A stretch of 60,491 bases of DNA from Eubacterium sp. GTDB lineage: Bacteria; Bacillota; Clostridia; Lachnospirales; Lachnospiraceae. The notes under the pieces are model-generated. The model was not told the origin of the DNA and made no database searches. It saw only the letters and a list, made by a program, of their open reading frames with translations. Below are positions 1-60,491 of this stretch, one piece after another. The stretch spans positions 1 to 60,491 of the forward strand of contig JALERO010000054.1 in NCBI GenBank assembly GCA_022764265.1. Direction: 5' to 3'. The position numbers and the translations under genes were made by a program. The stretch's first letter is position 1, and each line of letters opens with the position of its first letter.

Positions 1-139
1 AGCGTGAAGCCCCCCTCAAGATGAGATCTCCAGACCGAAAGGTCGAAGACCCCTTGAAGACGACGAGGTAGATAGGGCAGAGGTGGAAGTGCAGTGATGC
101 ATGGAGCTGACTGCTACTAATCGGTCGGGAGCTTGACCA
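1..139 (+). rRNA. 23S ribosomal RNA, 3' end (partial)
   Basis: Highly conserved 23S 3' terminal sequence 'gacgacgaggtagatagggcagaggtggaagtgcagtgatgcatggagctgactgctactaatcggtcgggagcttgacc'. Confidence 0.95.
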
Positions 140-257
140 AACACATCGAAAGGATCGAAGATCCATGAGATGACTCTTTCAGAAAATGTCAAGAAGATGT
201 TGCAAAATAATCAGAAATCATAATCTGTGTGCTGTTTTGAAGGTATATTACCTTTGT

Positions 258-328
258 AGGGGATTGGTCAAATGGTATGATAGGGGTCTCCAAAACCTTT
301 GGTGGGAGTTCGATTCTCTCATCCCCTG
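258..328 (+). tRNA. tRNA-Trp (CCA)
   Basis: Acceptor AGGGGAT/ATCCCCT, anticodon loop CTCCAAA (anticodon CCA), T-arm GGGAG-TTCGATT-CTCTC. Confidence 0.9.
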
Positions 329-343
329 TTTATAATTAAATAT

Positions 344-415
344 GGTCCATTGGTCAAGCGGTTAAGACGCCGCCCTCTCACGGCGGAAACAGGGGTTCGA
401 TTCCCCTATGGACTA
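344..415 (+). tRNA. tRNA-Glu (CTC)
   Basis: Acceptor GGTCCAT/ATGGACT, anticodon stem CCGCC/GGCGG with loop CTCTCAC (anticodon CTC), T-loop TTCGATT. Confidence 0.92.
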
Positions 416-420
416 TTATG

Positions 421-468
421 AAAAAGAGCTCAAAAGTCATATAAATAAAGACTTCTGAGCTCTTTTTG
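421..468. terminator. Bidirectional intrinsic terminator after rRNA/tRNA block
   Basis: AAAAAGAGCTCA..AGTC / GACT..TGAGCTCTTTTT hairpin with A/T tracts on both sides; separates + tRNAs from a - strand ORF. Confidence 0.85.
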
Positions 469-491
469 CGAATATATCATTTTAGTGTCTT

Positions 492-1076
492 TTACCAATC
501 CAACTCATCCATTGCGTCATCTACACCTTCCGCATAATCAGGATCACTCATATATCTGTCCCAGTCATAATCATCATTCTCGTAGACATCTTCATACCCT
601 TCATCATAGCTTTTATAAGGATTAGATGTGGTTTCTTTTTTCTTTCGGGTAGTACTTTTGAAGGAAGAAGAGCTGTTGCCGGAATTACCGGAAGAAGTAT
701 CATCGGATGTGATCAGAAATCCACCGCCATTACCACTACCGGAAGTACTATTTTTGTCAGAATCATTTCCCAGCAGAGGATTTTGTCCAATCGTGTTTCC
801 CAGGTTTGAGGAAGAGGTATTGTCTCCTTCTGATGTGGTTGTCTCGGTAGTTTCATAATCATCATAATCATCATATTCATACTCGTCTTCATCGTCATCC
901 CAATCGAAATCATCAGATTCCTGATATTTATTTTCCGCTGTCGTTTCCGTAGCAATTGTGGAGTCGGTAGCTTCTTCTGTATCCGATGACTGAAACGCTG
1001 TTTTTGCAAAAATGGATAATATACATAAAATAATAAAGATGCTAAGCGTAATGAGTAAAGATTTTTTATTATTCAA
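492..1076 (-). CDS. Acidic, Ser/Gly/Asp-rich secreted or membrane-anchored hypothetical protein
   Basis: ORF with N-terminal hydrophobic segment (LLITLSIFIILCILSIFA). Best start is TTG at 1076, preceded on the - strand by GAGGGGG; the ORF-track ATG at 1133 is further upstream. Asp/Glu/Ser/Thr-rich tail. Confidence 0.7.
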   Translation of the reverse strand: MNNKKSLLITLSIFIILCILSIFAKTAFQSSDTEEATDSTIATETTAENKYQESDDFDWDDDEDEYEYDDYDDYETTETTTSEGDNTSSSNLGNTIGQNPLLGNDSDKNSTSGSGNGGGFLITSDDTSSGNSGNSSSSFKSTTRKKKETTSNPYKSYDEGYEDVYENDDYDWDRYMSDPDYAEGVDDAMDELDW

Positions 1077-1201
1077 GTTGTTTTCCCCCTCGTTTTTTTG
1101 ATTTAATAATATCATAGAAATAAAATAAATCATATTTTTTTTGCCACGAAAGGTAAAAATGTAGTATTATAGAACAAAGAAATAACAGGGAGGGCAAAAC
1201 C

Positions 1202-1621
1202 ATGGCATTTTTTGATAAGTTGAAAAAAGACCTGACAACAGCCGGACAGATTACGGCAGAAAAAGCGAAAAAAGCGGCAGATATTCTGGCATTAAAAGAT
1301 CAGATCAGACAGGACAAAATGGAAATTCGTGATTTGACCAACAAGATCGGACAGACTTACATCGAGCTCCATCGGGCAGATTATGAAGAGGCTTTTGAAG
1401 ATTTATTTACGACTTTAGAGGCTACAGAGGAAGCGTTGGCGCAGAAGGAGAAAGAGCTTGAAATAATGAGCGAGAAAATAACCTGTGTAGAGTGTGGAAC
1501 AGAGATGCCTGCATCGAGTAAATATTGTTCGAATTGTGGAACGGCGGTGCCTTATGAGACAGAATTAAAAGAAGAAGAAACTCTGGAATCGGAAGAAAAG
1601 ATTGAGGATGTTTCAGAATAG
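1202..1621 (+). CDS. Coiled-coil protein with C-terminal zinc ribbon
   Basis: RBS ggaggg; CVECGTEMPASSKYCSNCG double CxxC zinc-ribbon motif. Confidence 0.85.
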   Translation: MAFFDKLKKDLTTAGQITAEKAKKAADILALKDQIRQDKMEIRDLTNKIGQTYIELHRADYEEAFEDLFTTLEATEEALAQKEKELEIMSEKITCVECGTEMPASSKYCSNCGTAVPYETELKEEETLESEEKIEDVSE

Positions 1622-1680
1622 AAATTATCAGTTATAATTCATAATAAGGATACTTAATGTTTTTTCGAGATGATAATTCA

Positions 1681-1712
1681 GGACTCCTGTCTGTGTAGAT
1701 GGGAGTCTTGTG
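1681..1712 (+). terminator. Putative intrinsic terminator
   Basis: GACTCC...GGAGTC stem followed by TTGTGTATTTG. Confidence 0.5.
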
Positions 1713-1745
1713 TATTTGTTGGCAAAAGTGAGTGGGGAATGAATC

Positions 1746-2996
1746 ATGGAGCGACTAATTTATCACGTGGATGTGAATAGTGCCTATTTAAGCTGGGAGG
1801 CCACAGAACAATTAAAAAATGGAGCGGAAGTGGATATTCGAACTATTCCTTCAATTATCGGGGGAGACACGACGAAACGAAAAGGAGTGGTACTGGCCAA
1901 GTCGGTTCCTGCAAAGCATTTTGGAATCCGGACGGGAGAGCCGGTGTCAGATGCCTTAAAAAAATGTCCGCAACTGAAAAGCTTTCGCCCTGATTTTGCT
2001 CTTTATAGAAAATATTCCAGAGCATTTATTGAAGTGTTGAAAAAATATGCGCCTGTTGTCGAGCAGGTGTCAGTGGATGAGGCTTATCTGGATATGAGTG
2101 GTCTGCACTATTTTTATAAAGATTCTGTGGAGGCCGCCCGAATTATTCAGACAGAAATCAGGGAAACACTTGGATTTACAGTAAATGTGGGGATATCCAG
2201 TAATAAATTGCTGGCAAAAATGGCTTCCGATTTTGAGAAACCGGATAAGATTCATACCCTGTTTCCCGATGAGATTCCGAAGAAAATGTGGCCTTTGCCG
2301 GTGAGAGAATTATTTTTTACAGGTGCGGCTGCGACCGAAAAACTGAATTCTTTGGGAATTAAGACGATTGGAGATCTGGCAAAAAGTGATCCGGTTTTTT
2401 TGAAATCTCATTTTAAAAGCAAAGGTTTTGTGATGTGGAATTATGCCAATGGGATAGATGAGTCCCCGGTAAAAGGAACTCCGGATCAGCCAAAAGGATA
2501 TGGAAATTCCATGACATTGGAAAAGGATGTCACGGAATATGAAGAAGCTGCAAAAATATTGATGCATTTAAGCGAGACGGTTGCAAGAAGGTTAAGAAAA
2601 GATCATATTTATGCCCAGACCATTGAAGTGGAGATAAAGGACTGTCATTTTCGAAAGACATCACATCAGACGGTCTTAGATTATTCTACCAATACTACAG
2701 ATGATCTTTATACTATTAGCTGCCGCTTGTTCAGGGAACTGTGGGACGGAACCCCGATTCGCTTGCTTGGAGTACGATGCACAAAATTAATGGATGAAAA
2801 GATAGAAGAAAATGATATCCTCTCAAGTTTGTCTTTTTGGAATCAAGATGTGTCTGAAGAAAATAATTGTCAGAAAGAAAACAGAAACAGAGACAGACAT
2901 AAGATGGAAAAGCTGGATCAGGCATTGGATAAAATAAAGGAAAAATATGGAGACGATGCAGTGAGGAGAGCCGGTGCGTTTTTTCTTGAAAAATAA
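1746..2996 (+). CDS. dinB: DNA polymerase IV (Y-family)
   Basis: HVDVNSAYLSWEA, SVDEAYLDMSG, VGISSNKLLAKMASDFEKPD motifs. Confidence 0.93.
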   Translation: MERLIYHVDVNSAYLSWEATEQLKNGAEVDIRTIPSIIGGDTTKRKGVVLAKSVPAKHFGIRTGEPVSDALKKCPQLKSFRPDFALYRKYSRAFIEVLKKYAPVVEQVSVDEAYLDMSGLHYFYKDSVEAARIIQTEIRETLGFTVNVGISSNKLLAKMASDFEKPDKIHTLFPDEIPKKMWPLPVRELFFTGAAATEKLNSLGIKTIGDLAKSDPVFLKSHFKSKGFVMWNYANGIDESPVKGTPDQPKGYGNSMTLEKDVTEYEEAAKILMHLSETVARRLRKDHIYAQTIEVEIKDCHFRKTSHQTVLDYSTNTTDDLYTISCRLFRELWDGTPIRLLGVRCTKLMDEKIEENDILSSLSFWNQDVSEENNCQKENRNRDRHKMEKLDQALDKIKEKYGDDAVRRAGAFFLEK

Positions 2997-3100
2997 GATG
3001 ACTTATCCTATAATGTTACTATCTGCGCCAACCTGGTATTTTTGCGCAGATGCTTATATGGACAGAATGAAATTAAATCGTTGAAGAACAAGGAGTAAAG

Positions 3101-4549
3101 ATGAATATAAATTACGATCAGATTGATATCAATGGACCGGCTCCGGAACAGGAACCGCAGCGACAGCAATATTTTATTGCCAAGTGTAGAAATTTACTTC
3201 AAATCAGGGAAAAAGAGCTGGGAAGAAAGCTCACTTTTTTTGACCAGACCTTTGGATGCCAGATGAATTTTAAGGATTCGGAAAAATTAAATGGAATTCT
3301 GGAAGAGATTGGTTATGTTCCGGCAGAAAGCGAAGATGCCGATTTCGTTTATTATAATACCTGTACAGTGAGGGAGAATGCCAATGTGAGGGTATACGGT
3401 CGCCTTGGCACCCTGAAAACCTACAAAAAGAAGAATCCGGATATGGTCATTGCCATGTGTGGCTGTATGATGCAGGAAGAAGAAGAAGCTCAGAAGGTAA
3501 GGGACGTATACAAATTCGTGGATATTGTTTTCGGAACTCACAACATTTTTAAACTCGCCGAACTTCTTTTTGAATGCCTGGATTCCAAGAGACGTGTGTT
3601 TGACGTGTGGGAGAAGACAGACCTTATTATTGAAGATCTTCCGAGTGACCGAAAGTTCAGCTTTAAGGCTGGTGTGAATATTATGTTCGGCTGCAATAAC
3701 TTCTGCAGCTATTGTATTGTTCCATATGTAAGGGGAAGAGAGCGGAGCAGAAAACCGCAGGATATCGTAGCAGAAGTAGAAAAGCTGGCAAAGGAAGGCG
3801 TTGTGGAAATAATGCTTCTTGGCCAGAATGTGAACAGCTACGGGAAAAATCTGGAAGAGCCGGTTACATTTGCAGAACTCCTTCGAATGGTAGAGCAGGT
3901 GGATGGAATTGAGAGAATTCGATTTATGACATCCCATCCAAAGGATTTGTCTGATGAATTGATTGAAGTAATGGCTTCTTCAAAGAAAATTTGTCGTCAT
4001 CTTCATTTGCCTGTACAGTCCGGAAGCAGTCGTCTTCTGAAACTGATGAATCGAAAATATACCAAGGAACAGTATCTGTCTCTGGTTGATAAATTAAGAG
4101 CAGCCATGCCGGATCTGGCAATTACCACAGATATTATTGTGGGATTTCCGGGAGAGACGGAAGAAGATTTTCAGGAGACCCTGGATATTGTCCGCAAGGC
4201 AGAATATGACAGTGCTTTTACTTTCATTTATTCAAAACGGTCTGGCACACCGGCAGCCAAAATGGAAGGACAGGTACCGGATGATGTGGTTCACGAACGA
4301 TTTGACCGACTGTTGAAGGTGGTTGGTGAAGTGGCAAAAGAAAAGAATAAACGTCTGGAGGGACGGACCGAATTGGTTCTTGCAGAAGAGATTGATGAGA
4401 AAGATGCCACGATGATTACGGGAAGGCTATCCAACAACAATGTGGTACATTTCAAGGCAGATCCATCGGTAATCGGCAAGATCGTTCCGGTGGTTTTAGA
4501 AGAAGCGAAGGGATTTTATTATATTGGGAGGTTAGACACCAATGGCTAA
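3101..4549 (+). CDS. miaB: tRNA (N6-isopentenyladenosine(37)-C2)-methylthiotransferase MiaB
   Basis: TFGCQMNFKDSEK; radical SAM CNNFCSYCIVPYVRGRERSR; TRAM-like C-terminus. Confidence 0.96.
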   Translation: MNINYDQIDINGPAPEQEPQRQQYFIAKCRNLLQIREKELGRKLTFFDQTFGCQMNFKDSEKLNGILEEIGYVPAESEDADFVYYNTCTVRENANVRVYGRLGTLKTYKKKNPDMVIAMCGCMMQEEEEAQKVRDVYKFVDIVFGTHNIFKLAELLFECLDSKRRVFDVWEKTDLIIEDLPSDRKFSFKAGVNIMFGCNNFCSYCIVPYVRGRERSRKPQDIVAEVEKLAKEGVVEIMLLGQNVNSYGKNLEEPVTFAELLRMVEQVDGIERIRFMTSHPKDLSDELIEVMASSKKICRHLHLPVQSGSSRLLKLMNRKYTKEQYLSLVDKLRAAMPDLAITTDIIVGFPGETEEDFQETLDIVRKAEYDSAFTFIYSKRSGTPAAKMEGQVPDDVVHERFDRLLKVVGEVAKEKNKRLEGRTELVLAEEIDEKDATMITGRLSNNNVVHFKADPSVIGKIVPVVLEEAKGFYYIGRLDTNG

Positions 4550-7172
4550 ACTGACTCCCATGATGGAACAATATTTTGAGATAAAAAATAAATATAAAGA
4601 CTGTATCTTATTTTATCGATTAGGTGATTTTTACGAGATGTTTTATGATGATGCATTGGTGGCATCCAAGGAACTGGAAATCACTTTAACCGGTAAAAAC
4701 TGTGGTCAGGAGGAACGGGCACCTATGTGTGGCGTTCCTTTTCATTCCTGTGAGCCTTATATCAGTAAACTGGTAGAGCGGGGCTATCGGGTTGCGATCT
4801 GTGAGCAGGTGGAAGATCCGAAAGCAGCCAAGGGAATCGTAAAGCGGGATGTGATTCGTGTGGTGACTCCAGGTACCAATACCATGTCTCAAAGTCTGGA
4901 CGAGTCCAGAAATAATTATATCATGAGCGTCTTTTGTGAGAATGATTCATTTGGAGTGGCGGTCTGCGATCTCTCTACGGGAGAATTTCGGACGACACAG
5001 GTGGAACATCAGGATGCACTTTTTGACGAGATGAACAAATTTGAGCCTTCCGAGATTATCTGTAATGATGCATTTTGTATCTGTGGTATGGATTTTGATT
5101 TTATCCGGGAGAAAATCGGTGCAGTGATCACGCCGGTGGAGAGCTACTTTTTTGAGATGGATCATTGTGAGAAAATGATCCGCGAGCAGTATCATCTGAT
5201 TAATCTGGAGGGAATCGGTTTGGCAGATTATCCTTTTGGGGTGATCGCCAGCGGAGGATTGCTGCAGTATCTTCATGAGACGCAAAAGACATCATTGTCT
5301 CATTTGATGGAGCTGATTCCTTATTCTACACAGAATTATATGGTGCTTGACAGTTCCACCAGAAGAAATCTGGAACTCTGTGAAACTCTGCGGGAAAAGA
5401 GCAAAAAAGGTAGCCTTCTGTGGGTACTTGATAAAACGAAAACAGCTATGGGAGCCAGAATGCTTCGCAAAATGGTGGAGCAACCGCTCATACATAAAAA
5501 ATCTATCATGGATCGTCTTGATGCGGTGGAGATGCTCAAAGAAAATGTGATGGCGAGAGAAGAACTGCGGGAATATATGAATTCGATTTACGACCTGGAG
5601 CGTTTGACCATGAAGATCAGTTATCGTTCCGCCAATCCAAGGGATCTTATCTCTTTTAAGACATCCATTCAATATCTTCCATATATAAAAGCCATTCTGG
5701 AACAATTCAGCAAGGGCTTGCTGGCAAAGATGGCGGAAGATCTGAATCCGCTGGAAGATCTATATGAACTGCTGGATCAATCCATTGAGGAAGATCCTCC
5801 GATTCCGATAAAAGAAGGTGGAATCATTAAAGATGGTTTCTCGGAGGAAGTAGATCATCTGAAGAAGGCCAAAACGGAAGGAAAGAGCTGGCTGGCTGAA
5901 CTGGAAGAAAGAGAGCGGGAGAAAACCGGAATCAAGAATCTCCGGGTTCGTTTTAATAAAGTGTTTGGATATTATATTGAAGTGACCAACTCCTACAAAG
6001 ATCTCGTTCCGGATTATTATATTCGAAGGCAGACATTGGCCAATGCAGAACGATATATTACCGAAGAACTGGAAGAACTGGCACGTACTATTCTCGGTGC
6101 GGAAGATAAACTTTGTGCCCTTGAATATGAATTATATGTGGATATCCGTGAAAAACTGGCTGCCCAGATGGATAGAATTCAGAAGACGGCTCACGTGATT
6201 GCCTGGGTGGACGCCTTTGCATCTCTTGCCCTGACAGCAGAACAGAATGGGTATGTTCGTCCGACGATCAATCAGAAGGGAACCATCGACATCAAAGAAG
6301 GACGACATCCGGTGGTGGAAAAGATGATGCGGGGCGACCTTTTTGTATCCAATGATACTTTGCTTGATCACAAAAAGAACAGAGTGAATATTATAACCGG
6401 TCCCAATATGGCTGGTAAATCTACGTATATGAGACAGACAGCACTCATTGTGCTCATGGCTCAGATTGGCTCCTTTGTGCCGGCGAAATCCGCCAGCATT
6501 GGACTGGTAGACCGCATCTTTACGAGGGTTGGAGCTTCCGATGATCTGGCCTCCGGTCAGAGTACCTTCATGGTGGAAATGAGCGAGGTGGCCAATATTT
6601 TAAGAAATGCCACCAAAGACAGTTTGTTGATTCTCGATGAGATTGGGCGGGGAACCAGTACCTTTGACGGCTTATCCATTGCCTGGGCGGTGGTGGAATA
6701 TATTTCAGGCAGTGCGTTGTCCGGAGCAAAAACGTTGTTTGCTACTCATTATCATGAATTGACGGAGCTGGAAGGAAAGCTGCCGGGAGTAAACAACTAC
6801 TGTATTGCTGTTCAGGAAAAAGGAGATAATATCATTTTCCTGCGAAAAATTATTAAAGGAAGCGCCGATAAAAGCTACGGCATTCAGGTAGCCAAGCTGG
6901 CAGGAGTGCCGGATCCGGTCATCGAGCGGGCCAAGGAGATTGCTCAGGAGCTGGAACAATCGGATATTACATCCAATACAAAGAATCTAAGAAGAAAAAA
7001 AGAGACGGAAGAGGAACCGGTGCAGCTCTCCCTTTTTGATACCATGGGTATCATGCCGGTGGAGATGAAGGAAAGTCCGGTGGAAGCAGAATTAAAGCAG
7101 GCAGATTTGGGTAATATGACCCCGATTCAGGCTCTCAATTATCTTTATGAACTGCAGAAAAAATGTCATTGA
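4542..7172 (+). CDS. mutS: DNA mismatch repair protein MutS
   Basis: TPMMEQYFEIK...LFYRLGDFYEMF; GPNMAGKSTYMRQ Walker A; 8-bp overlap with miaB. Confidence 0.97.
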   Translation: MAKLTPMMEQYFEIKNKYKDCILFYRLGDFYEMFYDDALVASKELEITLTGKNCGQEERAPMCGVPFHSCEPYISKLVERGYRVAICEQVEDPKAAKGIVKRDVIRVVTPGTNTMSQSLDESRNNYIMSVFCENDSFGVAVCDLSTGEFRTTQVEHQDALFDEMNKFEPSEIICNDAFCICGMDFDFIREKIGAVITPVESYFFEMDHCEKMIREQYHLINLEGIGLADYPFGVIASGGLLQYLHETQKTSLSHLMELIPYSTQNYMVLDSSTRRNLELCETLREKSKKGSLLWVLDKTKTAMGARMLRKMVEQPLIHKKSIMDRLDAVEMLKENVMAREELREYMNSIYDLERLTMKISYRSANPRDLISFKTSIQYLPYIKAILEQFSKGLLAKMAEDLNPLEDLYELLDQSIEEDPPIPIKEGGIIKDGFSEEVDHLKKAKTEGKSWLAELEEREREKTGIKNLRVRFNKVFGYYIEVTNSYKDLVPDYYIRRQTLANAERYITEELEELARTILGAEDKLCALEYELYVDIREKLAAQMDRIQKTAHVIAWVDAFASLALTAEQNGYVRPTINQKGTIDIKEGRHPVVEKMMRGDLFVSNDTLLDHKKNRVNIITGPNMAGKSTYMRQTALIVLMAQIGSFVPAKSASIGLVDRIFTRVGASDDLASGQSTFMVEMSEVANILRNATKDSLLILDEIGRGTSTFDGLSIAWAVVEYISGSALSGAKTLFATHYHELTELEGKLPGVNNYCIAVQEKGDNIIFLRKIIKGSADKSYGIQVAKLAGVPDPVIERAKEIAQELEQSDITSNTKNLRRKKETEEEPVQLSLFDTMGIMPVEMKESPVEAELKQADLGNMTPIQALNYLYELQKKCH

Positions 7173-7233
7173 TTCGGTGAGAAAATAGAAGAATTACTGT
7201 TAAGAGAAACATTTGACAGGGAAAGGGGAAATC

Positions 7234-9228
7234 ATGGCGACCATTCATGTTTTAGATCAGAATACCATCAATCAGATTGCTGCCGGAGAAGTGGTGGAAC
7301 GACCTGCATCCATTGTAAAAGAACTGGTGGAGAATGCAATTGATGCCAAATCAACGGCCATCACCATCGAAATAAAGGGTGGGGGTATTGACTTCATTCG
7401 GATTACTGATAACGGAAGCGGAATTGAGCCCGAGCAGATTAAAAAAGCATTTTTGCGCCATGCCACCAGCAAAATTGTTTCAGCCGAGGATTTGGAAACG
7501 GTGCAATCGCTGGGATTTCGCGGTGAGGCTCTCTCCAGCATCTCTGCCGTAGCCAAGGTGGAACTCATCACGAAAACCGATGAGGGAATCTCCGGGATCC
7601 AGTATGTCATTGAAGGTGGCGAAGAACTTTCAATGGAAGAAATTGGCTGTCCGGAAGGGACGACCTTTGTCGTGCGGAATCTTTTCTATAACACACCTGC
7701 CAGAAGAAAGTTTTTGAAATCCAATATGACCGAGGCCGGATACGTGGAAGCCTTTGTTCAGCGACTGGCTTTAAGCCATCCGGAAATATCCTTTAAATTT
7801 ATCTGTGATAATAAAAATAAGATTTCTACCTCAGGAAATGGCAATCTGAAAGATGTAATCTATCATCTTTTTGGAAGGGACATTGCCATGAATCTTCTGG
7901 AGATTCATACAGAAAACAGTGGAATCCGCATTGACGGCTTTATTGGAAAGCCGGTCATATCCAGGGGCAATCGGAATTATGAAAACTATTTTGTCAATGG
8001 GAGATATCTGAAGAACAATATTATCAGCCGTGGAATAGAAGATGGATACAAAGGCCATTCCATGGTCCATAAATTCCCTTTCACAGCTTTGATGATTGAG
8101 ATGGATTCTCACTTTGTAGATGTGAATGTGCATCCGGCAAAGATGGAGATGCGTTTTAAAAATAGTGAAGAACTCTACGCATCCCTTGTCAATGCGGTGA
8201 AGGGAGCTTTTGTCAGAAAAGATCTGATTCCAAAAGTGACTCTGGGAAAAGATAAAGTGGAAGACCACAAAAAAATCAGTGCAGGTCCGGAACCTTTTGA
8301 GAAAAAAAGAAAAGCCATCGAGGAACATTTTTCAAGCCTGTCCAAAGAAAAAATTCAGGAGATTGAGAGAAAGAAGAGTCAGGATTTTTCTGAGCAAATG
8401 CAGAAAGAGAATACAACAGCTTCCGCGTCAAAGACCATTGAGGAGCGGATTGCCCGTCTGAAAATCGGCGAGATGAATGGACTGAAAAAGGAAATTGATT
8501 CGGCAATTCCTTTCCGACAGGAAAAGACAGATGTTTTTGAAGTAAAAGACAGTAAAGGCGATTATGGAGAGAACAGGGCTAATCCGGAGATACCGGTATC
8601 AGGTACTCAGATGAGCTTTGCAGATGTACCTCTGTTATCTGAGGAGGCGAAACCGAAGCACAGGATCATCGGCCAGGTATTCCGCACCTACTGGTTGGTG
8701 GAATATGAAGACAAGCTGTTTTTTGTGGATCAGCATGCCGCCCATGAAAAGGTGATGTATGAAAAGCTGAAAAAGAATCTCGAAGAGAAAAAAATCGACC
8801 AGCAGATGGTTGCTCCGCCAATCATTTTATCCTTTTCCATAAAAGAAAAAGAAAAATATCTGATGTGTCAGGATTCCTTTGCAGCAATGGGCTATCAGAT
8901 TGAAGAATTTGGCGGAGGAGAATATTGTATCCGTGCGGTTCCGGCCAATTTATATGGAATCAACCAGCAGGATTTGTTCATCGAATTGCTGGATCAGATT
9001 GAGGAGGGAAGTCGAAAACTGAATCTGGAAATGATTACGGATAAGCTGGCTTCCATGTCTTGTAAGGCGGCTGTAAAGGGAAATCAGAAGATGAGCGTTC
9101 AGGAGATGGACAGTCTGATGGATCAGTTGCTTCAGCTGGATAATCCGTATCAGTGTCCTCACGGACGACCGACGATTATTTCGATGACAAAATATGAACT
9201 GGAGAAAAAATTTAAGCGAATTCAATAA
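7234..9228 (+). CDS. mutL: DNA mismatch repair protein MutL
   Basis: IAAGEVVERPASIVKELVENAIDA GHKL ATPase motif; start chosen at 7234 after GGAAAGGGG. Confidence 0.97.
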   Translation: MATIHVLDQNTINQIAAGEVVERPASIVKELVENAIDAKSTAITIEIKGGGIDFIRITDNGSGIEPEQIKKAFLRHATSKIVSAEDLETVQSLGFRGEALSSISAVAKVELITKTDEGISGIQYVIEGGEELSMEEIGCPEGTTFVVRNLFYNTPARRKFLKSNMTEAGYVEAFVQRLALSHPEISFKFICDNKNKISTSGNGNLKDVIYHLFGRDIAMNLLEIHTENSGIRIDGFIGKPVISRGNRNYENYFVNGRYLKNNIISRGIEDGYKGHSMVHKFPFTALMIEMDSHFVDVNVHPAKMEMRFKNSEELYASLVNAVKGAFVRKDLIPKVTLGKDKVEDHKKISAGPEPFEKKRKAIEEHFSSLSKEKIQEIERKKSQDFSEQMQKENTTASASKTIEERIARLKIGEMNGLKKEIDSAIPFRQEKTDVFEVKDSKGDYGENRANPEIPVSGTQMSFADVPLLSEEAKPKHRIIGQVFRTYWLVEYEDKLFFVDQHAAHEKVMYEKLKKNLEEKKIDQQMVAPPIILSFSIKEKEKYLMCQDSFAAMGYQIEEFGGGEYCIRAVPANLYGINQQDLFIELLDQIEEGSRKLNLEMITDKLASMSCKAAVKGNQKMSVQEMDSLMDQLLQLDNPYQCPHGRPTIISMTKYELEKKFKRIQ

Positions 9229-9258
9229 TAAAGCAGACAGATTAATGGTGATAGTCAG

Positions 9259-10227
9259 ATGAAAAACAGGAATGAATCAGAAAAGAAGCCACTGATCGTT
9301 CTCACCGGTCCCACTGCCGTTGGGAAAACGAATCTTTCGATTCGGCTTGCAAAAAAGATTGGTGGAGAAATTATCAGTGCAGATTCCATGCAGATATATA
9401 AAAAAATGAATATAGGAACAGCAAAAATCAGCCCTGAAGAGATGGCTGGAGTTCCACATTATCTGGTGGATGAGCTGGATCCTGGTGAAGAGTTCAATGT
9501 AGTTGCCTTCCAGCAGATGGCCAAAAAGGCGATGAAACAGATTTATGAAAATGGGCATATTCCAATTGTTGTGGGAGGAACCGGATTTTATATTCAGGCG
9601 CTTCTTTATGATGTTGACTTTTCCGAACATGAGACGGAGGAAAAGTACCGGCAGGAGCTGGTTGCCCTCGAACAGGAAAAGGGAAGAGAATATCTGTACG
9701 AGATGCTGAAACAGGCAGATCCGGAATATGCGGCCATTGTTCACAGCAATAATGTGAAAAGAGTGATACGTGCTCTGGAATATTATCATGAAACCGGACG
9801 GAAATTGTCGGAACATAATGCACAGCAGAGAGAGAACTCTTCACCATATCAATTTGTTTATCTGGTGCTGAATGACGAAAGAGAAATTCTTTATGATCGA
9901 ATTGACCGGCGGGTGGATCAGATGATGGAAGCCGGACTGTTGCAGGAAGTGGAAGCACTGGTGAAAGAAGGATATGAACGTACTCTCGTTTCCATGCAGG
10001 GGCTGGGATACAAAGAATTTTTTGACTATTTTGACGGAAAATGTACTCTGGAAGAGACAGTGGATATCATTAAGAGAGATACCCGTCGTTTTGCGAAGAG
10101 ACAGCTGACCTGGTTTCGCAGGGAAAAAGAGGTTTGTTGGATGAATAAACAGGATTATCCTGATGGGGATGCCCTGTTTCATGAGATACTGAAAATATTA
10201 AAGGAGAAAGAAATCTGGAATGGATGA
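9259..10227 (+). CDS. miaA: tRNA dimethylallyltransferase MiaA
   Basis: LTGPTAVGKTNLSIRLAKKIGGEIISADSMQIYKKMNIGTAK. Confidence 0.97.
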   Translation: MKNRNESEKKPLIVLTGPTAVGKTNLSIRLAKKIGGEIISADSMQIYKKMNIGTAKISPEEMAGVPHYLVDELDPGEEFNVVAFQQMAKKAMKQIYENGHIPIVVGGTGFYIQALLYDVDFSEHETEEKYRQELVALEQEKGREYLYEMLKQADPEYAAIVHSNNVKRVIRALEYYHETGRKLSEHNAQQRENSSPYQFVYLVLNDEREILYDRIDRRVDQMMEAGLLQEVEALVKEGYERTLVSMQGLGYKEFFDYFDGKCTLEETVDIIKRDTRRFAKRQLTWFRREKEVCWMNKQDYPDGDALFHEILKILKEKEIWNG

Positions 10228-11530
10228 GAAAAATACAATTTTGGAACAATATTATAAAGAAATGGGAATTTCCGAGCCGGTATATCAGTTTTGTTCAAAG
10301 ATAGAAGAATCTCTCAAAGAGCGTTTTGAACAGATTGATCAGATAGCCGAGTGTAATCAGATGAAGGTTTTGAAGGCCATGAGAGATAATCGACTCAGTG
10401 AAGCCTGCTTTTCTCCAACAACAGGTTATGGATACAATGATATCGGAAGGGAGACGCTGGAGCGAATATATGCCGATGTATTCGGAACGGAGGATGCACT
10501 GGTAAGGCCACAGATTACCTGTGGAACCCATGCATTGGCCCTGGCTTTGATGAGTCAGCTGCGACCGGGAGATGAACTTCTCTCCCCGGTGGGAAAACCC
10601 TATGATACCCTGGAGGAAGTTATCGGAATCCGTCCGTCCAATGGATCTCTGGCTGAATATGGGATTACGTATCGACAGGTGGATTTATTGGCAGACGGCA
10701 GCTTTGACTGGGAAGGTATTGAAAAGGCATTGAATGACAAGACCCGGATGGTGACCATTCAGCGATCCAAAGGATATGCCTCCAGACCGACTCTGTCTGT
10801 AGAACGGATCGGTCAACTGATTTCCTTCATAAAGGAACGAAAACCGGATGTACTCTGCATGGTAGATAACTGCTATGGAGAATTTGTGGAGCTTACAGAG
10901 CCGTCTCAGGTCGGAGCTGACCTTGTGGTGGGTTCTCTTATAAAAAATCCGGGTGGCGGTCTGGCCCCAATCGGAGGTTATCTTTGTGGGACAAAAGAGT
11001 GCATTGATAGAGCAGCCTATCGTCTGACTTCTCCGGGACTTGGAAAAGAAGTCGGGGCAACCTTAGGCCTGACCTCTACTTTAACGCAGGGGCTCTTTCT
11101 GGCGCCGACAGTTGTAAAAGGTGCTTTAAAGGGAGCCATATTTGCGGCAAATATTTATGAGAAACTGGGGTATCGGGTAATACCTGATGGAAGAGAGAGC
11201 CGACATGATATCATTCAGGCAGTGGAATTCGGGGATCCTGATGTGATGGTTGCTTTTTGTGAGGGAATACAGGCAGCGGCTCCGGTGGACAGCTTTGTGC
11301 GGCCGGAACCGTGGGATATGCCGGGATATGATTCCAAGGTCATAATGGCTGCAGGTGCCTTTGTATCCGGTTCTTCTATCGAACTCAGTGCTGACGGTCC
11401 GATGAAAGAACCTTATGCGGTTTATTTTCAAGGTGGATTGACCTGGGAACATGCAAAATATGGAATCATGATGTCTTTACAGAAAATTTATGAGACCGGA
11501 AAACTGGATTTGCCCCACGAAAACTATTAA
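10220..11530 (+). CDS. Methionine gamma-lyase family / aluminium-resistance-like PLP protein (YnbB-like)
   Basis: CFSPTTGYGYNDIGRETLERIYADVFGTEDALVRPQ...; 8-bp overlap with miaA; typical location downstream of miaA. Confidence 0.88.
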   Translation: MDEKNTILEQYYKEMGISEPVYQFCSKIEESLKERFEQIDQIAECNQMKVLKAMRDNRLSEACFSPTTGYGYNDIGRETLERIYADVFGTEDALVRPQITCGTHALALALMSQLRPGDELLSPVGKPYDTLEEVIGIRPSNGSLAEYGITYRQVDLLADGSFDWEGIEKALNDKTRMVTIQRSKGYASRPTLSVERIGQLISFIKERKPDVLCMVDNCYGEFVELTEPSQVGADLVVGSLIKNPGGGLAPIGGYLCGTKECIDRAAYRLTSPGLGKEVGATLGLTSTLTQGLFLAPTVVKGALKGAIFAANIYEKLGYRVIPDGRESRHDIIQAVEFGDPDVMVAFCEGIQAAAPVDSFVRPEPWDMPGYDSKVIMAAGAFVSGSSIELSADGPMKEPYAVYFQGGLTWEHAKYGIMMSLQKIYETGKLDLPHENY

Positions 11531-11577
11531 AATGTTACAATAATATATCGATTTTTTTAACATATGACACAAAAAAT

Positions 11578-11601
11578 TAACCAAACCCTTGGTTTTAATC
11601 T
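11578..11601 (+). terminator. Putative terminator downstream of ynbB-like gene
   Basis: TTAACCAA-accc-TTGGTTTTAA hairpin. Confidence 0.45.
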
Positions 11602-11688
11602 ATATACAAACATTCTTTTCTGTGTTAAAATACTATTCTAAGCTGGCTTTCTTTCTGCTGTGCGTCTGGAGAGACCGCAGGAGGTATT

Positions 11689-12387
11689 ATGGAGAAGCAG
11701 TTTAAGAAAATGAAAGAAAGGCCGTTGTCAGAACGACCTTATGAGAAATGTCTGGAATCCGGGCCAGAGAGTCTGTCTGATGGAGAACTCCTGGCTGTCT
11801 TATTGCGTTCGGGAACCAGAGATTGTTCCTCACTGGAGCTTGCCTGGACCATTTTGGAGAAGCATCCGGTGTATAAAGGAATTGCAGGTTTATATCATCT
11901 GAATCTTCCGATGCTGAAAGAGATTCCCGGGATCGGGAATGTCAAGGCGATAGAGATCCTCTGTGTAGGGGAGCTTTCCAGAAGATTAGCCCGTGCAACT
12001 GTTGATCTGGATACAGATTTCAGTTCACCAGAGTATGTTGCCGCGTATTTTATGGAGAACATGCGACATCTGGAGACAGAGAAGGTGATGCTTCTTCTGC
12101 TGGATGGAAGGCACCGGCTCCTGAAAGAGATCTCTTTGTCAGAAGGCGACTGTAACAGTGCCATTGTATCTGTGAAGGCAATATTTCTGGAGGCCTTTCG
12201 CTATGAGGCTTCTTCGATTATTTTGATTCACAATCATCCTTCCGGATATCCGGAACCCAGTCGGGAAGACCTGGTTCTTACCAGAAGAGTGAAAGAAGCC
12301 GGGGAGCTTCTTGGAATTTCCTTGCTTGATCACATTATCATTGGAGACAGGTGTTTTGTCAGCATGAGAGAACAGAAGATGATGTAA
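11689..12387 (+). CDS. radC: RadC family protein (JAB/MPN domain)
   Basis: RPYEKCLESGPESLSDGELLAVLLRSGT; IILIHNHPSGYPEPSREDL JAMM motif. Confidence 0.95.
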   Translation: MEKQFKKMKERPLSERPYEKCLESGPESLSDGELLAVLLRSGTRDCSSLELAWTILEKHPVYKGIAGLYHLNLPMLKEIPGIGNVKAIEILCVGELSRRLARATVDLDTDFSSPEYVAAYFMENMRHLETEKVMLLLLDGRHRLLKEISLSEGDCNSAIVSVKAIFLEAFRYEASSIILIHNHPSGYPEPSREDLVLTRRVKEAGELLGISLLDHIIIGDRCFVSMREQKMM

Positions 12388-12476
12388 ATACAACAGAACT
12401 ATATTTGGTACACAATAAGCAGATGATACAGTGCATTTGCTTGATATCTATAACAGCAATGAAAGGAGACATATCA

Positions 12477-13517
12477 ATGTCTGAGAAAATATATGGAATT
12501 GACATGGGAACCAATTCCATTAAGATTTATCAAAAAGGAGCAGGTGTTGCAGTTCACCAGAAAAATATGATTGCCATGGTCAAGAGAAAAGAACCTCTGG
12601 CTATGGGAGATGAGGCCTATTCCATGTATGAGAAAGCGCCGAAGAATATAGAAGTGAAGCGTCCGATCGTGAATGGTGTTATCGCAGATTTCACGGCAAT
12701 GCAGACGATGATCGAGCTCTACTTTAAGGGAGCCCATGGCAAAAAGGGCGGGGAAGGTCTTTCTGCCAATGGTACTTCAGAGTTTTATATTGCAGTGCCG
12801 ACAGATATCACAGAGGTGGAAAAAAGAGCATTTTATGATCTGATTGCCAGCTCTTCCCTGAAGACCAAGAAGATTCGTATCGTTGAAAAGCCGATCGCAG
12901 ATGCCATGGGAGCCGGCCTTAATGTTATGGATGCCACCGGACGTCTGATCGTGAACATTGGTGCAGATACCACGGAAATCAGTCTGATCAGTCTGGGAGG
13001 TATCGTGCAGAGCCGCCTTCTTAAAATCGGAGGCACGAAGTTTGACGAGGCGATTCAGCAGGCCGTTAAGAAGAAACATAATCTGGTGATCGGTATGAAG
13101 AGTGCGGAACGTCTGAAGATGCACCTTGCCAGCGGCATCAAGGAAGATGAGGAAGTGACCGACGATGTGATGGGACGTAATCTGATCACAGGACTTCCGA
13201 ATCGTGTGACGGTTACCAACCACCTGATCTTTGAGGCAATGTCTGAGAGTATGTCTTCCATCATTGATGCAATTAAGTTTATTCTGGAAAAAACACCGCC
13301 GGAATTATCCATGGATATTATGCATGATGGCGTATGTATGACCGGAGGTTCCACACATATCAAGAATCTGGATCTGTTGATTCAGCAGGAGACCGGGCTG
13401 AGTATCATGAAAATGGAAGATCCGGAGCTGACTGTTGTGAAGGGACTTGGCATGATCATGGAAAACCCGGAAAATGAAAGAATGGCTTATAATTTACAGG
13501 AGTCAGATTTTCATTAA
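12477..13517 (+). CDS. mreB: Rod shape-determining protein MreB/Mbl
   Basis: YGIDMGTNSIKIYQKG; VNIGADTTEISLISLGGIVQSR; start set to 12477 (GAAAGGAG RBS) rather than 12351, which overlaps radC. Confidence 0.9.
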   Translation: MSEKIYGIDMGTNSIKIYQKGAGVAVHQKNMIAMVKRKEPLAMGDEAYSMYEKAPKNIEVKRPIVNGVIADFTAMQTMIELYFKGAHGKKGGEGLSANGTSEFYIAVPTDITEVEKRAFYDLIASSSLKTKKIRIVEKPIADAMGAGLNVMDATGRLIVNIGADTTEISLISLGGIVQSRLLKIGGTKFDEAIQQAVKKKHNLVIGMKSAERLKMHLASGIKEDEEVTDDVMGRNLITGLPNRVTVTNHLIFEAMSESMSSIIDAIKFILEKTPPELSMDIMHDGVCMTGGSTHIKNLDLLIQQETGLSIMKMEDPELTVVKGLGMIMENPENERMAYNLQESDFH

Positions 13518-13545
13518 AAACTTCAGGTAAGAGAGGAGTTGAATT

Positions 13546-14415
13546 ATGAAATATCGTCATAAATTTGAGTTTTCACCGAAGATGCTGCTGATCGTGCTCA
13601 CTGCGGTGTGTGCTCTTCTTTTGTCTGTCAGTGTGATATGTAAAGATGTAACGAGACCATTTACCAGTATTGTGGCAGCGGTTGTCATTCCGATGCAGGA
13701 TGGAATCAATTCTGTGGGAGTCTGGGTCAATGACCGTTTTGGCTCTTTTAAGAGTATGGACGAGTTGAAAGCCGAGAATGAGGAACTGTCCAAAAAGGTG
13801 GATGACTTGACGAAAGAGAATGAAAGATTGAGTGGAGACCAGAAAGAACTGGAAGATCTGAGACAGCTGGTCGGTCTGAAAGAAGAATATTCTTCTTATT
13901 CAACAATTGGTGCCCGGGTGATCAGTAATGGCAGTGGAAACTGGTATGAGACGTTTGTTATTAATAAGGGCTCTGATGATGGGATTGAAGTGAATATGAA
14001 TGTACTTGCAGGAACCGGTCTTGTGGGTATTGTTACAGAAGTTGGACATAACTATGCAAAGGTTCGTTCGATTATTGATGATGCCAGCAATGTCAGCGCC
14101 AAGTCAATGACCACAGCTGATACCTGTGTTGTTCAGGGAAACAGCGAATCGATTCGGAAAGACGGAACGATCGATGTGGAATATATCAGTAAAGATGCGA
14201 CTATGCAGGCCGGGGATGAACTGGTGACATCTCATATCAGTTCAAAATATCTGGAAGGTCTTCGAATTGGTACGGTAAGTGATATTTCAATGGATTCATC
14301 GAACCTGACCAAATCGGCAAGAGTTACCCCGGTTGTTGATTTCCAGCATATTGAAGAGGTGCTGGTAATCACCCAGTTGAAGGAAGTGCCGGAAGGCAGT
14401 GAAAGTGCAGATTAG
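13546..14415 (+). CDS. mreC: Rod shape-determining protein MreC
   Basis: TM + coiled-coil + GARVISNGSGNWYETFVINKGSDDGI; follows mreB. Confidence 0.95.
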   Translation: MKYRHKFEFSPKMLLIVLTAVCALLLSVSVICKDVTRPFTSIVAAVVIPMQDGINSVGVWVNDRFGSFKSMDELKAENEELSKKVDDLTKENERLSGDQKELEDLRQLVGLKEEYSSYSTIGARVISNGSGNWYETFVINKGSDDGIEVNMNVLAGTGLVGIVTEVGHNYAKVRSIIDDASNVSAKSMTTADTCVVQGNSESIRKDGTIDVEYISKDATMQAGDELVTSHISSKYLEGLRIGTVSDISMDSSNLTKSARVTPVVDFQHIEEVLVITQLKEVPEGSESAD

Positions 14416-14424
14416 AAATGTTTT

Positions 14425-14465
14425 GGCGGAAAAAAAGTATCAGAGGAGATACTTCTGTTTCCGCC
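14425..14465 (+). promoter_or_regulatory. Strong mRNA hairpin between mreC and mreD
   Basis: GGCGGAAA/TTTCCGCC (8 bp) enclosing AAGTATC/GATACTT (7 bp); no U-tract. Confidence 0.65.
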
Positions 14466-14487
14466 GCTTGTATAAGAAGGGATATTT

Positions 14488-15003
14488 ATGAGACGAACGA
14501 TAGTGACTGCGCTGACCGTTGTGGCCTGTTTTCTTTTGCAGACATCAGTATTTGAATTTTTTAAACTTGCTGATATTTCGCCTAATCTTTTAATAGTACT
14601 GGTTTCATCTGTTGCGGTTATGCGGGGACAGAAAGAAGGAATGCTGGTTGGATTTTTCAGTGGATTAATGCTGGATATATTTTATGGCTCACTGCTGGGA
14701 GGATATGCTTTTATTTATATGCTTTTCGGTTTTATTGATGGATTCTTCAACAGGATTTATTATTCGGATGATAGTTTTCTGCCGGTTATTATGATTGGAG
14801 TTAATGATCTGGTATATGGGTTTATCATGTACATTTTATGCGGCCTTTTAAATAACCATCTGAAAATATTTTATTATATACGAAGCACTATTTTACCGGA
14901 AGTGGTATATACAGTAGCTGTTGGACTTGTAATGTATCAGATCCTGCTGCGGATCAATGACTGGCTTGATAAAAACGAAAAAGGAAGTGCGGATTTTGTT
15001 TAA
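14488..15003 (+). CDS. mreD: Rod shape-determining protein MreD
   Basis: Hydrophobic protein, LLQTSVFEFFKLADISPNLLIVLV..GQKEGMLVGFFSGLMLDIFYG; between mreC and PBP2. Confidence 0.93.
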   Translation: MRRTIVTALTVVACFLLQTSVFEFFKLADISPNLLIVLVSSVAVMRGQKEGMLVGFFSGLMLDIFYGSLLGGYAFIYMLFGFIDGFFNRIYYSDDSFLPVIMIGVNDLVYGFIMYILCGLLNNHLKIFYYIRSTILPEVVYTVAVGLVMYQILLRINDWLDKNEKGSADFV

Positions 15004-17899
15004 AAGCAATGGAAACACAGATTTCACAAAATTAAAAAAGCAAATTATCGAATTGTTTTCCAATCGTCTGGTGATTGTTGGGGTTCTCGCACTGATCTTA
15101 TTTGGAATTATTATCTATCGTATTTTTGTTTTGCAGATTGTTCAGGGAGAAGAACATCAGTCTAATTTCAATTATAAAGTGGAAAAAACCATTGAAACCA
15201 GCGGATCCAGAGGAAATATCTATGATTGTAACGGAAAGCTGCTTGCTTACAATCAGCTGGCTTATACTGTGACTCTGGAGAATACGGATAAGACGAAGAA
15301 GATCGCGAAGGAAAAAGGTGTTGATGAGAATACCGTAAAAAACGAAGTGATTTACAATCTGATTCAGATGCTGGAAGCCAACGGTGATGAGGTGGTGTAT
15401 GATCTGCCTTTGACGGTTAACAGTAACGGGAAGCTGAAGTTTACGGAATCAGGATCAGCCCTGACCCGATTCAAAAAAGATATTTATGGTATCGGCAATC
15501 TGGATGACATGAAGGTCGAGGAGAAGAAAAAGGCAGAAAAATGGCTCAATTCCTCTCCGGAAGAAGTATATGAATATTTGAGAAAAGGGACGGACGGGCC
15601 GGCAGGTACCGGATATATGTTTAACATTGATGATAGTTACTCCATGGAAGATACGCTGAAGATCATGTCTGTTCGGTATGATTCGTTTATGAACCGTTAT
15701 TCTCAGACGACACCGATAACTGTAGCAACCAACATCAGCGAGGAAAGCATTGCAGCTTTATCAGAGCATGAGGAGGAGTTCCCGGGTGTTGCAATCGAGG
15801 CGGATTCTTTGAGAAGATATAATGATGCGGAATACTTTTCCGGAATCCTCGGTTATACAGGTGTGATCTCTGAGTCTGAACTGGAGGAATACAATTCCAA
15901 CGGCGGCGATTATGAAGCCAATGATGTGGTGGGAAAAACAGGAATAGAAAAAACCATGGAGAGTGTTCTTCAGGGAAAGAAAGGAAAACAGAATGTTCTC
16001 GTAGATAATCTCGGCAAGATTATCAAGGTTGTAAGCACCACAGAAGCGGAGACCGGCAATGATATCTATTTGACCATTGACAGTGATCTTCAGAAGTATG
16101 CTTATGATGTTCTGGAAAGAAGACTGGCAGGAATCGTTCTGGCTCATCTGACAACCAGTGATGAACCAGGAAGCGAAAAGATGATTCCGATTAAGGATGT
16201 CTACTATGCATTGATTGATAACAATATTATTGATATCAGCCATTTAAATGCCAAGAATGCCAAGAAAAATGAGAAGGAAGTATATAAGCTTTATCAGCAA
16301 AAACAGACATCGGTTCTGAACTCCATGCGAAAAGAAATGCAGAGTGGAAACACGGCAGTAAAGAATCTCAGTGATGAAAAAGCAGAGTATGTTGATTATA
16401 TATATGATCTTTTGGTAAATAATTCAATCTTATCTACTACATCTACGGATGATGATGAGACTTTTCAGGAGTGGAAAAATGGAGATATCAGCCTGAAAAG
16501 TTTTCTGAAATATGCGATCAATAATGAATGGATTGATATCAGCTCCTTTGATATCGAATCAGATTATTATGCGGGAGATGAAATCTATAACGAATTGATA
16601 AATTATATTATTGATGCATTGAAAACCGACGAATCTTTTGATAAAATTCTATATAAATACATGATTAAAACGAGCATGCTGAGCGGAAAGAAAGTCTGTC
16701 TTCTACTATTTGACCAGGGAGTTCTGGACAAAAATAAAGATGAAGATTACAATGCACTTAACACCGATCAGATGTCCGCCTATAATTTTATGTATCAAAA
16801 AATATATAAGCTTGAGATAACACCGGCACAGCTGGCGCTTGATCCTTGTTCCGGCTCTATTATCATTACAGACCCGGATACCGGTGCAGTAAAAGCAATG
16901 GTTTCTTATCCAAGCTACGATAACAACAGACTGGCCAACGGCATTGATTCTGTATATTATGCATCACTGAATAGTGACAAATCTTCACCGATGCTGAATC
17001 GCTGTACTCAGACGCGAACAGCTCCGGGTTCCACTTTTAAGCCAATTTCGGCCACCGCAATTCTGGAAGAAGGGATTGCAGATGCCAGTGATTATGTGAA
17101 ATGTACCGGAATTTTTGACAAGATTACTCCAAATGCAAAATGTTGGATTTATCCGAATGCCCATGGCCTGTTGAATGTCAGTGGAGCGATTGCGGTATCC
17201 TGTAACTATTTCTTTTATCAGATGGGATATGATCTCGGCTCAGTAAATGGTACGTATAACAGTGATCGGGGCTTAAGCCGTCTGAGAAAATATGTCAAAA
17301 TGTACGGTCTGGATCGCAAGTCCGGTGTGGAGATTACAGAGTATGAATCCAAAATCTCCGATGAGGATGCGGTCAGATCTATGATTGGGCAGGGTACACA
17401 CAGTTATACACCAAGCCAACTGTCTCGATACGTGACATCTTTGGTGAATGAAGATGAGCTCCTTGAACTGACACTTTTAGATAAAACCACAGATTCGGAT
17501 GGAAATGTACTGACAACATATGAGAAAAAAACAGATGGAGAACTAGATATTTCCGATACCACATTTGATTTGATCAAACCTGGTATGCGCGATGTGGTTA
17601 ACGGAAAGGACAGCTCCATCAAGTTCTTATATGCAAAACAGAATTTGAAGGTTGCCGGAAAGACAGGTACGGCACAGGAGAATAAGAGCAGACCTAACCA
17701 TGCGTTATTTATTTCCTATGCGCCATATGATAATCCGGAAATTACCATGACCGTAGTTGTTCGGAACGGATATACATCCACCAACGCGGCAGAGATTGCG
17801 AGAGACATCTATAAATATTATTTTGGTAAAGCCAGCAAAGAGGAGAAAGAATCAAAAACAGCACTCCTTCCGACTGGTGCAGACAGCAGTAATGATTAG
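14996..17899 (+). CDS. mrdA: Penicillin-binding protein 2-type transpeptidase (long form with insertion)
   Basis: RGNIYDCNGKLLAYNQ; SxxK in APGSTFKPISA; KTGTAQ. Likely TTG start at 14996 (GGAAG upstream, 8-bp overlap with mreD). Confidence 0.92.
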   Translation: MFKSNGNTDFTKLKKQIIELFSNRLVIVGVLALILFGIIIYRIFVLQIVQGEEHQSNFNYKVEKTIETSGSRGNIYDCNGKLLAYNQLAYTVTLENTDKTKKIAKEKGVDENTVKNEVIYNLIQMLEANGDEVVYDLPLTVNSNGKLKFTESGSALTRFKKDIYGIGNLDDMKVEEKKKAEKWLNSSPEEVYEYLRKGTDGPAGTGYMFNIDDSYSMEDTLKIMSVRYDSFMNRYSQTTPITVATNISEESIAALSEHEEEFPGVAIEADSLRRYNDAEYFSGILGYTGVISESELEEYNSNGGDYEANDVVGKTGIEKTMESVLQGKKGKQNVLVDNLGKIIKVVSTTEAETGNDIYLTIDSDLQKYAYDVLERRLAGIVLAHLTTSDEPGSEKMIPIKDVYYALIDNNIIDISHLNAKNAKKNEKEVYKLYQQKQTSVLNSMRKEMQSGNTAVKNLSDEKAEYVDYIYDLLVNNSILSTTSTDDDETFQEWKNGDISLKSFLKYAINNEWIDISSFDIESDYYAGDEIYNELINYIIDALKTDESFDKILYKYMIKTSMLSGKKVCLLLFDQGVLDKNKDEDYNALNTDQMSAYNFMYQKIYKLEITPAQLALDPCSGSIIITDPDTGAVKAMVSYPSYDNNRLANGIDSVYYASLNSDKSSPMLNRCTQTRTAPGSTFKPISATAILEEGIADASDYVKCTGIFDKITPNAKCWIYPNAHGLLNVSGAIAVSCNYFFYQMGYDLGSVNGTYNSDRGLSRLRKYVKMYGLDRKSGVEITEYESKISDEDAVRSMIGQGTHSYTPSQLSRYVTSLVNEDELLELTLLDKTTDSDGNVLTTYEKKTDGELDISDTTFDLIKPGMRDVVNGKDSSIKFLYAKQNLKVAGKTGTAQENKSRPNHALFISYAPYDNPEITMTVVVRNGYTSTNAAEIARDIYKYYFGKASKEEKESKTALLPTGADSSND

Positions 17900-17914
17900 G
17901 AATCAGGAGGATAT

Positions 17915-18670
17915 ATGAAAAGTTCCGTTATTATTAAAGGTAATAAATATGGATTTCAGATTGTATTAAATCCTACCCTTCCTTTTGAAGAACTGCTTCA
18001 CGAAGTGGCGGAGAAATTTAAAGAATCTACTGGATTTTTTGATTTCAACCGCCCCATTGCGGTGAGTTTTGAGGGAAGAGATCTTACACAGGGAGAACAG
18101 AATTTATTAGTAGATACGATTGTGGACAACAGCGGATTAAATATCCATTATATTATTGATGGAGCCAAAGCAGTGGAAACACAGTTTGCACAGTTACTTT
18201 CCGAAGCGGAGGAAGAGAAGGCGCAGGAAGAAGCAGCAGAAGAAATATCGGATATTATTGATTTTCCGGAGAATCGAATCGGCAAAAATGGTCAGTTTTA
18301 TCGGGGAACGCTTCGTTCCGGACAGAAGATCGAGGTGGACGGCAGTATTGTGATACTTGGTGACATTAATCCCGGAGCCCAGATTATTGCCGGAGGCAAT
18401 GTGGTTGTTCTGGGTTGCCTGAAAGGGACAGTTTACGCCGGATATCCCGATGATAAGGGAGCCTTTGTTGCTTCTCTTATGATGGAACCAATGCAGATTC
18501 AGATTGGAAGCTGTATTGCAAGATCTCCGGATCAAAAAGGAAAGAGCAAAAAAACGTTGAAAAAAAAGAATCAGAAACAGTTGGAAGCAAAGTTGGCTTT
18601 TGTGGAAAATGATAATATTTTCATTGAAACGATCACGAGATCGCTGATCAGTGAGATTAGTATAAGTTAA
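17915..18670 (+). CDS. minC: Septum site-determining protein MinC
   Basis: C-terminal GQKIEVDGSIVILGDINPGAQIIAGGNVVVLGCLKGTVYAGY; precedes minD. Confidence 0.95.
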   Translation: MKSSVIIKGNKYGFQIVLNPTLPFEELLHEVAEKFKESTGFFDFNRPIAVSFEGRDLTQGEQNLLVDTIVDNSGLNIHYIIDGAKAVETQFAQLLSEAEEEKAQEEAAEEISDIIDFPENRIGKNGQFYRGTLRSGQKIEVDGSIVILGDINPGAQIIAGGNVVVLGCLKGTVYAGYPDDKGAFVASLMMEPMQIQIGSCIARSPDQKGKSKKTLKKKNQKQLEAKLAFVENDNIFIETITRSLISEISIS

Positions 18671-18692
18671 GGGGAATAAAAGGAGATAAAAG

Positions 18693-19484
18693 ATGAGTGA
18701 AGTAATTGTAATTACATCTGGAAAAGGTGGTGTCGGAAAGACAACCACAACAGCGAATATCGGAACTGGACTTGCTAAGTTAAATAAAAAAGTTGTAATG
18801 ATCGATACGGATATCGGTTTGAGAAATCTGGATGTGGTCATGGGACTTGAGAACAGGATTGTCTATAATCTGGTAGATGTAATTGAAGGAAATTGTCGTG
18901 TGAAACAGGCAATGATAAAAGATAAAAGATATTCCAATCTCTTTTTGCTCCCTTCAGCACAAACCAGAGATAAGACTTCCGTAAGTCCGGAACAGATGAA
19001 AAAATTAGTCGATGAGTTGAGAGAAGAATTTGATTACATACTTCTGGATTGCCCGGCAGGAATTGAACAGGGATTTAAAAATGCTATTTCCGGAGCCGAC
19101 AGAGCAATTATCGTGACAACACCGGAAGTTTCGGCAATCCGTGATGCTGACCGAATCATTGGTCTGCTGGAAGCGAATGAATTAAAAAAGATTGAACTGG
19201 TCGTGAACCGGATTCGAATGGATATGGTAAAACGTGGGGATATGATGTCTGTTGAAGATGTGATTGATATTCTTGCCATTGATCTGATCGGTGTGGTACC
19301 GGATGATGAAAGTATCGTTGTGGCAACCAATGAGGGTGAGCCACTGGTTGGAAATGATACACAGGCAGGAAAAGCATTCGAGAATATTTGTCATAGAGTG
19401 ATTGGGGAAGAAGTTCCGTTTATGGAGTTTGATACCGACGGAATATTTAAGAAAATCATCAATTTGTTTAAACGTGGTTACTAA
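18693..19484 (+). CDS. minD: Septum site-determining ATPase MinD
   Basis: VITSGKGGVGKTTTTANIGTGLA deviant Walker A; C-terminal amphipathic helix IFKKIINLFKRGY. Confidence 0.97.
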   Translation: MSEVIVITSGKGGVGKTTTTANIGTGLAKLNKKVVMIDTDIGLRNLDVVMGLENRIVYNLVDVIEGNCRVKQAMIKDKRYSNLFLLPSAQTRDKTSVSPEQMKKLVDELREEFDYILLDCPAGIEQGFKNAISGADRAIIVTTPEVSAIRDADRIIGLLEANELKKIELVVNRIRMDMVKRGDMMSVEDVIDILAIDLIGVVPDDESIVVATNEGEPLVGNDTQAGKAFENICHRVIGEEVPFMEFDTDGIFKKIINLFKRGY

Positions 19485-19500
19485 AGGAGGAAATAAACTT

Positions 19501-19776
19501 ATGGGTTTCATGGATGCATTTTTCAGAAAGCGTTCTTCTGGAAATATGGCAAAAGATCGGTTGAAATTTGTGCTCGTTTCAGATAGAGCCAATTGTTCTC
19601 CGGAAACAATGGAAATGATAAAAAATGATATCATTGAAGTGATATCTAAATATATGGAAATTGATACCCAGGGGTTAGATATTCAGATTACTCAGACGGA
19701 ATCGGAAGGTGGCAATGGAAATGTTCCGGCACTTTACGCGAATATTCCCATTAAAGAGGTCCGGTTCCATAGATAA
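19501..19776 (+). CDS. minE: Cell division topological specificity factor MinE
   Basis: DRLKFVLVSDRANCSPETMEMIKNDIIEVISKYMEID; start 19501 after AAAGGAGG (not 19402, inside minD). Confidence 0.95.
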   Translation: MGFMDAFFRKRSSGNMAKDRLKFVLVSDRANCSPETMEMIKNDIIEVISKYMEIDTQGLDIQITQTESEGGNGNVPALYANIPIKEVRFHR

Positions 19777-19790
19777 ATCAGGAGGTTTGC

Positions 19791-20903
19791 ATGTTAAAAC
19801 AGAAATACCAGTTTAAGAATTATAATTGGTTATTAGTCATCGTTGTTCTTGCAATCAGTTGTCTGGGTGTTCTGTTTATAAACAGTGCTGACAGTTCATA
19901 TACTACCAAGCAGTTTATTGGTCTGATCTTTTGTACCGGTTTGATGTTGTTTCTGTCTGTAATTAATTATAATTTTATTTGTGATTACAGTCGGATATTA
20001 TATGCAATCAATATCGTCATACTTTTGATTGTAAAGATTGCCGGAGTGAAAGTTGGTGGAGCGAGGAGATGGATTAATCTCGGATTTACAAGAATTCAGC
20101 CTTCAGAGTTTACGAAAATGATTATGATAATTTTCGTTGCGGTCTATATTCAGGAACATGAAGATGATTTTAATGATTGGAAGGTGCTTGCCAGACTGGC
20201 AGGACTGTGTGCTCTTCCACTGTTACTTGTGGTAATTGAGCCCGACCTGTCTACTACATTGGACATTACATTTATTTTGCTGGCAGTTATTTTTGTGGGT
20301 GGTCTCGATACAAAACTAATTCGCAAATGTATTATTGTTTTGGTTCCGCTGGCAGTATTGTTTGTCTGGTACATTCAAACACCGAATCAGATTCTGTTGA
20401 AGGATTATCAGGTGACCAGAATCATGACCTTTATCAATCCTTCAAAATATGCGGATACATCCGCATATCAGCAGCAGAACTCGGTTATGGCTATAGGCTC
20501 CGGTCAGTTGTATGGAAAAGGTTTGAACAACAATACCATATCTGATGTGACAGTGACGGATACCGGATTGGTTTCGGAACAGCAGACAGACTTTATCTTT
20601 TCTGTGATTGGAGAAGAGGTTGGCTTCATCGGAAGTGTAATTGTGATTGCCTTATTGGCAATAATAGTGATACAATGTTTAATAATCGCAAATCGTGCCA
20701 AAAATATGAGTGGAAGGCTGATTGCGACAGGAATTGCAGCTTTGATTGGTTTCCAATCATTTATAAATATTGGAGTGGCGACGCAGATTCTCCCGAATAC
20801 CGGTTTGCCGCTACCATTTTTAAGCTACGGACTGACATCCCTGCTAAGCTGTATGGCGGGCATAGGAATTGTCTTGAACATCGGCTTACAGAGACATTAT
20901 TAA
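19791..20903 (+). CDS. rodA: SEDS family peptidoglycan polymerase RodA (FtsW/RodA/SpoVE)
   Basis: IQPSEFTKMIMIIFVA; polytopic; LPNTGLPLPFLSYGLTSLL. Confidence 0.93.
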   Translation: MLKQKYQFKNYNWLLVIVVLAISCLGVLFINSADSSYTTKQFIGLIFCTGLMLFLSVINYNFICDYSRILYAINIVILLIVKIAGVKVGGARRWINLGFTRIQPSEFTKMIMIIFVAVYIQEHEDDFNDWKVLARLAGLCALPLLLVVIEPDLSTTLDITFILLAVIFVGGLDTKLIRKCIIVLVPLAVLFVWYIQTPNQILLKDYQVTRIMTFINPSKYADTSAYQQQNSVMAIGSGQLYGKGLNNNTISDVTVTDTGLVSEQQTDFIFSVIGEEVGFIGSVIVIALLAIIVIQCLIIANRAKNMSGRLIATGIAALIGFQSFINIGVATQILPNTGLPLPFLSYGLTSLLSCMAGIGIVLNIGLQRHY

Positions 20904-20915
20904 GGAGGGATTTTT

Positions 20916-21311
20916 ATGAATGTTGGATTGATTGCCCATGATGGAAAAAAGAAACTGATGCAGAATCTTTGCATCGCATATCGTGGAATATTAAATAAGC
21001 ATGAATTATATGCTACAGCAACGACAGGAAGATTGATTGAGGAAGTGACGAATCTCACAATTCATAAATATCTGGCAGGCCCTCTTGGTGGAGAACAGCA
21101 GCTGGGGTCACAGATTGAGCATAATCTGATTGATATGGTTATCTTTTTGAGGGATCCGCAGAACCAGAAGGTACATGAGCCGGATCTGTTCAATGTTATG
21201 CGTTTATGTGATATTCATAATATTCCGCTGGCCACCAATCTTGCATCTGCGGAACTGCTGATTAAAGCTTTGGATCATGGTGATCTTGAGTGGCGTGAGA
21301 TGTATCGTTAA
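20916..21311 (+). CDS. mgsA: Methylglyoxal synthase
   Basis: IAHDGKKKLMQNLC...TTGRLIEE...GPLGGEQQLGSQI..IDMVIFLRDP. Confidence 0.97.
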   Translation: MNVGLIAHDGKKKLMQNLCIAYRGILNKHELYATATTGRLIEEVTNLTIHKYLAGPLGGEQQLGSQIEHNLIDMVIFLRDPQNQKVHEPDLFNVMRLCDIHNIPLATNLASAELLIKALDHGDLEWREMYR

Positions 21312-21327
21312 TTAGAAGGCAGAAAAA

Positions 21328-22299
21328 ATGAGACAAAAACAAATATATACAGGTATCTGTTGCATATTGATGGCAGCAGTATTCGGACTTTCCGGCTGTG
21401 TGAAAGATCCTTTTCAGATGACTGATTCTTATGAATCATATTACGCAGAAGAGATGAAAGAAGAAAAATCGGAAATCAGCGGAATGGCAGAAGATCTGGC
21501 CGTGTTATCCAAAGAGGATGAAACAGATCCTGATTATCTGAGTACAGATTATGCTGATTTGCTGATCAATGACACTACAAATGAGGTCATGGAATCCTAT
21601 CGATGTTTTGAACAGGTGTATCCTGCCAGTATCACAAAGATTATGACAGCTCTCCTTACGATGGAAAAAGGGAATTTTGATGATGAGATTACCCTTGATC
21701 ATGATATTATTCTGGAGGAGAACGGTGCGGTGATCAGTACACTTACCAAAGGAGCAACGGTGACTGTGGATCAGGTCTTTCATACGATGATGATCAAATC
21801 GGCAAATGACTGTGCTGTAATATTGGCAGAATACATTGCGGGTTCTCAGGATGCTTTTGTGGATATGATGAATGAAAAAGCAAAAGAGCTGGGGGCAACT
21901 CACACACATTTTGAAAATTCCAATGGACTTCATGCAGATACCCACTATACGACAGCTTACGATCTATATTTAATCTTCAAGGAAGCAGTGGAATATGATG
22001 CATTCGTTGATACTGTATCCATGAAAGATTACACAATGACCTACGTGAATGCAGCAGGTCAGGAAGTCAGAGAATATATGCAGAGTACCAATTATTATCT
22101 GCTCAATGAATATCCGGTTCCGGAAGGTGTAATTATGTATGGTGGAAAAACAGGAACGACATCTGTGGCGAAATCATGTCTGATCTTAATGACAGAGAAC
22201 ACAAAAGGGGAAAGATTCTTTTCTGTTGTTCTGGGAGCGGAGGATAAGCCGGCTCTGTATCGATCCATGACACGATTACTGGAAAAAACAACGAATTAA
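21328..22299 (+). CDS. D-alanyl-D-alanine carboxypeptidase (DacF-like), lipoprotein signal
   Basis: Lipobox LSGC; SxxK PASITKIMTALL; SAND SxN; KTGTTS. Confidence 0.93.
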   Translation: MRQKQIYTGICCILMAAVFGLSGCVKDPFQMTDSYESYYAEEMKEEKSEISGMAEDLAVLSKEDETDPDYLSTDYADLLINDTTNEVMESYRCFEQVYPASITKIMTALLTMEKGNFDDEITLDHDIILEENGAVISTLTKGATVTVDQVFHTMMIKSANDCAVILAEYIAGSQDAFVDMMNEKAKELGATHTHFENSNGLHADTHYTTAYDLYLIFKEAVEYDAFVDTVSMKDYTMTYVNAAGQEVREYMQSTNYYLLNEYPVPEGVIMYGGKTGTTSVAKSCLILMTENTKGERFFSVVLGAEDKPALYRSMTRLLEKTTN

Positions 22300-22395
22300 T
22301 GGTTGTGCTTTTAGAGGATATAAATTATAATATACCATAAGCAGAATCAATAATGACTGCGCAAGCAGACAATATATTTTAAGGAGGAAATCAAC

Positions 22396-22812
22396 ATGAT
22401 TGAAATTATTTCAGGTTTAAAAGGACATGGTAAAACGAAAGTATTAATACAGAAGGTGAACGATGACATTAAGCTGACAAAGGGAACCATCGTTTATCTC
22501 GACAAAAATAACAAGCATATGTATGAATTAAGCAATCAGATTCGTCTTATTGTTGTCCCTGAATTTAATATTACAAATACAGATATGTTTATCGGATTTA
22601 TTGCCGGAATTTTATCTCAGGATCATGATTTGGATAAGATTTATTTAGATAGTTTCCTGACAACAGCATGTATTGAAGATAATCTGGATTATGCCATCGG
22701 CAAATTAGAAGTATTATCCCAAAAATATGATGTGAACTTTGTAATCAGTGCTTCCACAGAAAAAGACAGTATGCCGGAATCTGTTCAGAAGTATGTTACT
22801 GTAGCATTATAG
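22396..22812 (+). CDS. Small P-loop (Walker A) protein of unknown function
   Basis: IISGLKGHGKTKVL Walker A; RBS AAGGAGG; 138 aa. Confidence 0.8.
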   Translation: MIEIISGLKGHGKTKVLIQKVNDDIKLTKGTIVYLDKNNKHMYELSNQIRLIVVPEFNITNTDMFIGFIAGILSQDHDLDKIYLDSFLTTACIEDNLDYAIGKLEVLSQKYDVNFVISASTEKDSMPESVQKYVTVAL

Positions 22813-22863
22813 GATTTCCTCTATTCGGAGAAGATTACATATTAACAACATTTCAGTAAGAAA

Positions 22864-22900
22864 AGGCTGCCTCATAAATTATTATGGGGCTGTCTTTTTT
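22864..22900 (+). terminator. Intrinsic terminator
   Basis: GGCTGCCTCATAAATTATTATGGGGCTGTC then TTTTTT. Confidence 0.8.
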
Positions 22901-22913
22901 GAAGGACATTGAT

Positions 22914-23867
22914 ATGAACAGCGAAATGAACCTGTATTATTCCTATGCAGAATATTTAAAAGAGAAGTATGGAGAGAAGGTATATAAACTACCTGTGAAT
23001 CTGCCGGTTTCATGTCCGAATCGAACGGATGGAGCGGGTTGTTCTTTTTGTGCGGATGAAGGAACCGGATTTGAGGCTTCAGATTGCCATATGCCGGTGC
23101 AAGAACAACTGGAAAGATCCAGAGAAAAAGTAGAAAAAAGATATCATGCCCGTCGGTTTATTGCTTATTTTCAGAATTATACAAATACTTTTCTGCCATT
23201 GGAATCGTTGATGGAATATATAGCCCAGGCAGGGGAGATAAAAGATATTGTTGAGATATGTATTTCCACCAGACCTGATTGTATTCGCAGTGACTATCTT
23301 GAAGCATTTCGGAATTATCGTGACAGGACTGGAATCGAAATATCCATTGAGCTGGGATTACAGACTGTAAACTATCATACGTTGAAGAAAGTCAGAAGAG
23401 GACACGGTCTTGCAGAATTTATTAATGCGGTGCTGATGATCGAACCATATCATTTTCCGGTGTGTGCTCATATGATATTGAATCTGCCGGGGGATACCAT
23501 GGAGGATGCTTGTGAGTCCGCCAGGATATTATCCGCCCTGCCGATATCCATGGTAAAGCTTCACTCGCTCTACATTCCTCAAAAATCTTTATTGTGTCAG
23601 GAATATAGAGATGGTAGAATAAAGATATGTTCTAAAGAAGAATATTTAAATCGTCTTGCAGAATTTCTGGCGTTGCTTCGTCCGAATATTGTAGTGGAGC
23701 GATTGTTCAGCAGAATACCGGAAAAGGATGCAGCTTTTTGTAACTGGGGCTGCAGCTGGTGGAAATTGACCGATGAATGGAAAGAATTAATGCAGCAAAA
23801 AGGATATGTTCAGGGAATCCATTATGATTATCTGAATGGAGCTGCATTGAACCGATGGGGGATGTAG
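22914..23867 (+). CDS. TIGR01212-type radical SAM protein (YhcC-like)
   Basis: Cx7CxxC pattern CPNRTDGAGCSFC, FIAYFQNYTNTF, ELGLQTVNYHTLKKVRRGH; start moved to 22914 because 22884 lies within a terminator. Confidence 0.9.
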   Translation: MNSEMNLYYSYAEYLKEKYGEKVYKLPVNLPVSCPNRTDGAGCSFCADEGTGFEASDCHMPVQEQLERSREKVEKRYHARRFIAYFQNYTNTFLPLESLMEYIAQAGEIKDIVEICISTRPDCIRSDYLEAFRNYRDRTGIEISIELGLQTVNYHTLKKVRRGHGLAEFINAVLMIEPYHFPVCAHMILNLPGDTMEDACESARILSALPISMVKLHSLYIPQKSLLCQEYRDGRIKICSKEEYLNRLAEFLALLRPNIVVERLFSRIPEKDAAFCNWGCSWWKLTDEWKELMQQKGYVQGIHYDYLNGAALNRWGM

Positions 23868-23868
23868 A

Positions 23869-25257
23869 ATGGCAGATCAGGTAAAAAAGAGGCCGCATTT
23901 ACATTTTAATATAGGGACGATAGTGTTTCTGGTTATTATCGTCTATCTCACAGCATATGTAATAAGTTATTTAGGGAAAGAAAAACTGGCGATTTACGAG
24001 GTGAGTAAAAGCGATATTTCAGACACCATACAAGGAACGGGAATCATTATACGAGATGAAACCCTTGTTTCAACAGAACAGGACGGATATGTAAATTATT
24101 ATATAAAAGACGGTTCCCGAGTGAAAGCGAACGGAACTGTTTATACAATAGATACTACCGGCAAGATTCAATCTTATCTCAATGAACTGATGCAGAAGAA
24201 GAATTCAGTCAGTGAAGAGGAAAAGACGCAGATTTTTGAACAATTAAAGACTTTCAGTGAAAGTTATTCCGACAGCAATTTTTCTGAAGTTTATGAGGCA
24301 AAAAATACAATTAATCATGAACTGATGTCTTATACGGACACGATCATAGCCGATAATAAAGAAAAATTAGAAAAAAAATATGGAAAAGACTGTTATGTAG
24401 AAGTAAAATCAGATGTGTCGGGCCTGGTTTCCTTTTCTTCGGATGGGCTTGAAGAGTTGTCTGAAGCCTCAGTGACAAAAAAACAATTTGAAAAAAAGAC
24501 CAAAATGAAAGATTTGCGGAGCAAGGAATCACTCTCTGCCGGTTCGCCGGTCTATCGCATTGTTACAGGGCAGCGGTGGAAACTGGTTATCGCTGTCAAT
24601 GAGGATGACTATAACCGCATGAATGATCTTCGGACAAAAAAACAAAATACGGTTCAGGTGACATTCCATAAAGATAATTTTGTCACGACAGTTCCATATT
24701 TATGTCAGAAGAAAAAAGATGGATATTATATTACTCTGACTTTTGACAACTATGTGCAGAGATATCTCAATCAGAGATATCTGTCCGTTGAACTTCTGTT
24801 GTCTGAGTCAGATGGTTATAAAATTCCATCCAGCTCCCTGGTTACAAAACAGGTATACCAAATACCGAAAAAATATCTGACTAAAGGAAGTAATTCCAGC
24901 AGCAGTACACAGGTTAATGTATTATCTACCAATAAGAAGGGTGTTAATGTTCTCACCCAGGTGTCTGTAACTGTTTATCGAACCGACGATACTTATGCGC
25001 TCATTTCAACTGTAGGGCTGAAAGATGGTGACATTATATCCAGCCTGGATATGACTGAAAACTATACATTAAGACAGACGAAGGATATTCAGGGTGTGTT
25101 TGTTGTAAACAGAGGGTATGCTGTGTTTAAACCAGTTGTAATTGACAAAAGAAATGAAGATTATTGCATCGTTTCCGATGAGGAAAGTCAGATTGAATTA
25201 TATGACAGAGTTATATTAAACAGTGATACCATCAAAGAAAATCAGGTCATTTATTGA
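23869..25257 (+). CDS. HlyD-like membrane-anchored protein
   Basis: Single N-terminal TM then 'GTGIIIRDETLVSTEQDGYVNYYIKDGSRVKANGTVYTID' lipoyl/HlyD-like fold. Confidence 0.8.
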   Translation: MADQVKKRPHLHFNIGTIVFLVIIVYLTAYVISYLGKEKLAIYEVSKSDISDTIQGTGIIIRDETLVSTEQDGYVNYYIKDGSRVKANGTVYTIDTTGKIQSYLNELMQKKNSVSEEEKTQIFEQLKTFSESYSDSNFSEVYEAKNTINHELMSYTDTIIADNKEKLEKKYGKDCYVEVKSDVSGLVSFSSDGLEELSEASVTKKQFEKKTKMKDLRSKESLSAGSPVYRIVTGQRWKLVIAVNEDDYNRMNDLRTKKQNTVQVTFHKDNFVTTVPYLCQKKKDGYYITLTFDNYVQRYLNQRYLSVELLLSESDGYKIPSSSLVTKQVYQIPKKYLTKGSNSSSSTQVNVLSTNKKGVNVLTQVSVTVYRTDDTYALISTVGLKDGDIISSLDMTENYTLRQTKDIQGVFVVNRGYAVFKPVVIDKRNEDYCIVSDEESQIELYDRVILNSDTIKENQVIY

Positions 25258-25269
25258 TCATATTCAGAG

Positions 25270-25971
25270 GTGAAGAAAATGTTAAAGGAAAATTTGGCAA
25301 ATGTCAGAGAAAAAATAAATATTGCCTGTAAGAAGGTTGGCCGCAATCCGGATGAGGTGACTCTGGTGGCAGTAAGTAAGATGAAACCGCTGGAGGATAT
25401 TGAGACTTTATTGGAAACCGGGCAGATGGAATATGGTGAGAATTATGTTCAGGAACTCTGCGATAAATACGAGAAGATCAGTCGTCCTGTTCACTGGCAT
25501 ATGATTGGTCATCTTCAGACCAATAAGGTAAAATATATTATTGATAAAACAGTTTTGATTCATTCTGTGGATTCCGTGCATCTGGCAAAGCAGATTGAAA
25601 AAGAAGCTGCAAAAAGAAATCTGACAGCACAGATTTTGATACAAGTAAATATTGCTGAAGAAGAGACAAAGTTTGGCCTTGATACAGAGGAATTACTCCA
25701 GATTATCATGGAAATCAGCAAATTTCCCCATGTTCATATCAGAGGATTGATGACAAGTGCTCCGTTTGTAGCAGATCCTGAAGAAAATCGCTGTTATTTC
25801 AAAAAATTACATGAATTATTTGTTGACATTGGAAAGAAAAACATTGATAATGTAACTATGGATATTCTTTCAATGGGTATGACCAATGATTATGAAGTAG
25901 CGATTGAGGAAGGTGCCACCATGGTTCGCGTAGGTACCGGAATCTTCGGAGAACGAAATTACAATAAATAG
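25270..25971 (+). CDS. YggS family pyridoxal phosphate homeostasis protein
   Basis: VTLVAVSKMKPLEDIE; YGENYVQELCDKYE; HMIGHLQTNKVKYI; LSMGMTNDYEVAIEEGATMVRVGTGIFG. Confidence 0.96.
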   Translation: MKKMLKENLANVREKINIACKKVGRNPDEVTLVAVSKMKPLEDIETLLETGQMEYGENYVQELCDKYEKISRPVHWHMIGHLQTNKVKYIIDKTVLIHSVDSVHLAKQIEKEAAKRNLTAQILIQVNIAEEETKFGLDTEELLQIIMEISKFPHVHIRGLMTSAPFVADPEENRCYFKKLHELFVDIGKKNIDNVTMDILSMGMTNDYEVAIEEGATMVRVGTGIFGERNYNK

Positions 25972-25981
25972 CAGGAGGTAC

Positions 25982-26536
25982 TTGGGAATGGTGAAATTTG
26001 CCGAAAAGTTCTTAAACATGATGAAGTTAAATGATGTCGATGAAATGACAGATGAATTTGACGAGGAGTATGACGAAGTAACAGATGCTTACGAGGAGGA
26101 AGAGGAAATTGATGAGGAACTGAATGAGGAAGAGCCGAAAAAACCAGTCCTTTCTTTCCGTCGTAAGAAAAAGGAAAAAGAAGAAGAGCCAGACCCAGAA
26201 GATTCTGAAAGCAGAGTAATCCCATTTCATGGAAGACAAGAAGAAGGTGAAAGTGTGAAAGTAATCAAACCACAGGAATTTAATGAAGCGCAGATCGTTG
26301 CAGATTTTCTCAAGGAAGGAAAGACAATTGTTGTCAATCTGGAAGGCATTGAGATCAGCCAGGCACAGAGAATCATTGACTTTATTGGAGGAGCAAGCTT
26401 TGCAGTAGATGGCTCCTTAAAGGCAATTTCCAATAATATCTTTATTGTAGCACCTGGAAATATCGAAGTCTCCGGTGACCTGAGAGATGAGATTATCAGT
26501 GACAGTATGCTTTCTCCGGAACTGACAAAGTTCTAA
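25982..26536 (+). CDS. sepF: Cell division protein SepF
   Basis: VIKPQEFNEAQIVADFLKEGKTIVVNLEGIEISQAQRIIDFIGGASFAVDGSLKAISNNIFIVAP. Confidence 0.95.
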   Translation: MGMVKFAEKFLNMMKLNDVDEMTDEFDEEYDEVTDAYEEEEEIDEELNEEEPKKPVLSFRRKKKEKEEEPDPEDSESRVIPFHGRQEEGESVKVIKPQEFNEAQIVADFLKEGKTIVVNLEGIEISQAQRIIDFIGGASFAVDGSLKAISNNIFIVAPGNIEVSGDLRDEIISDSMLSPELTKF

Positions 26537-26585
26537 AAAGCCAGAAAGCCGAGGCGTTCTTGGATAAAGAATTATTGTAATAAAA

Positions 26586-26655
26586 GCAGAGTAGATATAT
26601 GGATTTTTCGGGCTGAGAAACTTTCGCACGAAAAGAAGCCGTATAGATACTCTGC
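26586..26655. promoter_or_regulatory. Long imperfect inverted repeat / structured RNA candidate between sepF and aroB
   Basis: GCAGAGTA-ga-TATA-TGG ... CCG-TATA-ga-TACTCTGC with inner TTTTCG/CGAAAA pairing. Confidence 0.6.
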
Positions 26656-26696
26656 AATTTGTTGTTAATGGAAGATTACCAACCAGGAGGAAGGTT

Positions 26697-27776
26697 ATGT
26701 TGGAAAAACGTTTGGAAGTTAAGCAAGAAGGTAAAAAGATATATGATATTGTTATAAGAGATGATTTTGAGGGTATACTGAGAGAATTGCAGCAGTTTGA
26801 TATTGTAAAAAGAAAGCTCTGCATTGTAACGGAGCGGAATGTGGCATCTTATTACCTGAATGAAGTTCAAGAACTTCTCGAACCCCACTGCAGACAACTG
26901 GAGATATTTATTTTCCAGGAAGGAGAAGAAAACAAAAATCTTCAGACGGTAAATCAGCTCTACCGCTTTCTGATTCAGCATGAATTTGACAGAAAAGATA
27001 TGCTCATTGCCCTTGGAGGTGGCGTTACCGGAGACCTTACAGGATTTGCGGCGGCAACTTATCTGAGAGGAATTGACTTTGTTCAGGTGCCGACCAGCCT
27101 GCTGGCTCAGGTGGACAGCAGTATCGGAGGAAAAACCGGTGTTGATTTTCAATCTTACAAAAATATGGTCGGTGCTTTTTATATGCCAAAACTGGTGTAT
27201 ATTAATATAAATACTTTAAAAACACTTTCAGATCGCCAGTTCCACAGTGGTCTTGGAGAAGTAATCAAACATGGACTGATTCAGGATGAAGATTATTATC
27301 ATTGGATCAATGAGAATAAAGAAAAAATAGCAAAAAGGGAACCGGATGTTCTGGCAGAAATGGTGGAAGGAAGCTGTAAGATCAAGCGTGCTGTTGTGGA
27401 GGAGGATCCAAAAGAACAGGGAATTCGTGCTTATCTGAATTTTGGACATACTTTCGGACATTCCATTGAAAAGCTGATGGATTTCCGCCTGGCTCACGGG
27501 GAGTGTGTTGCAATTGGTGCTGTTCTTGCCAGCGAAATGTCTTTCCGCAGAGGCTATATTTCAGAGGAAGAATATGAAGGAATCAAAAACATTTTTGATT
27601 ATTTTGAGTTTCCTGGCGTTCCGGCAGAACTGGATTTCCATAAAATCATCGAAGAGACCCACCATGACAAAAAAATGGAGCATGGTTCCATCAAATTTAT
27701 TTTGTTAAAAGAAATTGGAAAAGCAGAGATTTTCCGTGACGTCACGGAAGAAGAGATGAGCTTACCCTTTCAATAA
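26697..27776 (+). CDS. aroB: 3-dehydroquinate synthase
   Basis: IALGGGVTGDLTGFAAATYLRGIDFVQVPTSLLAQVDSSIGGKTGVD; LNFGHTFGHSIE. Confidence 0.97.
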   Translation: MLEKRLEVKQEGKKIYDIVIRDDFEGILRELQQFDIVKRKLCIVTERNVASYYLNEVQELLEPHCRQLEIFIFQEGEENKNLQTVNQLYRFLIQHEFDRKDMLIALGGGVTGDLTGFAAATYLRGIDFVQVPTSLLAQVDSSIGGKTGVDFQSYKNMVGAFYMPKLVYININTLKTLSDRQFHSGLGEVIKHGLIQDEDYYHWINENKEKIAKREPDVLAEMVEGSCKIKRAVVEEDPKEQGIRAYLNFGHTFGHSIEKLMDFRLAHGECVAIGAVLASEMSFRRGYISEEEYEGIKNIFDYFEFPGVPAELDFHKIIEETHHDKKMEHGSIKFILLKEIGKAEIFRDVTEEEMSLPFQ

Positions 27777-27792
27777 AATGGGAGAATGAACT

Positions 27793-28287
27793 ATGAGACA
27801 GTGGATAAAAACAATTCTGGGATTAGCCGGATTGATTGTATTAGATCAACTTACCAAACTGTGGGCATTAGGAGCGTTGAAAGGCAAGAATCCGATTGCA
27901 ATCATTCCCGAAGTGCTGGAGCTTCATTATGTGGAGAACAGGGGTGCTGCTTTCGGAATTATGCAGAATCGACAATGGTTTTTCTTATTGATTACCGTTG
28001 TGGTGCTTGCCGTACTGATATGGTTGGTCCCTAAAATTCCTGAAGACAGACATTATCTTGGATTTCGGATGTGTCTTTATTTTATCGGAGCAGGTGCCAT
28101 TGGAAATATGATTGATCGGATGTTCCGAAAATATGTCGTTGATTTTATATATTTCCGGTTGATTGATTTCCCGGTTTTTAATGTGGCAGATATTTATGTG
28201 ACCGTTGCGGCGGTACTTTTGATCGTGCTGGTAGTATTTTATTATAAAGACGAAGATTTCGATAAGATATTTTCCAAGAGGGCATAA
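27793..28287 (+). CDS. lspA: Signal peptidase II (lipoprotein)
   Basis: DQLTKLWA; VENRGAAFGIM; GNMIDRMFRKYVVDFIYF; FNVADIYVTV. Confidence 0.96.
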   Translation: MRQWIKTILGLAGLIVLDQLTKLWALGALKGKNPIAIIPEVLELHYVENRGAAFGIMQNRQWFFLLITVVVLAVLIWLVPKIPEDRHYLGFRMCLYFIGAGAIGNMIDRMFRKYVVDFIYFRLIDFPVFNVADIYVTVAAVLLIVLVVFYYKDEDFDKIFSKRA

Positions 28288-29216
28288 TGGAAGAAAAGAA
28301 AGAACAAAAATATTATTATACGGTGACAGAAGAACAGGAAGGACAGCGAATTGACCAGTTCCTGGCCGGTGAGTTGAAAGAGCAGTCGCGCTCTTATATC
28401 CAGAAGCTGATCAAAGAGGGGCGAGTGTTGCTCAATGAACGAAAAGTAAAAGCCAGCTGCCGTCTCAATGCAGATGATCAGATTCTCATGTGCATTCCAC
28501 CTCTTAAGGAGCTGGAAGTGTTGCCGGAACCCATGGAGCTGGACATCATATATGAAGATGAGGATGTCATTCTGATCAATAAACCAAAAGATATGGTAGT
28601 ACATCCCTGCCCGGGAAGATACTCAGGAACTCTGGTCAATGGTCTGCTGGCCCATTGTAAAGATCACTTATCAGGTATTAATGGGGTTTTACGACCGGGT
28701 ATTGTGCATCGGATCGATAAGGATACCACAGGCGTTCTGGTAGTCTGCAAAACCGATCTGGCTCACAAAAGTCTGGCAGAGCAGCTAAAAGAACATTCTA
28801 TAACAAGGCGGTATGAGGCGATTGTCTATCATAATTTTTCGGAAGAAAGCGGAACAGTGGATGCACCTATTGGCAGAAGTCCGGTTGATCGCAAAAAAAT
28901 GGCAGTAGAATATAAAAACGGGAAACGTGCAGTGACCCATTATCGCGTACTGAATCATCTGAATCATCGATTCAATCATATTGAATGCCGTCTGGAGACG
29001 GGAAGAACCCATCAGATTCGCGTTCATATGGCAAGCATCCAACATCCTCTGCTGGGAGATCAGATCTATGGTCCGAAAAATGGGCCGGCCGGGCTGGAAG
29101 GACAGTGCCTTCACGCGAGAGTGCTGGGATTTGTGCATCCTCGAACCGGAGAGTATATGGAGTTTGAAGCCCCTTTGCCGGAATATTTTCAGAAACTTCT
29201 GGAAAAATTACAATAA
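28287..29216 (+). CDS. RluD-family 23S rRNA pseudouridine synthase
   Basis: S4-like N-terminus; GIVHRIDKDTTGVLVV; LETGRTHQIRVHMASIQHPLLGDQIYG. Confidence 0.96.
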   Translation: MEEKKEQKYYYTVTEEQEGQRIDQFLAGELKEQSRSYIQKLIKEGRVLLNERKVKASCRLNADDQILMCIPPLKELEVLPEPMELDIIYEDEDVILINKPKDMVVHPCPGRYSGTLVNGLLAHCKDHLSGINGVLRPGIVHRIDKDTTGVLVVCKTDLAHKSLAEQLKEHSITRRYEAIVYHNFSEESGTVDAPIGRSPVDRKKMAVEYKNGKRAVTHYRVLNHLNHRFNHIECRLETGRTHQIRVHMASIQHPLLGDQIYGPKNGPAGLEGQCLHARVLGFVHPRTGEYMEFEAPLPEYFQKLLEKLQ

Positions 29217-29282
29217 TACAGGGGGATTATTATTTAGCACAGCATAGAATGAATAATTCGTGAAAAATTTATATAAAAACTC

Positions 29283-29400
29283 TTTACAAAAAAAATTGCC
29301 TGTGATAAACTTGCAAAGGTGCCTTTTGGCACGATAACCTTTGCCAGGATATGGAGTCTCCGACCGTGTCTTCGTAAAGGTGTTTATAAAAAAAGGAGGA
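29283..29400 (+). promoter_or_regulatory. rpsO promoter and structured 5' leader (putative S15 autoregulatory leader)
   Basis: TTTACA-17-TAAACT, then GCAAAGGT..(GTGCCTTTTGGCAC)..ACCTTTGC nested stems immediately upstream of rpsO. Confidence 0.55.
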
Positions 29401-29407
29401 ACAGAAC

Positions 29408-29674
29408 ATGATTACAAAGGAAATGAAACAGGAACTGATCGCAAAATATGGAAGAACAGAAGGAGATACAGGATCACCGGAAGTTCAGGTAGCAATCCTT
29501 ACAGCAAGAATTAACGATCTTCAGGAACACTTCAAGGCAAACCCTAAGGATCATCATTCCAGAAGAGGTCTTTTAAAGATGGTTGGTCAGAGAAGAAACC
29601 TTCTTGCATACCTGAAAGGAAAAGATATCGAGCGTTACAGAACCCTGATCGAACAGTTAGGATTAAGAAAATAA
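29408..29674 (+). CDS. rpsO: 30S ribosomal protein S15
   Basis: [50 protein letters not shown]. Confidence 0.98.
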
Positions 29675-29689
29675 TAAAAAAACGAAAAG

Positions 29690-29722
29690 AGATGCTGAGT
29701 GTAAAAACCGGCATCTTTTTTT
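29690..29722 (+). terminator. Intrinsic terminator of rpsO
   Basis: AGATGC..GCATCT followed by poly-T. Confidence 0.85.
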
Positions 29723-29788
29723 ATCATGTAACAGTTGTATTTTTCGGGGAAGTAAGATAAAATGTTAACTGGAAAAGGAGTAAAATTT

Positions 29789-30445
29789 ATGGGTAAAATA
29801 ATACGAAGAACGTTAATTGTCTTCCTTCTGGTTGCATTGGCGGCGGGCTACTTTCAGTGGAATGCTTACGGGCAGAAAACAGAGCTGAGAGAAGAAGCAC
29901 TCCTGTATTTTAAAGAGGAAGATTATTCAAAAACGATAAAATATCTTCAGCAGGCGCTCGATAAAAAGTCATTATTTTCAGAGAAGATAGACCACGATAT
30001 GAAGTGTTACATGGCAGAAAGCTACTATCAGCTGGGACTGTATGAGGAAGCGGAAGAAATATACGATCAGCTGCTGAAATCATCCCAGAAAGAAAAAAAA
30101 TACTATCTTCTGAAGGGACGATGCTTTCAGGCAGAAGAAAAATATGATGAGGCTGTCAAGACATTTGAAGCCGGGTATGAGAAAACGCAGGAGAGTGAGT
30201 TTTTAAAACGAATCTGTGATCTGTACATGGAGCAGGGCGAATATGATCAGGCTCTGGTTTATGCAGAAAAGGGAATTCAGGCCGGTGGCGAAAGTAAAAA
30301 AGAGCTCATGTATCAGAAAGTAATCATATACGAGAAATCACAGGATTATCAGGCTGCCTATGATGCGGTCAGCGAATATTGTGAACTTTTCCCGGAAGAT
30401 AAAAATGCGGAAAAAGAAATGGTTTTTTTATCCACAAGAATTTAA
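29789..30445 (+). CDS. TPR-repeat membrane-anchored protein
   Basis: N-terminal TM + tandem TPRs (ALLYFKEEDYSKTIKYLQQAL...); start 29789 after AAAAGGAG. Confidence 0.85.
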   Translation: MGKIIRRTLIVFLLVALAAGYFQWNAYGQKTELREEALLYFKEEDYSKTIKYLQQALDKKSLFSEKIDHDMKCYMAESYYQLGLYEEAEEIYDQLLKSSQKEKKYYLLKGRCFQAEEKYDEAVKTFEAGYEKTQESEFLKRICDLYMEQGEYDQALVYAEKGIQAGGESKKELMYQKVIIYEKSQDYQAAYDAVSEYCELFPEDKNAEKEMVFLSTRI

Positions 30446-30464
30446 GTCAGAAGGACTCCATTAG

Positions 30465-30587
30465 TTGACAGTATATGCGAAAAATGATAAAATTGACTCA
30501 ATACTAAGATAACTTGGGGCAATATTATATATAGCAGAAAAAGGCTTCAGAACATTCTATTATGTTTTGCATAGCAGTTCTTTTTTT
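30465..30587 (+). ncRNA. Candidate short transcript: promoter + intrinsic terminator, no ORF
   Basis: TTGACA(30465-30470)-17 bp-TAAAAT(30488-30493); terminator AGAAC..GTTCT + TTTTTTT ending ~30587. Confidence 0.45.
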
Positions 30588-30770
30588 GTTTATAATGTAT
30601 GTTATGGTTATTCCCCGCGAATCCTCTTTGAGATTCACGATTTTAATCAGCATACAATTTCTGCGGTACCGCAATATAATACTAATCGAATGCATCTACC
30701 AGCAGTGAGTAAACCAGTTATTTTTAGTCTGAGATATTAAACTATTTTTTCAAGAAAAGGAGAAACAATT

Positions 30771-31034
30771 ATGGTATCACAAAAAGTTACAATCAAAAAC
30801 CCACAGGGACTTCACATGAGACCGGCAGGCGTATTTGCAAAAGGTGTTGCTAAGTTTGAAAGTGATGTTAATATCAACTACAATGGCAAATCCACTAACG
30901 GCAAAAGCTTATTAAACATCATCGGTGCATGCATTAAATGTGGTGCTGAAGTTGAAATTGAATGTAATGGACCAGATGAAGAAGAAGCTTTAAAGACAGC
31001 AATTGAAATGATCGAATCCGGTTTAGGAGAATAG
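30771..31034 (+). CDS. ptsH: Phosphocarrier protein HPr family
   Basis: NPQGLHMRPAGVFAK (active-site His15 motif); followed by enzyme I. Confidence 0.93.
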   Translation: MVSQKVTIKNPQGLHMRPAGVFAKGVAKFESDVNINYNGKSTNGKSLLNIIGACIKCGAEVEIECNGPDEEEALKTAIEMIESGLGE

Positions 31035-31060
31035 GAACAACTTAAAATAGAGGTGGAAAT

Positions 31061-32767
31061 ATGTATACTGGTATTGGTGCATCTGCGGGGATTGGTATTG
31101 GTTCCGTTGTTGTTGTAAAAGAGCCTTCTCTGGCCTACAATAACGTGGCAATCAGTGATGTGGCTGCCGAAAAGGCACGCTTTAATGAAGCATTGGAAAA
31201 ATGTATTGCAAAGACACAGGCTATGGCAGAGGACATGAAGACCCGCGTTGGGGAAAAAGAAGCAGAGATTTTGGAAGGGCATGTTCTGCTTTTGATGGAC
31301 CCGGAAATGTCGAGTCAGATTGAGTCCAACATCGAGAATGAAAAGATGTGTGCAGAGGCTGCGGTAGAGCAGACCTGCGACTTGTTTGCACAGATGTTCT
31401 CCTCTCTTGAGGACGAAATGTTCCAGCAGAGAGCAACAGATGTCTGTGATATCAAGACAAGATTATTAAAGATTCTTCTTGATGTGGAAGATGTGGATCT
31501 CGCAAGTGTTCCGGAAGGAACTGTTCTTGTGGCAGAGGATCTTACACCTTCCATGACAGCAGGAATTAATCCTGCCAATGTTGCAGGTGTCCTAACTGAA
31601 ATCGGAGGCAAAACCTCCCACTCAGCTATCCTTGCAAGAGCGTTGGAGATTCCGGCAGTTCTCAGTATCGAGGGTATTGTAAGCAAAGTTGAAAATGGAC
31701 AGAAAGTTGTTCTGGATGGAACATCAGGACATGTTTTCCTTTCTCCGGATGAAGCCACTCTGGCAGAATATACAGAGAAAAGAGAAAAATATCTGGAAGA
31801 AAAAGCAGCACTTGCAGCATTTATCGGCAAAGAAAGCAGCACAGCAGACGGTCGTGTAGTTGAGTTATGTGCAAACATCGGAAAACCGGAAGATGCGCTG
31901 AAAGTTGTTGAGTGTGACGGTGAAGGTGTTGGTTTATTCCGTACAGAATTCCTGTTCATGGATCGTCCTCAGGTTCCTACAGAGGATGAGCAGTTTGAAG
32001 CTTATAAGAAAGTAGCGGAAACACTGGAAGGCAAACCGGTTATCATCCGTACATTAGATATTGGTGGAGATAAGGAGATTCCATATCTCGGCCTTGGAAA
32101 AGAGGAAAACCCATTCCTTGGATTCCGTGCAATCCGTCTCTGCCTGCAGAGAGAAGATTTATATCGTCCACAGTTAAGAGCGCTGCTTCGTGCAAGTGCT
32201 TTCGGCGATATTAAGATCATGGTACCTATGGTTACCTGTGTGGACGAGTTCCGTGCAGTGAAGACAATGCTGAAAGAAATCATGGCTGAACTGGATGAGA
32301 AATCCATTCCTTACAACAAAGATATCAAGGTTGGTATCATGGTAGAAACACCGGCAGCCAGCCTGATGGCTGATGTATTTGCCAAGGAAGCCGACTTCTT
32401 CAGTATTGGTACAAACGATCTTACACAGTATACGATGGCTGTTGACCGTGGTAATCCGGATGTGGCATATCTGTATTCTACGTATAATCCTGCTGTTCTT
32501 CGCTCCATTGAGAGAGTAATCAAAGCTGGAAAAGAAGGCGGAGCAATGGTTGGTATGTGTGGAGAAGCAGCAGCAGATCCATTACTGACTCCATTACTGT
32601 TATCCTTCGGATTAGACGAATTCAGTGTGAGTGCAACTTCCATTCTGGCAACCAGAAAGACCATTTCCCTCTGGACCATGGAAGAGGCAAACGCAGTTGC
32701 TGAGAAGGCAATGTCAATGGCAACAGAAGCTGAAATTCAGGAATACCTGAAATCAGTTGCAAAATAA
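31061..32767 (+). CDS. ptsI: PTS enzyme I (phosphoenolpyruvate-protein phosphotransferase)
   Basis: GGKTSHSAILARALEIPAV; FRTEFLFMDR; GIMVETPAA; MCGEAAADP. Confidence 0.97.
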   Translation: MYTGIGASAGIGIGSVVVVKEPSLAYNNVAISDVAAEKARFNEALEKCIAKTQAMAEDMKTRVGEKEAEILEGHVLLLMDPEMSSQIESNIENEKMCAEAAVEQTCDLFAQMFSSLEDEMFQQRATDVCDIKTRLLKILLDVEDVDLASVPEGTVLVAEDLTPSMTAGINPANVAGVLTEIGGKTSHSAILARALEIPAVLSIEGIVSKVENGQKVVLDGTSGHVFLSPDEATLAEYTEKREKYLEEKAALAAFIGKESSTADGRVVELCANIGKPEDALKVVECDGEGVGLFRTEFLFMDRPQVPTEDEQFEAYKKVAETLEGKPVIIRTLDIGGDKEIPYLGLGKEENPFLGFRAIRLCLQREDLYRPQLRALLRASAFGDIKIMVPMVTCVDEFRAVKTMLKEIMAELDEKSIPYNKDIKVGIMVETPAASLMADVFAKEADFFSIGTNDLTQYTMAVDRGNPDVAYLYSTYNPAVLRSIERVIKAGKEGGAMVGMCGEAAADPLLTPLLLSFGLDEFSVSATSILATRKTISLWTMEEANAVAEKAMSMATEAEIQEYLKSVAK

Positions 32768-32828
32768 TAGTGTTATATCATGTGGTGGTCAGACAATTTA
32801 CTGGATAGCCATAATGAATAGACGTAGG

Positions 32829-32860
32829 AGAAAAGGGTGTTGGAAAACACCCTTTTCTTG
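32829..32860 (+). terminator. Terminator of ptsHI
   Basis: Perfect 13-bp stem AGAAAAGGGTGTT-GGAA-AACACCCTTTTCT. Confidence 0.85.
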
Positions 32861-32887
32861 ATTGAGAAAATAATGGAAGGCAGAAAG

Positions 32888-34945
32888 ATGAGCGGACATT
32901 TCAATGAAGAACAGAAAAAAGCAATCACACATAGAGAAGGTCCCGCAATGGTACTGGCAGGACCGGGCTCAGGAAAGACTCTTGTCATTACTTATCGGGT
33001 GAAGTGGCTCATTGAGTACGCGGGAATTCGTCCGGATAATATTTTGGTTATCACATTTACAAGGGCAGCTGCACAGGAGATGAAAAAAAGATTTCAGCAA
33101 TTTCAGGGGCTGGAGAATGCACCGGTTATGTTCGGCACATTCCATTCTGTGTTTTTCATGATTCTCCGATATGCTTATCGATACACCGGACAAAATATCA
33201 TTCGTGAAGAAGACAGAAGACGATTTATCAAAGAAATTGTGGAAGAACTGGAGCTGGAGATTGAGGATGAGACAGAATTCATTACCGGTATTCTCAATGA
33301 GATCGGTTTTGTAAAAGGAGAGATGATTTCTCTTTCCATGTATCACAGCAGCAATTGTGCTGATGAACTGTTTGTAAAAATATATCAGGGGTACGAAGAA
33401 CGACTTCGAAGAAATCAGATGCTGGATTTTGATGATATGCTGGTATTCTGCTATGAGCTTTTAAAGGAGAGGCCGGATATACTTGCCATGTGGCAAAAAA
33501 AGTTTCAATATATTTTGGTAGATGAATTTCAGGATATTAACCGGATTCAATATGAGATCGTGAAGATGCTGGCAGGAGATGCCGGCAATTTATTTATTGT
33601 TGGTGATGATGATCAGTCAATCTATCGTTTTCGGGGTGCGAAGCCGGAGATTATGCTTGGATTTCAGAAGGATTATCCACAGGCAGAGAAAATCATTCTG
33701 GGTATAAATTATCGCTGCAGCAAAGAAATTGTGGACAGTGCAGAGAGATTGATCGGGCATAATAAGAAAAGATATGAGAAACATATGCAGGCGGCCAGGG
33801 GAGAGAAAGTTCCCTTGGTATACCGTCAATTTGATAATGTGGGAGAGGAATGTAAGGATATTATCGAAGGAATTCGATTCTATCAGAAAAAAGGAATTCC
33901 GCTGGAGCAGATGGCGGTAATTTTTCGGACGAACTCTCAGCCGAGACTTCTGGTGGGACGGTTAATGGAATATAATATCCCGTTTCAGATGCGAGACACG
34001 ATTCCCAATATTTTCGAACACTGGATTGCCAGAAATATTATTACTTATCTGAAACTTGCCGGCGGTGCCAGAGATCGTTCTCTGTTTTTGCAGGTGATGA
34101 ATCGGCCGAAGCGGTATATTTCAAGAAAAATGATTGCGGATTCTGCCACGATCAGCTTTCAGGATTTAAAACAGCAGACCTTTGGGAAAAAGTGGCTTTA
34201 TGAAAAAATAGACAAAATGGAAATGGATTTATATTTGCTGAAAAAAATGGAGCCTTATGCGGCAATTCAGTACATACGCCATGGGATTGGATATGACGAC
34301 TATATTGCAGAGTATGCGCAATTTCGGCGAATGAATCCCGATGATCTGGAAGAGATTCTGGATCAGATTCAGGAGAGTGCGAAAGAGTATCATTCCACAG
34401 AGGAATGGTTTGATTATATAGAGGCTTACGGACAGGAATTGAGAGAGCAGATGGAAGCCGGACGAAAGGTGGAAAAAGATGGGGTGACACTCACTACCAT
34501 GCACAGTTCAAAGGGGCTGGAATATGATGTGGTTTTTGTGATGGACATAAATGAAGGAATAACCCCTCATAAGAAGGCAGTGAAGGATGCGGACCTGGAG
34601 GAAGAAAGAAGGCTTATGTATGTAGCACTGACAAGGGCGAGGACCTATCTTTTTCTCTATTCTGTCAAAGAACTGTACCAAAAGGAAGCGAAAGTATCCA
34701 GATATATCAGTGAAATCCGGTATGACCCTCAGGTCTACCGGGAAGGACAGCGGGTTTCCCATAAAAAATTTGGCGCTGGTACTATTAAGGCAGTAGAAAA
34801 AGACAAAATATCGATTCAGTTTGATAAAAGCAAACGGATGAAGACATTTTCCCTGTCCTTTATGCTGGAACAGAATCTTTTAAAAGTGATTCCAATCCAG
34901 AAATCAGAAAATAATTCCACAAATGACATATCTATGATAGAATAA
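32888..34945 (+). CDS. UvrD/PcrA/Rep-family ATP-dependent helicase
   Basis: LAGPGSGKTLVITYRVKWL; ILVDEFQDINRIQY; GDDDQSIYRFRGA; MHSSKGLEYDVVFV; start 32888 (32837 lies inside the terminator). Confidence 0.95.
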   Translation: MSGHFNEEQKKAITHREGPAMVLAGPGSGKTLVITYRVKWLIEYAGIRPDNILVITFTRAAAQEMKKRFQQFQGLENAPVMFGTFHSVFFMILRYAYRYTGQNIIREEDRRRFIKEIVEELELEIEDETEFITGILNEIGFVKGEMISLSMYHSSNCADELFVKIYQGYEERLRRNQMLDFDDMLVFCYELLKERPDILAMWQKKFQYILVDEFQDINRIQYEIVKMLAGDAGNLFIVGDDDQSIYRFRGAKPEIMLGFQKDYPQAEKIILGINYRCSKEIVDSAERLIGHNKKRYEKHMQAARGEKVPLVYRQFDNVGEECKDIIEGIRFYQKKGIPLEQMAVIFRTNSQPRLLVGRLMEYNIPFQMRDTIPNIFEHWIARNIITYLKLAGGARDRSLFLQVMNRPKRYISRKMIADSATISFQDLKQQTFGKKWLYEKIDKMEMDLYLLKKMEPYAAIQYIRHGIGYDDYIAEYAQFRRMNPDDLEEILDQIQESAKEYHSTEEWFDYIEAYGQELREQMEAGRKVEKDGVTLTTMHSSKGLEYDVVFVMDINEGITPHKKAVKDADLEEERRLMYVALTRARTYLFLYSVKELYQKEAKVSRYISEIRYDPQVYREGQRVSHKKFGAGTIKAVEKDKISIQFDKSKRMKTFSLSFMLEQNLLKVIPIQKSENNSTNDISMIE

Positions 34946-35012
34946 GCTGTGTTTGCATTTTAAAGAGAAGCAGGCAACACTATGCCTGTGATACTTACAG
35001 GAGGTTAGATTT

Positions 35013-35831
35013 ATGATATTAGAAATGTTGAAAGTCATTTTGCTCGGTATCGTAGAGGGAATCACAGAATGGCTGCCTATCAGTTCAACCGGGCATATGA
35101 TTCTGGTCGATGAATTTATTAAGCTGAATGTTTCAGAAGCTTTTATGGAAATGTTCCTTGTTGTGATTCAGCTGGGAGCAATTCTGGCTGTGTGTGTGCT
35201 CTATTTTCATAAGCTGAATCCGTTCAGTCCGAAAAAGACAACAGTACAGAAGAAAGAGACCCTTCAATTATGGGGAAAGGTTATTGTCGGATGCGTGCCG
35301 GCAGCAATTATCGGTATATTATTTGATGATACGATAGATGCGTTATTTTATAATCCGCAGACCGTTTCCTTTACTTTGATTCTTTACGGTATTTTATTTA
35401 TTGTCGTGGAGAATTATAATAAAAACAGAAAGCCGTCCACCAACACACTGGCAGATCTGACCTATAAAACAGCAATTTTTATCGGATGTTTTCAGATTCT
35501 CGCATTGATTCCGGGTACCTCCCGTTCCGGAGCAACGATTCTTGGAGCAATGATTCTTGGTACCTCCCGTTTTGTGGCAGCGGAATATTCTTTCTTTTTA
35601 TCCATTCCGGTCATGTTCGGGGCAAGTCTTTTGAAGATGTTGAAATATGGTTTCAGTTTTACCGGCAATGAAATGCTGTATCTCATTGTGGGAATGGTGG
35701 TCGCTTTCGCAGTATCCATCCTGGCAATTAAGTTTCTACTGGGATATATTAAGAAAAATGACTTTAAAGCCTTTGGTGTATATCGAATTGTTCTCGGTGT
35801 GATTGTTGCCGCTTACTTTTTATTGCGGTAA
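35013..35831 (+). CDS. uppP: Undecaprenyl-diphosphate phosphatase
   Basis: [32 protein letters not shown]. Confidence 0.97.
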
Positions 35832-35852
35832 AGAGAGAATGGGGATAGATTA

Positions 35853-36416
35853 ATGAAGCGATTAACCATTACGCAGTGGTGTCAGAAACGAATCAGAGAG
35901 ATGGTGGAATCTCCGGAATTCTGTATTGATGCCACGGCGGGAACCGGAAGAGACACGGTATTCTTGTGCTCTCTGCTAAGGCATGGTGGCAGAGTTCTTG
36001 CCATGGATGTGCAGGAGCAGGCCCTTGAACAGACCAGAGAGCGTCTGAAAAAAGTATCCTGTGAGGAACAGGTACAGCTGGTTTTGGATGGGCATCAACA
36101 TATGGACAGATATTGTGACGAAGAATCGGCTGATCTGATCATGTTTAATCTCGGTTATCTTCCGGGAGGAGATCACAATATGGCAACCACTGCCGATACG
36201 ACTCTGGAAGCCCTTGATAAGAGTCTCAGGATTCTGAAAGAAGGTGGACTCGTTTCTCTGATGATCTACAGTGGAGGAGACACCGGTTTTGAGGAAAAAA
36301 ATGCAGTGATGGCATGGCTCAAAGAACTGGATTCTCATCGATATACCGTTCTGGTGGAAGATTTCTATAATAAGCCAAATCATCCGCCACTGCCGGTCTT
36401 TATCTGGAAACGATAG
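35853..36416 (+). CDS. Class I SAM-dependent methyltransferase (rRNA methyltransferase, YtqB-like)
   Basis: IDATAGTGRDTVFLCSLL; MFNLGYLPGGDH. Confidence 0.9.
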   Translation: MKRLTITQWCQKRIREMVESPEFCIDATAGTGRDTVFLCSLLRHGGRVLAMDVQEQALEQTRERLKKVSCEEQVQLVLDGHQHMDRYCDEESADLIMFNLGYLPGGDHNMATTADTTLEALDKSLRILKEGGLVSLMIYSGGDTGFEEKNAVMAWLKELDSHRYTVLVEDFYNKPNHPPLPVFIWKR

Positions 36417-36487
36417 ATTCATAATTAAAAGATATAATATATTCATATTCATTGAAACACAGTGAAAAAGGAGGTAAAGAGGGATTT

Positions 36488-37255
36488 ATGAGCATTATAA
36501 AAGAAACCGCAACCGTTGTCAGTCAGAAAGAGATTGGAACCGGAATTTTTGATATGGTGCTTCTTTTCCCAAAGGGAGCAAAAGAGGCAAAACCGGGACA
36601 ATTTCTCGCCATGTATGTCAATGACCAGACGAAACTTTTACCGAGGCCAATCAGTATCTGCGGTATAGACGCTGCTGCCGGTACTCTCCGGGTTGTCTAT
36701 CGGATTGCCGGAGAGGGAACCAGACAATTTTCCGAGATGAAGGCCGGGGATACTCTTGAGGTCATGGGTCCTCTTGGCAACGGTTTTGATATGAAAGACG
36801 AAAAGGCGATTATTGTCGGAGGTGGTATCGGAATTCCGCCTATGCTTGAGCTGGCAAAACAGCTGGAGTGTGAGAAGACGGTTGTCCTGGGATATCGGGA
36901 TGAATTATTCTTAAAAGAAGAATTCGAACAAGTGGCTGATGTGAAGGTGGCGACAGAAGATGGAAGCTGCGGAACCCAGGGAACCGTTATCGATGCTATT
37001 AAAGCCTGCAATGTGGAAGGTGCCGTAATTTATGCCTGCGGTCCGATGCCGATGTTAAAAGCACTGGCAGAATACGCACAAGAACATCAGATGGAAGCCC
37101 AGATTTCACTGGAAGAAAGAATGGCCTGTGGAATCGGAGCATGCCTTGGCTGTATCTGTAAATCAAAAGAAAAAGACCATCATACCAACGTAAATAATAA
37201 GCGGATTTGTAAAGATGGTCCGGTATTTGACGCAAAGGAGGTTGTATTTCAATGA
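36488..37255 (+). CDS. pyrK: Dihydroorotate dehydrogenase electron transfer subunit
   Basis: PRPISICGID; GGGIGIPPMLELAK; CGIGACLGC Fe-S motif; overlaps pyrD by 4 bp. Confidence 0.95.
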   Translation: MSIIKETATVVSQKEIGTGIFDMVLLFPKGAKEAKPGQFLAMYVNDQTKLLPRPISICGIDAAAGTLRVVYRIAGEGTRQFSEMKAGDTLEVMGPLGNGFDMKDEKAIIVGGGIGIPPMLELAKQLECEKTVVLGYRDELFLKEEFEQVADVKVATEDGSCGTQGTVIDAIKACNVEGAVIYACGPMPMLKALAEYAQEHQMEAQISLEERMACGIGACLGCICKSKEKDHHTNVNNKRICKDGPVFDAKEVVFQ

Positions 37256-38151
37256 ATTTAGAAGTGAAAGTCGCAGGAGTAACTTTTAAGAATCCCGTTA
37301 CCACAGCTTCCGGAACCTTCGGATCCGGTGCGGAATTTGAAGAATTTGTTGATCTCTCCGCCCTTGGTGCAGTAACTACGAAGGGTGTTGCCAATGTGCC
37401 GTGGGAGGGCAATCCTACTCCGCGTATTGCTGAAACCTACGGTGGTATGCTCAATGCGGTGGGATTGCAGAACCCGGGAATCGAGCTGTTCTGTAAAAGA
37501 GATATTCCACATTTGAAGGAAAAAGGGGCATCCATTATTGTAAATGTATGTGGTCGTTCTATGGAAGATTACGTCGATGTGGTAGAACGCCTTCAGGATG
37601 AACCTGTAGACTTGCTGGAAATCAATGTCTCCTGCCCAAATGTGAAAGCCGGAGGCATTGCCTTTGGACAGAATCCGGATGCACTTTATGAGATTACCAA
37701 AGCGGTCAAAGCAAAGGCAAAACAGCCTATCATCATGAAACTTAGTCCGAATGTGACGGACATTACGGAGATGGCAAGAGCAGCAGAAGCCGGTGGAAGC
37801 GATGCCCTCTCTCTGATTAATACCATTACCGGAATGAAAATTGATATTCATAGAAGGAAGTTTGTCCTGGCCAATCAGACCGGAGGTTTATCCGGTCCAG
37901 CCATTAAGCCGGTGGCAGTGCGGATGATCTATCAGGTGCATAAAGCCTGCAAACTCCCAATCATCGGAATGGGTGGTGTTATGACCGGAGAGGATGCCAT
38001 TGAGCTGATGATGGCAGGTGCCACCATGGTATCTGTGGGAACTGCCAATTTCCACAATCCGAGAGCCACCATGGATGTTTTACAGGGAATCCGTGACTAT
38101 ATGGAACGCTATCAGATTCAGGATATCAACGAGATCATTGGTTGCATGTAA
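37252..38151 (+). CDS. pyrD: Dihydroorotate dehydrogenase (class 1B)
   Basis: TASGTFGSG; NVSCPNVKAGG; GLSGPAIKPVAVRMIYQV; GMGGVMTGEDA. Confidence 0.97.
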   Translation: MNLEVKVAGVTFKNPVTTASGTFGSGAEFEEFVDLSALGAVTTKGVANVPWEGNPTPRIAETYGGMLNAVGLQNPGIELFCKRDIPHLKEKGASIIVNVCGRSMEDYVDVVERLQDEPVDLLEINVSCPNVKAGGIAFGQNPDALYEITKAVKAKAKQPIIMKLSPNVTDITEMARAAEAGGSDALSLINTITGMKIDIHRRKFVLANQTGGLSGPAIKPVAVRMIYQVHKACKLPIIGMGGVMTGEDAIELMMAGATMVSVGTANFHNPRATMDVLQGIRDYMERYQIQDINEIIGCM

Positions 38152-38206
38152 ACCTTTGTCAAAGATTGAAAATCCAAAAAAGATATGATACACTAAATTC
38201 AAATAT

Positions 38207-38269
38207 GGGGTCGTAACTGGTGAACTTATCAGACCTCTGTTACCTTTTATGTTCACCGGTTCTGATCCC
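38207..38269. repeat. REP/MITE-like palindromic element, copy 1
   Basis: GGGGTCGTAACTGGTGAAC (19) - 25-nt loop - GTTCACCGGTTCTGATCCC (19); same architecture as 44512-44574. Confidence 0.75.
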
Positions 38270-38302
38270 ATCTACAAAAATATATAAGGAGATTTAAGAA
38301 CG

Positions 38303-38977
38303 ATGGAACAATACAAAAAAGAGTTTATTGAATTTATGATTGATTGCAATGTATTGAAATTTGGTGATTTTGTTACCAAGAGTGGAAGAAAGACACCGTT
38401 CTTTGTCAATACAGGTTTCTATCGCACCGGTTCTCAGCTGAAACGTCTTGGTGAATATTATGCTCAGGCAATCAGTGATAAGTTCGGGTTTGATTTCGAT
38501 GTGCTGTTTGGACCTGCTTATAAAGGAATTCCGCTCAGCGTGGCTGCAACCATCGCGATTTCAGATAAATTCGGAAAGGATATCCGGTACTGCAGCAACC
38601 GAAAAGAAGTAAAGGATCACGGAGATAAAGGTATCCTTTTGGGAAGTCCGATTCAGGATGGGGACAAGATTGTTATCATTGAGGATGTGACTACCGCCGG
38701 AACTTCTATTCAGGAGACGCTTCCGATCGTGAAAGCTCAGGGCGATGTGGAAGTGCTGGGACTTGTCGTTTCCGTTGACCGTATGGAACGGGGACAGGGC
38801 GAGAAGAGCGCACTGGAAGAGATCAGTGAGAAATACGGCATGGAGACTACTGCCATCGTAACCATGGCAGAAGTGGTGGAACATCTGTATAATAAACCAT
38901 ATAAAGGACAAATTATCATCAACGATGAGCTTAAGGCAGCCATCGATGCTTATTATGAGAAATATGGAGTAAAATAA
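38303..38977 (+). CDS. pyrE: Orotate phosphoribosyltransferase
   Basis: GRKTPFFVNTG; FGPAYKGIPL; IIEDVTTAGTSIQETLPI. Confidence 0.97.
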   Translation: MEQYKKEFIEFMIDCNVLKFGDFVTKSGRKTPFFVNTGFYRTGSQLKRLGEYYAQAISDKFGFDFDVLFGPAYKGIPLSVAATIAISDKFGKDIRYCSNRKEVKDHGDKGILLGSPIQDGDKIVIIEDVTTAGTSIQETLPIVKAQGDVEVLGLVVSVDRMERGQGEKSALEEISEKYGMETTAIVTMAEVVEHLYNKPYKGQIIINDELKAAIDAYYEKYGVK

Positions 38978-39003
38978 TCGACATAAAGGAGGATCTGTTA
39001 TTC

Positions 39004-39156
39004 ATGAATGAAAAAATTTTTAAAACATTAAGCCAGATTGGAGTATCCGGGATTGTTGTCGGTGTGTTATGTATCGTTTCAGGAATCAGCCTGGGGGTTC
39101 TCTCCATTATCAATGGGGCTCGTGCATTGCATGAAAAAAAGAATATTATGATCTGA
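39004..39156 (+). CDS. 50-aa single-pass membrane microprotein
   Basis: Not in ORF track. AAAGGAGGA RBS, ATG at 39004: MNEKIFKTLSQIGVSGIVVGVLCIVSGISLGVLSIINGARALHEKKNIMI*. Confidence 0.7.
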   Translation: MNEKIFKTLSQIGVSGIVVGVLCIVSGISLGVLSIINGARALHEKKNIMI

Positions 39157-39223
39157 TATTATGTAGCAGGAATCGGTTTATGCCGATTCCTGCATTTGAA
39201 ATATTGGAAGGAACATCAGAACA

Positions 39224-39718
39224 TTGAAAAAGAAGACCAGAAAAGAAATTGGCTTGTTAAGCCTGTTTTTGTTGATAATATATGTCGGAATCGTCGTATA
39301 TTTTGTGTTATTCAGCGACCGTCTTGGGCGTGTGGACGGTTATAGTACGTATCGGTATAATCTGGTACCGTTTGAAGAAATACGCCGGTTTATTCAGTAT
39401 AGGGATTATGTTACCACAGGTGCATTTATATTGAATCTGATTGGAAATCTTCTGGTATTTTTTCCTGTTGGTTTTCTGGTTCCTATATGGAAAACAAATA
39501 AAAAAGGGTGCCTCTGGATCATACTCTATTCGTTTCTGTTCAGCCTTTGTATAGAAAGTCTGCAGCTGGTAACGAAGGTGGGCGTCTTTGATGTGGATGA
39601 TTTGCTGCTCAATACTCTTGGTGGTGTCTTCGGGTGGATTTGTTATAAAATACTGTTGACAGTTTTTCACTGGATGATGGAGAAAAAAGTAAAAAAGGCA
39701 AATCAGAAAGAAGGGTAA
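39224..39718 (+). CDS. VanZ family protein
   Basis: TTG start; YNLVPFEEIRRFI...NLIGNLLVFFPVGFLVPI..SLCIESLQLVTKVGVFDVDDLLLNTLGGVFGWICYK. Confidence 0.9.
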   Translation: MKKKTRKEIGLLSLFLLIIYVGIVVYFVLFSDRLGRVDGYSTYRYNLVPFEEIRRFIQYRDYVTTGAFILNLIGNLLVFFPVGFLVPIWKTNKKGCLWIILYSFLFSLCIESLQLVTKVGVFDVDDLLLNTLGGVFGWICYKILLTVFHWMMEKKVKKANQKEG

Positions 39719-39723
39719 AAAGA

Positions 39724-40032
39724 ATGACAACGAGAAATGTATTATCTTTTTCGGAAAAAAAGGTATCAAAAAACGCGATCATTACCCTGGTTATGGGAAT
39801 TGTGGAAATTGTCGGATTTTTGCTGCTGTTATTGATTTCAATTCTCAGCAGAGGAAAACTGAATCTATTTGGTGGATATATTGGATGCCTTCTGGTACTT
39901 CTGGCATTTTTCGGAGTACTTTGGGGCGTTTTGAGTTATGATGATGTGAAAACGAATCAACGTTTTAAGATTTCCGGTATCTGTCTGAATGTGATTGTCA
40001 TATTTTTAGGAATTACTTTTGTGATGTTGTAA
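39724..40032 (+). CDS. Small three-TM membrane protein, DUF6142/DUF4190-like
   Basis: Three hydrophobic segments; FSEKKVSKNAIITLVMGIVEIVGF. Confidence 0.7.
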   Translation: MTTRNVLSFSEKKVSKNAIITLVMGIVEIVGFLLLLLISILSRGKLNLFGGYIGCLLVLLAFFGVLWGVLSYDDVKTNQRFKISGICLNVIVIFLGITFVML

Positions 40033-40050
40033 TATCATAGAAGAAAAATA

Positions 40051-42216
40051 ATGGCCATAGACGAAGAAATCATTCTTTTCAGATGGCATTTACTACAATA
40101 TCAGGAGGCAGATGAAAGATTTATGGATTATAGAGAATTATTAAAAGAAAGTAATGAAGAAGTGAAGGAAAGATTTGAGCTGGCGTCAGAACGAATCCGG
40201 GATATTGCCGATGGTGAAGACTCAAAGATGTCGGAACCATTGTCCCTTTATTTTAAGACGACCGCTTCTTTTCTTTCGCTCTGTGCAGAATTATATATAG
40301 CAGTTTCCAGAGGAAAGTTGAAAAAGGCATCATTAAAGAAGCTGCAGGAAGAAAATTACATTTTTTATCAGGATATTTTGCCGGAGAATTATGACCATTC
40401 CTATGCCAATCCGGCTTATGCCGTAGAGCAGCTGGGAGAGGAATATGGTCGCATTCTCAGCTTTTTATACACGGAGCTTCGTTCCGAACGAATTTTTATT
40501 TTTGAGCAGAATTTGTATAAAATGACTATTCTCAACGAGCTTTTTCTTGAAATATATTTTCTGTTTGAGAATGAGGAGGTCAGTTATTATCAGCTGAGGG
40601 AAACCATTTACTGGTTTCTGTATGATTATGCCGATGAATGGGTTGGCTGGCGAGTGAGAGAACTGGTGGATCCCAGCCTTGACTTTGCCACAGATATTGT
40701 GATGAATGCGGATCTTACGGATCTCCGATATCTGTATGCTTATGGAGAATATATTTCAGACAATGAATTGCAGATCGCACAGTATCTGAATCAGCTTCCA
40801 CAGGAAGAAATCGATCAGATTGCATTTACCTTCACCGATGGATTCCGGGAAGGATTTGCATTGAAAAATGTGGATATAAGGAAGAAAAAAACGGTTAACA
40901 TTCGTTATAACATTGGCTTTGAGAGGGTGATAAGGGCTGCAATTCTTCAATTTGAAGAGCTGGGATTGAAGCCGATTCTATATAAAGCGGCACAAAATAC
41001 TCTCAATAAAAGACAGAACCTGAAAATCGGATACATTTCCTCCAATCCCAATGAACAGTATGATTACGACCATCGATTTGATGATGCGATTTATTTTGAC
41101 AAGCGGATGCTGGATCGCAAGATCAGCTGTATGAGGAAGGCTTTTGAAGAATTTGAGACAGAGGCGGAAGGCTTTGCCGGACCGGCCTGCTTTGAAGTAT
41201 TCGGAGATATTCCTTTTGAACCGGAGCAAAAAGAAGCAGCATATCGTCTCAGCGAGAGACAGCAGAACCTTCTGGTGGAATACTCTGCTCTTTCCAATGA
41301 AGTGACCAATGAATTTATTAATCAGGAGGAGCGCAGCTTCACGATTATTGCTTATCCGAAGCCGTCCATCGGTCCGGAATTTTCGGAGATTTTTGAGGAA
41401 GTCCGCAAAGTAAATAATCTGGATAAAGAGAAATATAAAAAGATCCAGCAGAATATGATCGATGTCCTGGACCGATCGGAATATGTTAAGCTCATGGGCA
41501 GAGGTAATAATATGACGAACCTCACCATTGCCCTTGCAGACATCGAGAATCCGGAAACTCAGACCAAGTTTGAGAACTGTCTGGCCGATGTAAATATCCC
41601 GGTGGGAGAAGTTTTCACCTCACCAAAACTGACCGGAACCACAGGACTGTTGCATGTCAGTGAAGTTTTCTTAAATGGATTGTGCTACAAAGACCTACGC
41701 ATCCGATTTGAGGATGGAATGGTTACGGAATATTCCTGCGGTAATTTTCAGGATGAGGAAAAGGGAAAGAATTTTATCCGGGAGAATCTGCTCTACAGCA
41801 GAGATACCCTTCCGATGGGTGAGTTCGCCATCGGCACAAATACAACCGCTTACGTGATGGCATCCAAATATGGCATCATGCAGAAGCTGCCGATTTTAAT
41901 TGCGGAGAAAATGGGACCGCATATTGCTCTTGGAGATACCTGCTATTCTTATTCAGAAGATGTCCGGGTCTATAATCCGGACGGCAGAGAGATGATCGCA
42001 AAGGATAATGAGCGCTCTGCTTTAAGAAAGGAAGATCCGAAGAAGGCATATTTTAACTGTCATACGGATATTACCATTCCGTATGAAGCACTGGATCGTA
42101 TTGTCGCTGTTAACAAAGACCGTGTGGAGATTCCGATCATACTGGACGGTCGATTTGTGCTGGATGGCACATTGCAGTTGAATGAACCATTTCAAAATAC
42201 AGGAAAAGAGGAATGA
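40051..42216 (+). CDS. M29-like (leucyl) aminopeptidase
   Basis: Long protein with C-terminal EVFTSPKLTGTTGLLHVSEVFLNG...MGEFAIGTNTTAY...EKMGPHIALGDTCYS. Confidence 0.75.
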   Translation: MAIDEEIILFRWHLLQYQEADERFMDYRELLKESNEEVKERFELASERIRDIADGEDSKMSEPLSLYFKTTASFLSLCAELYIAVSRGKLKKASLKKLQEENYIFYQDILPENYDHSYANPAYAVEQLGEEYGRILSFLYTELRSERIFIFEQNLYKMTILNELFLEIYFLFENEEVSYYQLRETIYWFLYDYADEWVGWRVRELVDPSLDFATDIVMNADLTDLRYLYAYGEYISDNELQIAQYLNQLPQEEIDQIAFTFTDGFREGFALKNVDIRKKKTVNIRYNIGFERVIRAAILQFEELGLKPILYKAAQNTLNKRQNLKIGYISSNPNEQYDYDHRFDDAIYFDKRMLDRKISCMRKAFEEFETEAEGFAGPACFEVFGDIPFEPEQKEAAYRLSERQQNLLVEYSALSNEVTNEFINQEERSFTIIAYPKPSIGPEFSEIFEEVRKVNNLDKEKYKKIQQNMIDVLDRSEYVKLMGRGNNMTNLTIALADIENPETQTKFENCLADVNIPVGEVFTSPKLTGTTGLLHVSEVFLNGLCYKDLRIRFEDGMVTEYSCGNFQDEEKGKNFIRENLLYSRDTLPMGEFAIGTNTTAYVMASKYGIMQKLPILIAEKMGPHIALGDTCYSYSEDVRVYNPDGREMIAKDNERSALRKEDPKKAYFNCHTDITIPYEALDRIVAVNKDRVEIPIILDGRFVLDGTLQLNEPFQNTGKEE

Positions 42217-43484
42217 GAATGCTTCAGATAAAAAACGGAAGAGTTATGAATCCTGCGACAGGTCTGGATGAAGTGACTGATCTCTGGATTCAGGACGGGA
42301 AAATATTAGCATATGGTGAACGTGAAGAGTTCGGTCAACCGGAAGAAGTAATTGATGCTTCCGGATGTATTGTGGCTCCGGGGCTGGTGGACGTTCACGT
42401 ACATTTCAGAGATCCCGGCTTAACCTATAAGGAGGATTTGGAAACCGGAAGTGCAGCGGCAGCAGCGGGGGGATTTACTACCGTTGTGTGTATGGCAAAC
42501 ACGAAACCGATCGTGGATACGCCGGAGGTGCTGGACGATATTCTGGAACGGGCAAATAATCTTCCAATTCATGTTAAGCAGGTTTCTGCAGTTTCAAAGG
42601 GATTCCAGGGAAAAGAACTGGTAGATTATGAAGCGATGGTTCGCCATGGTGCTTGCGGATTTACGGATGACGGTATTCCGCTGACGGATGCCGGTTTTAT
42701 AAAAAAAGCGATGGAGATGGCGGCGAAGATGGATATGCCGATCAGTCTTCATGAAGAAGATCCTTCCCTCAATGAGGTGAATGGAATCAATAAAGGTGCC
42801 ATCAGTGACCAGATGGGAATCGGAGGCGCTCCGGCTATTTCCGAAGACGTGATGGTGGCCAGAGATGTGATGCTTGCACTGGAAACCGGAGCCAAGGTGG
42901 ATATCCAGCACATTTCCTCCGGTCGTTCCGTGGATCTGGTTCGCTATGCAAAACAAAAGGGAGCAAAGGTGTATGCGGAGGTGACACCGCATCATTTCAC
43001 TCTGACTGAGGAAGATGTGCCAAATTACGGTACCATGTGTAAGATGAATCCGCCGGTTCGGACCCTGTGGGATCGCAGCAAGATTATCGAAGGTCTGGCA
43101 GATGGAACCATTGACATGATTGCGACGGATCATGCCCCTCATTCGGAAGAAGAAAAAAACAGAGAGTTTACCAAAGCGCCAAGTGGAATTATCGGTCTGG
43201 AAACAGCACTGTCTCTCGGCATTACCAGTCTGGTGAAACAGGGCTATCTTTCCATGATGGAGCTGCTGACCAAAATGACTGTTAATCCGGCCCGATTATA
43301 TCAGTTTGACTGTGGAGATATTGCAGAAGGAAAGGCAGCGGATCTGGTGATATTTGATCCGAATCAGATTCATACCATAGAGAAATTCGCCTCAAAAGCC
43401 AGCAATTCTCCGTTCCTCGGAGCCCAGCTTTTTGGTAAGGTGCGCTATACGATCTGCGATGGTCATATTGTCTACAGAGGATAG
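42213..43484 (+). CDS. pyrC: Dihydroorotase
   Basis: GLVDVHVHFRDPGLTYKEDLETGSAAAAAGGFTTVVCMANTKP; IATDHAPHS; ATGA overlap with upstream gene. Confidence 0.97.
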   Translation: MRMLQIKNGRVMNPATGLDEVTDLWIQDGKILAYGEREEFGQPEEVIDASGCIVAPGLVDVHVHFRDPGLTYKEDLETGSAAAAAGGFTTVVCMANTKPIVDTPEVLDDILERANNLPIHVKQVSAVSKGFQGKELVDYEAMVRHGACGFTDDGIPLTDAGFIKKAMEMAAKMDMPISLHEEDPSLNEVNGINKGAISDQMGIGGAPAISEDVMVARDVMLALETGAKVDIQHISSGRSVDLVRYAKQKGAKVYAEVTPHHFTLTEEDVPNYGTMCKMNPPVRTLWDRSKIIEGLADGTIDMIATDHAPHSEEEKNREFTKAPSGIIGLETALSLGITSLVKQGYLSMMELLTKMTVNPARLYQFDCGDIAEGKAADLVIFDPNQIHTIEKFASKASNSPFLGAQLFGKVRYTICDGHIVYRG

Positions 43485-43588
43485 AAATGGACGGTCGGTT
43501 TTTGTCATATTGGCAAGTGTACATCTGAAAAAAATTATGCTAGAATGATAACTATTCAGAGTAAAGTAATAGCAAAATGGAGGATACC

Positions 43589-44506
43589 ATGATTCAGGAA
43601 TTAATTAAAAATATTAAAGAAAAAGATGCCCCAATCGTTGTCGGTCTTGATCCCATGCTCGGATATGTGCCGGAACATATTTTGAAGGATGCTTTTGATG
43701 CTTACGGAGAGAATCTGGAAGGAGCAGCAGAAGCTATCTGGCAGTTTAATAAAGGAATTATTGATGCGACTTATGATTTGATTCCGGCTGTAAAGCCTCA
43801 GGTTGCCATGTATGAGCAATTTGGTATTGAAGGAATGAAAGCCTTTAAGCGCACTTGCGATTATGCAAAGAGTAAAGGTCTGGTTATCATTGGCGACATC
43901 AAGAGAGGCGATATCGGTTCCACATCAGAGGCTTATGCTGTGGGCCATGTGGGACATGTTTCTGTTGGAAATCATACATTTTCTCCATTTACAGAAGATT
44001 TTGTGACAGTGAATCCGTATCTTGGTTCCGATGGAGTGAAACCATTTATCAAGGTTTGCAAAGAGGAAAAGAAAGGAATGTTTATTCTTGTAAAAACCTC
44101 GAATCCATCCAGCGGAGAGTTCCAGGATCGGCTGGTAGACGGAACTCCTTTATATGAGATTGTAGCCCGCAAGGTTGCTGAGTGGGGCGAGGATCATATG
44201 GGAGATGACTACAGTTATATCGGTGCCGTTGTCGGCGCAACCTATCCGGAGATGGGAGCCGTTCTTCGTAAATTAATGCCGAAGAACTACATTCTTGTAC
44301 CTGGTTACGGCGCACAGGGAGGACAGGGAAAAGACCTGGCACCATTCTTCAATGAAGATGGACTCGGTGCAATCGTGAATTCCAGCCGTGGAATCATCTG
44401 TGCTTATAAGAAATCAGAGATTTATGGACCGCAGAATTTTGGAGATGCCAGCCGACAGGCAGTATTAGATATGAAAGAAGATCTGAAAAACGCATTTGTA
44501 AAATAA
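43589..44506 (+). CDS. pyrF: Orotidine 5'-phosphate decarboxylase (type 2)
   Basis: VGLDPMLGYVPEH; VIIGDIKRGDIGSTSEAYA; start 43589 after GGAGG. Confidence 0.96.
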   Translation: MIQELIKNIKEKDAPIVVGLDPMLGYVPEHILKDAFDAYGENLEGAAEAIWQFNKGIIDATYDLIPAVKPQVAMYEQFGIEGMKAFKRTCDYAKSKGLVIIGDIKRGDIGSTSEAYAVGHVGHVSVGNHTFSPFTEDFVTVNPYLGSDGVKPFIKVCKEEKKGMFILVKTSNPSSGEFQDRLVDGTPLYEIVARKVAEWGEDHMGDDYSYIGAVVGATYPEMGAVLRKLMPKNYILVPGYGAQGGQGKDLAPFFNEDGLGAIVNSSRGIICAYKKSEIYGPQNFGDASRQAVLDMKEDLKNAFVK

Positions 44507-44511
44507 AAAAC

Positions 44512-44574
44512 GGGGTCAGGTCCGGTGAACGACATAGATTATTGGAGCCGGTTATGTTCACCGGCCCTGACCCC
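44512..44574. repeat. REP/MITE-like palindromic element, copy 2
   Basis: GGGGTCAGGTCCGGTGAAC (19) - 25-nt loop - GTTCACCGGCCCTGACCCC (19), 18/19 complementary. Confidence 0.8.
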
Positions 44575-44596
44575 AGAAAAGAGAAGGAGAAAAACC

Positions 44597-45109
44597 ATGT
44601 CTAAAGTAGGTATTATTATGGGCAGCGACTCTGATCTTAAAGTGATGAGCAAAGCCGCTGCACAGCTTGAAGAATTTGGAATCGATTATGAGATGACGAT
44701 TATTTCTGCTCATCGTGAAGCAGATGTTCTCATTGACTGGGCGAGGAAAGCTCCACAGCGAGATGTGAAAGTGATAATTGCCGGTGCAGGAATGGCTGCA
44801 GCTCTTCCTGGGATGTGTGCTGCATTGTTTCAGCTTCCGGTCATTGGTGTGCCTCTTTCCGGCAGTAAACTGGATGGAATGGATGCTGTATTTTCCATTA
44901 TGCAGATGCCTCCTGGAGTACCGGTAGCTACGGTTGCTATTGACGGCGCAAAAAATGCTGCAATTCTTGCTGCAAAGATTCTTGCTGTTTCAGATGAGAG
45001 TATTCTTGCGAAATTAAATGCATATACACAAGAGATGAAAGAACAGGTTCAGGCAAAAGCAGCGAAACTTGATGAGATTGGATACGAAGAATATCTTGCA
45101 TCGAAATAA
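44597..45109 (+). CDS. purE: N5-carboxyaminoimidazole ribonucleotide mutase
   Basis: VGIIMGSDSDLKVMSKAA; SAHREADVL; start 44597 (44525 lies inside the palindromic element). Confidence 0.97.
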   Translation: MSKVGIIMGSDSDLKVMSKAAAQLEEFGIDYEMTIISAHREADVLIDWARKAPQRDVKVIIAGAGMAAALPGMCAALFQLPVIGVPLSGSKLDGMDAVFSIMQMPPGVPVATVAIDGAKNAAILAAKILAVSDESILAKLNAYTQEMKEQVQAKAAKLDEIGYEEYLASK

Positions 45110-45130
45110 CATAGGAGGATCACAGAGATT

Positions 45131-46156
45131 ATGGATTATAAGACATCCGGAGTAGATATTGAAGCTGGTTATAAATCAGTAGAATTAATGAAAGAACATG
45201 TAAAGAAGACAATGAGAGAAGAAGTACTTGGAGGCCTTGGAGGTTTTTCCGGCGCATTTTCTCTTGGTAAAATTAAAGAAATGGAAGATCCTGTATTACT
45301 TTCCGGAACCGACGGATGTGGTACAAAAGTGAAACTTGCCATGATTATGGACAAACATGATACCATCGGTATTGATGCGGTTGCCATGTGCGTGAATGAT
45401 ATTGCATGTGCAGGTGGAGAGCCTTTATTCTTCCTTGATTACATTGCATGTGGCAAAAACTATCCGGAAAAGATTGCAGAGATCGTGAAAGGTGTTGCAG
45501 AAGGATGTTTACAGTCTGATGCAGCTTTAATTGGTGGAGAAACCGCAGAACATCCGGGACTGATGCCAGAAGAGGATTACGATCTTGCTGGTTTTGCAGT
45601 AGGTGTTTGTGACCGTAAAGACATGATTACCGGAGAACATCTTGCAGATGGTGATGTATTAATCGGTATGGCTTCTACCGGAGTACATAGCAATGGTTTC
45701 TCTCTGGTTCGTAAAGTATTTGATATGACAAAAGAATCTTTAGATACTTATTATGATGAACTTGGAAAGACTCTGGGAGAAGCACTTCTTGCTCCTACAA
45801 GAATCTATGTAAAAGCATTAAAGAGTATCAAAAATGCTGGCGTTACAGTAAAAGCATGCAGCCATATCACCGGTGGTGGATTCTACGAAAATATTCCACG
45901 TATGCTCGTTGAAGGCACACATGCTGTTGTAGAAAAAGATAGCTATCCGGTTCCTCCAATATTCAAATTATTAGCGGAACAAGGAAATATCGAAGAACAG
46001 ATGATGTACAATACCTTTAATATGGGGCTAGGTATGATCGTAGCCGTAGACCCGGCTGATGTTGATAAAACAATGGAAGCAATGAAAGCTGCAGGAGATA
46101 TACCATACGTCGTAGGTCACATTAAGAGTGGAGAAAAAGGAGTAACCTTATGCTAA
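45131..46156 (+). CDS. purM: Phosphoribosylformylglycinamidine cyclo-ligase
   Basis: SGTDGCGTKVKLA; GIDAVAMCVNDIACAGGEPLFFLDYIACGK; GGETAEHPG. Confidence 0.97.
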   Translation: MDYKTSGVDIEAGYKSVELMKEHVKKTMREEVLGGLGGFSGAFSLGKIKEMEDPVLLSGTDGCGTKVKLAMIMDKHDTIGIDAVAMCVNDIACAGGEPLFFLDYIACGKNYPEKIAEIVKGVAEGCLQSDAALIGGETAEHPGLMPEEDYDLAGFAVGVCDRKDMITGEHLADGDVLIGMASTGVHSNGFSLVRKVFDMTKESLDTYYDELGKTLGEALLAPTRIYVKALKSIKNAGVTVKACSHITGGGFYENIPRMLVEGTHAVVEKDSYPVPPIFKLLAEQGNIEEQMMYNTFNMGLGMIVAVDPADVDKTMEAMKAAGDIPYVVGHIKSGEKGVTLC

Positions 46157-46776
46157 GACTGGCAGTCCTTGTATCCGGAGGCGGTACCAATCTTCAGGCA
46201 ATCATGGATTCCATCCAAAACGGAACCATTACCAACGCTGAGATTGTGACCGTAATCAGCAATAATGCGGGAGCCTATGCTCTGGAACGTGCCAAAGCAT
46301 ATGGTGCTGAAAGCTTGCTCCTCTCTCCGAAGGATTTTGATACAAGAGAAGAATTCAATCAGAAACTATTGGAAACATTGAAGGAACGGGACATTGATCT
46401 TGTGGTTCTGGCTGGATATCTGGTGGTTGTTCCTCCATGTGTAATTCAGGAATATGAGAATCGGATTATCAATATTCATCCATCTCTGATTCCTTCCTTC
46501 TGCGGAACCGGATGTTATGGGCTCCATGTTCACGAAAAGGCTCTTGCCCGCGGTGTGAAGGTTTCCGGAGCAACCGTTCATTTTGTGGATGAGGGAACCG
46601 ATACCGGACCGATTATTTTACAGAAACCGGTCATGGTACAGCAGGGAGATACCCCGGAAATCTTACAGAAACGTATTATGGAAGAGGCAGAATGGGTCAT
46701 CATGCCAAAAGCCATTGATCTGATTGCCAACGGAAAAGTACATGTAGATGGCAGAACAGTCACCATCGATGAATAA
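46150..46776 (+). CDS. purN: Phosphoribosylglycinamide formyltransferase
   Basis: AVLVSGGGTNLQAIMD; VVLAGYLVVVPP; NIHPSLIPSFCGTGCYG. Confidence 0.96.
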   Translation: MLRLAVLVSGGGTNLQAIMDSIQNGTITNAEIVTVISNNAGAYALERAKAYGAESLLLSPKDFDTREEFNQKLLETLKERDIDLVVLAGYLVVVPPCVIQEYENRIINIHPSLIPSFCGTGCYGLHVHEKALARGVKVSGATVHFVDEGTDTGPIILQKPVMVQQGDTPEILQKRIMEEAEWVIMPKAIDLIANGKVHVDGRTVTIDE

Positions 46777-46790
46777 TTGGAGGTTTCAAG

Positions 46791-48062
46791 ATGAAAGTAT
46801 TAATTGTAGGAAGCGGCGGAAGAGAGCATGCAATTGCCTGGGCAGTGGCAAAAAGTGATAAAGTCGATAAGATTTATTGTGCACCTGGCAATGCCGGCAT
46901 TGCAGAATATGCGGAATGCGTAAATATTGCAGCGATGGAATTTGATAAATTGACAGCCTTTGCAAAAGAACAAGCCATTGATCTGACGATCATCGGTATG
47001 GACGATCCTCTGGTTGGTGGAATCGTAGATGCTTTTGAGGCGGAAGGATTAAGAGTTTTCGGACCAAGAAAAAATGCAGCCATCATCGAAGGCTCCAAGG
47101 CGTTTTCTAAAGACCTCATGAAAAAATATCACATTCCGACAGCAGCCTATGAGAATTTCGATTCCAAAGATGCCGCACTGGAATACCTGGAAAAAGCCAA
47201 AATGCCGATCGTGTTGAAAGCCGATGGACTGGCACTGGGCAAAGGTGTTCTGATCTGCAATACGCTGGAAGAAGCAAAAGATGGCGTGAAAACCATCATG
47301 GAAGATAAAAAGTTTGGTGATGCCGGAAATACTATGGTTATTGAGGAATTTATGACCGGACGTGAAGTATCTGTGCTTGCTTTCTGTGACGGCAAGACGG
47401 TGAAGTGTATGACCAGTGCTCAGGATCATAAAAGAGCACAGGATGGCGATCAGGGCTTAAATACCGGCGGTATGGGAACCTTCTCTCCAAGTCCGTTCTA
47501 TACAAAAGAAGTGGAAGAATTCTGTGAGAAATACATTTACCAGCCAACCATCGATGCCATGGCAGCGGAAGGAAGACCGTTTACCGGAATTCTTTTTACC
47601 GGTCTCATGCTGACAGAAGACGGACCAAAGGTACTGGAATACAATGCTCGTTTCGGTGATCCGGAAGCACAGGTTGTGCTGCCTCGTATGAAAAATGATA
47701 TTATCGAGGTGATGGAAGCCTGCATCGACGGACGTCTCGATGAAATTGATCTTCAGTTTGAGGACAATGCGGCAGTATGTGTGGTTCTGGCATCAGAAGG
47801 ATATCCGGTATCCTATGAGAAAGGTTTTGTCATTGGAGGACTTGAGAACTTCAAAGACAAAGACGGATATTACTGTTTCCATGCCGGTTCCAAGCTGACA
47901 GACAAAGGTATTGTGACCAACGGTGGACGTGTTCTCGGAATTACAGCTAAAGGAAAGGATCTCAAAGATGCCCGTAAAAATGCTTATGCAGCAACCGAAT
48001 GGGTAACCTTTGAGAACAAATACATGAGACATGATATCGGAAAGGCTATTGATGAGGCTTAG
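46791..48062 (+). CDS. purD: Phosphoribosylamine-glycine ligase
   Basis: VLIVGSGGREHAIAWA; QDHKRAQDGDQGLNTGGMGTFSPSP. Confidence 0.97.
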   Translation: MKVLIVGSGGREHAIAWAVAKSDKVDKIYCAPGNAGIAEYAECVNIAAMEFDKLTAFAKEQAIDLTIIGMDDPLVGGIVDAFEAEGLRVFGPRKNAAIIEGSKAFSKDLMKKYHIPTAAYENFDSKDAALEYLEKAKMPIVLKADGLALGKGVLICNTLEEAKDGVKTIMEDKKFGDAGNTMVIEEFMTGREVSVLAFCDGKTVKCMTSAQDHKRAQDGDQGLNTGGMGTFSPSPFYTKEVEEFCEKYIYQPTIDAMAAEGRPFTGILFTGLMLTEDGPKVLEYNARFGDPEAQVVLPRMKNDIIEVMEACIDGRLDEIDLQFEDNAAVCVVLASEGYPVSYEKGFVIGGLENFKDKDGYYCFHAGSKLTDKGIVTNGGRVLGITAKGKDLKDARKNAYAATEWVTFENKYMRHDIGKAIDEA

Positions 48063-48113
48063 ACCAATATCTGTCAAAAAAAGAAAAGCACAAAGATGTG
48101 CATAAGATATGAG

Positions 48114-48156
48114 AGAGCATCGCAGAGAGAAACGCACGGTTTTCCTGCGGTGCTCT
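48114..48156 (+). terminator. Hairpin/terminator-like element between purD and azlC
   Basis: AGAGCATCGCAG ... CTGCGGTGCTCT (11/12 complementary), weak downstream T tract. Confidence 0.5.
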
Positions 48157-48197
48157 TCCTTGTACATTTTTCTGTCAGAAAGCGAGGAGGAGAGTAA

Positions 48198-48890
48198 ATG
48201 AATTTTAAACGGGGTTTCCGGGATGGAATTCCCATTGGTCTGGGCTATTTTGCCGTATCCTTTGCCTTTGGAATTCTGGCTGTGGACAGCGGATGTACGA
48301 TTGGAGAGGCAGTCCTGATTTCCCTCACAAATCTGACTTCCGCCGGACAATTTGCAGGGCTTACGGTCATAGCCGGAATGGGTTCTCTCATAGAGATGGC
48401 AGTCACCCAGCTGGTAATCAATGCCAGATATATGCTCATGTCCATTGCCATGTCACAGAAGGTAGATGCGGATTTTCACGGTATCTGGAGATGGATCCTT
48501 GGATTTGGAATCACAGATGAGATTTTTGCCGCCGCCATACAGGAAGAGGGAACTATAAAACGATATTATTTTCTTGGACTGATGATTCTGCCTATTATCG
48601 GATGGACCTCCGGAACATTTCTGGGGGCATTTCTTGGAAATGTACTTCCGACGATTCTAACCAATGCGCTTGGTGTGGCTTTATACGGAATGTTCATTGC
48701 CGTTGTCATTCCAAAATCGGTGGAAGATCATCATGTACTGGCGGCAGTGATACTGGCGGTGATATGCAGCATGGTTCTGCGATATGTGCCGATATTTTCC
48801 GGAATTTCTTCCGGCTTTGCGATCATTATCTGTGCAGTGATTGCCTCGGCCGCTGCAGCTATTTTATTTCCGGTAAAGGAGGAAGAATAG
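48198..48890 (+). CDS. azlC: AzlC family branched-chain amino acid exporter subunit
   Basis: GFRDGIPIGLGYFAVSFAFGI; ITDEIFAAA; followed by azlD. Confidence 0.93.
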   Translation: MNFKRGFRDGIPIGLGYFAVSFAFGILAVDSGCTIGEAVLISLTNLTSAGQFAGLTVIAGMGSLIEMAVTQLVINARYMLMSIAMSQKVDADFHGIWRWILGFGITDEIFAAAIQEEGTIKRYYFLGLMILPIIGWTSGTFLGAFLGNVLPTILTNALGVALYGMFIAVVIPKSVEDHHVLAAVILAVICSMVLRYVPIFSGISSGFAIIICAVIASAAAAILFPVKEEE

Positions 48891-49208
48891 ATGGATTTCA
48901 TGACATTTTTACCCTATCTGATCGTGATGGCAGGGGTAACCTATCTCATTCGAGCTATCCCGCTGGTCCTGGTAAAACACAAAATCAAAAATCGATTTTT
49001 AAACTCATTTTTATACTATATTCCGTACACAGTACTGGCATCTATGACCTTTCCGGCAATACTTTATGCCACCGGAAGCAAACTTTCAGCCACAGCGGGA
49101 CTTATTGTCGCAATTCTGCTGGCCTATCGGAAAAAAAGCCTGATCGTGGTGGCTGCTGGAGCCTGTGCCGCTGTTCTTGTTGTAGAAGTGGGAATGATGT
49201 TGCTGTAG
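48891..49208 (+). CDS. azlD: AzlD family branched-chain amino acid transport protein
   Basis: Small polytopic: TYLIRAIPLVLVKHKIKNRFLNSFLYYIPYTVLASMTFPAILYATGS. Confidence 0.92.
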   Translation: MDFMTFLPYLIVMAGVTYLIRAIPLVLVKHKIKNRFLNSFLYYIPYTVLASMTFPAILYATGSKLSATAGLIVAILLAYRKKSLIVVAAGACAAVLVVEVGMMLL

Positions 49209-49445
49209 ATATTTCTCTTTTGTGGCCTGACCGCCACGGATATGTCGTTCCTGCTTATTAATTTCCAGAACTTCACGGACTTCCCCGGCGAGATGATGAT
49301 CGATCTGGGGAAGCCGTTCTGTTAAATCTTTATGTACCGTCGATTTGGATATGCCAAACTTTTTGGCGGTAGAGCGCACCGTAGAATTGTGGTCGATGGT
49401 ATAGTGCGCGATAGATATGATTCTCTTCTCCATATATTGTTTCAT
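49086..49445 (-). CDS. spoIIID: Sporulation transcriptional regulator SpoIIID (with C-terminal extension)
   Basis: STVRSTAKKFGISKSTVHKDLTERLPQIDHHLAGEVREVLEINKQERHIRGGQATKEKY; tail runs antisense to azlD 3' end. Confidence 0.9.
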   Translation of the reverse strand: MKQYMEKRIISIAHYTIDHNSTVRSTAKKFGISKSTVHKDLTERLPQIDHHLAGEVREVLEINKQERHIRGGQATKEKYLQQHHSHFYNKNSGTGSSSHHDQAFFPIGQQNCDNKSRCG

Positions 49446-49535
49446 AAAACAACTCCAACGAATTTTATATAATGTATGCTTGTTAGAGATGTCTTATGAG
49501 TTTTGGATAGAAAAATACTACTAGGAGAAAAATAT

Positions 49536-50267
49536 ATGAAAGAAAAAATGAACCGTCTATGTGGGAGAATTCAATTCCTTTCCGGGGCAAGGCTGAAGGC
49601 AATTGCAATGATTTCGATGCTTTTAGATCATGTAAATAAGGGACTGATTTATCCCAATTTAGTATCCGGTGAAGGTACTCTTGCAACTGTGAGTAATCTG
49701 TTTGATATTATCGGCAGAATTGCCTTTCCGCTATTTTGTTTCTTGCTGGTAGAGGGTTATTTCAACACGCGAAACAGAAAGAAATATCTGCTTTATTTGC
49801 TGATATTTGGTGTGATCTCCGAAGTGCCCTTTGACATGAGTACAACGGCAAGTTTGTATAATATGAACTGGAATAACGTCATGTTTACCCTTGCTCTTGT
49901 ACTTATTACTATTTGGAGTATAGATGTATTAAAAGAAAAGATGAAAAACAGACCAAAAGTGCAATGGTATGCTGTGTCCATTTTCATTGTGATCATCGCT
50001 TGCGTCATTTCTATGTATTTTAGCCTGGATTACGAGCATCATGCGATTCTAATCGGCTATTTCTTTTATCTGTTCCATGATGTGCGACTTCTTGCCGTAC
50101 CTTTCGGCTATGCATCCATGTATACACAGCCTTGGGCGCTTGTGGGATTTGGCCTGACACTTGCCTATAACGGCGAGCGAGGCAAACAGAATAAAATGCT
50201 GAATTATTGGTTTTATCCGGTGCATTTACTTGTGATTGGGATACTGCGGTTTTATTTTGGTTTGTGA
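49536..50267 (+). CDS. TraX-family membrane protein
   Basis: LSGARLKAIAMISMLLDHVNKGL; GRIAFPLFCFLLVEGYFNTRNRKKYLLYLLIFGVISEVPFD; start 49536 after GGAGAA. Confidence 0.88.
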   Translation: MKEKMNRLCGRIQFLSGARLKAIAMISMLLDHVNKGLIYPNLVSGEGTLATVSNLFDIIGRIAFPLFCFLLVEGYFNTRNRKKYLLYLLIFGVISEVPFDMSTTASLYNMNWNNVMFTLALVLITIWSIDVLKEKMKNRPKVQWYAVSIFIVIIACVISMYFSLDYEHHAILIGYFFYLFHDVRLLAVPFGYASMYTQPWALVGFGLTLAYNGERGKQNKMLNYWFYPVHLLVIGILRFYFGL

Positions 50268-50316
50268 GTTATTCTGCTTTTTGTGGATAATAGCTACGTT
50301 TTCTGTCAATAAAGAA

Positions 50317-50360
50317 AGGCCGTTTACAATAGCACTTTTTAATTGCTAATGCAACGGCCT
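50317..50360. terminator. Two-level hairpin between convergent genes
   Basis: AGGCCGTT-tacaa-TAGCA ... TGCTA-atgc-AACGGCCT. Confidence 0.6.
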
Positions 50361-50378
50361 ATAACTCATTTATATCCA

Positions 50379-50879
50379 TTAATCAATAAACTGTACGTCT
50401 AATGCATATCCATTAGCAACGCCAGCTACCATCGGTTGATATATTTCCCATACAGATAATTTTGCCATCCGGTCAGCTTTTTCTTGGATATTATCTGCAT
50501 CAAGTTTTTCTTCCATTCGCTTTTTCGCTTCAGAATATAGTTTTTTTGATTCATCGTCATTCATACTCAACTCACCAAATGCTAGTAATCCCTTTTGGGT
50601 ATCTCCAATTTCCATTTCTTCTAAAGGAATATCTATTTCCATAGCAGCATGAGGAATTTTCAAAATTACGGTCTGATTTTCTTCATCTAATAATATGCAA
50701 TTGTTAGTTAACTTCCCCAAATCAACTGTATATGTTGCAATGCCATGATAGGTATAATATTTTGATTTTGAAAACAATTTTATTTTTGCTAAACCTGCTT
50801 TTGTTAATTCTACCATTTCAGACATGTCTTGTGAAAAAACCTCAAGTTTTTTTAATTGTGAAGAATCACCCAAAATCAC
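50379..50879 (-). pseudogene. DUF4230-like protein, probably N-terminally truncated
   Basis: ITYP-like core LFSKSKYYTYHGIATYTVDL...LLAFGELSMNDDESKKLYSEAKKRMEEKL...AKLSVWEIYQP. Frame stays open and family-like (NNGVLGYTVADFSEV) upstream of the first start codon (GTG 50879) up to an in-frame TGA at 50937-50939. Confidence 0.6.
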
Positions 50880-50943
50880 CTCAGAAAAATCTGCAACGGT
50901 ATATCCAAGTACACCGTTATTTTCTAAAGTTAAAATTCACATT

Positions 50944-51111
50944 TTGACACGAAAAAGTGTAGTATATATGTACGTTGTTTGAAATATAATTCCAGAAATG
51001 GATGGAGATATAAAAGATTACTCAAATTTGAAGAATGAAAAAAACACCGCTTGATGGCTAGGTGAGCGATGTTTTTCAACCATCCGGCTAAAAGGAGGAG
51101 GTCCGGAAGGT
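50944..51111. ncRNA. Putative convergent small-RNA/type-I TA-like remnant with bidirectional terminator
   Basis: TTGACA at 50944-50949 with downstream TATATG/TATGTA; hairpin AAAAACACCGCT (51040-51051)/AGCGATGTTTTT (51065-51076) with A and T tracts on both sides; second hairpin ACCATCCGG/CCGGAAGGT (51079-51111). Confidence 0.4.
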
Positions 51112-51158
51112 AGGTATAATTTAATTGAATCGTTGAGAAATAGTTGAAACCCAATATC

Positions 51159-51172
51159 TGAAATCGATTTCA
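51159..51172. promoter_or_regulatory. Perfect 14-bp palindrome, candidate operator 1
   Basis: TGAAATCGATTTCA. Confidence 0.45.
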
Positions 51173-51418
51173 TCTATCGACATTATAATATAACATCTGC
51201 GTCAAAAAGTCTATACAATAGTTTTACAAAAAAATAATGAGATTTTTCAATTTTCTAAGCAATCTCGACAAAAAATGATAAAATAATGCCAAGTTAAGGG
51301 AAATAATTGAAGGAAGATAATGGGAAAAGAAGTTTCTTTATGGTTTAACGAGGAAATAAATGTCGGATTAAGGTAAATAAAAAACATAGATGACAAGAAT
51401 GTAATGGTGTTGATATAA

Positions 51419-51432
51419 CGAAATCAATTTCA
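51419..51432. promoter_or_regulatory. Near-palindrome, candidate operator 2 next to trp -35
   Basis: CGAAATCAATTTCA, ends 3 bp before TTGACA. Confidence 0.45.
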
Positions 51433-51435
51433 TGG

Positions 51436-51464
51436 TTGACATATATTTAAAAAATTGCTATACT
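51436..51464 (+). promoter_or_regulatory. trp operon sigma-A promoter
   Basis: TTGACA (51436-51441) - 17 bp - TATACT (51459-51464). Confidence 0.9.
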
Positions 51465-51479
51465 TGCTTTAATACAGTA

Positions 51480-51760
51480 AAGTCTTGGAACAAAAGTAGT
51501 ACTTTCTTGATGGATCATGACAGAGAGTCGGGTAGGTGAGAGCCGATATGGGAAGCAGAAAGGAATGGATTTGGGAGATGCAAGGTGAAGTAACAGTAGC
51601 TGATGCCGCGTCCTCGCGTTACAGGGGTATGATATCGATTAAGTTCTGTATCTGAAATGAGTGAATCACATAGCTTTCCGTTTTATGGGAATAGTTATAT
51701 GATTAATAAGGGTGGCACCGCGGATTATTCGTCCCTGACTTTTTAGTCAGGGACTTTTTT
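51480..51760 (+). promoter_or_regulatory. T-box riboswitch, Trp-type (specifier UGG), with terminator
   Basis: AGTAGTA-like stem I features, candidate specifier TGG at 51566-51568, T-box AAGGGTGGCACCGCGG at ~51708-51723, terminator GTCCCTGACTttttAGTCAGGGACTTTTTT (51731-51760), directly upstream of trpE. Confidence 0.93.
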
Positions 51761-51844
51761 CGTATATAGCTAAAACCGTGCAGCAGAATGAATACGAATG
51801 TAAACGATGTGCTCGCACAGGAGGATGCACAGAAAGGAGAGACA

Positions 51845-53257
51845 ATGAAGCGGATTCGAAGAGCTTACAGCAAAACAGTGAGTATTATTAATGAGACGGC
51901 TGTGGATATTTACAGTAGTTTTGTGGGAGAAGGAAAAGGGTTTTTACTTGAGAGTTACGACAAAAACTATGACCGTTATGTATTTATGGGGAAAAATCCG
52001 GAGGAAATTATTCAGACCGAGAAGAATCGTCTGCTGATTCACAGAAAAGATGGCACGACCATGGGAATGGAAGGGAATCCGATGGATTTATTGAAGGTCT
52101 ATTACAGTGATTTTGAGATCCGCCAGGATGGAACGCCATTGGCTTTTACCGGTGGTCTGGTGGGAGCCCTGGGATATGATTTTGTAAGATATCAGGAGAC
52201 ATTGCCGGACAATAATCCGGATGAGATTGGAATTGATACGATTCAGCTGATGCTGGTTACTGAATTTTTATCCATTGACCATATGGCAGAAACTATGACT
52301 GCTGTAGTCATTGAAGAAGATAATACAGAGGGACGGGAGAGAGCCACAAAGCGTTGTGAAGAAATGATCAAGGAAGCTCTTAACGTAACGCAAAAATCAT
52401 CATCAAATAATTTTGAGCCCGATGGAGTAATCGTAAAGCAGTCGGATACATTGGAGCAGTATTGTCGTAAAGTGGAGAAAATAAAAGAATATATTGTGGA
52501 GGGCCATGTGTTCCAGACCGTGCTCTCCCAACGATGGACTGTAGAAACAAAACAGAAAGGGTTTGATTTATATCAGGAGCTTCGTGAACTCAACCCTTCT
52601 CCTTATATGTATTATTTTAATTTCGGTGATTTTGAGATTATCGGAAGTTCGCCGGAAATGGTGGCAAAGCATAAAGATAATCTGGTAACGACCTGTCCGA
52701 TTGCCGGAACCAGACCCCGGGGAAAAAACGAAGAGGAAGATAGAGCACTGGAAGAAAGTCTTTTGAAGGATCCGAAAGAAAAAGCGGAGCATGTGATGCT
52801 GGTGGATCTGGCAAGAAATGATATGGGGCGTATCGCAGAGTTTGGAAGTGTTAAAGTAAAGGATTTCATGCATATTCAGAGATATTCCCACGTCATGCAT
52901 CTGGTCACCTTTGTGGAAGGCAGAAAACGGAAAGAATTTCACCCGATTGATCTCATTTACTCCTTCCTTCCGGCGGGAACCCTGAGCGGTGCCCCGAAGG
53001 TTCGAGCAATGGAAATCATTGACGAGCTGGAGGAAGTGCGAAGAGGCCTTTACGGCGGTGCGGTGGGCTACATTGATTTTAACGGAAACATGGATTTCTG
53101 TATTACCATCCGCACCATGATCAAAAAAGGCAATCTGGTTTATTTGCAGGCAGGAGCCGGTATTGTGGCGGATAGTGATCCGGTCAGTGAATACAAGGAA
53201 TGCTGCAATAAGGTGCGCGCCCTCGCGAAAGTTTTAGTACAGGAGGAAAATTTATGA
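51845..53257 (+). CDS. trpE: Anthranilate synthase component I
   Basis: VFQTVLSQRW; CPIAGTRPRG; DLARNDMGRIAEFGSV; LPAGTLSGAPKVRAMEIIDELE; start 51845 after AAAGGAG. Confidence 0.95.
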   Translation: MKRIRRAYSKTVSIINETAVDIYSSFVGEGKGFLLESYDKNYDRYVFMGKNPEEIIQTEKNRLLIHRKDGTTMGMEGNPMDLLKVYYSDFEIRQDGTPLAFTGGLVGALGYDFVRYQETLPDNNPDEIGIDTIQLMLVTEFLSIDHMAETMTAVVIEEDNTEGRERATKRCEEMIKEALNVTQKSSSNNFEPDGVIVKQSDTLEQYCRKVEKIKEYIVEGHVFQTVLSQRWTVETKQKGFDLYQELRELNPSPYMYYFNFGDFEIIGSSPEMVAKHKDNLVTTCPIAGTRPRGKNEEEDRALEESLLKDPKEKAEHVMLVDLARNDMGRIAEFGSVKVKDFMHIQRYSHVMHLVTFVEGRKRKEFHPIDLIYSFLPAGTLSGAPKVRAMEIIDELEEVRRGLYGGAVGYIDFNGNMDFCITIRTMIKKGNLVYLQAGAGIVADSDPVSEYKECCNKVRALAKVLVQEENL

Positions 53258-53820
53258 TCTTACTCATTGATAATTACGATTCCTTTACTTACAATTTATA
53301 CCAATATATGGGTATTTTCTATAACGATATTAAGGTGGTACGAAACGACCAGATTACAATAGAAGAAATCCGGACGTTGGATCCGGAGCGGATCGTTCTC
53401 TCGCCGGGACCGAAAAGTCCGATGGAAGCCGGAATCTGCATGGATGTGGTAAAAGAATTTTATGACAAAAAGCCAATTCTCGGAATCTGCCTGGGACATC
53501 AGAGTATCGGTGCTGCCTTTGGAGCAAAGATTGTTCATGCAAAGGAGCTGATGCACGGAAAACAATCCCTTATTGAGCATGATGGTACGGGAATCTTTCA
53601 GGGGATTCCGAGTCCGATACATGTGGCAAGATATCACTCCCTGGCAGTGGATGAAAATACATTGCCGGAAGATTTTCAGGTTCTTGCCCGAACGGAGGAT
53701 GGGGAAATCATGGCGATGAAACATAAAACATTTCCGGTGTTGGGAATACAGTTCCATCCGGAGTCCATTTTTACCGATCATGGCAAAAAAATGATTGAGA
53801 ACTTTCTGTTCCATATGTAA
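53254..53820 (+). CDS. trpG: Anthranilate synthase component II (glutamine amidotransferase)
   Basis: IDNYDSFTYNLYQYM; SPGPKSPMEAG; GICLGHQSIG; GIQFHPESI; ATGA overlap with trpE. Confidence 0.96.
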   Translation: MILLIDNYDSFTYNLYQYMGIFYNDIKVVRNDQITIEEIRTLDPERIVLSPGPKSPMEAGICMDVVKEFYDKKPILGICLGHQSIGAAFGAKIVHAKELMHGKQSLIEHDGTGIFQGIPSPIHVARYHSLAVDENTLPEDFQVLARTEDGEIMAMKHKTFPVLGIQFHPESIFTDHGKKMIENFLFHM

Positions 53821-53834
53821 AGGAGGCAACACAT

Positions 53835-54629
53835 ATGATATTGGATGTGATTGTGGAAGATAAGAAAAAACGTCTTCTGGAACAAAAACAAATAATCTCC
53901 GAAGAAAAAATGAAAGAAATGGCGCTGGCTTCTGACCGCCAAAGCATATCTTTTTATGATGCGTTGGCAAAAGGTGGATTATCAATTATCGGAGAATTTA
54001 AAAAGGCTTCTCCAAGTATGGGAAAAATAAAGATGACCATGGAACTGGAAGACCGGATTGAAGAATATAATTCTTCTGTGGATGCTATTTCCTGTCTGAC
54101 GGAAGAAGATCATTTCAGTGGAAGCGTGGAATATTTCAAAAAAATCCGTGCCATTACGCCACTGCCAATGATTCGAAAGGATTTTATCATTGATCCGTAT
54201 CAGATTTATGAAGCAAAGGTGATCGGAGCAGACTGCATTTTGCTGATTGCTGCCATATTAAGCGATGAACAAATGAAGGAATATTATGATCTGGCCACCT
54301 CTCTGGGGATGGATGTGCTGGTGGAAACCCATGACGAGGAGGAAATGAACAGAGCACTCCGCTTACAACCGAAAATTGTCGGTGTAAATAATCGAAATCT
54401 GAAGGATTTTACGATTTCTCTTGATAATACAAAACGATTACGTCCAATGGTGGCGGAAGGAACCGTTTTCGTGTCGGAGAGTGGTGTCACGGAGGATCAA
54501 CATATTCAATTTTTAAAGGAATGCGGGGTAGATGCCCTGTTGATTGGAGGTGCATTCATGCTTTCCGGGGAGCCGAAAGAACTGGCTGGAAAGTGGAAGA
54601 AAATCTATGATGAACAGAAAATTAATTAA
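53835..54629 (+). CDS. trpC: Indole-3-glycerol phosphate synthase
   Basis: IIGEFKKASPSMGKI; CLTEEDHFSGS; RKDFIIDPYQIYEAKVIGADCILLI; GVNNRNLKDF. Confidence 0.97.
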   Translation: MILDVIVEDKKKRLLEQKQIISEEKMKEMALASDRQSISFYDALAKGGLSIIGEFKKASPSMGKIKMTMELEDRIEEYNSSVDAISCLTEEDHFSGSVEYFKKIRAITPLPMIRKDFIIDPYQIYEAKVIGADCILLIAAILSDEQMKEYYDLATSLGMDVLVETHDEEEMNRALRLQPKIVGVNNRNLKDFTISLDNTKRLRPMVAEGTVFVSESGVTEDQHIQFLKECGVDALLIGGAFMLSGEPKELAGKWKKIYDEQKIN

Positions 54630-55239
54630 AATATGTGGAATGACCTGTCTGCAGGACATTGAATATGCCAATGAACTGTTGCCGGAATTTGTAGGATTTG
54701 TCTTGTTTTATCCGAAAAGTAAGCGTAATATTGGGCTGGAAGATGCCGTTATTTTGCGCAGGCAATTAGGGGAGAGGATATATACGGTGGCGGTGACCGT
54801 ATCCCCGACAGTGGAGCAGGTAAAACAGATACAGGAAGCAGGTTTCCATTGCATTCAGATTCACGGGAAAATGTCCGATGAAGTCTATGAAGCTCTTCAG
54901 ATTCCGATTTTCCGCGCTTTTAATGTGACGGATACGGAACAGATGATACAGCTTCAAGATAAAGAGAAGGTCAGAGGCTATGTATTTGATGCGAAAACTC
55001 CAGGCAGCGGAAAGACCTTTGACTGGAATCTTCTTAAAAATGTTGACCGGGGAGATAAGCTGTTGTTTCTGGCAGGAGGAATCGGAGAGCATAATGTGAA
55101 GCAGGCAATTGCCCGGGTCAATCCCGATGTGATTGATGTAAGCTCTGCCGTGGAGAATCCTGATGTGAATGGACGATGCGGTGGAAAGAATAAAGAAAAA
55201 ATGAGAAAAATAATAAGGATGGTGCATGATGAAGAATAA
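54610..55239 (+). CDS. trpF: Phosphoribosylanthranilate isomerase
   Basis: [36 protein letters not shown]-like [17 protein letters not shown]; overlaps trpC and trpB. Confidence 0.95.
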
Positions 55240-56410
55240 AAAATACGGTGAATACGGCGGACAATATGTGGCAGAATCTTTGATGAATACTTTAAAAGAA
55301 CTGGAGACCGCTTATCGGGAGGCAATTGCTGACCCGAAATTCATAGAAGAATATCAATATTATCTGAAAGAATATGTGGGAAGGGAGACACCCCTTTACT
55401 ATGCGGCAAAGCTTTCTGAGAAATATGGCACAAAAATTTATCTGAAACGAGAAGATTTGAATCATACCGGAGCTCACAAAATCAATAACGTGATTGGGCA
55501 GATTCTTCTGGCAAAACGAATGGGCAAGAAAAAAGTAATCGCTGAGACCGGTGCGGGACAGCACGGTGTGGCGACTGCGACCGGTGCGGCCTTATTTGGA
55601 ATGGAATGTACCGTATACATGGGAGAAGAGGACATGGAAAGACAAGCATTAAATGTATTTCGTATGGAAATGCTGGGAGCCAAAGTGGAATGCGTAAAGA
55701 CAGGAAGCCGCACCCTGAAGGATGCAACCAATGAGGCAATCCGTACCTGGGCAAAGACCGCAGAAGATACCTTCTATATTATCGGTTCAGCTGTGGGCCC
55801 GCATCCATACCCGGAAATGGTAAAGGAATTCCAGAGAGTCATCAGTGTGGAAACCAAACGGCAGATTTTAGAAAAAGAAGGCAGATTGCCGGATTGTGTC
55901 ATTGCCTGTGTGGGCGGCGGTTCCAATTCCATCGGTATGTTTGCGGAATTCATCGAAGAAAAAGAAGTAGAGCTGATCGGTGTAGAAGCAGCCGGATTTG
56001 GTATTGAGACAGGCAAACATGCCAGTGCATTTGCTGTCGGAAAACCGGGAGTTCTCCACGGAATGCGTTCTTACCTCCTTCAGGATGAAGACGGAAATGT
56101 GCAGATTGCCAGCTCCATCTCAGCCGGATTGGATTATCCGGGTGTGGGACCGGAACATGCTTATCTTCATGATACCGGCCGTGCAACCTATGTCCCAATT
56201 ACCGATGATGAGGCCATGGAAGCATTACTCGAATTATGTAAAGTAGAAGGAATTATTCCAGCCATCGAGAGTGCCCATGCATTGGCCTATGCATTTAAAA
56301 AGGCAAAGACCATGAATCCGGATCAGATTCTTGTCGTGAATTTATCCGGACGAGGAGATAAAGACGTACATACCATCGCAGATTATTTCAAAGACAGGGG
56401 GTATAATTAA
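55226..56410 (+). CDS. trpB: Tryptophan synthase beta chain
   Basis: [42 protein letters not shown]. Confidence 0.98.
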
Positions 56411-56411
56411 G

Positions 56412-57215
56412 ATGAATCAGACACAAAATCGTATTGAAAAAAGGCTTGCCCAGCTTCAGGCTGAAGGGAAAAAGGCATTTATCACATATATGACGGCAGG
56501 ACTTCCGGATATGGAGACCACCAAAGCATTGATTCGTGCCCAGGAAGAAGCGGGAACAGATATCATTGAGGTGGGAGTACCATTTTCTGACCCGACTGCC
56601 GATGGTCCGGTGATTCAGGATGCCTCCTATCGTTCCATCTGTAATGGTACCAATCTGAAAAAAATATTTGACGCAATTCAGGCAATTCGCATTGATTGTT
56701 GTATTCCAATTGTGTTCATGATGTATTATAATACCATTATGTATTATGGGATTCAGGAATTTGCCGCAAAATGTGCCCAGGTGGGCGTAGACGGACTGAT
56801 CGTGCCGGACCTTCCAAAGGAGGAGCAGGACGAGTTACAGGAGGCACTGGATCAGACAGAGAATGCACCGATTTTGATTCAGCTGGTCTCTCCGGTTTCC
56901 GGAGACCGCATTCCGATGATTCTGGAAAATGCCAGAGGATTTGCATACTGCGTTTCCTCCATGGGGGTAACCGGACAGGCAGCAGATTTCCATAAAAATG
57001 TGAGAGCCTATCTGGAAAATGTAAAAAGCATTTCCAAAATTCCTGTCATGATGGGATTTGGTATCCGGACCGCAGCGGATGTGGAACAATTAAAGGACAC
57101 CATCGACGGCTGTATTGTAGGTACTCATTTTATTCAGCTGATGGAAAAGAATCAATATGATCTGGAAGTGGCGAAGGATTACATCCGTACATTAAAAAAA
57201 GAATTAAATGATTAA
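56412..57215 (+). CDS. trpA: Tryptophan synthase alpha chain
   Basis: FITYMTAGLPDMETT; EVGVPFSDPTADGPVIQDAS; GLIVPDLPKEE; MMGFGIRTAADV. Confidence 0.97.
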   Translation: MNQTQNRIEKRLAQLQAEGKKAFITYMTAGLPDMETTKALIRAQEEAGTDIIEVGVPFSDPTADGPVIQDASYRSICNGTNLKKIFDAIQAIRIDCCIPIVFMMYYNTIMYYGIQEFAAKCAQVGVDGLIVPDLPKEEQDELQEALDQTENAPILIQLVSPVSGDRIPMILENARGFAYCVSSMGVTGQAADFHKNVRAYLENVKSISKIPVMMGFGIRTAADVEQLKDTIDGCIVGTHFIQLMEKNQYDLEVAKDYIRTLKKELND

Positions 57216-57226
57216 AGGATAGGTAA

Positions 57227-57712
57227 ATGAAAAAAGAAGTGAAGACCAATGTCATGCGAATTCTTGAAAAAGAGAAAGTGCCTTATGAAGCCCGATTTTA
57301 TCCCCATGGGAAAGAAGCCGTGGATGGTGTCACTGTGGCAGAGTTGACAGGACAGAATCCGGATCAGGTTTTCAAAACATTGGTGACAGTAAGCAACAAA
57401 AAAGAATATTTTGTATTTGTCATCCCGGTGGCGGAGGAATTGGATCTGAAAAAAGCAGCGAAAGCGGTCGGAGCCAAATCCGTCGAGATGATTCATGTGA
57501 AGGATATCAATAAAATTACCGGATATATCCGAGGAGGATGTTCTCCGGTCGGAATGAAGAAAAAGTATACGACAACTTACCATATTACAGCTGCACAGCA
57601 GCCACAGATCATGGTAAGCGGTGGCAAGATCGGTACGCAGATAGCCTGTGAGCCCGATGCTTTGGTGCGGGTGACAGAAGGGCAGTATGCAGACATCTGC
57701 AAAGATTCGTAA
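57227..57712 (+). CDS. ybaK: Cys-tRNA(Pro)/aminoacyl-tRNA deacylase, YbaK/EbsC type
   Basis: NVMRILEKEKVPYEARFYPH; TLVTVSNKKEYFVFVIPVAEELDLKKAAKAVG; GYIRGGCSPVGMKKKY. Confidence 0.94.
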   Translation: MKKEVKTNVMRILEKEKVPYEARFYPHGKEAVDGVTVAELTGQNPDQVFKTLVTVSNKKEYFVFVIPVAEELDLKKAAKAVGAKSVEMIHVKDINKITGYIRGGCSPVGMKKKYTTTYHITAAQQPQIMVSGGKIGTQIACEPDALVRVTEGQYADICKDS

Positions 57713-57742
57713 CCCTTAAAGATGGAAACCGGAGGTCTGGAA

Positions 57743-59071
57743 TTGGAAAAGGGAAAGAAAAAAACAGCAAAAAAGCATATCGTTGTATTCCAGGATGAGA
57801 CAGGAAATGTGTTAAAAACTGCTTTTGTATCCCATGGAAAGAAAGCGGAGCCTCCGGAGATTCCTTCCAAAAAGGGAGAGACTGCGCATCACGAGATTGT
57901 ATTTCAAGGATGGGATCAGGATTATCATCAGGTAGAAGACAATCTGGTAGTGAAAGCAATTTATAAAGAAGTACCGAAAAAATATCTGGTTATGTTTTAT
58001 CATGAAAACGGAAAGATGCTTGGTATGGAAGCGGTACCGTATGGCAGCCCGGCAAAGGCTGCCTTTTCGCCTGTAAAAAAAAGCAGCAGGGAATATGATT
58101 ATATTTTTAAAGGATGGAATGTTCCGCTGGACTGCATTACAGAGGATACCAACGTCAAAGCGGTTTTTGAAGAAAAACGCAAAACATTTATCGTCTCATT
58201 TTATCATGAGGACGGAAGGCTGCTTAAAGAAGAGGAAGTATTCTATGGAGCATCTGCCCATCCTCCTGAAAATGTCACAAAAGCAGATGACGAGGTTTAC
58301 TATTATCGGTTTTCCGGTTGGAGTGTGCCTACGGAAAAAGTGACGGAATCATTGAGGGTTCAGGCGGTTTTTGAAAATATTTATAAAGAATATACCGTCA
58401 CTTTTTTTGACAATGGAAAAGAAGTACAATCGAAACAATACCATTATGGAACTCCGCTGGTTTATCCGGACTTGAAAAAGAAAGGCTATGATCTCAGCTG
58501 GGATATTCAAGAGGAAGTTGTTGAGAAATCAATGGAAATCTCAGCTAAATGGACATTTTCCAACACGAAAGGAAAAATTATCGATCAGGATGGAAATCGT
58601 TATGTTATCACAAATCCTTCTATAACGAATGGAGGTGTGTGCTGCATTTCTTATCGTGACAGTTCTTCTCGGGTGGTACTGCCGGAAAGAGTGAAACTGG
58701 GAGACTATTATTACAGGATAGAGGAAATCGGCTCAAACGCCTTTTCCGGATGCGATAATATGTCAATCCTGATTTTACCTGATACGGTACATATCATACA
58801 TGATAAAGGACTGTCGAAATGTAGGAGATTAAAATCCATCATCATTGGCAAGGGAATTCATTCCCTGGGTAATTCTGTTTTTGGTGAAAATGTACATTTA
58901 AAAGACATTCTGATTCACGGACAGAATATAAAGCGGGCAGGTAGAAAGTTACTGGAAGATATCAACGGAAATCTCACCATTTGGGTGAAACCGGGACAGT
59001 TGGATGATTATTCGAAATTATTCCACGCCCGTTTATATACAAAAAAGATAAAAATGAAAGCAAAGGTGTAA
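57743..59071 (+). CDS. InlB-type repeat / BspA-like LRR_5 protein lacking an obvious signal peptide
   Basis: Three to four ~65-aa repeats (KHIVVFQDETG..FQGWDQ..; KYLVMFYHENG..FKGWNV..; TFIVSFYHEDG..FSGWSV..; EYTVTFFDNG..) then LRR-like IGSNAFSGCDNMSILILPDTV; TTG start 57743 after CGGAGG. Confidence 0.8.
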   Translation: MEKGKKKTAKKHIVVFQDETGNVLKTAFVSHGKKAEPPEIPSKKGETAHHEIVFQGWDQDYHQVEDNLVVKAIYKEVPKKYLVMFYHENGKMLGMEAVPYGSPAKAAFSPVKKSSREYDYIFKGWNVPLDCITEDTNVKAVFEEKRKTFIVSFYHEDGRLLKEEEVFYGASAHPPENVTKADDEVYYYRFSGWSVPTEKVTESLRVQAVFENIYKEYTVTFFDNGKEVQSKQYHYGTPLVYPDLKKKGYDLSWDIQEEVVEKSMEISAKWTFSNTKGKIIDQDGNRYVITNPSITNGGVCCISYRDSSSRVVLPERVKLGDYYYRIEEIGSNAFSGCDNMSILILPDTVHIIHDKGLSKCRRLKSIIIGKGIHSLGNSVFGENVHLKDILIHGQNIKRAGRKLLEDINGNLTIWVKPGQLDDYSKLFHARLYTKKIKMKAKV

Positions 59072-59075
59072 ATGT

Positions 59076-59948
59076 ATGTGGATGTTGTTTGCTGTAGGTT
59101 CTGCTTTTTTTGCAGGACTAACCTCTATTTTGGCAAAGTGTGGAATTCGAAATACGGATTCCAATGTGGCAACTGCTCTGAGAACCATCGTAGTTTTGAT
59201 TTTCTCCTGGGCAATGGTTTTCATCGTGGGCAGTCAGAATACAATCTGGGATCTGTCCCTGAGGACTCTGGTATTTCTCTGCCTGTCAGGTATTGCTACC
59301 GGTGCTTCCTGGTTATGTTATTTCCGTGCTCTTCAAATTGGAGATATCAATAAAGTAACCCCTATAGATAAATCCAGTGTTGTCCTTACGATGCTGTTGG
59401 CATTTATTCTGTTGGGAGAAGAGATCTCTATTCTGAAATTTGTTTCTATGATACTAATTGGGGGCGGTACTCTGTTAATGATTCAGAAAAAAGAGGGAGT
59501 CTCAAAAGAACAGTCAAAGGAGAAAGGGAGTTATGCCTGGCTTTTTTTTGCCATAGGAAGTGCGGTATTTGCCAGCCTAACAGCGATTCTCGGGAAGATT
59601 GGTATTGAAAATGTAGAATCCAATCTTGGAACGGCGATCCGAACCGGCGTTGTACTTGTTATGGCATGGATTGTTGTTTTTGTATCCAAAAAGCAGAAAA
59701 CTATAAAAGAGATTGATTTTAAAAGCTGGATTTTTCTGATTCTCTCCGGATTTGCCACAGGTGGATCCTGGCTGTGTTATTATCGTGCTCTTCAGATGGG
59801 ACCGGCCAGTGTCGTGGTACCGATCGATAAATTAAGTATCCTTGTAACGGTCGCCTTTTCCTATGTTGTTTTTCATGAGAAACTTAGCCGCAAAGCCGCA
59901 ATTGGTTTGGCGATGATTGTGGGAGGAACATTACTTCTCGTAATTTAA
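59076..59948 (+). CDS. EamA/DMT-family transporter
   Basis: Two homologous halves of about five TMs: WMLFAVGSAFFAGLTSILAKCGI.. and WLFFAIGSAVFASLTAILGKIGI.. Confidence 0.93.
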   Translation: MWMLFAVGSAFFAGLTSILAKCGIRNTDSNVATALRTIVVLIFSWAMVFIVGSQNTIWDLSLRTLVFLCLSGIATGASWLCYFRALQIGDINKVTPIDKSSVVLTMLLAFILLGEEISILKFVSMILIGGGTLLMIQKKEGVSKEQSKEKGSYAWLFFAIGSAVFASLTAILGKIGIENVESNLGTAIRTGVVLVMAWIVVFVSKKQKTIKEIDFKSWIFLILSGFATGGSWLCYYRALQMGPASVVVPIDKLSILVTVAFSYVVFHEKLSRKAAIGLAMIVGGTLLLVI

Positions 59949-59989
59949 CAATTCAGAAGAAGTCCCCGCTTTAAGCGCGCATCTCGCAG

Positions 59990-60011
59990 CAAGAACGCGG
60001 AGGCGTTCTTG
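59990..60011. repeat. Perfect 9-bp hairpin CAAGAACGC-ggag-GCGTTCTTG
   Basis: Shares the 12-mer GAGGCGTTCTTG with 26551-26562. Confidence 0.6.
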
Positions 60012-60089
60012 AATAGAATGTAACTGTTCAGAAGCAAGCAGTGTTTTCGAGGTTAACTCTGAATAGTAACAAAAAAATAAAAAAAGGTA

Positions 60090-60118
60090 TTGACGGAATC
60101 AAATTCTGGTGGTAATAT
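60090..60118 (+). promoter_or_regulatory. rrn promoter P1
   Basis: TTGACG-17-TAATAT. Confidence 0.75.
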
Positions 60119-60183
60119 AATCATCGTTGCGCTTGAAAAACAAGCTTTTTGAAAGAAAAACGTAAGAAAAACTTAAAAAGTTA

Positions 60184-60211
60184 TTGACAAATAACAAAAG
60201 CGTGATATAAT
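60184..60211 (+). promoter_or_regulatory. rrn promoter P2
   Basis: TTGACA-16-TATAAT. Confidence 0.85.
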
Positions 60212-60282
60212 ACAAAAGTTGCTTGTGATTTCAGATGATCAGGACAGATTGAATTGAAAAATTCAAAAAAATGAAAAAGTTC

Positions 60283-60311
60283 TTGACAAGCGAAAGTAAT
60301 TGCGATATAAT
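60283..60311 (+). promoter_or_regulatory. rrn promoter P3
   Basis: TTGACA-17-TATAAT; sequence context duplicated from P2. Confidence 0.85.
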
Positions 60312-60491
60312 ATAAAAGCTTTCACGCTAAATGAGAAAGCAACACAGAAACTTGATAACTGAATAACAAAACAACCTTGAACGTTCAATTTTCATTCAAG
60401 CAGAGAAAAGCGCAGATGGCGCAAGTGATGTGACGGGTGCTTGCACACAGTCACAAAAGTTGCGACAGATGCATTTGGCGAAGCCGATGAT

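Follow-up and report, generated by a model that had tools for sequence, protein, structure and literature searches.

The gap between pyrF and purE of an Eubacterium sp., a gut-type bacterium of the Lachnospiraceae, contains a long inverted repeat, and a similar palindrome lies between pyrD and pyrE. The presence of two such hairpins among genes of nucleotide biosynthesis raises the question of whether they regulate these genes or are copies of a dispersed element. The stretch of DNA analysed, 60,491 nt in length and referred to as the window, belongs to a 2.5-Mb MAG (G000), whose nearest relative is G009. The features discussed are collected in Table 1.

Table 1. Hairpin copies and neighbouring genes in the window
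Feature	Positions	Strand or orientation	Sequence	Pfam or remarks
pyrD, dihydroorotate dehydrogenase, upstream of copy 1	37252..38151	+		PF01180
Copy 1 of the 63-nt element	38207..38269	+		15/19 arm pairs, same 19+25+19 geometry, between pyrD and pyrE
pyrE, phosphoribosyltransferase (orotate phosphoribosyltransferase by context), downstream of copy 1	38303..38977	+		PF00156
pyrF, orotidine 5'-phosphate decarboxylase	43577..44506	+		PF00215
Left arm of the 63-nt element, copy 2	44512..44530	+	GGGGTCAGGTCCGGTGAAC	
25-nt loop, copy 2	44531..44555	loop orientation +	GACATAGATTATTGGAGCCGGTTAT	
Right arm, copy 2	44556..44574	+	GTTCACCGGCCCTGACCCC	
purE, AIR carboxylase	44597..45109	+		PF00731

The first-pass annotation had described an 18/19 inverted repeat with a 25-nt loop just after pyrF, and we confirmed this at the positions given in Table 1: the two 19-nt arms of copy 2 are complementary at 18 of 19 positions, and the element is spaced 5 nt from the pyrF stop codon and 22 nt from the purE start. 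The arms were matched three times in the window (both arms of copy 2 and the right arm of copy 1; up to 3 mismatches allowed) where 0.01 matches would be expected, and a reversed-pattern control in G000 gave 3 matches versus 109 for the true pattern; chance is therefore excluded as the origin of the inverted repeat. The loops of both window copies, as had also been noticed, are closed by TTAT followed by GTTCACCGG and have an identical orientation. Against shuffled sequences, the folding z-score of copy 2 was -4.0 as RNA and -6.0 as DNA. Of the two alternative folds proposed earlier, the second does exist, as a 6-bp GCCGGT/ACCGGC pairing, but it is weak (about -9.7 kcal/mol, compared with -34.9 kcal/mol for the main hairpin), and since it is present in only 4 of the 53 copies found genome-wide, we rejected the idea of a conserved fold switch.

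Other copies were searched for with a full-length pattern and then with a covariance model built from 47 copies, and were counted as distinct places. The model located about 53 places in G000; G009 had 15 and G018 had 7, 20 of the other 21 congeners had no copy and G012 had one weak, short match. With a strict palindrome pattern run over the named genomes, records of G009 and G018 were matched. In a Lachnospiraceae sample of 397 genomes, the family-wide model matched G000 and, apart from it, a single genome, G399, whose match is probably spurious and looks like chance; because stricter filters were applied there and only 13 candidates were scored per genome, the absence of the family outside the genus is a weak statement. 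Single matches of a broad pattern, which may also be due to chance, were seen in Butyrivibrio sp. AE3009 (L209), Streptomyces and Amycolatopsis (L210, L211, L214, L216).

The 47 aligned copies have an invariant length of 63 nt (19+25+19) and a directional loop (consensus TTCATAGCAATCTGGAGCCTGTGTT). The letters of the arms differ among copies, yet pairing is kept by compensatory changes: 10 pairs are altered on both sides, pair 13:51 occurs as UA, GC, CG and AU, and the arms of G018 have GGTGTC/GACACC in place of GGGGTC/GACCCC and still pair. The covariation score was 0.214; shuffling lowered it to 0.106 (0/500) and sliding to 0.072 at most, and double-sided changes filled 73 cells versus 25.5 in shuffles (0/500). 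Pairing inside the loop (22-26 with 38-42) is poorly conserved, and it is therefore the 19-bp stem that constitutes the constrained part. This arm covariation fits selection for the hairpin; it could alternatively stem from neutral template-switch correction of palindromes.

The majority of copies lie between genes, often 5-50 nt from a flanking gene, and a few are inside reading frames. Loop orientation follows the direction of flanking genes in 23 versus 9 cases (p 0.02), i.e. with a mild bias. The roughly 50 copies besides the window pair adjoin unrelated genes, and a significance of the position among nucleotide-biosynthesis genes, hinted at in the first-pass annotation, thus finds no support. 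In a B12-binding/radical-SAM DUF4080 gene, one copy (G000:C248:2794-2856; L057:1795-1857) lies in frame in the linker between two domains, and its start coincides with a codon boundary. Rickettsia palindromic elements can likewise sit in frame inside a coding gene; compared with them, the 63-nt family has isolated intragenic copies only.

Composite arrays with half-arms, which resemble BIMEs, were also found. On contig C98 of G000 (L040:2290-5110) there is a subfamily in which the arms read GGTCACGAG and the loop is a different one, arranged in half-arm composite arrays between housekeeping genes; at 5028 the two flanks resemble an imperfect direct repeat of 19 nt. We considered contamination as the source of C98, but this is countered by its 79-88% match to G009 over several genes.

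Comparison with G009 suggests that the family is mobile. The pyrF-purE and pyrD-pyrE sites are both empty in this close relative, as expected of a mobile element; its PurE and PyrE proteins are 96% and 98% identical to those of G000. Four C98 sites are empty in G009 too, cleanly so at only one of them (C98:4374), where G009 has AGAAATTCTGTAGCATGGAGGAAA and G000 carries about 150 nt consisting of a half-arm, the element and a half-arm. One site is shared with identical flanks (G000:C41:51221 and G009:C114:52165). From the empty sites together with the shared one it appears that occupancy turns over between the sister species, the comparison leaving gain and loss unpolarised; the pyrF-purE copy would be either a recent gain on the G000 lineage or a loss in its sister. 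The genome-wide search and the empty-site comparison that had been proposed earlier returned many copies and several unoccupied loci, so that neither of the refuting cases named with them, fixation at these loci alone or a lack of other copies, applies. With about 53 places, composite arrays and sites empty in the closest relative, the description of the sequence as a dispersed REP/MITE-like palindrome is supported. Target-site duplications of at least 3 nt were found in 0 of 49 copies. A 5' flanking target motif that was strong in one orientation became weaker and roughly symmetric once related or poorly oriented copies were dropped, and for this reason we claim only a weak, A-rich and G-poor bias of the flanks.

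G000 encodes a single Y1 transposase (Y1_Tnp, PF01797 above the cut-off), in which the HYH and Y---NP (YIHMNP) motifs are intact. The combination of HuH with Y---NP is the signature of class 2 TnpA-REP proteins (PMC6006769), and the candidate carries this class 2 RAYT/TnpA-REP signature with a REP model score below the cut-off (best NCBIfam match REP_Tyr_transpos, NF047646, 67.3 bits; cut-off 80). In G000 the contig breaks off 18 nt short of the RAYT start, the upstream flank lying beyond it. Upstream of the G018 orthologue, which is 75% identical to the RAYT of G000, there are a full element about 1 kb away and three solitary arms, which match at 14-16 of 19 positions (expectation 0.02 for exactly 14) and of which the closest lies about 100 nt from the start. 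A total of 20 palindromes of the form GGKRYCWGRYMCC were found across 7 of the 34 related RAYT loci, versus 3 palindromes, all of other types, in 77 control loci, and they have the outer GGGGTCAG/CTGACCCC in common with the 63-nt element. It is mainly this outer motif that ties the element to the RAYT: the element foot GGGGTCAG...CTGACCCC is the same motif with a longer stem and a loop inserted, which makes the RAYT the putative mover of the 63-nt elements. No flanking palindromes were found at the RAYT loci of G189, G027 and G137, the RAYT and the element occur together in 2 genomes of the genus only, and no Y1 transposase was found in the G009 MAG (84% complete), though the family is present there.

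An example of the GGKRYCWGRYMCC form is GGGGTCAGACCCC in G016, where five palindromes of the GGGGTCAGACCCC type lie close to a related RAYT (C124; L185:1432-2637), on either side of it; palindromes of this type are also present near other Lachnospiraceae RAYTs (L251, L252, L254, L255, L269, L272).

Based on these observations, we consider it likely that 44512-44574 is a member of a genome-wide population of non-autonomous mobile hairpins belonging to a REPIN-like RAYT system, with one domesticated transposase as the probable agent of their copying. In a single-stranded region, e.g. on the lagging strand, the element would fold into its 19-bp hairpin; the RAYT, an HUH/Y1 single-strand nuclease, would recognise the hairpin foot GGGGTC..GACCCC, nick and rejoin the element there, and new copies would be placed at other, mostly intergenic sites without target duplication. 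The passage through single-stranded DNA and the direction of change are our inference, as is the role of this RAYT as the mover. The fact that some copies lie inside reading frames counts against this explanation.

REPINs, i.e. REP doublets forming hairpins, were described together with a RAYT in Pseudomonas fluorescens SBW25 (PMC3116915). Like them, the 63-nt family has inverted conserved ends, a less conserved spacer of fixed length and a hairpin maintained by compensatory changes, and its many dispersed copies, found alongside one RAYT, are mostly extragenic and form composite clusters. Unlike them, it has a 19+25+19 layout with whole-arm pairing, neither an intra-arm REP hairpin nor GTAG, about 53 copies and a Lachnospiraceae host. 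In a REPIN, each end harbours a REP that has a palindromic core of its own; when the aligned 63-nt copies were inspected, no consistent hairpin was apparent within a single arm, the arms pairing with each other; GT[AG]G is absent 5' of the hairpin foot, where the flank is A-rich and then C/T. The family behaves like REPINs, and we regard it as a new form of such elements; as the intra-arm REP palindrome and the GTAG guide are both absent, we do not call it REP or REPIN proper.

The class 2 mobiliser signature and the composite arrays of half-copies are shared with REP/BIME and REPtron systems (PMC8266576, PMC6006769), and related RAYTs of the Lachnospiraceae have short palindromes at their flanks in which this outer motif recurs; canonical REPs differ in having a hairpin of 20-50 nt preceded on its 5' side by a GT[AG]G guide. 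Atypical structures have been reported for TnpA-REP subclass 2.6 and class 3 (PMC6006769), and these may be nearer to the 63-nt element. IS200/IS605 elements resemble the family in their HUH/Y1 enzyme, here as candidate mobiliser, in their hairpin ends and in the lack of target duplication, but the 63-nt family has no demonstrated IS boundaries or target tetranucleotide.

In G000 (C40; L046:19-2956) the RAYT gene is part of an operon: it overlaps with a second comM (YifB) gene at the start of the latter, and a second dprA comes next. RAYT-comM linkage was also observed in G018, G012, G189, G027 and G137; dprA follows in the first four, and none turned up in the stretch from G137. Compared with 16 other ComM proteins of the genus, the six that are linked to a RAYT group together as a separate clade (100/100). 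No paper linking a RAYT with ComM or DprA was found in the part of the literature covered, and the RAYT-comM-dprA linkage, which is recurrent, is apparently unreported. Although we regard this as an unlikely scenario, RAYT-comM2-dprA2 might handle the single-stranded 63-nt hairpin, with its own ComM, of the separate clade, and its own DprA helping integration.

Other explanations of the family were also considered. It is improbable that the hairpin is a dispersed structural RNA or DNA element that has spread passively, has no current mobiliser and is retained for a host function, whether as an mRNA 3' stabiliser, an RNase III site, or a site of nucleoid or gyrase binding, all of these taken jointly. 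Intergenic placement, the stable hairpin, covariation, the mild orientation bias and the failure to find a RAYT in G009 are what such an element would display; the fast turnover of sites and the amplification in one lineage (53 vs 15 vs 7) look instead like selfish spread, and some copies, such as the in-frame one in the radical-SAM gene, lie within genes.

We find it quite improbable that the element is a MITE of a DDE-type insertion sequence, with a transposase acting in trans on the 19-nt arms as terminal inverted repeats. Target duplications are lacking, no transposase was found among the Pfam-scanned ORFs around copy-dense contigs, and the compensatory pairing within copies is not needed by DDE terminal repeats; these points weigh against a reading to which the near-perfect terminal repeats, the multiple copies and the variable occupancy would otherwise conform. 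No autonomous relative with the same arms was seen in the sampled contigs of this fragmented genome. Of the REP/MITE label given at first, the dispersal it implies stands, but a strict MITE is not supported, with no target duplication and no autonomous element seen, and the lack of GTAG sets the element apart from canonical REPs.

A cis-regulatory RNA controlling purE and pyrE (an attenuator, PyrR-type site or riboswitch) is hardly credible, as the place of both window copies just upstream of nucleotide-biosynthesis genes, their stable RNA hairpin and the orientation of the loops with flanking genes are outweighed by the copies at unrelated genes, the emptiness of both window sites in G009, the 20 congeners that have no copies and yet nearly all have the same genes, and the lack of an Rfam match or U-tract terminator at the site. 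The Rfam scan of the window returned a T-box, rRNA and tRNAs only, and no intrinsic terminator or U-tract was found at the pyrF-purE hairpin. The T-box leader (RF00230, 117 bits) is located at 51477-51739 of the window, upstream of an ORF at 51788. Copy 2 is expected to be present in the mRNA as a stable hairpin and, being strong by folding prediction, may affect mRNA stability, at most as a secondary effect; we found no support for a role specific to nucleotide metabolism.

The preferred reading, a REPIN-like family moved by a RAYT, bears on the open question of how RAYTs spread REP-type hairpins and which host proteins they need. The surveys consulted describe RAYT/REP systems mainly in Proteobacteria and Cyanobacteria. 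In the Lachnospiraceae family the geometry is fixed, and there is one candidate mobiliser, which shares an operon with genes of single-strand recombination; this question can therefore be tested directly, and if the scenario proposed for RAYT-comM2-dprA2 is true, it would represent a new kind of machine for the dispersal of hairpin elements. For annotators, the family is a warning that such hairpins should not be taken for regulators of nucleotide genes.
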